Positions 1 to 64,000 of a stretch of 64,000 bases of DNA are shown here, piece after piece. Below the pieces are notes generated by a model. The model saw only the letters and a list, made by a program, of their open reading frames with translations, was not told where the DNA came from and did no database searches. A program made the position numbers and the translations under genes. Source of the stretch: Dokdonia pacifica (lineage in GTDB: Bacteria; Bacteroidota; Bacteroidia; Flavobacteriales; Flavobacteriaceae); contig NZ_FZNY01000002.1 in assembly GCF_900188275.1 (NCBI RefSeq), forward strand, positions 372,001 through 436,000, in the 5' to 3' direction. Every line of letters starts with the position of its first letter. Within the stretch, counting starts at the first letter, position 1.

Positions 1-1001
1 TTATTAGGCATGATACCAACGCCAGATCTATTGTAAACGTTAGGAGAACCATAATTGAACTTATCATGCCTTTTGCCATTATTTAATAATAAAGGACCAG
101 ATTGAGTAGCAAAATTGGGTTTGATTTTTTTATTGATAAAAGTGTTGGTTTCTGAAACAAATACACTGTCATTTTTAGTAAAAAAAATGCCATTTGGTAG
201 CATAAAAAAATTATTATTCGCACTTTTTCCTTTGTTTACATCTTTAATGATACTATCATTTGTAACTAGTAATCCCACTGGAGCTAGATTTCTATCAAAC
301 ATACCTCCATTTGTAATCATTAAAATGTCATTATTACTATTGTTTTGACTTTGTATAAACTTATCAATTGAAACACCTCTCGCTTTGTTTTGTATAGGAT
401 TATCATTGCCATTTGTAATTTTTATTTCCTGTTTAGCAGGATTAGTAATAAAGGCATAATACGTTTCCTTTTTAAAAATAAAAGAGTACTCTCCTTCAGG
501 AAGGCTCTTAACAATTGTTGTCATGTTTTTTCTTGAGGTATTCGCCTTTTCCTTTAGTTTATCAAGCTTAATAAAATCTTTAATTGTTTGTTCTTTTCTA
601 TTTATTAGTAAAATGGTGCTTACCCATTCGTTATAGCAACTATCAAACTCTTTTTTTTGTTTTTTTAAACCCGCTATTACATCTATACTTTTAGAAGAAT
701 CACTAAGTGATTCTGAATTTGATAACACGGTAATGATCTTTTTGCTTAATTCTTTAAGCTTAGTAGTTTTTTCAGTTTTCTTTTTTGTTAGAGATAACAG
801 TTCATTTTCTAAACTTTGTTTGTTATTAAGTTTAAGTTTGCTGCTTAAGATATAATATTGCTCAATCTCAGAGTAAAACTGATCTATTGAAGCTTGTAGT
901 GTTTTACTGTGAGAAGAAGGGCTTGCTGTTAAATCCTTGTTTTGTGCATTTAGTTTTAAAACAAAAAAGAAGCTTATTAAAAGTGTTAATATAGGTTTCA
1001 T
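1..1001 (-). CDS. Phosphodiester glycosidase family protein (NAGPA/DUF2233-like), C-terminus cut by the window edge
   Basis: Reading the minus strand from ATG at 1001 gives 333 uninterrupted codons that continue past base 1. Residues 1-20 form a signal peptide ending LNAQ, so the protein is exported. Residues 25-155 are charged and Lys/Glu/Leu rich, probably coiled coil. From about residue 170 it matches my knowledge of the phosphodiester glycosidase (NAGPA, PF09992/DUF2233) family: ITNGGMFD (229-236), PVGLL (241-245), NFFMLPNGIFF (264-274), ATQSGPLL (298-305) and a final RSGVGI (325-330). Members hydrolyse sugar-phosphodiester bonds, but the substrate here is unknown. The family's last conserved block, usually with an LDGG-type motif, would lie outside the window. 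It starts one base after the stop of the LamG/HYR gene, so the two are surely co-transcribed. Base composition is as AT-rich as the rest of the island. Confidence 0.75.
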   Translation of the reverse strand, partial: MKPILTLLISFFFVLKLNAQNKDLTASPSSHSKTLQASIDQFYSEIEQYYILSSKLKLNNKQSLENELLSLTKKKTEKTTKLKELSKKIITVLSNSESLSDSSKSIDVIAGLKKQKKEFDSCYNEWVSTILLINRKEQTIKDFIKLDKLKEKANTSRKNMTTIVKSLPEGEYSFIFKKETYYAFITNPAKQEIKITNGNDNPIQNKARGVSIDKFIQSQNNSNNDILMITNGGMFDRNLAPVGLLVTNDSIIKDVNKGKSANNNFFMLPNGIFFTKNDSVFVSETNTFINKKIKPNFATQSGPLLLNNGKRHDKFNYGSPNVYNRSGVGIMPN

Positions 1002-1002
1002 G

Positions 1003-2643
1003 TTATTTTAGTATTAGATTAATTGCAGAAGCTATACCTATTTCTGAATCAATGGTATTATTATATACGGGGCTTTTTCGTTTGGATAAGAAATCTTTTC
1101 TGGTAGCCTCTCCTTCATATATTTCTATACTTACAGTATTAAGGCCTTTGGTTCCAGTATTCCACGCTTTTATTGTTAAAAAATTGCTTCCTGTTTTTAA
1201 TTCTATTTTTGCTGTTATTACGTCTTTTTTCTTGTTGTCTTTGTTATATATTTTCTTTTTATGAATAATCTCTTCTGAATTAAAAAATAGAGAAATGATG
1301 TCTCCATCTTCGTATTTATGATCATATAAGAATACAGTGTGAATTTTTTTTGTTAATTCAAAAGAATCTTTTGTAATAATTGAATCTTTAATTATAGGTT
1401 TTGTTGGTTTAGGTTTAGATATGGGAGGTAGTTCTGCAGTTTCTTTTTTAATTTCAATTATTTGTTCACACATTGAGGTATTTCCAGAATCATCGGTAGC
1501 ATAGTAGAATTTATGGTGTTTTCCATAATCTGTAAATAAAGTATCTAATTTTTTTAAGTTGATAGCACTGCAATTATCATAGACTAAAGGCTGTTTTGTA
1601 AATACTTTAACAGGAAGGCTTTTAGCAATAATAACTGTATCTTTTGGGCAATTAATTATAGGAGAAATAGTATCAATAACTTCAATGGTGAATTGACAAA
1701 ATTTGGTTCTATTATTATTGGTTTTTTTTAATACAACTTTGTTTATGCCTACAGGAAATAAAGAACCACTAGGAAGCCCTTTTACTACTGAACTTTTAGA
1801 GTTTACACAGGGACTATTTGATGTAGTTAAATAATCAACCTCTGCGTCACAACTATTTTTTGAGCAATAAACTTTGATATTGTTGGAGCAGGTTATTTCA
1901 TTTGAGAAATCTACATCATTTATTGTATACATCTCATTAATAATTTCTGTTTCAGAAAGCGATCTATTAAATAGTTTTAAATCATCAATAGCACCAACAA
2001 AAAATTCATCGGCTCCAGGAATATCTCTACCTATATACAGAGGAGAAAAATTTGAGTTAAAATTATTGTAGTATTGGAATGACCATACTTTATTTCCATT
2101 AAAATAAACAGATACTATGTTTTGACTACAGACCAATGAAAAATGAAACCATTTATCAGTTTCTATTTTGTGTTTTGCAAAGTCAAAATCGTACTCGGTG
2201 AATTCTGTATTCACAGATACTGTACTTTGATAGTTATTCTGGAAAGCCTGTGCTCTAAAATGAGGGTTTGATGTTGTTTCGTTCAAATCATCTCCCTTAC
2301 AAATTAAGGTAATCCAATGGTCATCATTTGTTGTCTTTGATACTTTTAGCCAGGAAGTAACTGTAAATTCATTTTTAATTTGATTAAAAGCGTCATCATG
2401 TAATACACTTAAGTAATTACTGCCATTGAATTCTAAAGCGTTGCATGCTAGTCCATTTCTACCTTCTGTAAATGATGTATTTCCAAATTTTTCAACAGTA
2501 AGGTTATAACTACTTTTATTTTCAACATCATGATTAAAAGTAAAGTGTAGTAGTAAATCTTTTTGTCCAAAAGAAAAACTTGTTATAGAAACGCTAATAA
2601 GCGTCAATATTTTGGCTAATAATATGTTGCTTTTTTTCAACAT
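1003..2643 (-). CDS. Secreted LamG-like / HYR-like domain protein
   Basis: The 546-residue protein has a signal peptide (residues 1-27, ending SFSFGQ). About residues 30-240 form a concanavalin-like LamG module: LLLHFTFN start, FTVTSWLKVS, KWFHFSLVCS, VYFNGNKVWSF, then FVGAIDDLKLFNRSLSETEI. A Cys-rich stretch follows (CSNNIKVYCSKNSC). About residues 325-405 resemble a HYR (hyalin repeat) domain: ISPIINCPKDTVI at the start and YYATDDSGNTSMCEQIIEI at the end. The last 130 residues are unassigned. LamG and HYR modules usually bind glycans or proteins at the cell surface, so this may be the targeting partner of the adjacent phosphodiester glycosidases. That role is inference. It lies 9 bases downstream of the 293-residue gene and 1 base upstream of the next gene, in one operon. 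Confidence 0.7.
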   Translation of the reverse strand: MLKKSNILLAKILTLISVSITSFSFGQKDLLLHFTFNHDVENKSSYNLTVEKFGNTSFTEGRNGLACNALEFNGSNYLSVLHDDAFNQIKNEFTVTSWLKVSKTTNDDHWITLICKGDDLNETTSNPHFRAQAFQNNYQSTVSVNTEFTEYDFDFAKHKIETDKWFHFSLVCSQNIVSVYFNGNKVWSFQYYNNFNSNFSPLYIGRDIPGADEFFVGAIDDLKLFNRSLSETEIINEMYTINDVDFSNEITCSNNIKVYCSKNSCDAEVDYLTTSNSPCVNSKSSVVKGLPSGSLFPVGINKVVLKKTNNNRTKFCQFTIEVIDTISPIINCPKDTVIIAKSLPVKVFTKQPLVYDNCSAINLKKLDTLFTDYGKHHKFYYATDDSGNTSMCEQIIEIKKETAELPPISKPKPTKPIIKDSIITKDSFELTKKIHTVFLYDHKYEDGDIISLFFNSEEIIHKKKIYNKDNKKKDVITAKIELKTGSNFLTIKAWNTGTKGLNTVSIEIYEGEATRKDFLSKRKSPVYNNTIDSEIGIASAINLILK

Positions 2644-2652
2644 AAAGAAGTT

Positions 2653-3534
2653 TTATTGGTAGTAATAAACTAACAAATTGATAGCCTTGTCTATAGGTAT
2701 GGTTCCTTTTATTCGTTCATCAACAGTGCCATTTTCATCAAATAGTTTAAAGGTGTTTTGAGCTCCGGTATCTAGATTGATCATCCAAATCACTTCCATA
2801 TCTTTAAAACCATTTAAAAAACTAAGAACTTTTTTACTCCCTTCATATAAAGTGGTATGTTCTTCAGAATGCACAATACAATGAACTACATTTTTATCCT
2901 CATCATACCCTACAGCTAAAAATCTTCTTTCACGTGATTTAGGACTTGAATTATAAGGTGATATTTTTAATATATCATTGTAAGCTAATAAATGTGTTTG
3001 AAATACAGTTGCTTCATTTTCTTCACACCATTCCAAAAACTTTGATAAATGATAAGAGTTTCCTTTTAAGTCTAATGGTATACCAGAAATAGAACCGCCT
3101 TGAACTTTTAGGTTTTTATCTTCAAGGTTGGTGGCTACTACGCCTCCTGTAGCATAAACAATAACAAGTCCGTCAAAATCAGCAATATTCTTGTTTACAA
3201 CCACGCCGTTATCAACAGTTAAACCTACAGGTAATGCAATTATGGGGTCATATTTACTCATATATGTGCCACTTGTTACACAAATAAGGTTTTTATCTTG
3301 TGACCAATTTAAAAAACGATTAGGCACAGATGTGCCATTATAATCTTTTGCAGCAAAATATTTTGCTTTAATTTTTTTTCCACTCAAGCCTCTGTCCATA
3401 TATATCACTTTATAAGGATAGTTTGCATCAGTTACAGATGATACTTTAACATGTTGAGGGTTGTAAGTTTGAGCGTCTAGATGTAAAGAAAAAATAGAAC
3501 ATATACCCATTGTGAATAAAATTTTTCTAATCAT
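2653..3534 (-). CDS. Exported protein, probably a divergent phosphodiester-glycosidase-like enzyme
   Basis: The 293-residue protein has a signal peptide (1-21, ending HLDAQ). The order of its blocks parallels the NAGPA/DUF2233 fold of the downstream neighbour: LICVTSGTYM (where TNGGMF stands in the classical family), LPVGLTVDNGVVVN, then VFQTHLLAYND (a QS/QT-type strand), RRFLAVGYDEDKNVVH, and near the C-terminus VIWMINLDTGAQNTF, where family members carry LDGGGS. The double Gly is thus replaced by Thr-Gly, so activity may be changed or lost. I assign it by pattern only, and a profile search could overturn that. Its ATG overlaps the end of the upstream membrane-protein gene by 8 bases, so translation is probably coupled. 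Confidence 0.5.
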   Translation of the reverse strand: MIRKILFTMGICSIFSLHLDAQTYNPQHVKVSSVTDANYPYKVIYMDRGLSGKKIKAKYFAAKDYNGTSVPNRFLNWSQDKNLICVTSGTYMSKYDPIIALPVGLTVDNGVVVNKNIADFDGLVIVYATGGVVATNLEDKNLKVQGGSISGIPLDLKGNSYHLSKFLEWCEENEATVFQTHLLAYNDILKISPYNSSPKSRERRFLAVGYDEDKNVVHCIVHSEEHTTLYEGSKKVLSFLNGFKDMEVIWMINLDTGAQNTFKLFDENGTVDERIKGTIPIDKAINLLVYYYQ

Positions 3535-4312
3535 TGCTTTTAATTTTTAATAGTGATTTTAAATTGTGGCTTTTTAAATACTTTATTCCAAAAAAACTTA
3601 ATAAGGACAAGGAAGCGGCTATAAGTAGTATAAAAATCTTACATATCCATGGTGTACTATACCAAAATCGTTTAAGCATATAAAGCCATCTTTGATCTAT
3701 GATATTCAGAAGTACTTTTTCAAATGTAGAATTACCAGTATTAGGAAAATACTTTTTTTGTATACAACGTTGTGCTAAATAGCGGTATTTAAAACCATAT
3801 TTAGAGTTTGGTTGTTTTTTTGCCTCTGCCGATAAGTGGTTAGTAATTTGGTTGTACCAATATATTTCAATTGATTCTTTTACACTATTATCTTTAAAAT
3901 CTAGTTTGTCTACCCAATTAGCAATTTGATTTATAGTATCTAGATTTGTTGACCAAATTTTAGGGTAGAGTTCTGATGTTAGTGCTTTTATAAAAACATT
4001 ATTCGACAAAAAATCATTTTTAGTTATTTCTTGCAGATTAATGAGGTCATGATTTAGATCTTTTGATTCTTGTAAATTTGCTTTTTCTAAGTAAACTTTA
4101 AAAGGGAAGTTATCTAATGCTAATGTGTCATAATTGCTAAGATTTAATAAAAGTGAAGTATCATTTACTTTACCTTGTGGAAATAAAGTTATGTTTTTGA
4201 ACTCATCATTATCAACCGTAATGACTTTGATAATTAAATACAAAAAAAATATTAGAAATAATGTGTTAAACATAAGACTTATAGTAAACTTGTAATCAAT
4301 AGATTTATACAT
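3527..4312 (-). CDS. Membrane protein of unknown function with N- and C-terminal TM segments
   Basis: This 261-residue protein matches no family I recognise. It has a hydrophobic helix at about residues 10-31 (rich in Leu/Ile/Phe), a hydrophilic middle of about 180 residues, a second helix at about residues 222-242 (CKIFILLIAASLSLLSFFG) and a basic tail (KYLKSHNLKSLLKIKSND). The basic tail suggests a cytoplasmic C-terminus and so a periplasmic middle domain. The middle holds aromatic-rich patches (YWYNQIT, GFKYRYLAQRC). It is the first clear gene of the island operon, and its stop codon lies inside the start of the 293-residue gene. It could anchor or organise the secreted enzymes encoded downstream; this is a guess from the neighbours. 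Confidence 0.6.
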   Translation of the reverse strand: MYKSIDYKFTISLMFNTLFLIFFLYLIIKVITVDNDEFKNITLFPQGKVNDTSLLLNLSNYDTLALDNFPFKVYLEKANLQESKDLNHDLINLQEITKNDFLSNNVFIKALTSELYPKIWSTNLDTINQIANWVDKLDFKDNSVKESIEIYWYNQITNHLSAEAKKQPNSKYGFKYRYLAQRCIQKKYFPNTGNSTFEKVLLNIIDQRWLYMLKRFWYSTPWICKIFILLIAASLSLLSFFGIKYLKSHNLKSLLKIKSND

Positions 4313-4315
4313 TTA

Positions 4316-4504
4316 TTATGTATTATAGTTATAAATGAGTTCAAGGTAAGAGTCGCAGCATCTCCAGCTACAGGAGCATTTCTTTGTCCGTTTACAGTGG
4401 TTTATAGCAAGAACAAGATGATAATTAGATTTTTTATTTGTTAATACGAAAAAAACAGTAACAAAGCTTTCTTGACAAGGAGAAATCCGATAGTAGTATT
4501 CCAT
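4316..4504 (-). CDS. Small Cys-rich ORF of unknown function (62 aa)
   Basis: An ATG-started ORF ends 3 bases before the ATG of the 261-residue membrane protein and would be the first gene of the island operon. It encodes 7 cysteines, clustered in the second half (CKRTKKCSCSWRCC), after a mildly hydrophobic stretch. I see no convincing ribosome binding site (the upstream bases are pyrimidine-rich) and no family match. It could be a short real gene, a leader peptide, or chance. The close, same-strand spacing is the only positive evidence. Confidence 0.3.
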   Translation of the reverse strand: MEYYYRISPCQESFVTVFFVLTNKKSNYHLVLAINHCKRTKKCSCSWRCCDSYLELIYNYNT

Positions 4505-4876
4505 ACGAAAAGGAAACTGGGCTAATTTCTAGAGTGTTTTTGTGATCATACATATTGTTACGAGTTATTATTTTTAAGAGAAATAAAAATTTTTATACTA
4601 GATATTTTTATTTGATAAAATTATTTATACGCATCCTTTGATTATACCACAATTCGCACATAGTCAAACAATTACTATATTTTATATGCCTCAAATTTAT
4701 TAAGATAAAATGTTCCTCCCTTACGGGAAACCGTAAATACTATCTAAATGAATAGTAAATATTGTAGATTATTACTTTTATATAGTTAATATCCGTTGTA
4801 CATTTTGATTTAAAAGTAAAAAAGTTATTCATCTTGCTGATAATCAGTAATTTGTTTTAACTGAAAAACATTTACA
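4505..4876. other. Intergenic region between the island operon and the IS element
   Basis: This 372-base AT-rich stretch has no ORF I can support. It holds the putative upstream region of the leftward operon, a perfect dyad at 4721-4736 (separate entry) and, from 4791, the left end of the IS982-like element with its short non-coding leader. Confidence 0.5.
4721..4736. promoter_or_regulatory. Perfect dyad TTACGG-GAAA-CCGTAA
   Basis: A 6-bp perfect inverted repeat is separated by GAAA, inside a short GC-richer patch (TCCCTTACGGGAAACCGTAA) in otherwise very AT-rich DNA. It could be an operator for the leftward operon (217 bases upstream of the 62-aa ORF) or, if transcribed, a GNRA-capped hairpin. 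The regulator is not known to me. Confidence 0.35.
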
Positions 4877-5775
4877 ATGAACAACTTAACTGCAAATCAC
4901 AAAAGAATATTAGAAGTATTAAGAGAAATATCAAAAGAACAGCTTTTACCCTATCAGCGGCGTCAACCAAGATTGAGTGATCTTGAATTGATCTGTTTGA
5001 GCCTAATTGCCGAATTTATGGGGATGGATAGTGAAAATGATTTATTTAGAAAACTTCCCGAGAATATATCATCAAAAATAGAGCGAAGTGTTTACAATAG
5101 ACCCAGAAGGAGGCTTATAGGCAACCTTGATAGAATTCGATTGAAATTAGCCTCGCACTTTAATGAATTCGAGAATTACTTTGTTGTTGATAGTACGCCA
5201 TTGGAGGTGTGTAAACTTTCTATAAGTTTGAGGTCTGAAATTTGCAAAGAGACTGTTTAAGCTAGTCCCGATAAGAGGTATTGCGTCGCACAGAACTCAT
5301 ATTACTATGGTTACAAACTTCATGCTATTTGTTCTGTAGAAGGTGTTTTCGAGCTATTGACCTAAGTCTAGCTTCGGTTCACGACATCAACTATCTTAAA
5401 GATATTAAAATGCAAATAAATGATTGCACATTAATTGGAGACCGAGGATACTTATCAGCAGAAATACAACTAAACTTATTTGAAATTTGCAATATCAAGT
5501 TGAATGCACCAATGAGAAACAATCAAAAGTAATACAAACAACAATCCTATGTCTTCAGAATGAAGCACAAGAGAATCGAAACCTTGTCATCATAACTGTG
5601 TGATCAGTTTATAATGAGACGCAACTAGCAACTATGCAAAGTCATTTGATGGGTTTAAAACAAGAATACTATCTAAAATAACAGTCTTAACAACCATTAA
5701 ATATACAAACAAGTTCATTTTTAATAGAAATATAAGCAATATTAAAATTAGTATTATTTAAAATGCACAACGGGT
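4791..5775 (+). mobile_element. Degenerate IS982-family insertion sequence (about 985 bp)
   Basis: The broken transposase lies between imperfect terminal inverted repeats. The left end reads ATCCGTTGTACATTTT. The right end, read on the minus strand, gives ACCCGTTGTGCATTTT, which matches with two differences. The ACCCGTTGTGCA-type terminus and the length near 1 kb are as I know them for IS982. No clear target-site duplication is visible (left flank AGTTAAT, right flank TAAATAA), consistent with an old insertion or rearranged flanks. Confidence 0.7.
4877..5761 (+). pseudogene. IS982-family transposase, interrupted by stops and frameshifts
   Basis: Translation starts MNNLTANHKRILEVLRE and contains the IS982-type DDE core: FVVDSTPLEVCK (first Asp), then YYYGYKLHAICSVEGVF, DLSLASVHDINYL, LIGDRGYLSAEIQ (second Asp), NAPMRNNQK and RIETL (Glu region). 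The frame is broken by a TAA at 5258-5260, by a shift near 5355 that moves the rest to another frame, and by a further stop at about 5530. After that only fragments such as FDGFKTRILSKI and TTIKYINKFIFNRNIS are recognisable. A normal transposase of this family is about 290-300 residues in one frame, so this copy should be inactive unless served in trans. Confidence 0.85.
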
Positions 5776-5962
5776 TAAATAAACAAAATTGACACAAAAA
5801 CTAATGTCAAACAAAGATAATTATCTATAAATATGATAAGAGATAATGAAATTATCTAACGTAGGGTTTTGCATGCTATCATATGTTATTAAATACTATT
5901 ATTTGTAGTTTGACGTTGTTTAAAATGCTTGATAATTAATGTGTTGAATAATTCGCTTTACA
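5776..5962. other. Terminal segment of the island, non-coding
   Basis: These AT-rich 187 bases lie between the IS right end and the tRNA remnant and have no ORF. Inverted GTCAAAC (5806-5812) and GTTTGAC (5908-5914) copies flank the middle. They could be integrase or excisionase arm sites, but this rests on position alone. Confidence 0.35.
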
Positions 5963-6006
5963 GTTCATAACCCGGAGGTCACGAGTTCAATTCTCGTTCT
6001 CGCTAC
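5963..6006 (+). other. attR-like remnant: 3' part of a tRNA-Met(CAT) gene
   Basis: From the anticodon loop onward this is a tRNA. The loop is TTCATAA with anticodon CAT (5966-5968), the 3' anticodon strand is CCCGG, the variable loop AGGTC, and the T arm ACGAG-TTCAATT-CTCGT pairs perfectly. Then come acceptor strand TCTCGCT, discriminator A and one C. The 5' half is missing: the bases before the loop (TACAG) cannot pair with CCCGG, and no D arm or AGCGAGA/CGCGAGA 5' acceptor strand exists in the preceding 40 bases. Three C after the loop point to the initiator tRNA. A 3' tRNA stub ending a foreign-looking segment is the standard product of integration into a tRNA gene. The intact copy would lie left of the window. 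Confidence 0.8.
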
Positions 6007-6014
6007 TTAAAATG

Positions 6015-6047
6015 AAGCAGTTACATATATTTTGTAGCTGCTTTTTT
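6015..6047 (+). terminator. Rho-independent terminator of the tRNA locus
   Basis: The stem AGCAGTTACA / TGTAGCTGCT (one G-U or mismatch) encloses an AT loop and is followed by TTTTTTA. It lies 9 bases after the tRNA stub and was probably the native tRNA terminator. Confidence 0.75.
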
Positions 6048-6353
6048 ATTCTCCTATAAATAGATCTGACTATTTCCTACTTTATAATGGGTCATAAATT
6101 TCTTCCTAAAAGCCTTTTTAGATTACCATTACTCAACTTACTCTTCTAAATATACCCGAAAGACAAATTCATATAATATGACAACACCTATACATTATTT
6201 TTATAATAAGTACCAAAAGATCACTTTCTCATCTTAAATCATTATGCTACTTAGAAAACCATAATAAACACTATATTATCCATGTCTAATACTATTTATG
6301 CCAATATAGACATAACATAGTATTAGAATTGTAAAATTCTGTACTTTTAAAGT
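6048..6353. other. Intergenic region upstream of the hydroxyproline genes
   Basis: These 306 AT-rich bases have no supportable ORF or RNA. They should contain the promoter of the following operon. Two near-identical motifs, CATGTCTAATACTATTTATG and the inverted ATAACATAGTATTAGA, face each other around 6280-6325 and could be an operator; this is weak. Confidence 0.35.
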
Positions 6354-7313
6354 ATGGATAAAATTGCTCAAATAAGCAACCAATTCATTGAAGAAAACAC
6401 TCATTTTCCAAAGTTAATTAATGAAATACAAAAAGCATTTTCTTCAAAGAAAACAATTGCCCCTTTACGTCACCATCATGACTTTCCAAACCCAACAACT
6501 GGAGCAGATACCACGCTATTATTAATGCCTGCATGGAATCCTAGCGAAGATGCTGGTGTAAAAATAGTAACGATAAGTCCTGAAAATGTACAGTTTGACT
6601 TACCCTCTATTCAAGGAACGTATATCTATCTAGATGCTACAAAAGGAACTATAAAAGCTATTTTAGAAGCAAAAGAATTAACTGCAAAGCGTACAGCAGC
6701 TACTTCTGCCCTAGCCTCATCATTTTTATCACGTACAGAAGCTTCTTCTTTATTGATGATAGGAACAGGAGCACTTTCCATCAACTTAATAAAAGCCCAC
6801 GCTTCAGTTAGGCCCATAAGAGAAGTATTTATTTGGGGACGTAACTTTGAGAAAGCAAAAGCACTCTCCAAAACACTACAAAATGAAAAATACACCGTAA
6901 CTCCTGTTCAAACCATTGAAGAAAAAATAAAAGAGGTCGCTATTATTTCTTGTGCTACTTTATCTAAAAGACCTTTAGTATTAGGAAAACATCTAAAGCC
7001 TGGACAACATATAGATCTTGTAGGGGCCTATAAAAAAGATATGCGCGAAGCCGATAATGAAACGGTCACAAAATCTTCTGTTTTTTTAGATACCTACCAA
7101 GGAGGACTAAAGGAAAGCGGTGACATTGTAATTCCCTTACAAGAAGGGATTATTCAAGAAAGCGATATGAAAGCAGATTTATTTGAGCTATGTGCTGCCA
7201 CAAAAAAAGGAAGAACTTCTAAAGAAGAAATTACCCTATTTAAATCGGTAGGTCATGCCATAGAAGACCTTGCAGCAGCCAATTATTACTATAAAAAATA
7301 CACGAATGCCTAA
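6354..7313 (+). CDS. Delta-1-pyrroline-2-carboxylate reductase (ornithine cyclodeaminase/mu-crystallin family)
   Basis: The 319-residue protein belongs to the OCD/mu-crystallin family, with an N-terminal substrate half (HHHDFPNPTTGADTTLLLMPAW) and a Rossmann NAD(P) half starting SSLLMIGTGALSINLIKAH. Other family landmarks are LDATKGTIKAILEAKELTAKRTAATSAL-type residues and DLVGAYKKDMREAD. Family members include ornithine cyclodeaminase, alanine dehydrogenase and Pyr2C reductase. The choice here rests on the next gene, a trans-3-hydroxyproline dehydratase whose product spontaneously gives pyrroline-2-carboxylate; reduction then yields L-proline. Its stop codon overlaps the next gene's start region (ATG at 7306), so translation is coupled. 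The enzyme should be cytoplasmic. Confidence 0.8.
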   Translation: MDKIAQISNQFIEENTHFPKLINEIQKAFSSKKTIAPLRHHHDFPNPTTGADTTLLLMPAWNPSEDAGVKIVTISPENVQFDLPSIQGTYIYLDATKGTIKAILEAKELTAKRTAATSALASSFLSRTEASSLLMIGTGALSINLIKAHASVRPIREVFIWGRNFEKAKALSKTLQNEKYTVTPVQTIEEKIKEVAIISCATLSKRPLVLGKHLKPGQHIDLVGAYKKDMREADNETVTKSSVFLDTYQGGLKESGDIVIPLQEGIIQESDMKADLFELCAATKKGRTSKEEITLFKSVGHAIEDLAAANYYYKKYTNA

Positions 7314-8376
7314 GACTACCTATCAGAATACTATAAAAAACACCATATATACACCTCCCAAAGATTGGTTGCAGATAAAAACTATCGATATGCATACGGG
7401 TGGAGAGCCATTACGGGTTATTATAGATGGATTTCCAGTATTAAAAGGAGATTCCGTATTAGCATACCGTAGCTATTGTAAAGAAAACTACGATGTGTTA
7501 CGTACAGCATTAATGTTTGAACCACGTGGACATGCAGATATGTATGGATGTATTCTAACACCTCCTAATGATGACGAAGGTGATTTTGGGATCATCTTTT
7601 TACATAATGAAGGATATTCTACTATGTGTGGACATGCTATTATCGCAATCTCTACACTCGCTATAGAAATGAATTGGGTATCCGTTATTGAAGGAGACAA
7701 TACATTAAAAATCGATGCGCCTTGTGGACGTATCACTTCATATGCTCATGTAAAAAACGGAGAAATCACGAGCGTTCGTTTTCACTGTGTTCCAAGTTTT
7801 GTTGTGAGTCTGGATAGTACTGTTGATGTTCCTGAGTTGGGCATGGTCACCTATGATTTAGCCTATGGAGGTGCATTCTATGCCTATGTAGATATGGCAA
7901 AAAACACATTTGATTTTGACCTAACTCCTGATTCATATCGACAATTAATCACCAAAGGGATGGATATTAAGCATGCCGTGATGAAAGAAGATACCAGTAT
8001 CCTGCATCCTTATGAAGAAGATTTAAGTTTCTTATATGGAACTATTTTTATAGACAATACAAAACAATCTTCAGGAAATGATAGTAGAAATGTGTGCATT
8101 TTTGCCGAAGGCGAAGTAGACCGCTCCCCTACGGGTTCTGGAGTTTCTGGCAGAATGGCCATTCATAAAAAACGTAATGAAATTACATATGGAGACACTA
8201 TGAAAATTGAGAGTATCACCGGTTCGGTATTTAAAGGTTCTGTGATTTCAGAAGAAGAATATGGACCATTTACCGCTGTCATCCCACAAGTAGAAGGCAC
8301 AGCACATATTACAGGAATGCAAACTTTTGTCATTGATCCAAAAGATCCCATGAAGAATGGTTTTATTCTAAGGTAA
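7306..8376 (+). CDS. Trans-3-hydroxy-L-proline dehydratase (proline racemase family)
   Basis: I choose ATG 7306 (MPKTTYQ) over an upstream in-frame start that would bury 36 bases more in the preceding gene. The 356-residue protein has the family start IDMHTGGEPLRVI and the catalytic cysteine in STMCGHAII (Cys108). At the second catalytic position it has Thr276 in DRSPTGSG. Proline and hydroxyproline racemases have Cys at both positions, whereas trans-3-hydroxyproline dehydratases, including the human enzyme, pair Cys with Thr. This residue therefore decides the call. It removes water from trans-3-hydroxy-L-proline, an amino acid found mainly in collagens, to give pyrroline-2-carboxylate for the reductase encoded just upstream. 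Confidence 0.9.
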   Translation: MPKTTYQNTIKNTIYTPPKDWLQIKTIDMHTGGEPLRVIIDGFPVLKGDSVLAYRSYCKENYDVLRTALMFEPRGHADMYGCILTPPNDDEGDFGIIFLHNEGYSTMCGHAIIAISTLAIEMNWVSVIEGDNTLKIDAPCGRITSYAHVKNGEITSVRFHCVPSFVVSLDSTVDVPELGMVTYDLAYGGAFYAYVDMAKNTFDFDLTPDSYRQLITKGMDIKHAVMKEDTSILHPYEEDLSFLYGTIFIDNTKQSSGNDSRNVCIFAEGEVDRSPTGSGVSGRMAIHKKRNEITYGDTMKIESITGSVFKGSVISEEEYGPFTAVIPQVEGTAHITGMQTFVIDPKDPMKNGFILR

Positions 8377-8430
8377 TCCGTTTTCTATGGTATGTCATTG
8401 AGTACGTTGAAAATTGAGAAAATTATTTTA

Positions 8431-8450
8431 TACGCTTTCGCGAAAGCGTA
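8431..8450. repeat. Palindrome TACGCTTTCGCGAAAGCGTA
   Basis: A full 20-bp perfect palindrome lies 18 bases upstream of the GH63 start codon. It is one of ten exact copies of the core CTTTCGCGAAAG in the window. Just upstream, TGTCATTGAGTACGTTGAAA (8393-8412) resembles another dispersed flavobacterial repeat type (GTCATTGAGCG..GTCGAAA). Confidence 0.85.
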
Positions 8451-8467
8451 TACAGACACATTAAAAG

Positions 8468-10492
8468 ATGATTAAATATACATACGTACTACTTATCACC
8501 TTATTGATTATAAGTTGTTCTCAAACAGAGCAACAAGCTCCAAAACCTAGTTTTGATCATTTGGCATTGAGTCAAAACATCTTAGATTACCGCATCTCCC
8601 CAAAGGATTCATTGGATAAATCTGGGCTTATGTTTTCTGATCAAGGCGCTTGGTTTGCCTATAGTCTTCCCAAAACAGAAAATATCATACTCGGTTTTTC
8701 TGGACCGTTTTTAATGACACAACAAAATGGGATTTGGAGTAGTAATCTATTATCACGTTTAAATCTATACGAAGGTAATCATAATGACCGATTGTTAAAT
8801 TCTGATACGGATGTCGTTGTACGTAGGAGTGAAGCCAGTCATCTGAGTCAGTATTTAAAAAATGAAAAGGTAGAAATAAAACAAGAACTTGTATTTCTGT
8901 CTGGACATACAGTGCTACAAAGAACTACGATTCATAATAGCAGCGAAAAATCCATTCGATTTAATGCAATCTTCCAAGGTTCGGTTTATGACATTGGGAT
9001 TCAACTAACTCAAGAAAATAATAGCATCAAACTTGTTTCTGAAAAATCTCCTGCTGTTGGGTATATACAAACACAGAATGATGTTGGAAATGTATATATT
9101 TCTGAGGATAAACATTTTTATGCAATTCAAATAAATCCCATAAAACTACAACCGGGAGAATCAACTGAAGTGATCATATCTCAAAGTTTCATTTTCCCTG
9201 AGTATTCTTGGGAAGAAGAACAGCAACGCATAAACACTATAGCTTTTGATTCTCTTTTACAGCATCGTAAAACAGAAAAAGAGGCGCAATTAGCACAACT
9301 AATAACCAATCAAAAAGAAGCTTTCTCAGAAAAGAAATATAGTGAGGTCTTGGCTAAAGCACATCTTACACTACAAAACAATTGGCGTATTCCTGCTGGA
9401 GAAATAACCTATGAAGGGTTATTTCCTAGTTATCATTACGAATGGTTCAATGGTTTTTGGTCTTGGGACTCATGGAAGCATGCCGTTGGGCTTTCCTATT
9501 ACAATACTGATCTCGCAAAAAAACAAATCAAATTAATGTTTGAATTTCAAAATGAGGATGGTTTTATCGCAGATTGCGTTTACAGAGATACAACTATAGA
9601 AGCTCATAATTATCGAGATACCAAACCTCCTCTTTCGGCTTGGGCAGTGGCGAAAGTATATGAAAAAGATAAAGACATCAATTTTGTGAAATATATGTAT
9701 CCAAAATTGAAAAAATACCATCAATGGTGGTATGATAAACGGGATCATGATCAAGATGGAATGTGTGAATATGGGTCAACAGACGGAAGTCTTATTGCTG
9801 CAAAATGGGAAAGTGGGATGGATAATGCTATTCGTTTTGATAATTCTAAAATTGTAAAGAATAGTGAAGGTGCCTATTCTATAGATCAAGAAAGTGTAGA
9901 TTTAAATGCGTATTTATATGCTGAAAAGTTATATCTAGCAACATTAGCAGAAACTTTAGAACTACATCAAGAGTCATTCTCGTATAAACATGCAGCTGAG
10001 CGATTACAACTAAAAATCCAAATACAGTTTTATGATGAGAATGATGGGTGGTTTTATGACACCACACTGGATGGCAAAACATTTATAAAAGGAGAAGGTA
10101 GCGAAGGGTGGACTCCACTTTGGGCACAGGTTGCAACACAAGAACAAGCACAAGCTGTAAAAAATCGGATGATGGATACAGAAAAATTCTTTACCACAGT
10201 CCCATTTCAAACGATGAGTGCAGATCATCCAAAATTTGCTCCATTAAAAGGATATTGGCGCGGTCCCAATTGGTTAGACCAAGCATACTTTGGAATAAAA
10301 GGATTACGTAACTATGGGTTTAAGAAAGAAGCAGATAAAGCAACTATCCAAATTATCAAAGGAGCAGAAGGGATTTTAGGCAAAGGAAAAGCAATTAGAG
10401 AAAACTATCATCCCATAACTGGAGAAGGATTACATGCTCAAAATTTTAGTTGGAGTGCAGCACATCTTATAATGCTATTACAAAAGGAGTAA
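8468..10492 (+). CDS. GH63-family alpha-glucosidase-like lipoprotein (YgjK/MGH1 type)
   Basis: The 674-residue protein has a lipoprotein signal ending LLIISCS (Cys17), so it sits in the periplasm or on the outer membrane. An N-terminal beta-rich region of about 280 residues precedes an (alpha/alpha)6 barrel of GH63/MGH1 type: YHYEWFNGFWSWDSWKHAVG at about 325, NEDGFIADC, RDTKPPLSAWAV, AAKWESGMDNAIRFD at about 440 (region of the acid catalyst), and GYWRGPNWLDQAYFGIKGL with a late LHAQNFSWSAAHL block. GH63 includes alpha-1,2- and alpha-1,3-glucosidases and mannosylglycerate hydrolase. The E. coli relative YgjK prefers alpha-glucosides, and a glucosyl-galactose has been proposed as its ligand. 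The downstream lacZ-like gene fits sequential removal of Glc then Gal. Its exact substrate cannot be read from the sequence. Confidence 0.8.
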   Translation: MIKYTYVLLITLLIISCSQTEQQAPKPSFDHLALSQNILDYRISPKDSLDKSGLMFSDQGAWFAYSLPKTENIILGFSGPFLMTQQNGIWSSNLLSRLNLYEGNHNDRLLNSDTDVVVRRSEASHLSQYLKNEKVEIKQELVFLSGHTVLQRTTIHNSSEKSIRFNAIFQGSVYDIGIQLTQENNSIKLVSEKSPAVGYIQTQNDVGNVYISEDKHFYAIQINPIKLQPGESTEVIISQSFIFPEYSWEEEQQRINTIAFDSLLQHRKTEKEAQLAQLITNQKEAFSEKKYSEVLAKAHLTLQNNWRIPAGEITYEGLFPSYHYEWFNGFWSWDSWKHAVGLSYYNTDLAKKQIKLMFEFQNEDGFIADCVYRDTTIEAHNYRDTKPPLSAWAVAKVYEKDKDINFVKYMYPKLKKYHQWWYDKRDHDQDGMCEYGSTDGSLIAAKWESGMDNAIRFDNSKIVKNSEGAYSIDQESVDLNAYLYAEKLYLATLAETLELHQESFSYKHAAERLQLKIQIQFYDENDGWFYDTTLDGKTFIKGEGSEGWTPLWAQVATQEQAQAVKNRMMDTEKFFTTVPFQTMSADHPKFAPLKGYWRGPNWLDQAYFGIKGLRNYGFKKEADKATIQIIKGAEGILGKGKAIRENYHPITGEGLHAQNFSWSAAHLIMLLQKE

Positions 10493-10493
10493 A

Positions 10494-10589
10494 ATGAATT
10501 ATACGACTATAAAAACAACTATTTCTGAAGCTAAAGAGCAAATCTCTTATTTAAAATTGATTTTTAACGAAGATTTTATGCAACTTTAA
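10494..10589 (+). CDS. 31-residue ORF between the two glycosidase genes
   Basis: An ATG 1 base after the GH63 stop, with AAAGGAG just upstream, opens MNYTTIKTTISEAKEQISYL, which ends at TAA after 31 codons, 6 bases before the GH2 ATG. The first 13 residues look like the N-terminus of enoyl-CoA hydratases as I remember them, so this may be the stub of a deleted gene. A coupling peptide is the alternative. No function is claimed. Confidence 0.3.
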   Translation: MNYTTIKTTISEAKEQISYLKLIFNEDFMQL

Positions 10590-13736
<3,147 letters not shown>

Positions 13737-13741
13737 AAATT

Positions 13742-14176
13742 ATGAAACATCTTTTTTTAATACTAATAACAAGTACCCTTTTTCTTAATTGCCAAGCGCA
13801 AACGACAGAGCAAGACGATAAAAAAGCAATTAGAGCAGTTATGCAAGCTCAACAAGAAGCCTGGTCTCAAAATGACTTAGAAGGTTTTATGAAAGGGTAT
13901 TGGAAAAGTGATTCTCTAAAGTTTTATGGTAGCCGAGGACTCACAAAAGGGTGGGAACAAACACTAGCCAACTATAAAAAAGGATACCCTACAAAGGAGC
14001 ATAGTGGAACACTTACATTTACGATAGAAGATATTTCAAAAATAGAAGCACATAGTTATTGGGTAATGGGACAATACCATTTAAAACGTGGTGTCGGAGA
14101 TGCCAATGGTAATTTTCTAATCATCTTTAAACGCATAGATGGCGAGTGGAAAATTGTCGCAGACATGTCTTCGTAA
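13742..14176 (+). CDS. Exported SnoaL/NTF2-like (DUF4440-type) small protein
   Basis: The 144-residue protein has a signal peptide, and LFLNCQAQ at residues 13-20 makes it a possible lipoprotein. The body is a typical cone-shaped NTF2-like fold: KKAIRAVMQAQQEAWSQNDLEGFMKGYW, FYGSRGLTKGWEQTLANYKKGYP, SYWVMGQYHLKR, and the family's closing strand GNFLIIFKRIDGEWKIVADMSS. Such proteins are ligand-binding or minor enzymes, and no substrate can be inferred. It is the last gene of the glycosidase operon and converges on pepP after 34 bases. Confidence 0.75.
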   Translation: MKHLFLILITSTLFLNCQAQTTEQDDKKAIRAVMQAQQEAWSQNDLEGFMKGYWKSDSLKFYGSRGLTKGWEQTLANYKKGYPTKEHSGTLTFTIEDISKIEAHSYWVMGQYHLKRGVGDANGNFLIIFKRIDGEWKIVADMSS

Positions 14177-14210
14177 GATTTATAATATTTAGGTTATTTA
14201 CAGAAAAGGA

Positions 14211-15503
14211 TCAATGCTTCATCATTGCCTCTATAGCTTCTATTTCTATAGGCATAGCTTCGGTTAAATTACGATTACCATTTTTTGTAATGAGATAATC
14301 ATTTTCCAATCGGCAACCAATCCCCTCTTCTGGGATATAGATTCCTGGTTCGCATGTTAGTACCATTCCTTCCTCTAACGGACGTGAATACAACCCTACA
14401 TCATGTACATCTAATCCTATGTGGTGTGCGGTACCATGCATAAAATATTTTTTATACAAGGGTTTCTTTGCATCTTGATTAGCAATTTCATCTGCACTTA
14501 ACAAACCTAATTGTATCAATTCCGCTTCTACAAGACCTACCATTTGAGCTTCATAATCTGAAGGAAGGATACCTGGTTTTAAAAGCTTACTTCCTTCTTT
14601 TAAGCAATGTAACACAGCGCTGTATACTTCCTTTTGTCTTTTAGAAAATATTCCATTTACAGGAAAACATCGCGTTGTATCACTATTATAGTTTGCATAA
14701 CAGACACCAAAATCTAATAATATCATATCGCAATCATAACAAACAGCATCATTCGTATTATAATGCAAGGCACAGGCATTTTTTCCTGATGCAACAATGG
14801 GTTTGAAAGCATGACGAGATGCGCCAGATTTGACTAAGTTATAAGCTAACTCTGCTTCTAATTCGTACTCGTTAATATTAGGTTTACAGCTTTTTAATAC
14901 TCGCTCAAAAGATGTTACACTAATAGCAATTGCTTTTTCTATCAATGCAACCTCTATATCGGATTTTAAGGGACGTAATTCCCTTGTTATTTTTGCTGCT
15001 CTATGATATTCGTGTAAAGGGTATTTTTCTTTACACCATAAAATCATTCGGTCTTGCTGTGTTTGCTGATCTTTTGTTACTCTTTTGATATGCTCATTAT
15101 GCCCTAGATAAAATCCATCAGCTTCAAAAGCCATAAGCTGTAGTATTTTCTCAAAGTCATGTAGCCATTCTACACGTGTAATACCTGAAATTTCAGAAGC
15201 CTGCTCTTTTGTTAGTTTCTCACCGTCCCAAATTTTAATCTGTTCATTAGTTTCTTTTACAAAAAGAATTTCTCGGTTTTCTTTTTTATATGCATCGGGA
15301 TATAACACCAAGATAGTATCTTCTTGATCAATGCCTGAGAGATAAAACAAATCAGCATTTTGAGTAAACCCCATTACGTCATCAGCATTGGTATGTTTAA
15401 CATCATTTGAAGTTAGAACAGTAATGGTATTTTGTTTCATTTTGGAAACAAAACGATTTCTATTATTTATAAATAAACTATTGTTAATCTTCTTATAACG
15501 CAT
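14211..15503 (-). CDS. pepP: Xaa-Pro aminopeptidase (M24B)
   Basis: The 430-residue protein has the aminopeptidase P layout: an N-terminal creatinase-like domain (residues 1-170, with FYLSGIDQEDTILVLYPD) and the pita-bread catalytic domain. The five dinuclear metal ligands are visible: two Asp in LLDFGVCYANYNSDTTR, His in HGTAHHIGLDVHD, Glu in LTCEPGIYIPEEGIG and Glu in CRLENDYLIT. It releases N-terminal residues that precede proline, in the cytoplasm (no signal peptide). Bacterial enzymes of this type are about 430-440 residues, so it is full length. Its position beside the hydroxyproline genes would suit degradation of proline-rich peptides, though pepP is also a common housekeeping gene. 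Confidence 0.9.
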   Translation of the reverse strand: MRYKKINNSLFINNRNRFVSKMKQNTITVLTSNDVKHTNADDVMGFTQNADLFYLSGIDQEDTILVLYPDAYKKENREILFVKETNEQIKIWDGEKLTKEQASEISGITRVEWLHDFEKILQLMAFEADGFYLGHNEHIKRVTKDQQTQQDRMILWCKEKYPLHEYHRAAKITRELRPLKSDIEVALIEKAIAISVTSFERVLKSCKPNINEYELEAELAYNLVKSGASRHAFKPIVASGKNACALHYNTNDAVCYDCDMILLDFGVCYANYNSDTTRCFPVNGIFSKRQKEVYSAVLHCLKEGSKLLKPGILPSDYEAQMVGLVEAELIQLGLLSADEIANQDAKKPLYKKYFMHGTAHHIGLDVHDVGLYSRPLEEGMVLTCEPGIYIPEEGIGCRLENDYLITKNGNRNLTEAMPIEIEAIEAMMKH

Positions 15504-15688
15504 ATTAGTTTTCTATTTAAATAATGAAAAAGAGATGTAGAAAGGTAACAAAAGTAATATATTATTCATTCTTTATTAGCTATTACCAAATAGCTCATTA
15601 TAGTATTAGTATTAGGTATTATATGTTATTACTTTCAAATAAAAAACATCAATTAACAGATTACAAGTACCAGTATTCTCATGGATAT

Positions 15689-15725
15689 AAAAAAGCAGCT
15701 ACATTCAAAATGCAACTGCTTTTTA
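15689..15725. terminator. Bidirectional terminator-like hairpin
   Basis: AAAAAAGCAG and CTGCTTTTT pair around an inner CATT/AATG stem, with A and T tracts on both sides. It sits far from pepP's start and about 110 bases past the 3' end of the leftward haloperoxidase gene, so which transcript it serves is unclear. Confidence 0.6.
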
Positions 15726-15780
15726 TCACAAATACTTATATCTAACTTTCAGAAGTGGTTTAAAAGTAATGTTTCAAGTA

Positions 15781-15800
15781 TACGCTTTCGCGAAAGCGTA
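15781..15800. repeat. Palindrome TACGCTTTCGCGAAAGCGTA
   Basis: This is a perfect 20-bp copy, extended by TA on both sides to 24 bp. It lies 38 bases beyond the haloperoxidase stop codon, where it could act as a 3' transcript hairpin. Confidence 0.85.
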
Positions 15801-15837
15801 TATAACATGGGCGCTATTAAGGGGTGAAAAGCGATTA

Positions 15838-17220
15838 TTAGTTTGTAAGATCAAAATCATTGACAGCATCAGAAATCTCATAGCCCAAACGAATTCCTTC
15901 ATCACTATCTATTTGAACGTGTACGCCTAGAGGCACTCGAGAATAGGCGTTTTCTTGTGCCATTTCTGAAAAAGAACTGTACGTACGTGGATTTCCATTA
16001 AACTCTACTCTTCCATCGTGACTTCTATCTGTAAAACCGATAGCATCACCTCCGAAAAATTGAGCAAAAACACCAGCCGACACTCCTGCAAATGTCGCAT
16101 GACCCGATGGGTAGCTTGGAAATGCAGGGTTAGGTGAATCAATAAATAGTGATAGATTCGTATCAAAATCTGCATTCATATTTGCTCTTATATACGTACT
16201 AGGACGTTGGGTATCATACGTGTACTTATCATCCCAAGCAGAAACTGCCGCATCATTTATCGCAAAACCAAGTCTAAGTAAAAGCTCTAATGTCTGCGCA
16301 TATTCTAAATCTTCCTGTGCAATCAATTGATTTGCAATAGAAAATTGTCTTCCCGGAGGACTCATCATCAAGCTTTCTACATCGTCAGACCAAAACTCAG
16401 CAATCCATAAATCTTCATTATCCTCTTCTCTTGCTACCGTTGCAATATCATTTACCTCTTCCATGGCTATATAATATTCACTTGTTGTGTCTGTACTATA
16501 GTCATATGCAGGAGGGATACTCGTAGTTTCATCTGGAGAGATCACAAATGTTCTCACACTATTCCAATAAGGAAACCATGCACTTTCTCCTTCTGCTGCT
16601 ATCCATAAACCATCACCTACAGGTGCTATGTAAGACGCTGGGTTTGGGTCTAGAATCTGAGTCTCAGCATCTGTATCACTTTGACTATATGCGATCACAC
16701 GTTCTGCAACATACGTACCCCATTCTATAGAATTTTCAATTTCAGATTCAGACAAATCTGTCGATAACTCACTTGCCATACTTTCTTGTAAAATGGCTAT
16801 AGCAGCTTTTTCATTGTTTGATACACTAAACATAAAGTGATCAAAAACCAAAGCATAACAAGTGTTAAGTGCTAGATCTACGTCTACATTGTCTTCACGC
16901 TGATTCTCATTAATAGTAAATCCTTGTAATCTATCCTCATTTGAAGTATATCCATCCATATCAGCTACAGCGGTTTCATACCCTGCTAAATGAATATAAG
17001 CAAGTGCTCTTGCAGTAGAATTAGGTCTCATAGCATCTGTATAGCGGTCTAAATCTAGCCAAAGATCATTCCAGTCTGTAATCAATTGTGTGGTTGCATT
17101 TGTTACTACAGGTGTATCTACAACAGTTGTGTCTTGAGCATCGTCATCGTTTGCACAGGATTGTAATAACACTACAGTCACTGCTATGGCAAATATTATT
17201 TTAAAATATGGTCGTTTCAT
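15838..17220 (-). CDS. Vanadium-dependent haloperoxidase-like lipoprotein (PAP2 superfamily)
   Basis: I choose ATG 17220 (MKRPYFKI) because it gives a clean lipoprotein signal ending VVLLQSCAND; an upstream in-frame ATG at 17265 would bury it. The roughly 460-residue protein has the vanadium haloperoxidase/PAP2 residues near its C-terminus: Lys and Arg in WDDKYTYDTQRPSTYIR, PSYPSGHATFAGVSAG, then SRVPLGVHVQIDSDEGIRLG with the Arg and the covalent-type His. Members oxidise halides with H2O2 or act as phosphatases, and the sequence does not tell which. As a lipoprotein it should face the periplasm or the outside. A 12-bp palindrome lies about 70 bases upstream of the start. Confidence 0.8.
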   Translation of the reverse strand: MKRPYFKIIFAIAVTVVLLQSCANDDDAQDTTVVDTPVVTNATTQLITDWNDLWLDLDRYTDAMRPNSTARALAYIHLAGYETAVADMDGYTSNEDRLQGFTINENQREDNVDVDLALNTCYALVFDHFMFSVSNNEKAAIAILQESMASELSTDLSESEIENSIEWGTYVAERVIAYSQSDTDAETQILDPNPASYIAPVGDGLWIAAEGESAWFPYWNSVRTFVISPDETTSIPPAYDYSTDTTSEYYIAMEEVNDIATVAREEDNEDLWIAEFWSDDVESLMMSPPGRQFSIANQLIAQEDLEYAQTLELLLRLGFAINDAAVSAWDDKYTYDTQRPSTYIRANMNADFDTNLSLFIDSPNPAFPSYPSGHATFAGVSAGVFAQFFGGDAIGFTDRSHDGRVEFNGNPRTYSSFSEMAQENAYSRVPLGVHVQIDSDEGIRLGYEISDAVNDFDLTN

Positions 17221-17534
17221 AAGTAATTGTGTTAAATGGTTAGAAAAAGCATATAAGTCATTCATATTTATATGCCTTCTTAAGCATTATTTTGGCGCCA
17301 AATAGTGTTTAAAAAGTGTAGTGTTTTTTTCATAAACTAACTGAAATTATATAGGGTTATCTACTGTAAATAACTGAATATTCATTGTATGTATTATGGC
17401 TAGAATTGGGTTTTCAGCGAAGTTGGTATTCTTTTCAGTAAATGACATCTTAGCTTCTGTAAAACCACTTTATTGTAGCAATCAAATAATCATTATTGAA
17501 AGCTCACTAATCTTATTTTACTTTAATTTGCGAT
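17221..17534. promoter_or_regulatory. Divergent intergenic region with perfect palindrome TTTGGCGCCAAA
   Basis: The 314 bases separate the leftward haloperoxidase gene from the rightward lytS-like gene. TTTGGCGCCAAA (17291-17302) is a perfect 12-bp dyad in an AT-rich region, about 71 bases upstream of the haloperoxidase ATG. It is a candidate operator. No other gene is visible here. Confidence 0.4.
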
Positions 17535-18662
17535 ATGAAAGCAATGAAAAGAATCCTATTTCAGGTTTTGTTTTGGACTATTGTATGGGTAATTATGGCA
17601 TTAGGACATAAGGACATCCCCAATTTCATAGCACAAAATAGTGTTATTTATGTGCTTCAGATCGCACTTATTAGTATTATCACTTTAAGCCTGGCTCCTA
17701 CCTTTTTAAATAGAAAGAAAAAAACACCTTTTATTATTATTGGTCTTGGAATTATCATTCTATGTGCTTTTTTATCCTATCAGTTTTCGGCAGATGGGCC
17801 TTTTAAAAACAGACCAGATAGACCTTCCAAAAACATTCAAGACCAAAGACCTCCAAACCACTTAGAAGGATTACCTCCTGGCCCGCCTCCACAGGATGGT
17901 AGAAGAAAACCACCTCCAAATCCTCAAAAAAACTTAACCCAATTTGGCAAAGCACTTAACTCCCCTTTTCTTATTAACTTTTTATTACTCTGTATCACTT
18001 TTATTCTAACTACCGTTATAGAAGTTTTCTTGTTTGCCAAAAGAAAAGAAGCTGCACTCATATTAAGTAAAACAGAAACACTAGAAACCGAATTAAAGCT
18101 CTTAAAATCACAGATCAATCCGCATTTTCTTTTTAATGCACTAAATAATATCTATTCCCTATCTGCTATAGATACTCAAAAAACACAAGAAAGTATTAGT
18201 TACTTATCTAATATGTTACGCTATGTATTGTATGAATGTGAACGACCCTTTGTACCGCTTCAAAAAGAAGTAGACTACATCAATGATTATATCAAACTAT
18301 TTTCTCTTAAAAGCAGTAAAACATACCCTATCAAGACTCAATTTACAATGGATGATCCTAACATAGAGATTGCTCCTATGTTACTTATTCCATTTGTAGA
18401 AAATGCTTTTAAACATAGTAACATAGAAAGCATTCAAAATACTTTCATTAAAATATACATAAATGCTACTCAAGATACGATTACCTTTAAAGTAGAAAAC
18501 ACGATTGCCAATGTACATACCGAAAAAGATACTGTGGGCGGTATTGGATTAGAAAATGTAAAGAAACGACTTGCCATAGTATACCCCGAAAAGCATACCT
18601 TAACCGTTTTAGAAGGAATCGATGTATTTCAAGTTCAATTAAAAATAAAAACCAATGCTTAA
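17535..18662 (+). CDS. LytS-type sensor histidine kinase
   Basis: This 375-residue membrane kinase has about three TM helices in residues 5-80 and a Pro-rich linker at about residues 95-135 (GLPPGPPPQDGRRKPPPNP), probably outside the membrane core. A further TM at about 145-165 leads into a cytoplasmic His_kinase (PF06580) domain. The phospho-acceptor lies in QINPHFLFNALNNIYSLS (His about 197), and the ATP site includes LLIPFVENAFKHS (N box) and GGIGLENVKKRL (G box). The next gene is its LytTR regulator, overlapping by 8 bases. The signal is unknown. The Pro-rich loop is unusual for this family and may be the sensing element. Confidence 0.85.
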   Translation: MKAMKRILFQVLFWTIVWVIMALGHKDIPNFIAQNSVIYVLQIALISIITLSLAPTFLNRKKKTPFIIIGLGIIILCAFLSYQFSADGPFKNRPDRPSKNIQDQRPPNHLEGLPPGPPPQDGRRKPPPNPQKNLTQFGKALNSPFLINFLLLCITFILTTVIEVFLFAKRKEAALILSKTETLETELKLLKSQINPHFLFNALNNIYSLSAIDTQKTQESISYLSNMLRYVLYECERPFVPLQKEVDYINDYIKLFSLKSSKTYPIKTQFTMDDPNIEIAPMLLIPFVENAFKHSNIESIQNTFIKIYINATQDTITFKVENTIANVHTEKDTVGGIGLENVKKRLAIVYPEKHTLTVLEGIDVFQVQLKIKTNA

Positions 18663-19335
18663 GTGTATCATTATAGATGATGAAGAGTTAGCAAGAGCTT
18701 TGCTTAAAAGTTATGTAGATAAGCTTGATTTTATTGTTTCAAAAGGAGCATATGAAAATCCTTTAGAGGCATTACCTATCTTAAAATCAGAAGTGATTGA
18801 TGTTGTATTTTTAGATATCCAAATGCCACAACTTAAAGGTACAGACTTTGCAAAGATGATTTCACCAACTACTAGAGTGATTTTTACAACGGCATATTCA
18901 GAATATGCGCTAGATGGATATGAACTCAACGCCATAGATTACCTCTTAAAACCAATTACTTTTGAACGTTTTTTAACGGCCGTAAACAAAGTACAAACAA
19001 CTACGAGAAATATAACAGACATAGGCTCGCAAACTATCACAATAAAGTCTGGATACGACTTACACAAAGTACGCTTATCAGAAATTTATTATATAAAAAG
19101 TGATAGTGAATATGTGACTTTTTATCTAGATAATAAAAAGATCATGTCTTATCAAAGTTTAAAATCACTGGAAGACAGTTTACCTCCTTCCCTATTTATG
19201 CGGGTGCATCGTTCTTATATCATTAATAAAAACAAAGTGCAGGCCTTAAAGGATAAGGATATCATCATACAAGATCACCGTATTCCTGTAAGTACCACTT
19301 ATTTTGAGACTGTAAAAAAAGAGTTATTTTCATAA
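18655..19335 (+). CDS. LytTR-family response regulator
   Basis: The 226-residue protein has a receiver domain (acidic pair D8/D9, phospho-acceptor D54 in VVFLDIQMP, Thr in FTTAYSEYA, Lys in YLLKPI) and a C-terminal LytTR DNA-binding domain (about 125-225: IYYIKSDSEYVTFYLDNKKIMSYQSL-type strands, FMRVHRSYIINKNKV). It is the partner of the kinase encoded just upstream by operon overlap. Likely targets are unknown, but the divergent haloperoxidase gene is the nearest candidate. Confidence 0.9.
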   Translation: MLKCIIIDDEELARALLKSYVDKLDFIVSKGAYENPLEALPILKSEVIDVVFLDIQMPQLKGTDFAKMISPTTRVIFTTAYSEYALDGYELNAIDYLLKPITFERFLTAVNKVQTTTRNITDIGSQTITIKSGYDLHKVRLSEIYYIKSDSEYVTFYLDNKKIMSYQSLKSLEDSLPPSLFMRVHRSYIINKNKVQALKDKDIIIQDHRIPVSTTYFETVKKELFS

Positions 19336-19515
19336 GGTATACGCTTTCAAGGAATTTATGACGTAGAAGTTTATACTAAGCTTACCGAAGTGCGAAATCG
19401 AGCTTGCAAGACCTGTCTGCTGGCAAGCAAGTTCACGACCGAAGGGAGAATGAAATGGTAAAGCGAATAAAGAATAACATTAAAATTATAATACTCAAAA
19501 AAATAGATATCCAAC
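19336..19515. repeat. Repeat-derived spacer (degenerate palindrome and GCCTGTCTGC-type repeat)
   Basis: TATACGCTTTCAAGGAA (19338-19354) looks like a decayed half of the window's main palindrome. CTTGCAAGACCTGTCTGCTGGCAAGCAAG (about 19403-19431, described not quoted as one unit) resembles the CCTGCCTGCCGGCAAGC repeat also present at 43747-43765. No gene is visible. Confidence 0.45.
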
Positions 19516-20067
19516 TTAATCACAATAAATTAGGGTGCTGTCTGCAAATGTATAGGCATTTGTTGGAATCACAAGTTCATTGCAATTTAAAGACGCATAT
19601 ATATCAACACATGAATCAACAAGAATTGATTTATTCCCTATTTGCCTACAAGTACAAGAAAATTCTGTACTATTAGGAATATAGATATCGACACATTCTT
19701 GAATGATATCGTTAAGGTTTTGGTTAGGTACCACCCCTTCATAAATTAAATAATATCTATTGGGGTAAATAGGGTGTTCTTCTGCACCAATAACACGTGT
19801 AAAAACACAACCAAAGACAGGGTGTATAACATCATAAGAACTCCTCTGATTAAAATATAGAAAATGATCAAGAAAACTATAACCTTCATCTGAGAAACCA
19901 ACATTAATTCTTAAGGTTATATCTGATATTTCACAGTCATTTTCAAAGGACGCTTCCAAGTTACTAATATCACTAGATGTTCCATTATCTGAAATTTGTT
20001 CTGTTGTACAAGTCATAAATAATAGAGCAAGCATTGCAAATAAGAATAAACATATTAATTTTTTCAT
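19516..20067 (-). CDS. Lipoprotein of unknown function (183 aa)
   Basis: The protein starts MKKLICLFLFAMLALLFMTC, a lipoprotein signal with the lipidated Cys at residue 20. The rest is acidic and aromatic, with eight further cysteines (for example EFSCTCRQIG and VDSCVDIYASLNC) that could form disulphides. I recognise no family. It stands alone on the minus strand, converging on the LytTR gene, with a repeat-filled spacer between. It may be a secreted surface protein. Confidence 0.6.
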   Translation of the reverse strand: MKKLICLFLFAMLALLFMTCTTEQISDNGTSSDISNLEASFENDCEISDITLRINVGFSDEGYSFLDHFLYFNQRSSYDVIHPVFGCVFTRVIGAEEHPIYPNRYYLIYEGVVPNQNLNDIIQECVDIYIPNSTEFSCTCRQIGNKSILVDSCVDIYASLNCNELVIPTNAYTFADSTLIYCD

Positions 20068-20363
20068 GGGAACTATTTTAAAACTAATAATAACAAGAAA
20101 TACCTAAACAAAAATCTGACATTCAACAATATACATCATTATTCTTATATATTAGCCCATTGCCTTTTATTTTTATTATGCCCTAACCAACGATCATTAG
20201 CCTCATCGTAAGCTACACTTTCTACTGATTGATAATTTTATAAAATGCCTTCCATGTAGGCCAAGGCGCATAAAATTGCGCATCGGATTTTCATGAATTA
20301 TAGTTTTAAGTGAAGGCACAAAAGATACTTTAGATATAATTAATGATACATATATCATAAGGT
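20068..20363. other. Intergenic region with a possible gene remnant
   Basis: These 296 bases hold no complete gene. On the minus strand, about 20115-20205 translates to SVESVAYDEANDRWLGHNKN followed by KRQWANI and a stop. It looks protein-like but has no start and an upstream stop, so it may be the tail of a decayed gene. GCGCA-TAAAAT-TGCGC (about 20266-20281) is a small dyad. Confidence 0.3.
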
Positions 20364-21830
20364 TTACACTCTAGGCAAATCACTCTCATCTTTTAGTGGT
20401 AATGTAGAACTACCCATTAAATATGTATCTACGTGATGTGCCGCTTGTCTTCCTTCGGAAATTGCCCATACAATAAGGGATTGGCCTCTACGCATGTCTC
20501 CAGCTGTAAAAACACCAGAAACATTGGTTTTATAATCTTTAGTAGTAGCTTGAATATTTGTTCTCCCATCCATCGTTACTCCAAACTGTTCGGCTAGGGT
20601 TTTCTCTGCTCCTGTAAAACCAAGTGCTAATAAAGCTAGATCGCACTTCCATTCTTTTTCGGTGTTGGGTACTTCTTTTAATTGTGGACGCTCTCCATCT
20701 TTAAAAATCCATTCTACCTGAGTAGTTTTTAATGCTTTTAGATTGCCTTTTGTATCTCCTATAAACTCTTTAGTAGAAATACTAAAAAAACGCTCTACGC
20801 CTTCTTGATGCGAAGACGTTGTCTTGAGTTTCATAGGCCAATAGGGCCAAGGTTGATGCGCAGGTCTGCCTTCTGTGGGTTTATTTAAAATCTCAAAATT
20901 GGTGACTGATATAGCGCCATGGCGATTAGAGGTTCCAATACAGTCAGATCCCGTATCACCGCCACCAATAACAATGACATGTTTTCCTTGCGCAGTGAGC
21001 ACTTCTTCAAAATCTGAAATGCCATCTACTCGCTGATTGTTTTGTTTTAAGAAATCCATAGCTTGATGCACGCCTTTTAGATCGGCGCCATCAATAGGTA
21101 AATTTCTCTTTACAGTAGCGCCGCCGCATAATACCACCGCATCAAATTCGTTTTGCAACTCACTAGCTTTTATTGTTTTGCCAACTTCTATATTGGTTTT
21201 AAAAATAATTCCTTCTTCTTCTAAGATTTTAATACGTCTATCAATAATGTGTTTTTCTAATTTAAAATCTGGAATACCGTAACGTAATAATCCACCTACT
21301 TTTGCATCCCGTTCAAAAACAGTAATAAGATGTCCCGCCCGATTGAGTTGTTGAGCTGCGGCAAGTCCTGCGGGTCCTGATCCTATAATGGCAACTGTTT
21401 TACCGGTTCTTTGTTTCGGAGGGTTTGGGGTGATCCACGCTTTCGCGAAAGCGGTTTCTACAATATTTTTTTCAATATTCTCAATAGTAACGGGGTCTTC
21501 ATTAATGCCTAACACACATGCTTCTTCACAAGGTGCAGGACATAAACGTCCCGTAAACTCAGGAAAATTATTGGTTTTATGTAAAATCTGTGCAGCTTCT
21601 TCCCACTTACCCTTATACACCTTATCATTAAAATCAGGAATAAAATTACCCAAAGGACATCCGCTATGACAAAACGGAATACCACAATCCATACAACGCG
21701 CTCCTTGATCTTGAAGTTTTGAGGGTTCTAATGGAATGGTAAATTCCTTATAATTTTTGATACGTTCTTTAGGAGATTCATAGGCCTCTTCTTGACGTTC
21801 ATATTCTAAAAATCCTGTGATCTTTCCCAT
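20364..21830 (-). CDS. gltD: Glutamate synthase small subunit
   Basis: The 488-residue protein has an N-terminal Fe-S domain with the cysteine set [17 protein letters not shown] and [12 protein letters not shown], and an FAD/NADPH domain with [18 protein letters not shown] and [23 protein letters not shown] late [17 protein letters not shown] block completes it. It passes electrons from NAD(P)H to the large subunit for 2-oxoglutarate amination with glutamine. It lies 3 bases after gltB, as its operon partner. A copy of the CTTTCGCGAAAG palindrome falls inside the coding region and is read as TAFAKAW, between the Fe-S and FAD domains, a linker that tolerates insertion. Confidence 0.95.
21438..21453. 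repeat. CGCTTTCGCGAAAGCG palindrome inside gltD
   Basis: A 16-bp perfect palindrome lies in the coding sequence and is translated as AFAKA in the linker after the Fe-S domain. Confidence 0.85.
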
Positions 21831-21833
21831 GTT

Positions 21834-24800
21834 TTATGCTATTTGTAATTGTTCTTGTTCTAATCGTAACAAGGCTTTTCTATATTCTTCCGGAAGTACT
21901 TTCTTAAACATTGGTAAATAGTTTTCCCAACCTTTAAGAATTCGTTTTGCTAATGGACTATCGGTAGCTTGATAATGCTTTTTAAGTAAGTCTCTCAATT
22001 GCAATTCATCATCTTCTATAGTTACTGGACCAATATTTAAATCTGTTGCATTACAATGTTGTGAAAAGGTATTCTTTTCATCAAAAATATAAGCAATACC
22101 ACCACTCATACCGGCTCCAAAATTGCGTCCTACTTCTCCTAAAATAACTGCAATACCCCCTGTCATATACTCACAGCCATGATCTCCAATTCCTTCTACA
22201 ACGGCTTTGGCCCCTGAATTACGAACACAAAAACGTTCTCCTGCCTTTCCATTTATATATACTTCACCAGATGTAGCGCCATACAAGGTCACATTTCCGG
22301 TAATAATATTATCTTCTGGGACAATGGTACAGGCTTCTGGAACTTTGATTACTAATGTTGCGCCAGAAAGTCCTTTTCCTAAATAATCATTGGTATTACC
22401 ATGAACTGTCATACGTAATCCTTTAGTAGCAAAAGCTCCAAAACTCTGCCCAGCTGAACCTTCAAAATCAATATCAATAGTATCTTCTGGTAATCCTTGT
22501 GCGCCATATATTTTTGAAATTTCATTACTCACAATAGCACCTACGGCACGGTTGATATTAGTAATAGGCAAACGTAAATGTGTTTTTTGTCTTCTAAATA
22601 ATGCTTGGTGTGCTTGCTTAATAATTTTAAAGTCCAAATGTGTTTCTAAGTCATGCTCCTGCTGTGTAGTATTATAAAAAGCTACTTCATCAGAAACGGA
22701 TACTTTATGTAAGATAGGTGTCAGGTCTATACCTGATGCTTTATAATGATCAATGGCTTTATTGCGATTTAGTTTCTGTACTTGGCCCACCATTTCGTTA
22801 ACGGTTCTAAAACCAAGCTTCGCCATAATCTCACGCAGTTCTTGCGCAACGAAATACATATAATTTACAACGTGCTCTGGCCTCCCTTTAAATTTCTTGC
22901 GTAATTCTGGGTTTTGAGTAGCAATCCCTACTGGACATGTATTTAAGTGACATGCGCGCATCATGATACATCCTGATGCAACTAAAGGTGCTGTAGCAAA
23001 TCCAAATTCTTCGGCACCTAATAAACAAGCAATAGCTACATCTCTACCTGTTTTAAGTTGGCCATCACATTCTAAGACAATACGATTACGTAAATTATTC
23101 ATGACCAATGTTTGTTGTGCTTCTGCAATACCAAGTTCCCAAGGCAATCCAGCATGTCTGAGTGATGTTAAAGGAGAAGCTCCTGTTCCTCCATCAAAAC
23201 CAGAAATTAAGACCACATCTGCTTTTGCTTTTACAACACCCGCTGCAATAGTCCCGACACCTACTTCTGAGACTAATTTTACATTTACACGTGCCTCTCT
23301 ATTGGCTGCTTTTACATCATATATTAGTTGTGATAAATCTTCTATCGAATAAATATCATGATGTGGAGGTGGGGATATGAGCCCCACATAGGGGGTAGAA
23401 TTTCTAGTTTTTGCAATCTCATGATTTACTTTTGGACCTGGAAGCTGCCCTCCTTCACCAGGTTTTGCTCCTTGTGCAATTTTTATTTGAATCTCACTTG
23501 CATTGGTAAGATAATTTGAGGTTACACCAAATCGTCCAGAAGCTACTTGTTTGATCGCCGAGTTTTTCCAATCTCCTTGTGCACTTTTATAAAAACGCTC
23601 TTGATTCTCCCCTCCTTCTCCTGAATTACTTTTCCCTCCAATTCGATTCATGGCTACAGCAAGGTTTTCATGAGCTTCTTTACTAATAGACCCATACGAC
23701 ATTGCTCCTGTTTTAAAGCGTTTTACAATGGCTGTCCAAGGTTCTACTTCATCTAGAGGAATGGGATCAAATTGATCAAATTCTAATAACCCACGAATGG
23801 TCATAAGACTTTTAGATTGATCATTAATTAATTGCGAGTATTCTTTAAATGTAGCTGCTTTATTAGTTCTTACAGATTCCTGAAGTTTTGCTACGGTTAA
23901 CGGATTAAACATATGCTTTTCTTGTCCGCGACGCCATCTATAATCTCCTCCTATTTCTATATCGACATAAGCATCATTTGTTTGAAAAGCTTTTTTATGT
24001 TGTTTTACAATTTCTTGTTCTATTTCTCGTAATCCTATTCCTTCTATACGCGTAGGTGTATTAGGAAAATACTTAGCAACCGTCTTTGCATTAATTCCTA
24101 TACATTCAAACAATTGGGAACCTCTATACGAGTTTAATGTAGAGATTCCTATTTTATTCATGACCTTTAGAATTCCTTTTCCTATGGCCTTATTATAATT
24201 TTTAATGGCTGTTAGATATTCAATATCTGTAACATCATTTGCAGAAACTTGCTCTTGTACTATCTCATTAACGATATATGGATTGACAGCACTTGCTCCA
24301 AAGCCAAAAAGTAATGCAAAATGATGTACTTCTCTTGGCTCGGCAGATTCAATGATTAAACTCGTTTGCGAACGTTTTTTTAATTTGTGTAATGCATGAT
24401 TTACAAATGAACAAGCTAGTAATGCAGGAATGGGAGCATGATTATCATCTACATAACGATCAGAAAGAATGATAATATTTGCACCATTCTCTATGGCTTT
24501 TGAAGCTTTAGTAACTAAATTTTCAAGAGCAATTTCAAGTTCATTTAACCCTCTATTCACTTCATATAACATAGAAATAGAAGCTATCTTAAAATTAGGA
24601 TTACTATCATAGTTTCTAATTTTATCTAAATCATGCTTTGAAATAACTGGGTTTTGAATTTTAAGTTTCTTACAATGTGCCGAATTAATATCAAAAAGGT
24701 TTACATCACTTCCTAAAGTAAGACTTATATCGGTGATTAATTCTTCACGAATTCCATCTAATGGTGGATTCGTTACTTGTGCAAATAGTTGTTTAAAGTA

Positions 24801-26333
24801 GTTATAGATTAATTGTGGTTTTTCAGACAATACAGCTATAGGCGCATCACTTCCCATAGATCCTATTGGCTCTTTCCCTAATTGCGCCATAGGGCGAATA
24901 AGTGTATTGATATCTTCTTGGGTATACCCAAATATAATCTTGCGTTTCTTTAACTCAATCTCATTATAAGTAATAGGTCCTTTCTTTGCCGAAATGTCTT
25001 TAAGGTGTACCAAATTTTCATTAAGCCACTTTCTATAAGGATACTTAGAGGCTATTTCTTCTTTGATCTCTTCATCATTGACAATACGTCCCTCATTCAT
25101 ATTGACGAGAAACATTTTTCCTGGTTCTAGACGCCCATGAAATTCAACATTTTCTGGTTTAATATCTACGACTCCTGTTTCTGAAGACATGATGACATTC
25201 CCGTTTTTAGTGACGGTATATCGGGAAGGTCTTAGTCCATTTCTATCCAATACAGCTCCAATATAATTCCCATCTGTAAATGGAATAGATGCGGGACCAT
25301 CCCATGGTTCCATGAGGCAAGAATTATATTCATAAAATGCTCTTTTTGCATCAGACATACGCTCATTCTTCTCCCAAGCCTCTGGAACCAACATCATCAT
25401 AGCTTCTGGCAAAGAACGTCCGGACATCAGGAGTAGTTCTACCACCATATCTAATGTAGCAGAATCTGATTTTCCTCTTAGGATCGTAGGGATAATCTTT
25501 TTAATATCATCACCAAATGCATCACTCTGCATAATTTCTTCACGGGAAAACATTCTAGATACATTACCGCGTAATGTATTAATCTCTCCATTATGACAGA
25601 TATACCTAAATGGCTGCGCTAAATCCCAAGTAGGAAACGTATTTGTAGAAAAACGTTGATGTACTAAAGCTAATCGTGTATCTAACGCAGCATTATAGAG
25701 GTCTAAATAATACCCATTAATGTCTTCAGGTTTTAAAAGACCTTTAAATATGATAATCTTAGTAGAAAGACTTGGGATATAGAAAAATTTAGATTCAGAA
25801 AGTTTAGAATTATAAATAGTATGCTCAGCAATTTTACGAGCAGCAAATAGTTTTAAACTAAATGCACTTTCTGATTGATCATTAGAAGATTTTCCAATAA
25901 ACAATTGTTTTACATATGGCTCAGTTGTTTTAGCGATCTCTCCTAATACATCGCTATTTACTGGTACATCTCTCCATCCTATAAGTTGTAACCCTTGATC
26001 TTTAATGGCAGTCTCTAATACTTCAATACAATAAGCACGTTGATTTTCTTTTCTAGGAAGGAACACATTACTAACTGCATAGTTTCCTATTTCAGGTAAA
26101 TCAAAATCACAAAATATTTTAAAGAACTTATGAGGAATGTCTATCAATATACCAGCTCCATCTCCTGTTTTGCCATCGGCACTTACTGCGCCTCTATGTT
26201 CTAACTTCACTAAAATTTCTAGCGCTTTATGAATAATATCATTAGAACGTTTTCCAGTAAGACTACAAATAAAACCAGCACCACAATTATCATGTTCAAA
26301 CTCTGGTAAGTAAAGGCCTTGTTTCTTTAGCAT
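21834..26333 (-). CDS. gltB: Glutamate synthase large subunit
   Basis: The 1499-residue protein is full length for bacterial GltB. It starts with a 16-residue propeptide (MLKKQGLYLPEFEHDN) before the catalytic Cys17 of the Ntn glutaminase domain (CGAGF). The central domain, the FMN/synthase domain (GRFGVTSNYL, GAKPGEGGQLPG, LISPPPHHDIYSIEDL) and the 3Fe-4S cysteines (CIMMRACHLNTCPVGIA) follow. The C-terminal beta-helix (GNTNDYLGKGLSG, GNVTLYGATSGEVY, NSGAKAVVEGIGDHGCEYMTGG) closes it. It converts 2-oxoglutarate plus glutamine to two glutamates. It is divergent from the porin-PII-Amt operon, linking ammonium uptake with assimilation. Confidence 0.97.
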   Translation of the reverse strand: MLKKQGLYLPEFEHDNCGAGFICSLTGKRSNDIIHKALEILVKLEHRGAVSADGKTGDGAGILIDIPHKFFKIFCDFDLPEIGNYAVSNVFLPRKENQRAYCIEVLETAIKDQGLQLIGWRDVPVNSDVLGEIAKTTEPYVKQLFIGKSSNDQSESAFSLKLFAARKIAEHTIYNSKLSESKFFYIPSLSTKIIIFKGLLKPEDINGYYLDLYNAALDTRLALVHQRFSTNTFPTWDLAQPFRYICHNGEINTLRGNVSRMFSREEIMQSDAFGDDIKKIIPTILRGKSDSATLDMVVELLLMSGRSLPEAMMMLVPEAWEKNERMSDAKRAFYEYNSCLMEPWDGPASIPFTDGNYIGAVLDRNGLRPSRYTVTKNGNVIMSSETGVVDIKPENVEFHGRLEPGKMFLVNMNEGRIVNDEEIKEEIASKYPYRKWLNENLVHLKDISAKKGPITYNEIELKKRKIIFGYTQEDINTLIRPMAQLGKEPIGSMGSDAPIAVLSEKPQLIYNYFKQLFAQVTNPPLDGIREELITDISLTLGSDVNLFDINSAHCKKLKIQNPVISKHDLDKIRNYDSNPNFKIASISMLYEVNRGLNELEIALENLVTKASKAIENGANIIILSDRYVDDNHAPIPALLACSFVNHALHKLKKRSQTSLIIESAEPREVHHFALLFGFGASAVNPYIVNEIVQEQVSANDVTDIEYLTAIKNYNKAIGKGILKVMNKIGISTLNSYRGSQLFECIGINAKTVAKYFPNTPTRIEGIGLREIEQEIVKQHKKAFQTNDAYVDIEIGGDYRWRRGQEKHMFNPLTVAKLQESVRTNKAATFKEYSQLINDQSKSLMTIRGLLEFDQFDPIPLDEVEPWTAIVKRFKTGAMSYGSISKEAHENLAVAMNRIGGKSNSGEGGENQERFYKSAQGDWKNSAIKQVASGRFGVTSNYLTNASEIQIKIAQGAKPGEGGQLPGPKVNHEIAKTRNSTPYVGLISPPPHHDIYSIEDLSQLIYDVKAANREARVNVKLVSEVGVGTIAAGVVKAKADVVLISGFDGGTGASPLTSLRHAGLPWELGIAEAQQTLVMNNLRNRIVLECDGQLKTGRDVAIACLLGAEEFGFATAPLVASGCIMMRACHLNTCPVGIATQNPELRKKFKGRPEHVVNYMYFVAQELREIMAKLGFRTVNEMVGQVQKLNRNKAIDHYKASGIDLTPILHKVSVSDEVAFYNTTQQEHDLETHLDFKIIKQAHQALFRRQKTHLRLPITNINRAVGAIVSNEISKIYGAQGLPEDTIDIDFEGSAGQSFGAFATKGLRMTVHGNTNDYLGKGLSGATLVIKVPEACTIVPEDNIITGNVTLYGATSGEVYINGKAGERFCVRNSGAKAVVEGIGDHGCEYMTGGIAVILGEVGRNFGAGMSGGIAYIFDEKNTFSQHCNATDLNIGPVTIEDDELQLRDLLKKHYQATDSPLAKRILKGWENYLPMFKKVLPEEYRKALLRLEQEQLQIA

Positions 26334-26771
26334 AATTCAATGTTTTTTAAAGATTTTTCACTTTAAATGAATCTCGAATATAGAAGCAAATTTTTAGTAA
26401 TCGAAAAAGGGAAAACACTTTTAGGGAATTAAAAAATTACAGTGTATATAAATGATAAATATGCATTTTAAAGCCTCTATATTGCTAAATACGCAATTGA
26501 AAAATATGTAATAAAAACAACCTTTTACAACTAAAACGTTTTCGAAAAAAACTTTTTCTTAAAAATAAATTACACAAAGTGGTTTTTCTTTAAAAACTAC
26601 ACAATGAACTTATATCATTTTCTTAAAAAAACTAATTTTATTTACATACCCCCTAAAAAAATAGGGGTTAAAAATAAATATTCATAAAAATACACCTAAC
26701 ACCCCTATTTTTTATAATGTTAATTTTCTTTTTACATAGATTTGAACCATCAATCAATCAAAACGAATACT
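26334..26771. promoter_or_regulatory. Divergent control region of gltBD and the porin-PII-Amt operon
   Basis: The 438-base AT-rich region is gene-free. CCCCTA-N6-TAGGGG (26650-26667) is a perfect dyad, and a further CCCCTA lies at 26702-26707, about 30 bases before a TAGATTTG (26737-26744) that fits the Bacteroidetes -7 element TAnnTTTG, 28 bases before the porin ATG. AAACGTTTTCG (26534-26544) also occurs upstream of pfkA. I read the CCCCTA sites as candidate binding sites for a nitrogen regulator; no family is assigned. Confidence 0.45.
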
Positions 26772-27800
26772 ATGAAATTAAAATTACTATTAGGGATGAG
26801 CCTATGTACTACATTACTTTTTGCGCAAGATTCAGAAAACAAAAAAAAGTTTTCAATATCTGGTAGTGTTGACACTTATTTTAGAACGAATCTTACAGGT
26901 CCTAATACTGCATTTGAAGAAGATGGAGAAACTTTCTTTTTAAATCCCGGGACTTCATTTGCAGACAGAAGCGGATTTAGTATTGGAATGGCAAATGCCA
27001 TTATATCTTACGAAGGCGAAAAAATAGGATTTGTAGCAGATTTAGCATTTGGACCTAGAGGAGAAGATGCCGTATTTCTATCTGTAGGTTCTAGTGCCAT
27101 TGTAAATCAACTGTATGCTTACTACAACGTAAGTGATAAAGTACAAATAACACTAGGAAACTTCAACACTTTCTTAGGGTATGAAGTTATATCACCTGTA
27201 GGTAATTTTAATTATAGTACATCCTATATGTTTTCTAACGGACCTTTCTCTCACACAGGGCTTAAAGTTGGAATTGCTGCTACAGAAGATTTCTCTATCC
27301 TACTTGCAGTAATGAATAGTACCGATTTTACCGAGACCAATTTTGATGGCAGTTACACATTTGGAACGCAATTAGGCTATAAAGATCAATTACTCAATTT
27401 TCTATACGGAAATCAAACAGGAAACTCAGATCCAACATTTCAAGTAGACTATACAGGAGGTACTGATATAAGTGAAAAATTCTTCTTAGGAGTGAATGCT
27501 ACATACAATGATACCGATGGAAGCGGGTTTTATGGAGCTGCCCTGTATCCACAGTATGCATTCTCAGAAACATTAGCGCTGGGATTACGTGCCGAATATT
27601 TTGGATTCCACGAAGAAGATATCGATGATGAAACTGTTTTTGCAGCAACCTTATCTGCAAATTACAAAATAGGTGACTTAACAATTATACCAGAAGTGCG
27701 ACTCGATACGTGGTCTGAAGAAGTATATGTTGACAATGATTTAAATCCTACAGATAATTTGGCATCATTTCTTGTTGCTGCTGTTTACAAATTTAATTAA
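26772..27800 (+). CDS. Outer-membrane beta-barrel porin (BBP2/OmpL-like)
   Basis: I prefer ATG 26772 (MKLKLLLGMSLCTTLLFAQ) because the signal peptide begins there; the upstream ATG adds ten polar residues. The roughly 342-residue protein starts KKFSISGSVDTYFRTN after the signal, has alternating amphipathic strands and Gly/Tyr/Asn turns, YYNVSDKVQITLGNFNTFLGYE typical of Bacteroidetes BBP2 porins, and ends in ...LVAAVYKFN, a barrel-closing strand with terminal aromatic residues. It probably lets small solutes through the outer membrane. The same operon encodes PII and Amt, so it may serve nitrogen uptake, perhaps of ammonium; this is inference. Confidence 0.75.
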   Translation: MKLKLLLGMSLCTTLLFAQDSENKKKFSISGSVDTYFRTNLTGPNTAFEEDGETFFLNPGTSFADRSGFSIGMANAIISYEGEKIGFVADLAFGPRGEDAVFLSVGSSAIVNQLYAYYNVSDKVQITLGNFNTFLGYEVISPVGNFNYSTSYMFSNGPFSHTGLKVGIAATEDFSILLAVMNSTDFTETNFDGSYTFGTQLGYKDQLLNFLYGNQTGNSDPTFQVDYTGGTDISEKFFLGVNATYNDTDGSGFYGAALYPQYAFSETLALGLRAEYFGFHEEDIDDETVFAATLSANYKIGDLTIIPEVRLDTWSEEVYVDNDLNPTDNLASFLVAAVYKFN

Positions 27801-27815
27801 CCATATATAAACACA

Positions 27816-28154
27816 ATGAAAAAAGTTGAAGCTATCATTAGAAAATCTAAGTTTTCTGTTGTTAAAAAAGCATTGCACGAAGTAGGGGTGAATTTTTTCT
27901 CCTATTGGGATGTTACTGGACTAGGCAATGAGAAAGAAGGTCATGTGTATAGAGGTGTTTCCTATAGCACCAGTGATATACAAAGACGCTATTTATCTAT
28001 TGTTGTCAATGACGATTTTGAAGAGGTGACTATCAAAGCCATTCTTGAAGCTGGCTCTACAGGAGAAGTAGGTGATGGAAAAATATTTGTCTCTCAAATT
28101 GATGAAGTCTACAGAATTAGAACTGGTGAAAAAGGCGGTAATACTTTAAAATAA
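27816..28154 (+). CDS. glnK: Nitrogen regulatory protein PII
   Basis: At 112 residues it is full PII length and starts MKKVEAIIRKSKF. The T loop (about 36-55: GLGNEKEGHVYRGVSY) keeps the Tyr (Tyr50) that aligns with the uridylylated Tyr51 of E. coli GlnB, although the loop before it is one residue shorter. The B loop/C-terminal signature GSTGEVGDGKIFV and EVYRIRTGEKGG bind ATP/ADP and 2-oxoglutarate. Adjacent to amt, it should act as the GlnK-type gate that blocks ammonium import at high nitrogen. It is 15 bases after the porin gene and 5 bases before amt. Confidence 0.95.
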   Translation: MKKVEAIIRKSKFSVVKKALHEVGVNFFSYWDVTGLGNEKEGHVYRGVSYSTSDIQRRYLSIVVNDDFEEVTIKAILEAGSTGEVGDGKIFVSQIDEVYRIRTGEKGGNTLK

Positions 28155-28159
28155 AAAAC

Positions 28160-29455
28160 ATGGAAATACTTACTACAAATAATGTATGGATGATGATCTG
28201 TACTGCTCTTGTATTCTTTATGCATTTAGGGTTTGCATTTTTAGAAATTGGATTAACAAGACAAAAAAATACCATCAATATTTTATTCAAAAATATATTT
28301 ATCATCACGGTAGGACTCCTACTTTATTGTTTGGTTGGGTTCAATCTTATGTATCCTGGAGATTTTAATGGGTATATAGGATTTGCAGGGTTTGGACTGG
28401 ACGCACCGCTTACTGATGCAGGTACATTAGATTTAGCATATAACGAAGGGTACACTTATTGGACAGACTTCCTATTTCAAGGAATGTTTGCTGCAACTGC
28501 AGCTACCATTGTATCTGGAGCTGTTGCTGAGCGTATGAAAATTTTACCTTTTATGATATTCACCGTAATATATGTAGGATTTATATACCCAATTGCAGGT
28601 TCTTGGAAATGGGGAGGTGGCTTTTTAGACTCATTAGGCTTTTATGATTTTGCAGGTTCTACATTAGTTCATTCTGTAGGAGGTTGGGCAGCATTAGTTG
28701 CTGTTTGGTTATTAGGTTCCAGAATCGGAAAATATAAAGACGGTAAACCCCAAGCAATACCAGGACACAACATCCCTTTAGCAACTGCGGGAGTTTTAAT
28801 CTTATGGTTAGGTTGGTTTGGTTTTAATGGAGGCTCTGTTTTATCTGCAGATGCGAGTTTAACATCTTTAACACTCGTAACCACATGTCTTGCGGCGGCG
28901 GCTGGTGGAGTTGTTGCAGCTATAGCATCTACCGTTATGTATAAAAACTTAGACCTTACAATGTTCTTAAATGGAATCCTTGGAGGATTGGTTGGTATTA
29001 CTGCGGGTGCAGATGTAATGTCACCTACAAGCGCCATTATTATTGGCGCAATCGCAGGTTTATTAATCGTTTTTGCAGTAAGCTTTATAGACAAGATTAA
29101 ATTAGACGACCCAGTAGGTGCCATTGCCGTACACTTGATATGCGGTATTTGGGGTACACTAGCTGTAGGTATATTTGGTTTTAGCGCGTCTACCAATGAT
29201 GCTGGTGAGTTCTTAAATGCAAATGGTGACGTTGTAGCAACAGCCTCTGAAGCGGCTAATACATTAGCTTTCTTACCTCAACTTTATGGAGTACTTGCCT
29301 ATGCAGTTATTTGTATACTATCATCCTTCTTAATCATTTTTATACTCAAAAAGACCATGGGTATCAGAGTTTCTGAACGTGAAGAATTAGAAGGATTAGA
29401 TGCACACGAACATGGAATGGATGCCTATCCAGATTTCAGATTAAACGAACATTAA
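28160..29455 (+). CDS. amt: Ammonium transporter
   Basis: The 431-residue protein has about eleven TM helices. The twin pore histidines are present in GSTLVHSVGGWAALVA and VGAIAVHLICGIWGTLAVG, and the Phe/Trp-rich periplasmic gate motifs (YWTDFLFQGMFAATAATIVSG) and the GWFGFNGGS signature are intact. The N-terminus lacks a cleavable signal. The cytoplasmic tail ends EHGMDAYPDFRLNEH. It imports ammonium for gltBD, encoded divergently, and for glutamine synthetase. It is the last gene of the operon; a strong terminator follows. Confidence 0.95.
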   Translation: MEILTTNNVWMMICTALVFFMHLGFAFLEIGLTRQKNTINILFKNIFIITVGLLLYCLVGFNLMYPGDFNGYIGFAGFGLDAPLTDAGTLDLAYNEGYTYWTDFLFQGMFAATAATIVSGAVAERMKILPFMIFTVIYVGFIYPIAGSWKWGGGFLDSLGFYDFAGSTLVHSVGGWAALVAVWLLGSRIGKYKDGKPQAIPGHNIPLATAGVLILWLGWFGFNGGSVLSADASLTSLTLVTTCLAAAAGGVVAAIASTVMYKNLDLTMFLNGILGGLVGITAGADVMSPTSAIIIGAIAGLLIVFAVSFIDKIKLDDPVGAIAVHLICGIWGTLAVGIFGFSASTNDAGEFLNANGDVVATASEAANTLAFLPQLYGVLAYAVICILSSFLIIFILKKTMGIRVSEREELEGLDAHEHGMDAYPDFRLNEH

Positions 29456-29483
29456 TCTTCTTGAACATACCTACTAAAAAAAG

Positions 29484-29516
29484 AAACCTCAAAGCATCCC
29501 AAGCTTTGAGGTTTTT
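29484..29516 (+). terminator. Rho-independent terminator after amt
   Basis: A 12-bp perfect stem (AAACCTCAAAGC / GCTTTGAGGTTT) with a 7-base loop is followed by TTTAC. It lies 29 bases after the amt stop. Confidence 0.85.
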
Positions 29517-29550
29517 ACATTTTATATGCTTTCGCATTTCTGCTAAGTTT

Positions 29551-29577
29551 ATTCCGAATTTATTTCGGAATCTCATC
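29551..29577. repeat. ATTCCGAA-TTCGGAAT dispersed-repeat hairpin
   Basis: An 8-bp perfect stem with a 5-base loop is followed by CTCATC. It resembles, in degenerate form, the TCCCGAA...TTCGGGATCTCATC repeat that I know from flavobacterial intergenic regions. It lies in the gap between amt and ppc. Confidence 0.5.
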
Positions 29578-29627
29578 ATCTTAATTAACAACTATGATGT
29601 GAAAGTTTGACGAAAAGTATAGATATA

Positions 29628-29647
29628 TACGCTTTCGCGAAAGCGTA
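29628..29647. repeat. Palindrome TACGCTTTCGCGAAAGCGTA
   Basis: A perfect 20-bp copy, extended by TA on each side, lies between the convergent ends of amt and ppc, 26 bases past the ppc stop. Confidence 0.85.
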
Positions 29648-29672
29648 TAGAGCATGTATAAAATACCCTACA

Positions 29673-32252
29673 TCAAGCCGAATTACGACTCGCATTGATA
29701 TTACCAAATAAAGAACGGGTGACTATTTTTTCAAAAATAGCAATCTGCGCTTCGTCTCGTACTGGTGCTTTTTCTAATTCTTGAATTTTCTTAAGCGCGT
29801 ACTGTTGAATCGTCAATAATGGTAATACAATAGATTCTCGCATTGCAATAGAAGCTCTTCCAGCAGGTTCTTCCTCCATTAATTTTTCATAACCCGTAAG
29901 CTTTAAAATAAGACGTTTTGAGGTTTCATACTCTTTATAAATGACATTCCAAAATGCACCATATTCTGGATCTTCAGACATATACTTGGTCAAATCAAAG
30001 AAAGACTTAGACAATGACATCATACTATTTTCTATAAGTGTTTTAAAGAAGCTAGACGTCTTAAATAACTGTTGCACTTTATCAAATTCGCCTTTATCTT
30101 CATAATGCTTTAATGCTGTTCCCACTCCAAAAAAGCCTGGGACATTCTGTTTTAATTGACTCCAAGATCCTACAAAAGGAATGGCTCGTAAATCTCCAAA
30201 TACTAAACCTTCTGATTTTCCACGCTTGGAAGGACGACTTCCAATATTTGTTTTTGCATAATACTTAAGCGTACTCATATGCTCTAAGTAGGAAATGAAC
30301 TTTGGATGTGCTTTAAACGCGCTATATGCCTCATAACTTAACTTAGCAAGCTCATTCATAACTTCTCTATTCTCTGGAAGCATACTGAGGTTTACTTCGC
30401 TTAAGCTGTTATAAATCCCAGAACTGATCAACTGTTCTAAATTATATTGTGAGGATTCTAGGGTTCCAAAATTAGAACTAATGGTTTGTCCTTGAATGGT
30501 TAACTGCACTTCTTTATCTTCTATAGTTGGTCCTAAAGAAGCATAAAAATTATGTGTCTTCCCTCCTCCTCTAGCAGGTGGGCCACCACGTCCATCAAAA
30601 AAGATAACCGTTACATCATATTTTCTAGAAATAGCAGTTAGATTTTCTTTGGCTTTGTAAATTGCCCAGTTTGCCATGAGGTATCCCCCATCTTTTGTTC
30701 CATCACTAAAGCCTAACATAATGGTTTGTCTATTGCCTCTTGATTTTAAATGAGCAGCATATTCAGGATTCGTATAAAGCTCTTCCATTACAGCAGGTGC
30801 ATTCTCTAAATCGGTAATCGTTTCGAATAATGGTCCAATATCTATTGTAAGTTTGTCTTGAAATGCTACTAGTTTCAGCATCGCAAACAACTGCATTACA
30901 TTAAGTGTCGTCTGATTATTACTAATAATATATCGATTGGCAGCTTGCTCGCCATTTGTTTCTTGAATGGTTTTAATAGCTTTCATCGTATGAAGTGCCT
31001 TCAGCGTTTCTTCATCTTTTATCCAAGACAAGTCTACTTTCCCTTTTACTTTTGAGAGGATACCAATCTGTTCTTTTTCAGATAACTCATGATAATTCTT
31101 AGGGAATAAATCACTACCACCTTCTATGGAGGCATTCACCATGTCATTAAAAAACTGATCATGCTTACGGCTATCCTGTCGGATATCTAGGGTAGAAAAA
31201 TGAAAACCAAATAAATGCACTCTATTTAAAAGGCTATTTACTTCAGACACATACAAAGATTGATGTTCTGAAATTAGTATTTCTTTAATCCCTTGCAATT
31301 CAGACGTAAAATGCTGAAGTGTAATTTCATCCTCTTGATGTATAATCGCATTATACAAAGCTCTTTCCAGAGCAGTAATTCGATCTTCCACTCCTTTAAA
31401 AGATAGCTTTCTCTTAAGACGTCTTACATCTCTATAATAATTTTTAATAATAGTTTCTCGTAATCGTTGTGCAACTTTTAAAGTAATCTCTGGAGTTACA
31501 AATGGATTTCCATCACGATCTCCGCCTGGCCAGAAACCCACATTAATGATGTCATTGTCAATATGTTTTCCATCAAATATATTTTGTTGGATATAATCAT
31601 ATATCGTCCCAAAGGATCTATAGAATACATTTTCTAAATACCAAATTAAACTCACTGCCTCATCATAAGGAGTTGGCTTTTTATGTTTAAAGAATGGTGT
31701 TTTTCCTAATTGCGCCAATAGATCATTGATACGTAGTAAATCATTTTCTTTAATAGCTTCGGTCAAATCTGTAATAATACCTAGTACTGATCCTGGGTAG
31801 AATTGTGTTGGATGTGCGGTTAATACTATACGCACTTTAAACTCCTCTAGGTACTTTTGGAGCGTTTCTAATTTATTATCTGCAACAACTGCTTCCTTTA
31901 AACTACGCAAGGTTCCAATTCCGTCCATATTATTCACTTTCGCGAAAGCGGCATCTTCTATTGCATCAAACAATACGACTTGACGTTCTATATATTGAAT
32001 AAAACGAAATAATAGATTAATTTGACTCTCTGGAGAACGTCTAGCTTGGTATTTTTCAAAAAATGTTTCGACAATAGTTGTTGGGTTATCACCTTTTTCA
32101 AATCCTTTTTGACAGGTCTCATGAAACAAGGGCAATAAAGCACCCGTTTTTGTAACAGCATCAAAGGGTAATGTCATAAATATACTATTGTAAATCTGAT
32201 ATTTAGACAGCACATTTTGAGTAAATCGTGTGATTTTGGGTTGAATTGACAT
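29673..32252 (-). CDS. ppc: Phosphoenolpyruvate carboxylase
   Basis: The 859-residue protein has the catalytic His in VLTAHPTQFYPGSVL, the substrate block WPGGDRDGNPFVTPE, the Arg-rich loop FFDGRGGPPARGGGKTHN and GSRPSKRGKSEG. The C-terminal allosteric tail ends INASRNSA where many enzymes have RNTG. It fixes bicarbonate on PEP to give oxaloacetate, the anaplerotic supply of carbon for 2-oxoglutarate and hence for the neighbouring glutamate synthase. It stands alone on the minus strand. The palindrome CTTTCGCGAAAG at 31937-31948 lies in its coding region and is translated as AAFAKV at about residue 102-107. Confidence 0.95.
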   Translation of the reverse strand: MSIQPKITRFTQNVLSKYQIYNSIFMTLPFDAVTKTGALLPLFHETCQKGFEKGDNPTTIVETFFEKYQARRSPESQINLLFRFIQYIERQVVLFDAIEDAAFAKVNNMDGIGTLRSLKEAVVADNKLETLQKYLEEFKVRIVLTAHPTQFYPGSVLGIITDLTEAIKENDLLRINDLLAQLGKTPFFKHKKPTPYDEAVSLIWYLENVFYRSFGTIYDYIQQNIFDGKHIDNDIINVGFWPGGDRDGNPFVTPEITLKVAQRLRETIIKNYYRDVRRLKRKLSFKGVEDRITALERALYNAIIHQEDEITLQHFTSELQGIKEILISEHQSLYVSEVNSLLNRVHLFGFHFSTLDIRQDSRKHDQFFNDMVNASIEGGSDLFPKNYHELSEKEQIGILSKVKGKVDLSWIKDEETLKALHTMKAIKTIQETNGEQAANRYIISNNQTTLNVMQLFAMLKLVAFQDKLTIDIGPLFETITDLENAPAVMEELYTNPEYAAHLKSRGNRQTIMLGFSDGTKDGGYLMANWAIYKAKENLTAISRKYDVTVIFFDGRGGPPARGGGKTHNFYASLGPTIEDKEVQLTIQGQTISSNFGTLESSQYNLEQLISSGIYNSLSEVNLSMLPENREVMNELAKLSYEAYSAFKAHPKFISYLEHMSTLKYYAKTNIGSRPSKRGKSEGLVFGDLRAIPFVGSWSQLKQNVPGFFGVGTALKHYEDKGEFDKVQQLFKTSSFFKTLIENSMMSLSKSFFDLTKYMSEDPEYGAFWNVIYKEYETSKRLILKLTGYEKLMEEEPAGRASIAMRESIVLPLLTIQQYALKKIQELEKAPVRDEAQIAIFEKIVTRSLFGNINASRNSA
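31937..31950. repeat. CTTTCGCGAAAGCG palindrome inside ppc
   Basis: An exact 12-bp palindromic core lies in the coding sequence, read as AFAK on the minus strand in the N-terminal part of PEP carboxylase. Confidence 0.8.
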
Positions 32253-32405
32253 AGCTAATGTATTTTTAAAGCAACTTTAAAATTACTAAAGGATGCGCAA
32301 TTTAAATAGTGAATCTCTTCTTTTTACGAATAATACTTTTATTCGGTTTCTAATTGCTAAAACTTCAAAAAAAAGCGTTTAAAATACATATTCTGTATCC
32401 CGTAT

Positions 32406-35327
32406 TTATTCAATAAGCAAGGCTTGCTTTAAGATCGTGACTGGATGTAATGCTATGCGCTTTGTTCCATCTTTAATTTGATGTCTACAACTTGTGCCAT
32501 TGGCAGCTATAATAACCGTATCATCTGCTTTACGAATTGCAGGAAATAAGGTTTGTTCTCCCATCTGCATACTCACTTCATAATGTTCTTTTTCATATCC
32601 AAAACTACCTGCCATTCCACAACAACCTGAAGGAATAATCGTAGGCGTATAATTCACAGGAAGGTTGAGTATTGCAAATGTATGTTCAACAGATGATAAC
32701 GCTTTTTGATGGCAATGAGCATGGATTTTAAGTGTTTTCGCTTCCGCGGAAAATTGCTCAGGACTAATATTTCCTAATTTGATTTCTTGATGTAAAAATT
32801 CTTCAATTGTATAAGAGTGTTTAGCAAGGCGTTTTGCCCCTTCTATATCATTAGCAAGTCGCAGATATTCATCTCTGAACGTCAATATTGCTGAAGGCTC
32901 TATACCAACACAAACTGTATTTTCTGAAACTCGATTTCTTAATTTAGCTACTGTTTTATTTGTAGCTCCTTTCGCATGATCTAAAAACCCTTTTGAAATA
33001 TAGGCTCGCCCACTTTCTAAACCTTGAATACATTCTACTTCATATCCTAATCTTAAAAGTAATTCGAAGGTATCTTTTCCTATAGATCCATCGATATATT
33101 CTGTAAACTCATCTACAAAAAGCAACACTTTCTTTTCTGGTTTCTTCACATTCTTTGCATAAGGTAGAATCTTTGAAGAACTAAAAATCGAATCAGTAAA
33201 TAAATCTAACTTAGGTAATGATCTTTGTTTTGCTATTTTAAAAATAGGTTTTATTAAAGATGAAAAAATAGGTAATAAACTATTATATAACCATGGCGCT
33301 TCTGCGGCAATACGATTTACTTGTGTTGTATTTGTAAAAAGTTTAGTTCGCAAACTAATTGTATGTGACTTTTGATATTGATATTCAAATTCTGCTTTTA
33401 ATGTTGCCACATCTACATTACTAGGACATTCGCTAGCACAAGCTTTACAACTCACACAGAGATCAAATACTTCTTTGAGTTCTTCATGATCAAAAGGGTT
33501 TGATTTTTCTGATGTTGTTAAAAACTCTCGTAAAGCATTGGCTCTTGCTCTTGTGGTATCTTTTTCATTACGAGTGGCTCTATAACTAGGACACATCGTT
33601 CCGCCAGCACTGGGAAGCTTACGGCAATCCCCACTTCCATTACATTTTTCTGCAGATCGTAAAATACCTTCTTGATCATCAAAATTAAAAAGTGTTGTTA
33701 TTTCAGGTTCTTCTCTATCTATTTCATAACGTAAAGACGTATCCATAGGTAGTGGATCAATGATTTTACCTTTATTAAATATAGACTGTGGATCAAATGT
33801 GTATTTGATTTTCCTTAGGAGTTCATAGTTCTTTTCTCCTATCATATAGGCAATAAACTCAGAGCGTACAATACCATCACCATGTTCTCCACTCATAGAG
33901 CCTTGATAGCTTTTGACTAGTTTGGCAACATCTGTTGTAATTTTTCTAAATAAAACAACATCTTCAGCTTTTTTTAAATTTAAGATAGGTCGCAAATGCA
34001 ACTCTCCTGCTCCTGCATGTGCATAATAGACTGCTTCTTGTTCATAATCATCCATGATTTCTGTAAAGTCATCTATATAAGCTGCTAAATCTTCAAGTGC
34101 AACTGCAGTATCCTCTATACAAGCCACTGCCTTTCGATCACCTATAATGTTTCCCAATAAGCCCAAACCAGCTTTACGAAGTTCCATCGCTTGGTCTATT
34201 TGCTTCCCTTCTAATATTGGGTAGGCATAAGAAAGACCAGAAGCTTCGATATCATTTACTAAAGCATTTGCTTGTAGCCGAGCTTTTTCAATAGTGGTAT
34301 CTCGAACTTCTAGGGTAAGAATAGCAGCAGGATCTCCTTCTATAAAAAATCTATTCTTTAATTGTGTTCTATTATTTTTTGTGCAGTCTAGAATTACCTT
34401 ATCCATCATCTCACACGTATATAAGTCATGATTCATGGTAAGTGAGACTGCTTTTAGACATTCTTGAAGGGTTTCAAAATGAGCGGCAACAAGAACTCCA
34501 TGAGCTGGAGGTAATTCATCTAACTGAAGTGTAATCTCTGTGGTAAATGCAAGTGTCCCTTCACTACCTGCCAATAAAGAGCAGAGATTAAATAGGCTTC
34601 CATCTTCTGTAAATGGTTGTTGATGTATAAGCGCATCTATAGCATACCCTGTATTGCGTCTATGTATTTCGGGTTTAGGAAATTCTTCACGAATTTGGTG
34701 TTGTATTTCAGGTACTGAAAGTGTTTCTTTTAGTGTTTTATAGATACTCCCTTCTAGAGTGGTTAATTGGCATTTTTCGCGAAAACGGGTGTCAGATAAA
34801 GATTCAAATACCACTTCACTCCCATCACTGAGAACTGTTTTTAATCGAATCACTTTATCTCGGGTTACTCCATATTTTATAGAAGTAGTTCCTGAGGAAT
34901 TGTTACCAACCATTCCTCCTATCATACATCTATTTGCTGTAGAGGTATTGGGTCCAAAAAATAATCCGTGTGGTTTTAAATATTCATTTAATTGATCTCG
35001 TATTACTCCTGGTTGTACGGTTACTTGTTGTTTTGCTACATCTAGATGAATAATATCTGTAAAATGTTTAGAAACATCTACTACAATACCATCTCCTACA
35101 CATTGTCCAGCCAGAGAGGTTCCCGCGGTACGAGGAATGAGGGTAATATTATTTTTTGAGGCAAAAAGAACCAAACGCTGTATATCTCTCGTATCTCTTG
35201 GGTACGCTACTGCTTGAGGAACTTTTCTATATACCGATGCGTCTGTTGCATACATATGCAAATGCAACGCGTCTGTATGAAGTTCTCCTGAAAGTTGGCG
35301 CGATAATTGTTTAAAGAGAATATCCAT
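32406..35327 (-). CDS. FAD- and Fe-S-binding dehydrogenase (YdiJ/D-lactate or D-2-hydroxyglutarate dehydrogenase type)
   Basis: The 973-residue protein fuses three modules. The first is a VAO-type FAD domain (ITLIPRTAGTSLAGQCVGDG; GGMVGNNSSGTTSIKYG; GEHGDGIVRSEFI). A linker (GSGDCRKLPSAGGTMCPSYRAT-type) leads to a 4Fe-4S region with DLCVSCKACASECPSNVDVATLK. A C-terminal CCG domain has HCHQKALSS and SGCCGMAGSFGYEKEHY. This layout matches E. coli YdiJ (about 1018 residues), which oxidises D-2-hydroxy acids and passes electrons to the chain. The substrate here (D-lactate, D-2-hydroxyglutarate or glycolate) cannot be chosen from sequence. It is cytoplasmic or peripheral, with no signal. The gene stands 78 bases from the divergent beta-barrel gene. 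Confidence 0.85.
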   Translation of the reverse strand: MDILFKQLSRQLSGELHTDALHLHMYATDASVYRKVPQAVAYPRDTRDIQRLVLFASKNNITLIPRTAGTSLAGQCVGDGIVVDVSKHFTDIIHLDVAKQQVTVQPGVIRDQLNEYLKPHGLFFGPNTSTANRCMIGGMVGNNSSGTTSIKYGVTRDKVIRLKTVLSDGSEVVFESLSDTRFREKCQLTTLEGSIYKTLKETLSVPEIQHQIREEFPKPEIHRRNTGYAIDALIHQQPFTEDGSLFNLCSLLAGSEGTLAFTTEITLQLDELPPAHGVLVAAHFETLQECLKAVSLTMNHDLYTCEMMDKVILDCTKNNRTQLKNRFFIEGDPAAILTLEVRDTTIEKARLQANALVNDIEASGLSYAYPILEGKQIDQAMELRKAGLGLLGNIIGDRKAVACIEDTAVALEDLAAYIDDFTEIMDDYEQEAVYYAHAGAGELHLRPILNLKKAEDVVLFRKITTDVAKLVKSYQGSMSGEHGDGIVRSEFIAYMIGEKNYELLRKIKYTFDPQSIFNKGKIIDPLPMDTSLRYEIDREEPEITTLFNFDDQEGILRSAEKCNGSGDCRKLPSAGGTMCPSYRATRNEKDTTRARANALREFLTTSEKSNPFDHEELKEVFDLCVSCKACASECPSNVDVATLKAEFEYQYQKSHTISLRTKLFTNTTQVNRIAAEAPWLYNSLLPIFSSLIKPIFKIAKQRSLPKLDLFTDSIFSSSKILPYAKNVKKPEKKVLLFVDEFTEYIDGSIGKDTFELLLRLGYEVECIQGLESGRAYISKGFLDHAKGATNKTVAKLRNRVSENTVCVGIEPSAILTFRDEYLRLANDIEGAKRLAKHSYTIEEFLHQEIKLGNISPEQFSAEAKTLKIHAHCHQKALSSVEHTFAILNLPVNYTPTIIPSGCCGMAGSFGYEKEHYEVSMQMGEQTLFPAIRKADDTVIIAANGTSCRHQIKDGTKRIALHPVTILKQALLIE

Positions 35328-35411
35328 ATAATCAAAAATACATCAAAATTTTATGGTGTATCCTACGTTATATGAAGAAGACAAACTAATATCAATTTAA
35401 AACTCAACTTT

Positions 35412-35903
35412 ATGAAGAAGACGCTTTTTAGTTTCTTATTATTTTTAGGATTTGCAGCTATGGTTCAAGCTCAAGAAATTTCTCCCAATGCCATAGGTAT
35501 TCGCGTAGGAGATAACGATGGATTTGGAACAGAGGTTAATTATCAACGTGCATTAGGAGATAGTAATCGTTTAGAATTAGGACTTGGATGGCGTAGTGCT
35601 ACCAATTTTGATGCGATACGTCTTACTGGACTATACCAATGGGTATGGAATCTGGATGGTAACTTTAATTGGTATGCTGGTGTAGGAGCCGCAGTTGGAT
35701 CTTTTGATTTTGAAGATCGTTTTGTAGGAAATAGAGATTTAGATGAGCTTTTTGTGAATGCTGCAGGAACGATTGGTATAGAATACAATTTTGATATTCC
35801 CTTATTACTATCATTGGATTTTAGACCTGAAATAGGAATACTTAATGATATAGATGATAGCTTAGAGTTTGATATTGCGCTTAGTATTCGATATCAATTT
35901 TAA
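35412..35903 (+). CDS. Small outer-membrane beta-barrel protein
   Basis: The 163-residue protein has a signal peptide ending AAMVQAQ (residues 1-21). The rest alternates polar and hydrophobic residues in about eight strands with Asn/Asp/Gly turns (GIRVGDNDGFGTEVNYQR, LELGLGWRSAT, WYAGVGAAVGSF, GIEYNFDIPLLLSLDF, DIALSIRYQF) and ends in Phe, the barrel-assembly signal. It resembles OmpA/OmpW-like eight-stranded barrels common in flavobacteria. It is a single gene with its own terminator 15 bases downstream. No specific function is assigned. Confidence 0.7.
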   Translation: MKKTLFSFLLFLGFAAMVQAQEISPNAIGIRVGDNDGFGTEVNYQRALGDSNRLELGLGWRSATNFDAIRLTGLYQWVWNLDGNFNWYAGVGAAVGSFDFEDRFVGNRDLDELFVNAAGTIGIEYNFDIPLLLSLDFRPEIGILNDIDDSLEFDIALSIRYQF

Positions 35904-35918
35904 TTAGAAAAAATGTAT

Positions 35919-35948
35919 AAAAAACCGAGGCATATGTCTCGGTTTTTT
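35919..35948. terminator. Bidirectional terminator between the beta-barrel gene and bshA
   Basis: AAAAACCGAG(G)CATATGTCTCGGTTTTTTT forms a strong stem with A and T tracts on both sides, between two converging genes. Confidence 0.85.
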
Positions 35949-35970
35949 TATGTGTTTTATAACTAGAGAA

Positions 35971-37101
35971 TTAAACTTTCCCTACTAATACCTTTTCATA
36001 CAACTCTTCATACAATGGTACGATATTTTGTATATCAAACTTTCTTGCTTCTCGCTTGGCATTCTTTTTAAATGTATTTAGTGTATCATCATCTTGTAGG
36101 ATACGGATCGCATTTTGTGCCATATCTGCTATATTTCCAACGTTAGAAAGATATCCAGTAACGCCATCTATATTTACTTCTGGAATTCCTCCTGCTTTAC
36201 TAGAAACCACAGGAACTTCATTTACCATTGCTTCTAATGCTGCTAATCCAAAACTCTCTGCTTCAGAAGGCAATAAGAAAAGATCTGAGAAGCACAATAT
36301 CTTATCAATCTCATTACTATTACCTAGAAAACGAACTTTATCTTCTATCCCTAGTTCTTTCACTCGTTGCTCTGCTCCTTCTCTTTCAGGTCCTTCTCCC
36401 ACCATCAGTAATTTTGCAGGTAATTCTAGTTGTACTCTATAAAAGACTTCGATAACGTCTTGAATACGTTTTACTTTTCTAAAATTACTTATATGGGTAA
36501 TAATACGTTCATCTTCATTTGCCATCAATTCTCTTTGGCAATCAGTAAAGCCATTATTAGAACCATCTACATCAATAAAGTTAGGAACTACATCTATATG
36601 TCTTGTAATGTCAAAAAGACGCAATGTGTCTTGTTTTAGACTTTCAGAAACCGAAGTTACTACATCACTTTTATTGATACTAAAGCTTACGGCTGGGCGA
36701 TAAAAAGGATGACTTCCAACCAGTGTAATATCCGTACCATGTAAGGTCGTTACCATAGGGATATGAATTCCTTCTTCTTTAAGCATTTCCTTGGCCATAT
36801 ACCCTGCATAAGCATGTGGTATTGCATAATGCACATGCAAGATATCAATACCTTGTTTTTTTATGATGCGCACCAATTTACTAGAAAGTGCTAGTTCATA
36901 TGGTTGGTAATGAAATAATGGATAGTCAGGCACATTTACTTCATGAAAATGAATTTTCTCATTTAGCAATGCTAACCTTACAGGTTGTTTATAGGTGATA
37001 AAGTGGACTTCATGTCCTCTTTTTGAGAGCGCTATTCCTAATTCTGTAGCGACAACGCCACTACCTCCAAACGTAGGATAACAAACTATAGCAATTTTCA
37101 T
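35971..37101 (-). CDS. bshA: N-acetyl-alpha-D-glucosaminyl L-malate synthase (bacillithiol step 1)
   Basis: The 376-residue GT4-fold glycosyltransferase starts KIAIVCYPTFGGSGVVATELG, the BshA signature. It continues with HVHYAIPHAYAGYMAKE, TTLHGTDITLVG, the acceptor-region SEAESFGLAALEAM and the GGIPEV nucleotide loop. Length and motifs fit BshA, which joins GlcNAc from UDP-GlcNAc to L-malate in the cytoplasm. Bacillithiol is known in Bacteroidetes. It follows the GH3/beta-lactamase fusion gene with 33 bases between them, in which a copy of the palindrome (37118-37132) sits. Confidence 0.9.
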   Translation of the reverse strand: MKIAIVCYPTFGGSGVVATELGIALSKRGHEVHFITYKQPVRLALLNEKIHFHEVNVPDYPLFHYQPYELALSSKLVRIIKKQGIDILHVHYAIPHAYAGYMAKEMLKEEGIHIPMVTTLHGTDITLVGSHPFYRPAVSFSINKSDVVTSVSESLKQDTLRLFDITRHIDVVPNFIDVDGSNNGFTDCQRELMANEDERIITHISNFRKVKRIQDVIEVFYRVQLELPAKLLMVGEGPEREGAEQRVKELGIEDKVRFLGNSNEIDKILCFSDLFLLPSEAESFGLAALEAMVNEVPVVSSKAGGIPEVNIDGVTGYLSNVGNIADMAQNAIRILQDDDTLNTFKKNAKREARKFDIQNIVPLYEELYEKVLVGKV

Positions 37102-37117
37102 GTAGTCTTCTTTTTTT

Positions 37118-37132
37118 GCTTTCGCGAAAGCG
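37118..37132. repeat. GCTTTCGCGAAAGCG palindrome between the GH3 fusion gene and bshA
   Basis: The copy lies 2 bases beyond the GH3-fusion stop and 16 bases upstream of the bshA ATG, so it is very near the likely bshA ribosome binding region. Confidence 0.85.
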
Positions 37133-37134
37133 TA

Positions 37135-40056
37135 CTAGTCAATAATAGATTCATAAATCGCCTCTTGAATTCTAGTACGTAATCCCGACATGACTAATTT
37201 ACGATTTTCCATTGTAGGAAAAGTGCGATTTGATAAAAATACGTACACAAGATCTTGTTCTGGATCTGCCCATGTATAGGTTCCTGTAAATCCGCTATGT
37301 CCAAAACTGGTCATCGAAACACAACCACAGGTAGGACCGCTTCCTGATAATTGAGGTTTATCAAAACCTACGCCTCGTCGCACATTCTTATCACAATACG
37401 TACAGGTATTAAATTCTTCTATGGTTTCTTTAGAGATATATCGTTTCCCTCCATAATATCCATTTTGGAGGTACATCTGCATGAGTTTCGCAACATCATT
37501 AGCATTACTAAAGAGTCCCGCATGTCCTCCAATGTTACTTTGCATTGCTGCTCCCATATCATGTACGTATCCTTGTACTCTTTGATTACGCCAATACGTA
37601 TCATTTTCTGAAGGCACAATCGATTTTTTAGAGAAACGATCTAATGGCTTATAACCAGTTCTATTAGCGCCTAATGAACTATAAAAACGTTCTGATGTAA
37701 GTTTATTTAGATCTTTCCCATAGTAATCTTCTAAAAACTTCTTTATTAAATAGTATGGTAAATCACTATACTTATAAGAAAGACGTTCTCTTAAATCACT
37801 TTCTCCAATGCGTTTTATGATAGAATCTGTATAGTCACTTCTCAAGTATAACTCATCTGCTACTTTAATATTAAAATCTTTTGAATACGCTTTTCTATAG
37901 TACTCTTGAGAAGGTTTTTTTGTAACCGTATCCAAAGTAGCTAGATAAAAAGGAATCCATGCTTTAAAACGTGCATAATGCGATAATGCTTTACGTAAGG
38001 TGATATTAGATTTATTAGTTCCTTTTAATTCTGGAATCAATTCTCCTAAGGTATCGTCTAGCGTGATTGATCCTTGGCTTCGTAATTCCATTAGTAATGG
38101 TAAAGAAGCTAAAATTTTAGTCATAGATGCAACATCATACACATCATCAGGACGTACGCGTCGTTTTTTATTATACGTATGATATCCAAAACTCTTATTG
38201 TAAATTACTTTCCCTTTACGAGCAATCAGTACTTGTGCTCCAGGCATCATAGCTTGTGTAATACCAGAACGAACCAAAGCATCTACTTTCTTATTCAAAC
38301 TATCTGAGCTTATTCCTACTTCTTCGGGGATTCCATAAGAGAGTCTACGTAAAGTTCCAGATTCAAATCCTGAACCTGCTTTTGTTTCTTTTAAAGAAAC
38401 TGGAAGTTTTCCTTTACTAGGAATTGCTCCAAAAATAAGTTGTGCGCTTTTCTCTTGTGAAATCTTACTATTTTGATAACTATGTACAATGGCTTCTATA
38501 TTGGTAGTAGACAATAAGTCTAACATTGCGTATGGACGCACAAAAAGGTCCAATACCACATCATTAGTACGTGCTATTTCATACAGCCACGTTTTCTCTT
38601 TGTCTGTAAAGGCATAAGATTTCCATGGATTGGCATTAGATCTATGAAATCCAACAATCACATAATTATATTTTTTAAGTTTTGTGATCATTTCATCTAG
38701 TGTATTTGCTTTTACATGAGACACATTGGTATATTTACGCATCTCTTTTAAGAAGTGATTACCGGAATCATCTCCTAAGGATACATACGCTATTTTCTTA
38801 TTATCTAGATTCTTAACAGGAAGAATTGATTTTCCGTTTTTTGTAATGGTAAGCGCATTCTCTATAGCAGCACTATAAACGATATCATCTACTGTTGTAT
38901 TTAAATCTGCCACTAAGTTTTCTGTTTCTACTGGCTTATAATTAGAAAGGCCTACCTTATATTTTGCATACAGAATCTTTTTTACAGAATGTGCCAAACG
39001 CTCTTCTGTGATCTCATTACTTTCAAGTGCTGCCTTAATTTTTAAGGCGGCCGACGGTACATCATTACTTATAAGAAGAATGTCATTTCCTGCTTTAAAA
39101 GCTGCAAGATCTATTTCGCCTGGTTCTTTAAAATTAGAAGCGCCTTTCATATTAAGGGCATCTGTAAAGATCAAACCGTGAAATTGCAAACTATCTTTCA
39201 AAACACTTGTCACCACAGTGGGTGAGATAGAAGTAGGATATCCATCTTCTGGAACAAGGTTAGGGACATTTAAATGTGCTACCATTACACTCGCAACTCC
39301 TGCTTCTATAATGGGTTTATAAGGATACATCTCTATATTTTTGAGACGATCTAAAGTAAAGTCTAATGTGGGTAGCGTTTTATGACTGTCTTGATCTGTA
39401 TCTCCATGGCCAGGAAAGTGTTTTGCACTTCCTAAAACACCTGTACTGTGCATACCTTCTAAAAAGGCTATTGCTTTCTCGGTAACATTTACCTTATCTT
39501 CTCCAAAAGATCTGTTTCCTATAATTGGATTTGCTGGGTTTACATTAATATCTACAACAGGCCCAAAATTAATATGCACTCCTAATCGCTTACAATGCTC
39601 TCCTACGCGCGCTCCTACATCTTTAACAATACGGTTATCTTGTATAGCACCTAAGGTCATATTCCAAGGAAAAGCATAAGTACTATCTAATCGCATAGAC
39701 AACCCCCATTCTGCGTCCATTCCAATTAATAATGGTGTTTTAGCTAACTCTTGAAACTCATTATTCAATTTGGCTTGTCGCATGGGACCACCTTTAGAAA
39801 AAATAATCCCTCCTATGTGTTGTTCTTTGATAAGAGCGCGAATCTTATCTACTTTTGCTTTTGGGTCACTAGAAAAAACATCTACCATAAACAACTGCCC
39901 AATACGTTGCTCTACTGTCATTGCAGTATACACGCTATCTACCCATGTACGTTGGGCTTCGATATCATTTGTATAAAGAGGATATGATTGTTGCGCTATA
40001 GCAACAAAAGGGATGTACAAAAAACTAAGTAAGAAAAGGTATTTCCTAAACTGCAT
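37135..40056 (-). CDS. Beta-N-acetylhexosaminidase (GH3) fused to a serine beta-lactamase/esterase domain
   Basis: The 973-residue protein has a signal peptide (about 1-21, ending PFVAIAQ) and an N-terminal NagZ-like GH3 domain (about 25-390): GAKHFPGHGDTDQDSHKTLP-type block at about 215 with the His/Asp loop, and IFTDALNMKG at about 300 with the nucleophile Asp. A Rossmann-like C-domain follows. The class-C beta-lactamase-like domain (about 600-973) has SMTK (Ser about 643), YSDLPY in place of YxN, and GHSGFTGT as the KTG-like strand. The GH3 part should remove GlcNAc from exported muropeptides; the second half may act on their peptide or ester groups. This fusion is known in Bacteroidetes, and its joint substrate is not. 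Confidence 0.85.
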   Translation of the reverse strand: MQFRKYLFLLSFLYIPFVAIAQQSYPLYTNDIEAQRTWVDSVYTAMTVEQRIGQLFMVDVFSSDPKAKVDKIRALIKEQHIGGIIFSKGGPMRQAKLNNEFQELAKTPLLIGMDAEWGLSMRLDSTYAFPWNMTLGAIQDNRIVKDVGARVGEHCKRLGVHINFGPVVDINVNPANPIIGNRSFGEDKVNVTEKAIAFLEGMHSTGVLGSAKHFPGHGDTDQDSHKTLPTLDFTLDRLKNIEMYPYKPIIEAGVASVMVAHLNVPNLVPEDGYPTSISPTVVTSVLKDSLQFHGLIFTDALNMKGASNFKEPGEIDLAAFKAGNDILLISNDVPSAALKIKAALESNEITEERLAHSVKKILYAKYKVGLSNYKPVETENLVADLNTTVDDIVYSAAIENALTITKNGKSILPVKNLDNKKIAYVSLGDDSGNHFLKEMRKYTNVSHVKANTLDEMITKLKKYNYVIVGFHRSNANPWKSYAFTDKEKTWLYEIARTNDVVLDLFVRPYAMLDLLSTTNIEAIVHSYQNSKISQEKSAQLIFGAIPSKGKLPVSLKETKAGSGFESGTLRRLSYGIPEEVGISSDSLNKKVDALVRSGITQAMMPGAQVLIARKGKVIYNKSFGYHTYNKKRRVRPDDVYDVASMTKILASLPLLMELRSQGSITLDDTLGELIPELKGTNKSNITLRKALSHYARFKAWIPFYLATLDTVTKKPSQEYYRKAYSKDFNIKVADELYLRSDYTDSIIKRIGESDLRERLSYKYSDLPYYLIKKFLEDYYGKDLNKLTSERFYSSLGANRTGYKPLDRFSKKSIVPSENDTYWRNQRVQGYVHDMGAAMQSNIGGHAGLFSNANDVAKLMQMYLQNGYYGGKRYISKETIEEFNTCTYCDKNVRRGVGFDKPQLSGSGPTCGCVSMTSFGHSGFTGTYTWADPEQDLVYVFLSNRTFPTMENRKLVMSGLRTRIQEAIYESIID

Positions 40057-40197
40057 ATATCAAGAACTATTAAAAACGACTCATTAATTACTACTCGCCT
40101 CTTTAAAAACAATAATAATGCCATTAAGAAGTAAGTTGGGTGTCATACAAACTGAGTGTTAAAACACAGCTTGTATTACGAATTTACTAAGATTGTA

Positions 40198-40217
40198 TAC
40201 GCTTTCGCGAAAGCGTA
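40198..40217. repeat. Palindrome TACGCTTTCGCGAAAGCGTA
   Basis: A perfect 20-bp palindrome, flanked by TA on each side to make 24 bp, lies about 142 bases upstream of the GH3-fusion start. Confidence 0.85.
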
Positions 40218-40345
40218 TAAAAAGTTAACAAAATATTATTAACCATAGATTATAGCGTCAAATGTGTTAAAAAAGTATTTCTGCAGGTAATAATTATATT
40301 GATTTAAATCATTGATGACAAAAGAGATCAAAAAATGTACCCCAT

Positions 40346-40384
40346 AAAAAAGAACGACTTCTTGTGAGAGGTCGTTCTTTTTTA
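40346..40384. terminator. Strong hairpin terminator after the DJ-1/SnoaL gene
   Basis: AAAAAAGAACGAC and GTCGTTCTTTTTT pair around a 12-base loop. It lies 22 bases past the stop of the minus-strand DJ-1/SnoaL gene. Confidence 0.85.
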
Positions 40385-40405
40385 TAATAGGCATTTCGGT
40401 TTGCA

Positions 40406-41539
40406 TTACAATTGACTAGGATGATAGCCTATTTGCTGAAACCAATCCCAATTATCCCAATAGCATGTAATCTCTTCTATCAATCCTTGATCATTGATGT
40501 TTACTATAAATAAATGCTCCACATTATAGTACTTGCCTTTACTCGGAATCCCTAAGATTTCTTTGTCTTGCGTACCGCTTATGAAAACCTGAACTATAGC
40601 ATTTCCTTGATTATCTATAGAAATATTTTTAATATCATTTGACAGATCTGGAAAAGAATTGATCAATGCAGAAGCGACTCCTTGCCATGTGTTTCCTTCA
40701 GTTCCTTTTATTTTTCCTTTTCCATTTTCTCCTAATGGTATATATCTAAACGTTCCTTTTTCACTTGCTAAAGCAACAGCTGCATCAATATCTTGATTTT
40801 TATATGCGTTAAAAAATGCTGTTGCAATCGTTTCTCTTTCTTCAATATCTATACTAGATGCTAATACAATTGTTTTTTGAGCAGCTGAAACAGAAGATTG
40901 TGGGTTTTGTCCGGTAACTAAATTTCCATCTACAACGACAAAGTTAGACCAATCTTCTTCTTTAATATAAATAGCTCCTTCTTCGATTAAAGCATCCTCC
41001 AATAAGAATGGAACTACATCACTCAAACCAACAGCATCTTCTTCTGTATTAGTAAAAGAAGTAAGTCGTTTTCCTTTTGAAAAAGGATTTCCATTTGTAG
41101 TTTTCACTCCTTTTAAAGCTACAACTCCATGACACACCAAACCAATAGGCTTCTCTTTTTTATTAAAATCAAGTATCAATCTAGCGATAGTATCATTATC
41201 ACCTAAATCCCACATTGGACCATGACCTCCTGGAAAAAATAAAATATCATATTCTGATGGATTTATCTCAGTGATACTTTTAGTATTTCTAATAGAAGCT
41301 AGTGCGTTTTGATCTTTTGTGAATCTTCTAGTAAATGCTGTTTGCCATTCTTCTAATTCACTTTTAGGGTCTAATGGAACATCTCCTCCTTTTACAGAAA
41401 CAATAGTCACTGAAGCTCCTTGATCTACATATTGATAATAAGGTCCCGCTAATTCTTCTAGCCAAACTCCAGTCTTTTCTCCTGTGTTACCTAATTGATT
41501 ATGAGACGTTGTTACGATAAGTACATTTAAATTTTTCAT
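40406..41539 (-). CDS. DJ-1/PfpI amidotransferase-like domain fused to a SnoaL-like domain
   Basis: The 377-residue protein has two parts. Residues 1-230 are a DJ-1/PfpI domain: VLIVTTSHNQLGNTGEKTGVWLEEL start, Glu in the E-x-x-x-P-like helix, ILFFPGGHGPMWDL, and the nucleophile elbow IGLVCHGVVALKG with the catalytic Cys. This resembles YajL/Hsp31-like glyoxalase or chaperone members. Residues 235-377 are a SnoaL/NTF2-like domain (AFFNAYKNQDIDAAVALASEKG; QGVASALINSFPDLSNDI; VNINDQGLIEEITCYWDNWDWFQQIGY). The fusion is in a single frame with a short linker. It precedes the Crp-family gene by about 100 bases on the same strand. A role in reactive-aldehyde stress would fit, but is inference. Confidence 0.8.
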   Translation of the reverse strand: MKNLNVLIVTTSHNQLGNTGEKTGVWLEELAGPYYQYVDQGASVTIVSVKGGDVPLDPKSELEEWQTAFTRRFTKDQNALASIRNTKSITEINPSEYDILFFPGGHGPMWDLGDNDTIARLILDFNKKEKPIGLVCHGVVALKGVKTTNGNPFSKGKRLTSFTNTEEDAVGLSDVVPFLLEDALIEEGAIYIKEEDWSNFVVVDGNLVTGQNPQSSVSAAQKTIVLASSIDIEERETIATAFFNAYKNQDIDAAVALASEKGTFRYIPLGENGKGKIKGTEGNTWQGVASALINSFPDLSNDIKNISIDNQGNAIVQVFISGTQDKEILGIPSKGKYYNVEHLFIVNINDQGLIEEITCYWDNWDWFQQIGYHPSQL

Positions 41540-41640
41540 CTTTTTGAATGTTTTATGATTAATTACATGGCAAAGATGCGATAGGACTGTACGTAAGATC
41601 GTTGACGTATGTTATGAAAAAATATTGATGTATGTTAAGA

Positions 41641-42219
41641 TCATCCCTTAACGATGGTCTTTCTTATCCTAGATAGGCTTTCTGGCTTAACACCTAAATA
41701 GTTTGCTATCATATAATTAGGTATTCTTTGTTCTAGATTTGGATATGCGGTGAGAAAATCTAAATAGCGTTCACTAGTAGATTTATCTAAGGAAGATAAT
41801 ATTCTATTTTGAAGGGCTACAAAAGCAGAAGTGAGTTTTATCCTAAAAAAACGATCAAATTTCGGAATGTCAAGAAATAGATTTTCTAAGTCTTGTTTTT
41901 CTATTCCATATACTATAGACTCTTCAATACAATCTATATTTAATGTTGCTTTTCCTTCTTCAAAAAAAGCTTTAAAATCACTTATCCACCAATTTTCTTT
42001 TGCAAATTGAATAATATGCTCATCTCCATTATCATCAATTTCATAAGCTTTTAAACATCCTTTTGCTACAAAGTATTCATACGAAACAGTATCACCTTCT
42101 TGAATAAGGAATTGTCTTTTTCTTAATTTTTTACGAACAAGGACAGAGGTGAAACGTTCTATTTCTGTAGGATCTAATTGGATAACCTCTTCAATATGTT
42201 TTAAAATTTCCTCAAACAT
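41641..42219 (-). CDS. Crp/Fnr-family transcriptional regulator
   Basis: The 192-residue protein has an N-terminal cyclic-nucleotide-binding-like beta barrel (RQFLIQEGDTVSYEYFVAKGCLKAYEI, IIQFAKENWWISD) and a C-terminal helical DNA-binding part (RYLDFLTAYPNLEQRIPNYMIANYLGVKPESLSRIRKTI). The effector pocket lacks the classical RS of cAMP-binding Crp, as in many flavobacterial members, so the ligand is unknown. It starts upstream of, and is transcribed toward, the DJ-1/SnoaL gene, which is the best candidate target. Confidence 0.85.
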   Translation of the reverse strand: MFEEILKHIEEVIQLDPTEIERFTSVLVRKKLRKRQFLIQEGDTVSYEYFVAKGCLKAYEIDDNGDEHIIQFAKENWWISDFKAFFEEGKATLNIDCIEESIVYGIEKQDLENLFLDIPKFDRFFRIKLTSAFVALQNRILSSLDKSTSERYLDFLTAYPNLEQRIPNYMIANYLGVKPESLSRIRKTIVKG

Positions 42220-42246
42220 TCTTGATCTATAGTATCCAAAATAATT

Positions 42247-42735
42247 TTACTTTCTTAAAAAACGACTGTGCCAACTTTCAATGGCTGGTACTTCCCAATG
42301 ATGAAGATATTCTTCTAGATTAGTCACTAGGTTATTAAAAACTACTGTTTTTTTACCTATTGCTCCATCCTTAGCCATTTTCTTGAAATCAACAAGAGGT
42401 TTGTAATGAATACGATCATTTTGATAATACGTGACATTCATTTTATCTAGTAAATCAACACCAAGATCTTCCTGTATTGCTTGAATAAAACGAACTTGAC
42501 TATCTATGGAACATCCACTAGCAGATGCTTGTGATTGATCTAATGCAATAATGATAAATCTATTATATTTTATCTCAAACCCTGCTTGAAGACTAGCGCC
42601 ATGGGCTGTCCAAGAGGTGAGAAATGTAGTAAGATCTTTACGTAACTGTGTTACTTGATCTTCTGTAAATTTCGTGTCACTTTGATATATCCATACTCTA
42701 GATTGAGTAGGAAGTGTATTAAAATCTGCTAGCAT
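42247..42735 (-). CDS. Conserved Bacteroidetes protein of unknown function (162 aa)
   Basis: It begins LADFNTLPTQSRVWIYQSDTKF and has the block GFEIKYNRFIIIALDQSQASASGCSIDSQVRFIQ. Many flavobacterial genomes call this ABC transporter ATPase, but I see no Walker A or B motif or signature loop, so that name looks wrong. It is a small cytoplasmic protein with a central beta-rich part. It follows the 44-residue membrane peptide on the same strand. Role unknown. Confidence 0.6.
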   Translation of the reverse strand: MLADFNTLPTQSRVWIYQSDTKFTEDQVTQLRKDLTTFLTSWTAHGASLQAGFEIKYNRFIIIALDQSQASASGCSIDSQVRFIQAIQEDLGVDLLDKMNVTYYQNDRIHYKPLVDFKKMAKDGAIGKKTVVFNNLVTNLEEYLHHWEVPAIESWHSRFLRK

Positions 42736-42754
42736 ATACTAGAGTGTTTCTATT

Positions 42755-42889
42755 TTAAAACAGACTAAATGAATCGTACTTAAAATAACGATATAGAAGT
42801 CTGATTATGACAATTACGATAACAAGCCCACCAGGGATAGAAATAAAATCGATGATAGAAAATCTTTTTTTTCTATTGGAAGGTTTCAT
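42755..42889 (-). CDS. Small single-pass membrane protein (44 aa)
   Basis: The ATG at 42889 opens MKPSNRKKRFSIIDFISIPG followed by a hydrophobic helix (GLVIVIVIIRLLYRYF) and KYDSFSLF, then TAA at 42755. A basic N-terminus, one TM segment and a Tyr/Lys tail are typical of small bacterial membrane peptides. It fills the gap between the CCG-domain gene (15 bases upstream) and the 162-residue gene, all on the same strand, so co-expression is likely. It is too short for usual gene callers. I recognise no family. Confidence 0.55.
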   Translation of the reverse strand: MKPSNRKKRFSIIDFISIPGGLVIVIVIIRLLYRYFKYDSFSLF

Positions 42890-42904
42890 ATAAATTTATT
42901 AAAG

Positions 42905-43696
42905 TTATAATTCGTCTGCAGAAGCAATCATTTCTGCAACATCTAATACTTCAATACTATCTTCTTTTTCCTTATTCTTCACACCATCTGTCATCATTGT
43001 ATTACAAAAAGGACAACCTGCTGCGATAATATCTGGTTTTACTTCTAAAGCCTGCTCTGTACGCTCTACATTTACATCTTTATTACCAGGTTCTGGTTCT
43101 TTAAACATTTGTGCTCCTCCAGCTCCACAACAAAGGCCATTCGTTTTACATTTACGCATTTCTACAAGTTCCACTTCTAGTTTACGTAATAAATCACGCG
43201 GTGCTTCATAGACATTATTTGCTCTACCTAAATAACATGGATCGTGAAAAGTGATTCGTTTTCCTTTAAACTTACCTCCTTCTACTTTGAGACGACCATC
43301 TTCTAGTAATGATTTTAAAAACTGTGTATGATGTACTACTTCATAATTTCCCCCTAATGAAGGATATTCATTCTTGATGGTATTAAAACAATGTGGGCAT
43401 GCTGTTACAATTTTCTTAACTTCATATCCATTAAGAACCTCGATATTCATAACAGCTTGCATTTGGAAAAGAAACTCATTTCCAGCTCGTTTAGCTGGGT
43501 CTCCCGTACAACTTTCTTCTGCTCCTAATACTGCAAAATCAACATTGGCTTTATTTAAAATACGAGCAAATGCTTTTGTTATTTTTTTTGCTCTATCATC
43601 AAAACTACCTGAACATCCAACCCAAAATAAAACTTCTGGTTGTTTGCCTTGAGCCATATATTCGGCCATGGTAGGTACTCTTAGTGGTTCACTCAT
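42905..43696 (-). CDS. CCG-domain Fe-S protein (HdrB/GlpC-like)
   Basis: I choose ATG 43696 (MSEPLRVPTMAEYMAQ). The longer frame beginning at 43768 reads MRPACRQAV through a CCTGCCTGCCGGCAAGC repeat and is a common artefact in flavobacteria. The 263-residue protein has two CCG blocks (ACPHCFNTIKNEYP with HDPCYLGRANNVYEAPRDLL and GLCCGAGGAQMF; then CPFCNTMM), which bind a 4Fe-4S cluster. It is a partner of the membrane Fe-S protein encoded downstream (44572-45906). Together they resemble an HdrBC-like electron-transfer pair, with an unknown substrate. Confidence 0.8.
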   Translation of the reverse strand: MSEPLRVPTMAEYMAQGKQPEVLFWVGCSGSFDDRAKKITKAFARILNKANVDFAVLGAEESCTGDPAKRAGNEFLFQMQAVMNIEVLNGYEVKKIVTACPHCFNTIKNEYPSLGGNYEVVHHTQFLKSLLEDGRLKVEGGKFKGKRITFHDPCYLGRANNVYEAPRDLLRKLEVELVEMRKCKTNGLCCGAGGAQMFKEPEPGNKDVNVERTEQALEVKPDIIAAGCPFCNTMMTDGVKNKEKEDSIEVLDVAEMIASADEL

Positions 43697-43746
43697 AGTG
43701 TGTGTTTCTGCTTTAACGCTTCGCTCTCCTTGTGGTTGTAAAACTG

Positions 43747-43790
43747 CTTGCCGGCAGGCAGGTCTCACAAGTTTGATTTCGCGAAAGCGA
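43747..43790. repeat. CTTGCCGGCAGGCAGG repeat next to a degenerate TTTCGCGAAAGCG copy
   Basis: GCTTGCCGGCAGGCAGGTCT (43747-43766) is a GC-rich inverted repeat in AT-rich DNA, followed by GATTTCGCGAAAGCGA (43775-43790), a one-base variant of the main palindrome. Both lie upstream of the CCG-protein start. Confidence 0.65.
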
Positions 43791-43802
43791 AATTATTATC
43801 AT

Positions 43803-44237
43803 TTAATCTTCAAAAACTTGAATGGTAACTTCTTTGTCTACTAATTCTGTAAATTTCCCTTTGTATCTAGTCGCTTTTACTAAATGGTTATCTATCCAAT
43901 GGTAATTTCCTCCTCTAGGTTTTCCCATTAATAGACTGTGATATTTAAATCCGTGTTGTTTTAACCACGTTTCTGTATATCCTCTATGTTCTTCTGTACG
44001 AGAAGTAAAAAAGCAAATAATATGTCCTTGATCGTACCAGTTATTTAATGTTTTTAAAGCATCTGGATATACTTGTGCTGTAAGCATACGTTCTGGCTCT
44101 TCATTAGGAATATCGTCACAAATAGTTCCGTCTATATCTATGAGATAATTTTTCATTCCTTCTGGCAACACTGGACTTACGTGTTCTCCATCTTCTAACT
44201 TTTCACTTAATAATTTTTCTACGTCTTCCTTTTTCAT
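43803..44237 (-). CDS. HAD-superfamily phosphatase-like protein
   Basis: The 144-residue protein carries HAD motif I in YLIDIDGTICDD, motif II in IICFFTSRTEEHRG, the Lys of motif III in LLMGKPRGGNYH and an acidic motif IV in WIDNHLVKA. Flavobacterial genomes often label it phosphoheptose isomerase, but the residues are those of an HAD hydrolase. It lacks a large cap domain, so it may act on a protein or a large phosphorylated substrate. It lies in the Fe-S gene run on the same strand. Function is not assigned beyond the fold. Confidence 0.75.
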   Translation of the reverse strand: MKKEDVEKLLSEKLEDGEHVSPVLPEGMKNYLIDIDGTICDDIPNEEPERMLTAQVYPDALKTLNNWYDQGHIICFFTSRTEEHRGYTETWLKQHGFKYHSLLMGKPRGGNYHWIDNHLVKATRYKGKFTELVDKEVTIQVFED

Positions 44238-44252
44238 CTCTTAGATTAATTG

Positions 44253-44582
44253 TTATTGATTGTTATTGATTGATTGAAAATCTTTTTTACTTATTCGTAT
44301 ATAATGAGCCTGTACGTGGACTCCTGTTTTTTTCAAATTAGGATTATTAAGATCCATTCTTGTTCGGAATAATGCTTCTTCAGATAGTGCTAATACTTGT
44401 TTTTGAGAACAATAATCACAGGTTATCTTTTGTACTTTTACCGAATCTATTTGTTGTTGTTTATTAAAATATACTCTTGTATAGACTTTAAATTGCAAAC
44501 TATCTTTTCTCCAACTACGTTGTGCGCTCACTATAAAAGGAAAGCATAAAAAAAATAGTATGACAATTTGTTTAGCTTTCAT
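44253..44582 (-). CDS. Exported small protein of unknown function (109 aa)
   Basis: It has a signal peptide (1-20, ending FPFIVSAQ). The mature part is basic, with a CDYC pair (about residue 57-60) and a beta-rich stretch (FKVYTRVYFNKQQQIDSVKV). Its ATG overlaps the end of the membrane Fe-S gene by 11 bases, so translation is coupled. The Cys pair could be redox active or a metal site. No family recognised. Confidence 0.55.
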   Translation of the reverse strand: MKAKQIVILFFLCFPFIVSAQRSWRKDSLQFKVYTRVYFNKQQQIDSVKVQKITCDYCSQKQVLALSEEALFRTRMDLNNPNLKKTGVHVQAHYIRISKKDFQSINNNQ

Positions 44583-45906
44583 TTATCCAATTGGCTCTAT
44601 CCATTTGATTAAATGGCCATGGAGCCCCGTTATTTTCTATATTAGTCATCGCATTATTAAGATCACTAGGTGCTGCACTTTCTTCCATTACCATATAGCG
44701 ACGCATATCTAAAATAATGCTTAATGGATCAATTCCAATAGGGCACGCTTCTACGCAAGCATTACAGGTTGTACACGCCCATAATTCTTCTTTACTTATA
44801 TGATCATCTAAAAGTTGTTTTCCATCTGGTTGAAAGGTTCCATTCTGATCTATATTTTTACTTACTGTCTCCAAACGATCACGTGTATCCATCATAATCT
44901 TACGTGGAGATAATTTTTTTCCTGTTTGATTTGCTGGACATTCACTTGTACAGCGACCACATTCTGTACAACTATAAGAGTTCATAAGTTGTACCCAGTT
45001 TAGATCTAGTACATCACTAGCTCCAAATTTTTCAGGATCACCCTCTTCTTCTGCAGGTGCTGCAAATGGATCTGCATTAGGATCCATCATTAGCATTACT
45101 TCCTTGGTTACTGAATCAAGATTATTAAACTCTCCTTTAGGTTTAAGTTTTGCATACCATGTATTAGGAAAAGCTAATAAAATATGTAAATGTTTAGAAT
45201 AGTATAGATAATTTAAGAATACTAAAATTCCTACAATATGTACCCACCATGCACTACGTTCAATAATAATAAGTGATGATGCTGACATCCCTTCAAATAA
45301 AGGAGCTATATATTGACTAATAGGAAAAGCACCTACTAAACCTCCTTGAGATGCATAATGGTCTGCTCCTATCGTTTGTAATTGTAAATCGGCAGCATTC
45401 ATGACTAAGAAAAGTGTCATTAATACCATTTCAAAATAAAGGATTAGGTTTCCATCCATTTTAGGCCATCCTTTCATTTCTGGATTTAAGAAACGTTTTA
45501 GGCGTATTACATTACGACGAATCCAGAATATAATGACAGATACAAATACTAGAAATGCTAATATTTCAAAACTACCAATTAAGAAATCATAAAATCCTCC
45601 TAAGAAACCAAAGATCCTATGTGTTCCGAAAAGACCATCTATAATAATCTCTAATACTTCTATATTAATAATAATAAACCCAACATATACAACAACATGC
45701 AGTATTCCAGAAACTGGACGTTTTACCATTTTGTATTGCCCTAAAGCAATTTTCGCCATATTACGCCAACGTAATGGTTTATTATCTGTTCTATCAATGT
45801 CTTTTCCAAGTTTGATATTACGAAATAACTTCTTGATGTTTTTTGTAAAAAAACCAATCCCTAGAACAAGGATTATTAAAAATAGAATGTTAGGTATGTA
45901 TTGCAT
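44572..45906 (-). CDS. Membrane Fe-S electron-transfer protein (HdrC/NarI-like)
   Basis: The 444-residue protein has five or so TM helices in residues 1-250, with heme-ligand type histidines in ILHVVVYVGFI and WWVHIVGILVFL. It then has two 4Fe-4S motifs: CTECGRCTSECPANQTGK and CTTCNACVEACPIGIDPL. This resembles HdrC-like subunits that move electrons between the membrane quinone pool and a cytoplasmic CCG subunit, which is encoded on the same strand at 42905-43696. The substrate is unknown; in flavobacteria this pair is conserved. It overlaps the 109-residue gene. Confidence 0.8.
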   Translation of the reverse strand: MQYIPNILFLIILVLGIGFFTKNIKKLFRNIKLGKDIDRTDNKPLRWRNMAKIALGQYKMVKRPVSGILHVVVYVGFIIINIEVLEIIIDGLFGTHRIFGFLGGFYDFLIGSFEILAFLVFVSVIIFWIRRNVIRLKRFLNPEMKGWPKMDGNLILYFEMVLMTLFLVMNAADLQLQTIGADHYASQGGLVGAFPISQYIAPLFEGMSASSLIIIERSAWWVHIVGILVFLNYLYYSKHLHILLAFPNTWYAKLKPKGEFNNLDSVTKEVMLMMDPNADPFAAPAEEEGDPEKFGASDVLDLNWVQLMNSYSCTECGRCTSECPANQTGKKLSPRKIMMDTRDRLETVSKNIDQNGTFQPDGKQLLDDHISKEELWACTTCNACVEACPIGIDPLSIILDMRRYMVMEESAAPSDLNNAMTNIENNGAPWPFNQMDRANWINES

Positions 45907-45927
45907 AATCGTTAGTTAGTATTCCAC

Positions 45928-46878
45928 CTAACGTAACGAATCTTTAGGCGGATTATACTCCTTTGGTTTTTTGCCAAACAGAGAGAAATGTACATATCGT
46001 TTAGGATTTAATCGCATATCCTCTAACAATAATTCCATCTGCTTAGTGGTACGCTCCAAATTTACATAAACTTGATCATCCTGCAAAAGCTTTCCAGCCG
46101 TTCCTTGTCCAGATTTAAGATTATTTGCGATTCCTTCAAAATCTGCCGCCAAGTTTTCAAAATTTGATACTAAAGCACCTATATCTACTTGAGAAAGTGA
46201 ATCAGATAGCTTTACAAAATTGGTTGAAATCTCTTCAAAATTAGAAATTGTACCATTTAGCTTCTCTTTATTCTCTGCTAAAAGCCCATTTACAGATTGT
46301 GATGTCGTTTTTAATTCTCTAGAAATAGCAGAAAAATTTGCAATGGCATCTTTTAAATCCTTCTGTGTATTTTTGTCTAACACTGTATTTACAGATTTCA
46401 CAAGAGAGTCTGTATCATTAATTGCAGATTCAATAACAGCTTGTAATGGCTCTAAACGCTCAGTAACAAGCTCCATAATACCATTGTCAATTTCTGAAGG
46501 AAGTATATCGCCATCTTTAGCTAATGGTCCATCATAACTAGGAACAATAGCAAGGTTTTTACCACTTATAAAACCAATACCATATACTTTTGCGATACTT
46601 TTATTAGAAAACTCAAAATCACTTACTACATCAAAGTGGACTTTTAGCTTCCCAGTTTTATCAGCAAACTTAATAGAAATCACTTTCCCAACGGTTAATC
46701 CATTTATAGTGACATTAGCTCCAGGTGTAAGACCTTCTACATTGTCATATAAGGCATAAAAATTTCTGTTTTTATCTAATAAATTCTGGCCTTTAAGATA
46801 GTTATAGCCTCCAATAACAATCACCAATGCAATGATTGCTAGTATTCCCGTTCTGACTTCTTTAGAAATTTTAAGCAT
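45928..46878 (-). CDS. MCE/MlaD-family lipid-transport protein
   Basis: The 316-residue protein has an N-terminal TM anchor (VRTGILAIIALVIVIGGYNYLKG) and an MCE domain at about 38-115 (FYALYDNVEGLTPGANVTINGLTVGKVISI ... VYGIGFISGKNLAIV, described as family blocks). A long helical region follows (about 140-270; NTVLDKNTQKDLKDAIANF and GQGTAGKLLQDDQVYVNLERT). MCE proteins form periplasmic rings that move phospholipids between membranes. It sits between the Fe-S gene and the cell-wall amidase gene on the same strand, 62 bases after the latter. Confidence 0.9.
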   Translation of the reverse strand: MLKISKEVRTGILAIIALVIVIGGYNYLKGQNLLDKNRNFYALYDNVEGLTPGANVTINGLTVGKVISIKFADKTGKLKVHFDVVSDFEFSNKSIAKVYGIGFISGKNLAIVPSYDGPLAKDGDILPSEIDNGIMELVTERLEPLQAVIESAINDTDSLVKSVNTVLDKNTQKDLKDAIANFSAISRELKTTSQSVNGLLAENKEKLNGTISNFEEISTNFVKLSDSLSQVDIGALVSNFENLAADFEGIANNLKSGQGTAGKLLQDDQVYVNLERTTKQMELLLEDMRLNPKRYVHFSLFGKKPKEYNPPKDSLR

Positions 46879-46940
46879 ATAGTGTTTTATACAAGAAACA
46901 AATGTAGGAATTTAATAAGTACTCTAGCTTTAAGAAACTA

Positions 46941-48059
46941 TTAATTTAACACTTGCTTTAATGGAACTTGAATATTATTCTTCTCAAATGAAACTATAAA
47001 TGCTGTAGAATACCCTTTTGCTTTAGCCTCTTCTAATTTTCTTTTTATTTCTGTATAATTTGAAGTAGCGCCATAAAAGTATTTATAAATCCCTCCCTTT
47101 TTCAACCTTGAAATATCTCGCAATCCTTTAAAATTATAAGGTTTTGTTTCTAATTTTCGTCCGCTAGCCGCTAGTTGTACTTTAAACGTAACTCCCTCAA
47201 CAATTTTGTCGGGTTCTTCATTTTTAACTTCAGTAACAATAGTCTCTCCATTTGCTATGGCCTCGTTATCTATGTAACTAAACACTTTCAATTTATAGGC
47301 GTTTACCGCAGATGCAATTGATTTTGCAAGGGATTGTTGTCCTTTGGAAGAGTTAAGGTATTTCCTTTCCTTCGTATTTGTTATAAAGCCTGTTTCAACA
47401 AGTATACTTGGCATCACCGTCTGATGTAATACAATAAACCCTGCTTGCTTTACACTTCTATCTTTGCGTTTTAGCTTTTCTCTAAAATTATCTTGTACAA
47501 GTGAGGCTAAAAATACGCTCTGATCTAAAAATTCTTCTTGCATTAATTCTAGGCCTATAGCTGACTCGGGAGAATTCAAATCGTATTGAGCATATGTTTC
47601 TTCATAGTTCTCTTCTAAAAAAACCACAGCGTTTTCTGCCTTAGCCACATTAAGATTGGTTGCATTACGATGTAATCCTAAGACATATGTTTCGGCTCCA
47701 TATGCTTGTGAGGTATGTGCATTACAGTGTACTGATATGAATAAATCTGCTTCGGCTTTATTTGCAATTTTACCTCTTTCGTGTAAATCTATAAAGATAT
47801 CTGTCTTTCGTGTATATATCACTTCTATATCTTTATTCTTCTCAAGCTCTTTTCCTAATGCTAATACAATTTTAAGAGCAATATCTTTTTCTGGAGATCC
47901 AACTTTAGCAGGTTTTCCATGATCTTTACCTCCATGACCAGCATCAAGTACTACTTTGAACTTTTTTTTAGAGGGTGTTTGTGTTAAAGAAGTCGCATTT
48001 ACATTAACAAAACTCAAGAGTAGCGTTAAATAAATACTAAATGAAATCAAATTACGCAT
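46941..48059 (-). CDS. N-acetylmuramoyl-L-alanine amidase with C-terminal SPOR-like domain
   Basis: I choose ATG 48059 (MRNLISFS); the longer frame would start with TTG and lose the AAAAAGG that serves as ribosome binding site. The 372-residue protein has a signal peptide (1-23, ending FVNVNA) and an Amidase_3 domain: VVLDAGHGGKDHGKPA (first zinc His), a Glu in the central helix, and DLFISVHCNAHTS (second His), then SILVETGFITNTKE. About 285-372 is SPOR-like (FKVQLAASGRKLETKPYNF; YKYFYGATSNYTEIKRKL), which binds glycan strands at division sites. It cleaves the peptide from peptidoglycan sugar chains in the periplasm. Confidence 0.9.
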   Translation of the reverse strand: MRNLISFSIYLTLLLSFVNVNATSLTQTPSKKKFKVVLDAGHGGKDHGKPAKVGSPEKDIALKIVLALGKELEKNKDIEVIYTRKTDIFIDLHERGKIANKAEADLFISVHCNAHTSQAYGAETYVLGLHRNATNLNVAKAENAVVFLEENYEETYAQYDLNSPESAIGLELMQEEFLDQSVFLASLVQDNFREKLKRKDRSVKQAGFIVLHQTVMPSILVETGFITNTKERKYLNSSKGQQSLAKSIASAVNAYKLKVFSYIDNEAIANGETIVTEVKNEEPDKIVEGVTFKVQLAASGRKLETKPYNFKGLRDISRLKKGGIYKYFYGATSNYTEIKRKLEEAKAKGYSTAFIVSFEKNNIQVPLKQVLN

Positions 48060-48245
48060 CCTTTTTATCAAAATCTAATCTTTTAAGCGTTAGTTAGCCG
48101 TATTATTACATAGAATATACTTTATCTAACGTAAATTGTTTACTGGTTATTTTCAAAATTACAAGATTTGGGTTTCAACCCGAAAAATATATGTAATTTT
48201 GGCACTTTAAATGATGCTTGTTACACAAAAATAGGATTAATCGCA
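48060..48245 (+). promoter_or_regulatory. Divergent promoter region of lptD and the amidase gene
   Basis: TAATTTTG (48194-48201) fits the Bacteroidetes -7 consensus TAnnTTTG, and a TTTG at 48167-48170 lies 23 bases before it (a little wider than usual). A start of transcription near 48208 would place the lptD start after it, supporting TTG 48246 and excluding an earlier in-frame TTG at 48168. Confidence 0.4.
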
Positions 48246-51002
48246 TTGCAAACAAAAACTGTACACCTTTCTTTACTCATTTGCCTTTTCTTGCTTTGTC
48301 CATTTTTAATGACAGCACAGGAGTTCCCATCCAACAATAATGCCATACCTGCAACTAAGAATGATTCTATTGATGCAAAGGCAATTGAACAGGATCTGGG
48401 TGCGCTTTCGCGAAAGCAAACCCTTAAAGACACCACATTTACTGTAAGGGATACAGTACGTACCGACTCTGTAAAAGTTAAAAAAGAACCTCTTACCGAT
48501 AAAGTAGCCTACAAAGCAACCGATTATGAGCGTATAAGCAGAAGTAAGAAAAAAATATTCTTATACAACGAAGCAGAAGTAATCTATGAGGATATACAAA
48601 TAAATGCTGGAGAGATCATTCTAGATTATCAAAAGAATACTGTATTTGCAAAAGGGATTAAAGATTCTAGCGGGGTTTATACACAAGCTCCTGTTTTTAA
48701 ACAAGGCCTCAATGAGGTCATGCCTGATTCTATCATATTTAATTTTGACTCAGAGAAAGCATTAATTTATGGTTCTAGAGTAGAAGGTGCAGGAGGACAA
48801 GAAATCAATTTAAAATCTGAAATTAGTAAGCGTGTAAATGACTCTGTGGTTTTTATGAGTAATGTAAAAATTACAACTAGTAAGAATCTGGATGATCCAG
48901 AATACTATTTTTATGCACGTAAAGTAAAATTTGTCCCAGGACAAAAACTCGTTACGGGACTTACTAATATGTACATTGCTGATGTCCCCACTCCTATTGG
49001 ATTACCATTTGCTTTCTTTCCGTTAGACAAACAACAAAGTGTTTCTGGATTTATTATCCCTAGCCCTGGAGAAACGAGACAAAGAGGATATTTCTTGCAA
49101 AATGGAGGGTATTATTTTGCACTTAGCGATTATTACAATCTTGCTATTACTGGAGATTACTATACCAATGGAAGTTATGCATTACGAGCTGACTCCGATT
49201 ATAGACTACGTTATAAATTTAATGGTAGATTAAGTTTTAATTTTGAGAAAATCTTAGCGAGTGAACGAGGGCTTCCAGACTTCTCCGAGAGAAATACGTA
49301 TAATATACGATGGAATCATAGTCAAGATTCGAAGGCTAGTCCAAATAGTAGATTTTCGGCTTCTGTAAACTTGGGAAGTAGTGATTTCTTTCAACAGTCA
49401 CTTAACCAAAGTAATACAGGTAATTTCTTGACAAATAACTTTAGTTCTTCGGTATCGTATTCTCGTACATTTCCTGGAAAAACTCCTGTCAATGTTACTG
49501 TAGCTGCAACACACTCTCAAAACTCGCAAACAGAAGTAATTAACCTTACGCTTCCATCTGCTCAAGTAAATGTAGATCGTATATTTCCATTTGCACCGAA
49601 AAGTGGTTCTAAGAAAGGAATCATACAAAACATCAACTTTAATTACTCTTTAAGAGCTAATAATCAATATGTAACTACAGACAGTCTGTTCTTTACATCA
49701 GAGATGTTTAGAGATGGTCGTTCAAGTATACAACAAACTATTCCTATTTCTACCAATTTCAAAATTGCAAAATTTATAAGCGCAACTTTAGGAGCTAATT
49801 ATACAGAAAACACTGTTTTCAGAACCATTGATCAATCCTATGATGAAGACCTTGGAGAAGTAGTAAGAGATACCATCAATGGGATTGATTCTTACAGAAC
49901 CTACGGTACAAGCGCTAGTTTAGGAACAACTATTTATGGTATTTTCCCATTTAAAGAGGGAGGGAAAATAGAATCTATACGGCACGTTGTACGCCCTAAT
50001 ATAGGGATTAGTTATACGCCTGCTTTTGATCAGTTTTTCGATACATTCTTACGTCCTGATCCTAATGACCCCACTGCTACAGACCTTACAGATGAAGTAG
50101 AGTTTTCTCGTTTTGAAGGAAGTTTACTAGGTGCTCCAAGCAATCGAGAAAGTGCTGCTGTATCTCTAGGTTTAAGTAATGTTGTAGAAGCAAAAGTCAG
50201 GGATAAAGACACTGCTGCGACCGAAGAGTATAAAAAAATTACCCTATTACGAAATCTAAACTTTAGAACTTCCTATAATATTACAGCAGATAGTTTAAGA
50301 TTAGCTCCTATCTCTGTGAGTGGTGCTATTCCAATAATTGAGAACAAATTAGAAATTAACTTTAGTGCTTCTTTAGACATATATGCTTTAAATAGCAATA
50401 ATAGGCGTATTAATAGGCTTAATATCAATAATGGCGGAAGTCTTTTTAGGGTTACCGGAGCACGTGCAAATTTTGGATATAACTTTTCTAGTAGAGATTT
50501 TGGCAATGGTAAAGACAGGAATACAAATCGATCCCAAAATCAAACATTTGCTGCTGGGGGAAGACCCGATAACCTATTTGGTGGCGGTGTAGATATTACT
50601 GGAAATAGTAATGGACTCCCAGAAGATGATGAAGATCAAGAAGAACAAGAGGTCGAGTTTTATAACTTTAAAATCCCTTGGAATTTAAGAGTCTCCTACG
50701 AGGTAAGTTATGTAAATAGTGCTAGACAAAATGATATTGGTTCTCACTCTCTTGTTTTTAGTGGAGATGTAGAACTAGGAAAGCGCTGGACCGTTGGTGG
50801 GTCTTCTGGATATGACCTAGCCAATCCTGGATTTACATTTACCTCATTGCAATTTGGTAGAGATTTAGAAAGTTGGAACTTACGTTTTAACTGGGTACCG
50901 TTTAGTACGAGATCATCATGGAATTTCTTTATAGGAATTAAAGGAAACCTACTCAGTGATATTAAGTATGATAAGCGTAGAGCTCCAGATGAGCGTCTGT
51001 AA
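48246..51002 (+). CDS. lptD: LPS-assembly protein LptD (outer-membrane translocon)
   Basis: The start is taken as TTG 48246 (reads MQTKTVHLSLLICLFLLCPF), which gives a proper signal peptide ending LMTAQ and an AGGATTAA element upstream. No in-frame ATG lies before the signal. The roughly 918-residue protein has an N-terminal OstA/LptA-like jellyroll (AEVIYEDIQINAGEIILDYQ; VFAKGIKDSSG; MPDSIIFNFDSEKALIYGSR) and a C-terminal beta-barrel with SGFIIPSPGETRQRGYFLQN and many amphipathic strands to the end (WNFFIGIKGNLLSDIKYDKR). It inserts LPS into the outer membrane. A Pro/Gly/Asp-rich loop (LPEDDEDQEEQEVE) is near residue 800. A copy of the palindrome falls in the coding region just after the signal. 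Confidence 0.9.
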   Translation: MQTKTVHLSLLICLFLLCPFLMTAQEFPSNNNAIPATKNDSIDAKAIEQDLGALSRKQTLKDTTFTVRDTVRTDSVKVKKEPLTDKVAYKATDYERISRSKKKIFLYNEAEVIYEDIQINAGEIILDYQKNTVFAKGIKDSSGVYTQAPVFKQGLNEVMPDSIIFNFDSEKALIYGSRVEGAGGQEINLKSEISKRVNDSVVFMSNVKITTSKNLDDPEYYFYARKVKFVPGQKLVTGLTNMYIADVPTPIGLPFAFFPLDKQQSVSGFIIPSPGETRQRGYFLQNGGYYFALSDYYNLAITGDYYTNGSYALRADSDYRLRYKFNGRLSFNFEKILASERGLPDFSERNTYNIRWNHSQDSKASPNSRFSASVNLGSSDFFQQSLNQSNTGNFLTNNFSSSVSYSRTFPGKTPVNVTVAATHSQNSQTEVINLTLPSAQVNVDRIFPFAPKSGSKKGIIQNINFNYSLRANNQYVTTDSLFFTSEMFRDGRSSIQQTIPISTNFKIAKFISATLGANYTENTVFRTIDQSYDEDLGEVVRDTINGIDSYRTYGTSASLGTTIYGIFPFKEGGKIESIRHVVRPNIGISYTPAFDQFFDTFLRPDPNDPTATDLTDEVEFSRFEGSLLGAPSNRESAAVSLGLSNVVEAKVRDKDTAATEEYKKITLLRNLNFRTSYNITADSLRLAPISVSGAIPIIENKLEINFSASLDIYALNSNNRRINRLNINNGGSLFRVTGARANFGYNFSSRDFGNGKDRNTNRSQNQTFAAGGRPDNLFGGGVDITGNSNGLPEDDEDQEEQEVEFYNFKIPWNLRVSYEVSYVNSARQNDIGSHSLVFSGDVELGKRWTVGGSSGYDLANPGFTFTSLQFGRDLESWNLRFNWVPFSTRSSWNFFIGIKGNLLSDIKYDKRRAPDERL
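48412..48427. repeat. GCGCTTTCGCGAAAGC palindrome inside lptD
   Basis: The exact core CTTTCGCGAAAG lies near codon 58 of lptD. Here the reading frame differs from the other coding copies: it is read ALSRK rather than AFAK. Confidence 0.8.
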
Positions 51003-51090
51003 TTTAGTATCTTTACGATAATAAAACCTTATCCAAACAACTACAATACATACATTAATTATAAAAATTCCGCTTACGCGAAATAGTACT

Positions 51091-51471
51091 ATGAAAAAAA
51101 TAATTTCTACACCTAATGCACCTGCTCCTATTGGACCATATAATCAAGCTGTACTATCCGGAAACACTTTATATACTTCTGGACAAATTGCTATAGATCC
51201 AAAAACTGGAGCGCTTTATAAAGGCCCTATCAAAGGAGAAACAACACTCGTAATGCAAAATCTAGAGGCTGTTCTAGCTGCAGCAGATATGACATTTGAA
51301 AATGTTGTGAAAGCAACCATTTTTGTCAATAAAATGAATGATTTTGCTGCTATTAATGAAGTATACGGATCATATTTTGATGATGATACGGCACCCGCTA
51401 GAGAAACTGTAGAAGTAGCAAACCTTCCTAAATACGTAAATGTAGAGATTTCTGTAATTGCTATTAAGTAA
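51091..51471 (+). CDS. ridA: RidA family reactive enamine/imine deaminase
   Basis: At 126 residues it matches the RidA length. It starts MKKIISTPNAPAPIGPYNQAV with the family's PAPIGPYNQA, the GQIAIDPKTGALYKG block, and the C-terminal signature APARETVEVANLPKYVNVEISVIA with the Arg that binds the substrate carboxylate. It hydrolyses reactive 2-aminoacrylate-type intermediates to ketoacids and ammonia, protecting PLP enzymes. It stands in the same direction as lptD after 88 bases that hold a decayed repeat (CGCTTACGCGAAAT at 51071-51084), and is followed by a terminator. Confidence 0.95.
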   Translation: MKKIISTPNAPAPIGPYNQAVLSGNTLYTSGQIAIDPKTGALYKGPIKGETTLVMQNLEAVLAAADMTFENVVKATIFVNKMNDFAAINEVYGSYFDDDTAPARETVEVANLPKYVNVEISVIAIK

Positions 51472-51561
51472 GGTAAAAACTACCTATCTCATTTTGAGTG
51501 AAAAATACTTATAAACTTTCTCAATACAACAAAAGAGAAATTTTAAAATAAAATTGACACT

Positions 51562-51600
51562 AAAAAATCCCACTCTATTTTCAAGAATGGGATTTTTTTT
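51562..51600. terminator. Terminator after ridA and the convergent kinase gene
   Basis: AAAAAATCCCA pairs with TGGGATTTTTTT around a loop containing TCTA/AAGA. T and A tracts on each side suggest it can serve both ridA and, farther off, the converging minus-strand kinase gene. Confidence 0.75.
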
Positions 51601-51649
51601 AACACCTAGTATAAATACAAAAATGCATTTATTTCTTAATTACATACTA

Positions 51650-52516
51650 TTAGTAAAGAATATGATCTTTATGATGCAATACAAGTCCATCTATAGGACG
51701 TTTTAATATTTTTCCTTCTCTTAATCCGTACGTGTCTAATAACATCCTAAGTTCCTTTTTGAGATAGAATGCAATAGATCCTACAAAATGAATAGGCACT
51801 TCTTTAGCATCTGGATATTGAAAAATTTGATTTTCAATAAATAAAGAGAGTCCTTTTTTAATCAATTCTTGACAATATGAATGATCTTTATTTTCAATTA
51901 AAAAGCGCGCAAAAGTTGCTAAATATGTATTTGGATTTGGATTCTTATAAAGGTGGTTTTTAATATTCTCAGAACTTAAATCATATGCATTTTCAAATTT
52001 AGTAGACAAATCTGTAGGGATATTATTAAACTTATAATCCCTTAATAATTGTCTTCCAAAATAATTCCCACTTGCATCATCCATGAGGATGTAACCTAAA
52101 GAAATTACTTTTTGCTCGATTTCTTTTCCATTAAAATAACTACAGTTAGACCCTGTTCCTAAAATACATACAATAGCTTTTTCAGCTTGTTCTGTATCTG
52201 TAGTAGCGTATAAAGCGGCATAGGTATCTTCCTTTATGATAATCTCATGAGCTTCTTTAAAAAAGTCTTCAAAAACTTCTTTAATTAGTTTACGAGGTTT
52301 TGCTACACCACACCCGGCTCCATAAAAATAAAGGCGACTTACCTCATTTCTATGCTTATATAATTCAAAATTATTAACTATACGCTCTGTTAATATCTCT
52401 TGTGATAATACTTGCGGATTCAGTCCTAACGTTTGTGTTTGGAATAGCATAGTACCCTCATCACTAAGAGCAATCCAATCAGTTTTGGTAGATCCACTAT
52501 CAACTACTAAAATCAT
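51650..52516 (-). CDS. N-acetylglucosamine kinase-like protein (BadF/BadG/BcrA/BcrD ATPase family)
   Basis: The 288-residue protein has an actin-like ATPase fold with phosphate-1 motif LVVDSGSTKTDWIAL and phosphate-2 AIVCILGTGSNCSYFN. YILMDDASGNYFGRQLLRDY and the adenosine motif PIHFVGSIAFYLKKELR follow. Bacteroidetes genomes contain many such proteins, with homology to eukaryotic GlcNAc kinase. A sugar such as GlcNAc or glucosamine is the likely substrate, which would feed glycolysis with the neighbours gap and pfkA. It lies 72 bases after gap in the same direction. Confidence 0.8.
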   Translation of the reverse strand: MILVVDSGSTKTDWIALSDEGTMLFQTQTLGLNPQVLSQEILTERIVNNFELYKHRNEVSRLYFYGAGCGVAKPRKLIKEVFEDFFKEAHEIIIKEDTYAALYATTDTEQAEKAIVCILGTGSNCSYFNGKEIEQKVISLGYILMDDASGNYFGRQLLRDYKFNNIPTDLSTKFENAYDLSSENIKNHLYKNPNPNTYLATFARFLIENKDHSYCQELIKKGLSLFIENQIFQYPDAKEVPIHFVGSIAFYLKKELRMLLDTYGLREGKILKRPIDGLVLHHKDHILY

Positions 52517-52588
52517 ATAGTTTGAGTACTTATTCAGATCGTTTTCCTATATGGATCTTTATAATCCATATAGGAAAACATTCATCAT

Positions 52589-53599
<1,011 letters not shown>

Positions 53600-53604
53600 T
53601 TAAA

Positions 53605-54591
53605 TTATGTGGTCATGATATCTGACACACGTATCAATTCTTTATTAATTTTTGATTCTCCTTTTATTGCTTTTTCAAGCGGAGTAAGTTCCATCGTATC
53701 ATGTATGGTTCCTACCATGTAATTACTTTTTCCCTCTAGAAGAGACTCTACTGCTTTTACTCCCATTCTACTAGCGAGAACACGGTCAAAACAAGTAGGT
53801 GAACCTCCACGTTGCATATGCCCTAAAACAGATACACGTACATCATATTCATCAAGGTTTTGATCTACATAATCTTTAAGCTCAAAAACGCTTTTCCCTA
53901 TTTTATCACCTTCAGCTACAACAACAATACTAGATGATTTTCCACTCTTCTTACTACGTTCTAAAGACTCTACAAGTCTATCAATTCCCATATCTTCTTC
54001 AGGTATCAGAATTTCTTCTGCTCCAGCACCTACACCTGCATTTAAAGCAATATGTCCTACATCACGCCCCATTACCTCAACAAAGAATAATCGGTCATGT
54101 GAATGTGCGGTATCACGTATTTTATCTATCGCTTCAACTGCAGTATTTAAAGCGGTATCATATCCTAAAGTTCTGTCTGTACCATTAATATCATTATCAA
54201 TAGTCCCAGGAATTCCCATTACTGGAAAATTATATTCAGTATTGAAAACAAGGCCTCCTGTAAATGTTCCATCACCACCTATGAGAACGATTGCATCAAT
54301 TCCATTTTCACGTAATTGATCATAGGCTATTTTACGACCTTCTTTGGTCATAAAACGTTTACTTCTTGCTGATTTAAGAAATGTGCCTCCTTTATTTATA
54401 ACGCCTCTTACACTACGTGCATCTAGTGCTACAAAATCACCATCAATAAGTCCTTCATATCCTCTATAAACTCCTACACATGAAATTTTATGATAGGCAC
54501 AAGTACGTGCTACAGATCGAATAGCAGCATTCATTCCAGGGGAGTCCCCACCCGATGTTAAAACTGCTATTTTCTTAATGTTTTGGCTCAT
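53605..54591 (-). CDS. pfkA: ATP-dependent 6-phosphofructokinase
   Basis: The 328-residue protein has the PFKA set: TSGGDSPGMNAAIRSV (ATP site), GGDGTFTGGLVF, PGTIDNDINGTDRTLGYDTA with the catalytic Asp, GRDVGHIALNAG and VLGHMQRGGSPTCFDR for fructose 6-phosphate. Length and motifs fit the bacterial ATP-dependent type I enzyme. It opens the pfkA-gap-kinase operon and thus the committed step of glycolysis. AAACGTTTTCG at 54677-54687, about 86 bases upstream, is a candidate operator half-dyad, shared with the nitrogen-locus promoter region. Confidence 0.96.
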   Translation of the reverse strand: MSQNIKKIAVLTSGGDSPGMNAAIRSVARTCAYHKISCVGVYRGYEGLIDGDFVALDARSVRGVINKGGTFLKSARSKRFMTKEGRKIAYDQLRENGIDAIVLIGGDGTFTGGLVFNTEYNFPVMGIPGTIDNDINGTDRTLGYDTALNTAVEAIDKIRDTAHSHDRLFFVEVMGRDVGHIALNAGVGAGAEEILIPEEDMGIDRLVESLERSKKSGKSSSIVVVAEGDKIGKSVFELKDYVDQNLDEYDVRVSVLGHMQRGGSPTCFDRVLASRMGVKAVESLLEGKSNYMVGTIHDTMELTPLEKAIKGESKINKELIRVSDIMTT

Positions 54592-54874
54592 ATATTAGCA
54601 AATAAAAAATAAATTTAGGAAACTTAACCTAGATTATTCAAGTATTTCGTGCTGATTTTTGACTATTTACAATCTCAAACGTTTTCGTTTAACAACTTTT
54701 TTTAAGTTGCCCGTTATTGAAGTAAAAAAAAGTGTGAAAAGAAGGTAAAATGGCATTATTTGCTTTCGCGAAAGCGTACATTTTAAGGATATCTATATAG
54801 AGAAGGTACTATTTTAATAATTTATCAAAATAGTAAAAAATTGAAATCGTATTTGAAACAAAATAAATGGAACG
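54592..54874. promoter_or_regulatory. Upstream region of pfkA with AAACGTTTTCG and a palindromic repeat
   Basis: AAACGTTTTCGTTT (54677-54690) has the central CG and near-symmetry of LacI-family operators. GCTTTCGCGAAAGCG (54762-54776) is a copy of the window's main palindrome. No ORF is seen. Confidence 0.45.
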
Positions 54875-57800
54875 TTAGTTTTTAAAAGTCACACCATCTG
54901 GAGCAATTTTTTCTGTAGTTGCTTCTTGCTCTTTTAAACTTTCTATGGCTTCTTTTGATTTTCCTTTAAAAATCTTTCTAATAAGTTCTTTAAAGGAATT
55001 AAAATCTACGGCATAAGATAGACCAGCTCCTTGCGTATAGCCTTCTGTCTCTCCTATAAATTGAATATCAGTTTGTCTATTAAATACTTTAGCACGTAAA
55101 GCACCATTTTCACTCAATAAGAAATCAATCTCTACATCTCCTACGATGACGCTTTCACTTATACCTCCAGTAGGTACTCCAACTTTCCCATTAATAAGAA
55201 CTCGATTTGTAATTTGCGTAGAAAGTGTAATCCCAACACGTCCTGCCGATTGTAGGTCTGGTGTATTATCTGCTTGTACTAAATCTAATCCTACATCAAA
55301 AATACTGTCATCATCACTAAATAGAATGTCTGAGAGTACAGATGATGTTGTTTCCAATAAATTATTTACAGCTCCTGCAGTAGATATGGATGCATTACTC
55401 AAGAAAACACCTTGAGATACTAAAGAAATTGCATTAAGCTCTCTTGCATTCTTATCACTAAGACGGTATTCAAGCTCAGAAACAACGGTACTGGTTGCTG
55501 CTGGGAATTCTATATCAAATGTAATATCTGGTTTTAAGAGTTCCCCATCTAGATTGATAACAACATCTACAGGTATTTTACGGTTTACAGAGGGGTTTTC
55601 TAATAAGATACTAGGATTTGCTTCTGCTTTATAAACAGCGCTTATATCTAGTAATGCTCCTGCAGGATCACCTTCCCAACGTATATTTCCATCAGGTCTG
55701 AACTTAAATTCTTTTTGAAAAAGTCCTTTGTATTTAAAGTTGAAAGTCCCTTCATAAGCAATGAAGTCTCCATACATATCAAACTTCCCATTAGTATCCA
55801 ATTGTATTAAGAGTGTTCCGCCTCCCCTACCTTTTAAGGTACTTCCATTTTCTTTATCGACTACAATCTCTATAAGAGCATCTGCATCTACATCTAGATC
55901 AAAATTTACAGAGAGTCCTTTTATTTCAGTTAGTTCTGATACAACGCCATTTAATTTTGCTTTCTTTTCTTCTGGTGTTACGAAGTGTATATATGAACTA
56001 TCTCCAATAGATTCAGAATCATCTATAGGAACATTAAATACAGTTCCTTCTTCTGTTTCTGCAAAAACATCAATAACCAAATTATCTATAGGTCCTTTAA
56101 TCATTGCTTCTCCAGAGATAAAAGCAGTTCCAAAGTATAGAGACTCCAGATCTTCTTTAGTATCTAACACTACTAGCCTATCTGTACTAATTCCTAAATC
56201 AAGCTTCCAATCACTAAACGCATTATGTGAAATCGAACCATTTAAGGCGCCAAGTGTTTCGTATTTTACATCTTCAAGTTGAATGGCATTAAAGATGAAC
56301 TTTTGTTTTTCTAATGTAACACTAGAAACACCTCTAAAATCATAATCTGTATTTAGATATGGTATTTTAAGACCTCCATCTAATATGGTTAAATCACCAT
56401 TTATATCTGGGCTTTTATAATTCCCTGTAATTTTTGCATTCCCATCTACAAAGCCACGTATTCTTGTAATAACGCCTTCTCCTAAAGGATCAAAAGGCGC
56501 TAAGTCAAAATTTGTGAGTTCTACATCTAAGTCTATGGTTGCATCACTACCATCGCCTACTATAATATTTCCATTTGCTACCAAAGGAGATCCTTCTTGA
56601 TTTTCTAATTTAGATTTAATCTCATATGCAGATAATGATGTATTCCCTTGTACGGTTAAATCAAATTTTCCTAATAGATACTCATTAACCGTAAACTGAT
56701 CTATTGCTACTGTAGAATTAGGATAATAGGCTCCTTCTTTTTGAAGAAGGTCTAATTTTCCATTTACTCTCCCCTGAAGATCTAAACTATCTATTGAAGG
56801 GGTGATTTTTGCTAGATCTACATTGGTAAATTGTGCTTTAATATCTTTATAGGTACTATCCTTTACAACGCCTTTAAGATCGATACGTTCATCTTTATGA
56901 CTTAAGACAATAGTTTGAATATCTACATCATTAAAGTTATTATCAAAAACAATACGATTACGATTGTTATTTTCTTTATTAATAAACCAAGGATTATCCT
57001 TAAAAACTACTTGAGATTTCTTAAAACCTACCACAGAGTTTCCATCTTCATTAATTGTATGATATAATGATAAATCGTATTGATCATCATTACGCGTACC
57101 TCCTCTAAATTCAGATTTCATAAATAATGTATCCTTAAGCGTTACATTAATAAGGTTAAAATCTGAAACAGCATAAAAACCAGCATCTATACTATCGGCA
57201 GCGATATAGGTATTAAATAATGGGTTTTTATTATCTACCTTTACTTCTATGGCTTCTGCCATATTTCCAAAGGCTGCTATTCTTGGTGATTTAAATGTGA
57301 GTTTAAATTCAGAATCATCAGAGACAACACTTCCCTTTATAATTGTTTCTGGTTCAAATTCTATTTCTGGAATAAAGACTTCTACAATTTTATTATTGAT
57401 CGTAAAATCAAAATCCATAAATTGATTTTCTGTCAATACCTCTGGTTGATAGTTTGTATACAGACTACCTAGTGCATTTCTAAATAAAGGGACAACTTCA
57501 TTAAACTTAAAAATACCGCTTACAGAGCCATCTATAATATCTGAAGAGTTGATCGCTATAGTACGAATGTTCTTTTTATCAAATACTGAAGTAATATCAA
57601 AGTCTTTAAAATAATAAGTGTCATTCTTATTTTGATATACGGCATCATAAAACGAAAGCTTTCCAAAGGCGTCTTCAATCCCTGTCCCTTTCATGTCCAT
57701 GATCACGTTTCCTTTAAGAACAGAAACGCTATCATTTACAAAATTAAGATTCACAAGATTTGCATACTCAATATCTGCTTCAAAATCATAACTATTAATA

Positions 57801-59260
57801 CTCTTTGAAACATCTATAAGTCCATCTACTCTTGCTTTCAGGTTAGGATCATTCATAATGAGTTCACCATTAAAAACGGGGCTCTTTAAATCTCCATAAA
57901 CACTAATATCTTTATAGGTATAATCATTATAAGTAAGACTATATACAATTCCAGAAAGTTTTGTGTCGAGATATTCTTGAATAAATCCTTTTCCATTTAC
58001 ATCAAGATCCATAGATGTTCTGCCTACTCTTGGATCATTAATAAACTTACCTAAATTAAAGTTTTCTAGGTCTATGTTTCCAGTATATGTAGCGACATCT
58101 GTATTTTGATAATCTGTTAATAATAAATCAACGTATCCATCTCCAAGTGCTGAAGTAACAACCCCTTCGGTATCAATAATAGTTGTTGTTATTGTTGTAA
58201 AACCGATTAACTCTATAGTACCAAGTTTTGCCATTTGTGCCGGCAATGTAGAAAGTACATTAGGCAATAAAGATTTCAGATCAAAATAGGTAGTTTGTAC
58301 TTCTCTGTAATTACCTTCTATACTAAAATCATCTCCATCTATAAGGTTAGTAAACTGAATATCTCCATCTATGACAGAGTTTTTTAAACCTCTTACCTCT
58401 AGACCAGTTGTTTTAAAGTCATTAAGAAATCCTGTTACATTTCCTTTCAAAGTAAAGGTCTTATCTCTTGCAAAACCACTATAAAATGGTGCTATATCGT
58501 TAGTGGAGATATTCGCTTTCGCGAAAGCGGCCTCAATATCGACTTTATTAATAAAATCAGACATTTTATCTCCCGAAGTATCTAATGCGATCGTACCCTC
58601 TATCTCTGAAGATTCAGTTTTTAATATAAAATCTTTAAGATTTATAGCACTTGTATCATAATGAAAATCTCCTTCTAAGGAAGATATCCCATAACCTCTT
58701 TTTGCTTTGAATGCAAGGTGATCTATATGTGTATCTATAACATCATCTACCAATTCAAAATCATCAAGTCTTGCTTCTAAACCCGTATAATCAATCACTA
58801 CTTGATTTTCTAAATCTTCATCAATATATCTAAAAACAGCATCTTCCAATGTAATTTTAGAAGAGGTCATTACAAAAGGAGGCGCATCAGGATTTGGGTT
58901 TTCAGGAACAAACTTCTTTGAAAAAATAGAAATATTATCACTCTGTTCTCCCGCATAAAATTTTAAATAAAATTTGGCGCCATCTAGTGCTATACTTCCT
59001 AATTCAAGATTGCCGTCTATTACTTTTTTTGCACTTAAAACACTTGTAGCTAGAGAGCGTGTATAGATAAGGGTATCTTGGTGATGGTCTTCAATATAAA
59101 TATCTTTGAGATTAAGATCACCATTCCACTTAAGCCCTACTTTATCTACGTGAATGGAGGTACCGTATTTTTTATTTACTTTATTAGTAATAATAGAAGC
59201 TACCTTAGATTGTACAGCTGGTATTGAGAAGATCAATAACAAAACTGCAAAGAATAGCAA
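54875..59260 (-). CDS. tamB: TamB-family inter-membrane protein (DUF490)
   Basis: The open frame reads 1461 residues from a TTG at 59260; in-frame codons upstream (KKFKKIVVRTIVYLL) extend the membrane anchor but offer no ATG, so the true start is unclear. The N-terminal TM (LFFAVLLLIFSIPAVQSK) anchors it to the inner membrane. The body is a long run of repeating beta strands (for example SSEIEGTIALDTSG, DLNLKDIYIEDHHQDT) forming a groove that spans the periplasm. The C-terminal DUF490 block reads LDGELLKPDITFDIEFP, RLSDKNARELNAISLVSQGVFL and ETEGYTQGAGLSYAVDFNSF. TamB-like proteins carry phospholipids between membranes or assist OMP assembly. A palindrome copy is read AAFAKA at about residue 248. 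Confidence 0.9.
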   Translation of the reverse strand: MLFFAVLLLIFSIPAVQSKVASIITNKVNKKYGTSIHVDKVGLKWNGDLNLKDIYIEDHHQDTLIYTRSLATSVLSAKKVIDGNLELGSIALDGAKFYLKFYAGEQSDNISIFSKKFVPENPNPDAPPFVMTSSKITLEDAVFRYIDEDLENQVVIDYTGLEARLDDFELVDDVIDTHIDHLAFKAKRGYGISSLEGDFHYDTSAINLKDFILKTESSEIEGTIALDTSGDKMSDFINKVDIEAAFAKANISTNDIAPFYSGFARDKTFTLKGNVTGFLNDFKTTGLEVRGLKNSVIDGDIQFTNLIDGDDFSIEGNYREVQTTYFDLKSLLPNVLSTLPAQMAKLGTIELIGFTTITTTIIDTEGVVTSALGDGYVDLLLTDYQNTDVATYTGNIDLENFNLGKFINDPRVGRTSMDLDVNGKGFIQEYLDTKLSGIVYSLTYNDYTYKDISVYGDLKSPVFNGELIMNDPNLKARVDGLIDVSKSINSYDFEADIEYANLVNLNFVNDSVSVLKGNVIMDMKGTGIEDAFGKLSFYDAVYQNKNDTYYFKDFDITSVFDKKNIRTIAINSSDIIDGSVSGIFKFNEVVPLFRNALGSLYTNYQPEVLTENQFMDFDFTINNKIVEVFIPEIEFEPETIIKGSVVSDDSEFKLTFKSPRIAAFGNMAEAIEVKVDNKNPLFNTYIAADSIDAGFYAVSDFNLINVTLKDTLFMKSEFRGGTRNDDQYDLSLYHTINEDGNSVVGFKKSQVVFKDNPWFINKENNNRNRIVFDNNFNDVDIQTIVLSHKDERIDLKGVVKDSTYKDIKAQFTNVDLAKITPSIDSLDLQGRVNGKLDLLQKEGAYYPNSTVAIDQFTVNEYLLGKFDLTVQGNTSLSAYEIKSKLENQEGSPLVANGNIIVGDGSDATIDLDVELTNFDLAPFDPLGEGVITRIRGFVDGNAKITGNYKSPDINGDLTILDGGLKIPYLNTDYDFRGVSSVTLEKQKFIFNAIQLEDVKYETLGALNGSISHNAFSDWKLDLGISTDRLVVLDTKEDLESLYFGTAFISGEAMIKGPIDNLVIDVFAETEEGTVFNVPIDDSESIGDSSYIHFVTPEEKKAKLNGVVSELTEIKGLSVNFDLDVDADALIEIVVDKENGSTLKGRGGGTLLIQLDTNGKFDMYGDFIAYEGTFNFKYKGLFQKEFKFRPDGNIRWEGDPAGALLDISAVYKAEANPSILLENPSVNRKIPVDVVINLDGELLKPDITFDIEFPAATSTVVSELEYRLSDKNARELNAISLVSQGVFLSNASISTAGAVNNLLETTSSVLSDILFSDDDSIFDVGLDLVQADNTPDLQSAGRVGITLSTQITNRVLINGKVGVPTGGISESVIVGDVEIDFLLSENGALRAKVFNRQTDIQFIGETEGYTQGAGLSYAVDFNSFKELIRKIFKGKSKEAIESLKEQEATTEKIAPDGVTFKN
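58514..58529. repeat. CGCTTTCGCGAAAGCG palindrome inside tamB
   Basis: A perfect 16-bp palindrome lies in the coding region, read AFAKA on the minus strand, in the same frame as in gltD and ppc. Confidence 0.85.
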
Positions 59261-59356
59261 TAGATAAACTATTGTACGTACTACTATTTTTTTAAATTTC
59301 TTGATACGGCTTATTGTTTTAACTTTGTTTTTTTATTTACAATATGTGTGCCTAAT

Positions 59357-60400
59357 ATGACTACGAACTCGACAAATTGTTATTTACTTGCTATTGAATC
59401 TTCTTGTGATGATACGGCTGCTGCTATATTGCACAACGATAAAGTACTCTCTAATGTTGTAGCTACACAGGAAATACACGAACAATATGGGGGAGTTGTT
59501 CCTGAACTTGCCTCTAGAGCACATCAACAAAATATTGTACCTGTTGTAACAGCTGCTTTACGAAAGGCAAATATCGACAAAAAAGAGCTAAGTGCCATAG
59601 CATTTACAAGCGGACCTGGCCTATTAGGTTCCTTATTAGTTGGAACCTCATTTGCCAAATCACTAGCATTAGGTTTGAACATACCCCTAATTGATGTTAA
59701 CCACATGCAGGCACATATTTTAGCTCATTTTATAGATGAAGATGGATATGAAAAACCATCATTTCCTTTTTTAGCGATGACCATTTCAGGAGGACACACA
59801 CAGATTGTACGAGTAGATAGCTACTTTCAGATGTCTGTAATAGGAGAAACTATAGATGATGCAGTAGGAGAAGCATTTGATAAAAGTGCAAAACTATTAG
59901 GTCTTCCCTACCCTGGCGGGCCTTTGATAGATAAATGGGCTGCAAAAGGAAACCCAAAAACTTTTCCATTTACAAGACCAAAAGTAGAAGGCCTAAACTT
60001 TAGCTTTAGCGGATTAAAAACTCAGATCATGTATTTTATGCAAAAGCAAATACAACAAAATCCTAATTTTATTGAAGAAAACATCGCTGATATATGTGCC
60101 TCTATACAATACACTATTGTTGGGATTTTAATGGATAAAATTAAGAAAGCAGTAAAACAGACAGGTATTACTCAAGTTGCTATAGGCGGAGGTGTTTCTG
60201 CAAATAAAGGAATACGACATGCACTTAAAGAAGCAGAAAAAAATATGGGTTGGAAAACCTATTTACCAAAATTTGAATATACAACCGATAATGCAGCCAT
60301 GATAGGAATTGTAGGGTATTTAAAATACAGAGAAGAATTAGTGGAGAAGAATAATTATGTAGATACAGGGGTTCAGGCACAATCACGTCTTAAAATATAA
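59357..60400 (+). CDS. tsaD: tRNA N6-adenosine threonylcarbamoyltransferase
   Basis: I take ATG 59357 (MTTNSTNCYLL); a GTG 9 bases earlier is less likely. The roughly 347-residue protein has the ASKHA start LLAIESSCDDTAAAIL, the metal-ligand HMQAHILAH motif, GGHTQIVRV, DDAVGEAFDKSAKLLGLPYPGG, GGVSANKGIR and TTDNAAMIGIVGYL with the Asp. It adds threonylcarbamoyl to A37 of tRNAs that read ANN codons, with TsaB/TsaE/TsaC elsewhere. It is divergent from tamB and followed 2 bases later by rsmE, so these form one operon. Confidence 0.96.
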   Translation: MTTNSTNCYLLAIESSCDDTAAAILHNDKVLSNVVATQEIHEQYGGVVPELASRAHQQNIVPVVTAALRKANIDKKELSAIAFTSGPGLLGSLLVGTSFAKSLALGLNIPLIDVNHMQAHILAHFIDEDGYEKPSFPFLAMTISGGHTQIVRVDSYFQMSVIGETIDDAVGEAFDKSAKLLGLPYPGGPLIDKWAAKGNPKTFPFTRPKVEGLNFSFSGLKTQIMYFMQKQIQQNPNFIEENIADICASIQYTIVGILMDKIKKAVKQTGITQVAIGGGVSANKGIRHALKEAEKNMGWKTYLPKFEYTTDNAAMIGIVGYLKYREELVEKNNYVDTGVQAQSRLKI

Positions 60401-60402
60401 GT

Positions 60403-61110
60403 ATGCAATTATTTTACAGTGCATCCATCACACAGGAATCTGATCTATATACATTCCCTAGAGAAGAAAGTAAACACATTATACGTGTATTGCGTAAACA
60501 AACGGGAGATGAAATTACTTTAACAAACGGTAAGGGTTACTTGTTTAAAGGTAAAATTATTGATAACAATCCTAATAAGTGTACAATTCAGTTGCATAGT
60601 GCACAATTCCAAGAGCCATTACCCTATAAACTACATATCGCTATAGCTCCCACTAAACTAAATGATCGCTTTGAATGGTTTTTAGAAAAATCAACCGAAA
60701 TAGGCATTACAGAAATTACACCTATTATTTGTGATCATAGCGAACGTAAACAAATAAAGGAAGAGCGCTTTAATAAAATCTTACAGAGCGCCATGAAACA
60801 ATCGCTCCAAGTACACTTACCTATATTACATCCTGCAATTAGTTTTAAAGACTTCATTAAATCGCAACCTCAAGCATCATTTTCAGGTATTGCTCATTGT
60901 GAAGAAGGAGAAAAATCACCTCTTACTAAAGAGATTACGGCCTCAAAAGACATTTTAATCCTTATAGGACCTGAAGGAGATTTTTCGCCAGAAGAAATCA
61001 GAAATGCATTAGCGTCTAACTATACACAAATCACACTTGGTACGAGTAGACTTCGTACAGAAACAGCTGGAATTGTAGCATGTCATAGTATTGCTTTTTT
61101 ACACCAGTAA
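60403..61110 (+). CDS. rsmE: 16S rRNA (uracil(1498)-N(3))-methyltransferase
   Basis: The 235-residue protein has the N-terminal PUA-like RNA-binding part (residues 1-75, with HIIRVLRKQTGDEI) and a SPOUT domain with the knot motifs ILIGPEGDFSPEEI and TLGTSRLRTETAGIVACHSI. It methylates U1498 of 16S rRNA using SAM. It follows tsaD directly, and the next gene begins 163 bases later. Confidence 0.95.
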   Translation: MQLFYSASITQESDLYTFPREESKHIIRVLRKQTGDEITLTNGKGYLFKGKIIDNNPNKCTIQLHSAQFQEPLPYKLHIAIAPTKLNDRFEWFLEKSTEIGITEITPIICDHSERKQIKEERFNKILQSAMKQSLQVHLPILHPAISFKDFIKSQPQASFSGIAHCEEGEKSPLTKEITASKDILILIGPEGDFSPEEIRNALASNYTQITLGTSRLRTETAGIVACHSIAFLHQ

Positions 61111-61273
61111 GCTCCCTACACAAACAAAATACATCAAATCCGTAACAAAAAAGGATATTTTTCTTACAAAATATGCCATTTTATTTTGTGAATGTTATTT
61201 ATAGTTGTTTATTTACGGCCTTATTCCCCTAAACAGGAAAAAAGGCCCAACTTACTGGTAGTAAATTAACTAG

Positions 61274-62290
61274 ATGAAATTAAGGAATTTTATCAAATTC
61301 GTTGTGCCTTACGTCCCCGCTTTTATTAGCATATTGGGATGCATACTCATTATATATGGGCTCCACAATTGGGTCCCTAAAGAGACGCTCTCCAAAGATA
61401 AAGTTGATACCATTCTACTCATATTATGTATCATCAGTATTTTACTTGTGATCGTACTCTTTGTATTTATACTTAACAAAACCAACCAAATACGTTTTAG
61501 CAGCAATACATTAAGTACTGAGTTAAATGCTTTAACTCAAAAAATGCATCATTTTAGAAATATCATAGATATATTAGTTCGCTCAGAAGTATGGAATACA
61601 GGACTTAAAGAATACATTGACAAAGAGTTCGGAGATCTTAACTTCTTTACTATGAAAGAGTTTTACAAAGGACGTTCTAAACTTGCATTAGAGTATATAG
61701 AAGAAAATAATAGATACGGAGATTCTGAAAATCTGTACTTAGAAGCAAAATCACTTTTACTAGATGACCCTTCCAAAAGTAAAGTAGATACATTTTCAAA
61801 CCCAAGAACATACTCACCTCGTATCCTTAGAAAATGGGTAGAACATAAATGTGGATCAGGAATCTGGTATTATTTTGGTTACAAATATGCCTCTTATAAA
61901 GATGAATTAGATGTAAATCGTATCTATGAACGACATCAAGAAAAAATTCTAAGTTATGCTGTGCAACTAGATACCCATCGTTATCAAGATATGGGATTTA
62001 GTGAAGATTTACTTTCAAAGTTGGGAGAACAAATGTCTGAAGAAATTATCCCTAGACTGTTTAGTATCACCATACAATCGCAACAGCGTATACCTAAAAT
62101 TATAAACTTCGCATTTATTTTACTTGCGCTACTTACAATGCTAGGAGTTTTTCTTCCTATAGGAATTTTACTATTCCAACTACCATTATTCTTTAGCTAT
62201 GTATCCATAGGGTTTGTATGTAGCATCCTTCTATTTATGACACTTTCCATCTATCCATTTGTCATAAAAGAAATAAATACAGGGCGTTAA
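61274..62290 (+). CDS. Membrane protein of unknown function (338 aa)
   Basis: It has two TM helices near the N-terminus (about 10-31 and 45-68), a long cytoplasmic-looking helical region (about 75-265, with charged motifs and a Trp/Tyr-rich CGSGIWYYFGYKYASYK), and two TM helices at about 272-298 and 302-330 at the end. I recognise no family. It lies in a gene run between rsmE and uvrA, with its own upstream gap of 163 bases. Perhaps a sensor or scaffold; there is nothing in the sequence to decide. Confidence 0.6.
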   Translation: MKLRNFIKFVVPYVPAFISILGCILIIYGLHNWVPKETLSKDKVDTILLILCIISILLVIVLFVFILNKTNQIRFSSNTLSTELNALTQKMHHFRNIIDILVRSEVWNTGLKEYIDKEFGDLNFFTMKEFYKGRSKLALEYIEENNRYGDSENLYLEAKSLLLDDPSKSKVDTFSNPRTYSPRILRKWVEHKCGSGIWYYFGYKYASYKDELDVNRIYERHQEKILSYAVQLDTHRYQDMGFSEDLLSKLGEQMSEEIIPRLFSITIQSQQRIPKIINFAFILLALLTMLGVFLPIGILLFQLPLFFSYVSIGFVCSILLFMTLSIYPFVIKEINTGR

Positions 62291-62392
62291 TTTTCTGTGG
62301 CACATAGATACGTATAAGATTAACAATACATAAACGTATCAACCTTTCTAATCTGCTGGCAAATAAGTAACTTTGCAACTTTTGGTAAATTT

Positions 62393-64000
62393 ATGGCACA
62401 AACAGAAGAAATCATTGAAGTTTACGGCGCTAGGGCACACAATCTCAAAAATATTGATGTGATTATCCCTAGGGAGAAACTCGTTGTGATTACAGGACTT
62501 TCTGGAAGTGGTAAAAGTTCTTTAGCTTTTGATACCATCTATGCAGAAGGACAGCGAAGATATATTGAGACATTCTCTGCCTATGCTCGACAATTTTTAG
62601 GAGGACTTGAACGTCCAGATGTCGATAAAATTCAAGGATTATCTCCAGTGATTGCTATAGAACAAAAAACAACAAGTAAAAGTCCAAGATCAACTGTAGG
62701 TACAATTACAGAAATTTATGACTTTTTACGTTTACTTTATGCCAGAGCCAGTGATGCCTATAGCTACAATACTGGTGAGAAAATGGTGAGCTATACCGAT
62801 GATCAAATAAAAGATTTGATTATTAAAAGTTTTGATGGAAAACGTATCAATATCTTAGCTCCTATTGTACGCTCACGTAAAGGGCATTATAGAGAACTCT
62901 TTGAACAAATTGCAAAACAAGGTTTTGTTAAAGTACGTATTGACGGTGAAGTAAGAGACATTGTAAAAGGCATGAAGGTAGATCGCTATAAAACACATGA
63001 TATAGAGATTGTCATTGACCGCCTTGCTATACAATCTGGAACTGATGATGATAAACGCTTACGCGAAAGTATAAACACGGCAATGTATCATGGGGATGAT
63101 GTACTCATGGTATTAGACCAAGATACTGAAGAAGTACGATATTTTAGTAGAAATTTAATGTGTCCATCTACAGGAATATCCTATCCAAACCCTGAACCAA
63201 ATAACTTCTCTTTTAACTCTCCCAAAGGGGCATGTCCAAAATGTAATGGTATTGGAGAACTTTATGAAGTCAATGTAGATAAAATCATTCCAGACAAAAA
63301 GAAATCCATTCAAAACGGAGGGTTAGAACCTCATGGTCCTCATAAAAACAATTGGATTTTTAAACAATTACAATTCATTGCAGATCGTTTTGATTTTAAA
63401 CTCACGGATCCTATAGAAAAAATCCCTGAAGAAGCACTGACTTTTATTTTTTATGGAGGCAATGAAAAATTTTCTGTACAATCTAAAGAGCTAGGAGTTA
63501 CCCGTGATTATAAGATCGACTTTGAAGGCGTAGCAAATTTTATAGAAAACACATTTAACACTAGTGATTCTACATCTTTAAAACGATGGGCAAAGGGATA
63601 TATGGACAAAATCTCTTGTCCAGAATGTAAAGGTTCTAGATTACGTAAAGAATCATTATTCTTTAAAGTTGAAAACCAAAGCATCTCTGATTTGGCTCAT
63701 ATGGATATTCTAGAGCTACAAGAATGGTTTGATTCCTTGGAGAAAAAACTATCTGAGAAACAAGTTAAAATCGCTTCTGAGATTATTAAAGAAATAAAGA
63801 CACGCATTCAATTTCTAGTTGATGTAGGACTCACCTATTTATCATTACATCGCAATTCTAAATCGCTTTCTGGTGGAGAAGCTCAGCGTATTCGTCTTGC
63901 CACACAAATAGGATCACAATTGGTAGGTGTATTATACATCCTTGATGAACCAAGTATTGGATTACACCAACGAGATAACCAGAAATTAATTAATTCTTTA
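62393..64000 (+). CDS. uvrA: UvrABC excinuclease subunit A, 3' end beyond the window
   Basis: From ATG 62393 the frame is open for 536 codons to the edge. Landmarks of UvrA are present: [14 protein letters not shown], Walker A in [44 protein letters not shown], the first zinc-module [23 protein letters not shown], and the ABC signature [18 protein letters not shown] with [16 protein letters not shown]. The second half of about 400 residues lies outside. It recognises DNA damage as a dimer and loads UvrB. CGCTTACGCGAAAG (63056-63069) is a variant of the palindrome. Confidence 0.97.

Follow-up and report, generated by a model that had tools for sequence, protein, structure and literature searches.

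A 10-kb genomic island (10K GI) of Riemerella anatipestifer lies at a tRNA-Arg gene with a 53-bp repeat, and its integration and excision have been shown experimentally (PMC6764341). The segment that we describe here resembles it in having an intact tRNA at one end, a repeat of about 50 bp, about 10 kb of cargo, and a host from the Bacteroidota. However, the segment sits in another tRNA gene, lacks an integrase, and has ends that look composite. Islands in other Dokdonia genomes (islands I and II of G014 and those of G011 and G015) share its locus and boundary, and the G015 island also has the same type of right end. Their cargo differs from that of our segment. Unlike our segment, island II of G014 and the island of G011 keep a gene for a recombinase of 400 to 403 amino acids by the stub, while G015 keeps one of 456 amino acids by the tRNA. 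Temperate phages in tRNA-Met (3300041583_000386, 2744054425_000001, and 3300039171_000102) share its apparent crossover base and tRNA 3' half and have their own terminators, but they carry phage genes and integrases, and our segment carries neither. The segment is a further member of a well-known kind, the scar of an island in a tRNA gene, with a few unusual details.

We analyzed a window of 64,000 nucleotides (C19:372001-436000) from the genome of Dokdonia pacifica, which comprises 5.52 Mb in 31 contigs. An earlier note, made from the letters of the window, had placed the 3' stub of a tRNA-fMet at 5963-6006. We confirmed the 3' half of a tRNA, but it starts one base later, at 5964, and an exact repeat reaches 6012 (TTCATAACCCGGAGGTCACGAGTTCAATTCTCGTTCTCGCTACTTAAAA, window 5964-6012). 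ARAGORN found zero tRNAs in the window, and the full-length tRNA fit of Rfam at the stub was spurious, at just 18.1 bits. Thus, the 5' half of the tRNA is absent, as the note had proposed. The assignment to fMet did not hold. The tRNA of the stub starts with G1-U72 and has an A31xC39 mismatch and is therefore an elongator-type CAT tRNA. We rejected fMet as the target, since the initiator gene lies elsewhere (C21:86855), with a C1xU72 mismatch and a GGG/CCC anticodon stem.

An intact tRNA-Met with an identical 3' end had been predicted to lie beyond base 1. We found it to the left of the window: a tRNA-Met(CAT) gene at C19:368468-368542 contains the identical sequence, and the repeat has a period of 9464 bp. 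The next-best match to the 49 bp in the genome has three mismatches, there are no other direct repeats of this size within 71 kb, and even a shorter T-arm pattern has a chance expectation of 0 occurrences. The exact repeat, with its intact tRNA on the left, supports reading the stub as an attR-like scar. A rho-independent terminator does follow the stub, as claimed; however, the left copy has a terminator too, and its sequence is unlike the one after the stub. The features of the locus are collected in Table 1.

Table 1. Features of the tRNA-Met locus of D. pacifica and copies of its right end (window positions unless a contig is named)
Feature	Position	Strand	Remarks
Left copy of 49-bp repeat	-3500..-3452 (C19:368500-368548)		Within intact tRNA-Met
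617-aa ORF	Inserted segment	-	No family (Pfam)
NAGPA-domain protein, 248 aa	Inserted segment, left of base 1	-	Pfam
Inserted segment, part inside window	1..5963	.	Whole segment -3500..5963, 9464 bp
Phosphodiester glycosidase (NAGPA) protein	3..1001	-	400 aa in full (Pfam)
LamG + HYR protein	1003..2643	-	Probably secreted (Pfam)
293-aa ORF	2653..3534	-	No family (Pfam)
261-aa ORF	3527..4312	-	Weak DUF7862 match, below cut-off (Pfam)
Broken DDE transposase	4877..5532	+	Frameshifted, C terminus missing; IS982 in the earlier note
Conserved island right end, ~105 bp	5858..5963	+	Abuts stub
3' half of elongator-type tRNA-Met(CAT)	5964..6006	+	Anticodon loop, T arm, acceptor 3' strand
Right copy of 49-bp exact direct repeat	5964..6012	+	Putative attR
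Rho-independent terminator	6013..6048	+	3' of stub; similar hairpins after tRNA-Met in G013 and G014
gltD/gltB	20364..26333	-	First block in synteny with G014, at 92-97% aa identity; anchors variable region from tRNA-Met to gltD on the right
Strong copies of ~105-bp end	G015 C53; G007 C333, C857, C477; C17:413891-414007 (own genome)		

We then compared the site with that of relatives. The gene for a START-like protein on the left adjoins the tRNA in all 20 relatives read, and the DNA 3' of the tRNA differs in most of them. The comparison with an empty site that the earlier note had suggested yielded no clean empty site, as every relative has other DNA after the tRNA. At least four other Dokdonia genomes (G014, G011, G015, and G007) have full-length stubs with an identical starting base, which lies in the anticodon loop (TTCATAACCC). 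In G014, one lies 24.5 kb and another 54 kb from the tRNA, and a further stub is degenerate; that of G011 lies at +56 kb, and G001 has a degenerate stub. Genes for tyrosine recombinases lie just inside stubs in G014 (403 amino acids) and G011 (400 amino acids), and G015 has one of 456 amino acids directly after the tRNA. If site-specific recombination played no part and the tRNA had undergone segmental duplication or gene conversion, this would explain the repeat itself and nothing else. The left edge of similarity falls on one base in all full-length stubs, from several species, and in phages, and beyond the tRNA, similarity is confined to the terminator. We consider duplication or conversion extremely improbable.

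We hold it very probable that the stub is the attR of an integrative element whose crossover with the elongator-type tRNA-Met fell in the anticodon loop and that what remains is decayed, probably composite, and without its former integrase. If an element that carries a tRNA 3' half crossed over with the tRNA gene, the tRNA would stay whole at the left end (attL), where the incoming 3' half and terminator would complete it. The displaced original 3' half would then be left as the stub at the right end. The integrase would later have decayed away, with genes truncated as well, and the two ends of the segment may stem from two elements.

Phages use the same site. Exact searches of IMG/VR returned eight matching stretches on six contigs. 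IMGVR_UViG_3300041583_000386 has an intact tRNA-Met with a 407-amino-acid ORF beside it, in the position of an integrase, and a stub at its far end, and in IMGVR_UViG 2744054425_000001 both copies flank the phage. The 14.7-kb contig IMGVR_UViG 3300039171_000102 has the tRNA 3' half, a different terminator of its own, and an adjacent gene for a 414-amino-acid integrase but no intact tRNA, an arrangement that looks like a free attP. This attP-like contig supports the view that an element integrating here supplies a tRNA half and a terminator of its own. That would explain why the two terminators flanking our segment differ. These comparisons document that, in Dokdonia and other marine flavobacteria, the elongator tRNA-Met gene is a hotspot where elements integrate repeatedly, common to islands and temperate phages and with tandem arrays.

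The segment contains six minus-strand ORFs and a transposase remnant, whose second half matched DDE_Tnp_1 (E=1.4e-4) and DDE_Tnp_1_3, both under the curated cut-off. Its G+C content is 27.9%, against 33.5% in the left flank and 34.3% in the right flank. The genes of the segment are absent from this place in relatives, and the 400-amino-acid NAGPA protein has family relatives at 32 to 42% only. The suggestion that the DNA left of the stub is foreign cargo is thus borne out by its composition and its absence from the locus in relatives. Direct repeats of the tRNA 3' end, an intact tRNA at one end only, cargo that is foreign in composition and absent from relatives at the locus, and a locus occupied differently in all relatives read, with no clean empty site, place the segment among tRNA-associated genomic islands. 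The repeats enclose no phage genes for structure or replication, and PHROGs matched only the LamG protein, with function unknown, which argues against a prophage. Likewise, no relaxase or conjugation genes were found among the ORFs of the island (Pfam for six ORFs, NCBIfam for five), which argues against an integrative and conjugative or mobilizable element. A defence function of the cargo was considered on one weak CARF-like match, which we do not believe.

The integrase that had been expected beyond base 1 is missing. In a six-frame search, neither the segment nor the DNA next to it showed a tyrosine recombinase, and the nearest one on C19 is at 562529, about 185 kb away. Searching the segment for a decayed integrase by tblastn with the recombinases of related islands gave chance matches only. 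With no cognate integrase inside it, the segment does not class as an autonomous integrative element. We infer that an integrase was once present and has since been lost from the segment.

The left end of the segment, directly after the intact tRNA, consists of the leader and the beginning of a porin gene (about 28 codons). This end matches the closest relative, G014, beyond its outermost tRNA copy, at 82.5% over about 335 bp. There, the tRNA is followed by a 24.5-kb island, which carries what we take by eye to be a nitrite-reductase-like operon, a stub, a 29.4-kb island ending in the gene for the 403-amino-acid recombinase, and a second stub. A 358-bp piece, the degenerate stub, the leader and truncated porin gene, large genes, and gltDB come next. 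Thus, what adjoins the tRNA in D. pacifica is the counterpart of the outer flank of the G014 array, suggesting that the common ancestor with G014 had one old element and that G014 later added islands between this element and the tRNA. As separate observations, the region between the G014 island array and gltDB (G014:C3, oriented, 55731-79834) has very large ORFs of 986, 2826, 2056, 1218, and 709 amino acids, in a layout that we would guess to be contractile-injection-like. Also, a short palindromic repeat around CGCTTTCGCGAAAGCG is common to intergenic regions (window 8419-8464, 15779-15805, and 29623-29649) and occurs in the left end of the island as well (L005, about 3860-3890).

The right end is of a different type. 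The approximately 105 bp that abut the stub (AACGTAGGGTTTT..CATGCTAT..) are conserved at five other strong places, and all six of these ends, ours included, abut a tRNA-Met 3' piece. At the ends near tRNA-Ser genes (C17 and C477), this is a short piece only, which resembles the initiator tRNA. In G007 C484 and G015 C51, weak copies are bordered by an inverted repeat rather than by such a piece. A search of 295 genomes gave no strong copies beyond the genus, and the phage collection gave none; the conserved end sequence could help to find further islands. The end types of the segment belong with different islands elsewhere, and therefore a single integration fails to explain the whole segment. 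The whole has the look of an old island that has decayed, is probably composite, and occupies a recurrent hotspot.

A divergent gene for the 456-amino-acid recombinase lies about 160 bp after the tRNA 3' half in G015 and G007 C857, and the order in G007 C857 (end, half, recombinase) is that expected of an attP or a tandem junction. On the basis of association only, the 456-amino-acid recombinase ranks as the best candidate for a partner of the 105-bp end type; it has no close relative in IMG/VR. We rejected a 376-amino-acid XerA-like recombinase with a 119-amino-acid zinc protein as owner of the end, as a clear end was present at 2 of 26 genome loci (G015 C53 and G007 C477), and this recombinase is probably cargo or a neighbor. 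The XerA-like gene and the divergent zinc protein gene form a conserved pair in Dokdonia, Aquimarina, Lacinutrix, and others (L158 122-1694, L149 401-1973, and L163-L182). Several contigs end soon after the 376-amino-acid recombinase, beside the palindrome ATATGTGTACCGGTACACATAT, which might fit an integron-like cassette platform. After the C17 copy of the 105-bp end (C17:413891-414034; L153 17891-18034) comes a 25-bp piece resembling tRNA-Met, about 280 bp ahead of tRNA-Ser(GGA), and there is no integrase. The arrangement in G007 C477 is the same, with an adjacent recombinase module.

If the 105-bp end and a tRNA half sufficed for recombination, an element without an integrase could have moved in trans, with a resident integrase supplying the enzyme. 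This would fit a segment with both repeats and no integrase, as well as island I of G014 (24.5 kb), which also has none between its repeats, and the occurrence of the 105-bp end with quite different cargo. However, the left end is not what this end type leads one to expect, as in G015 and G007 the 456-amino-acid recombinase gene follows the tRNA half. The truncated porin gene moreover shows deletion. Decay is the simpler account of the loss. We therefore regard movement in trans as unlikely and favor an element that had an integrase and lost it.

The DNA to the right of the stub, from about 6.0 to 20.4 kb, is also unlike that of relatives at this place. Foreign DNA may thus extend past the stub. 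The claim that the stub is the right end of an island stands for the attR-like scar but not for the edge of all foreign DNA. The stub could be an internal junction of tandem islands, with the stretch from the stub to gltD as a second, older acquisition whose right scar has decayed. The array of G014, where at least two islands after tRNA-Met, with stubs between, precede unrelated genes and gltDB, offers a precedent, and the 6.0-20.4 kb block is missing entirely from this place in G014. Moreover, the OCD gene right of the stub occurs in one other genome of the genus only (G007), in another context. On the other hand, the G+C content and GC3 of the block are chromosome-like, and a third copy of the tRNA was not found in the window. 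A PAP2 gene similar to the one at 15838 is located close to the tRNA in G016 and partly in G017, so the block may be part ancestral. On balance, we lean against tandem acquisition, while giving it real weight, and keep to an attR left by the element between the repeats.

The tRNA-Met itself varies at this locus. Its T arm has two types, ACGAGTTCAATTCTCGT and GGGGGATCGTGCCCCCC, each with its relatives and replaced as a block. The T loop is either the canonical TTCAANT or ATCGTGC, which is without the usual T54 and A58. We surveyed the locus in 30 genomes (L007-L036) with a tree from two neighboring proteins, on which the types alternate, with about three to five changes and weak nodes. Mobile elements or phages with each type were found, but no genome with two different types. 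Since the T arm is part of the mobile 3' half and phages carry either type, integration may swap T arms. We offer only tentatively the idea that integration remodels a core tRNA between a canonical and a noncanonical T loop. If it is true, mobile elements edit the structure of a core tRNA. Among other observations on tRNA genes, G000:C21:1465982-1477475 (L222) holds a dense array of more than 15 tRNA genes, and a similar array in G007 (C843, L220) lies beside a 454-amino-acid recombinase gene and an excisionase-like gene.
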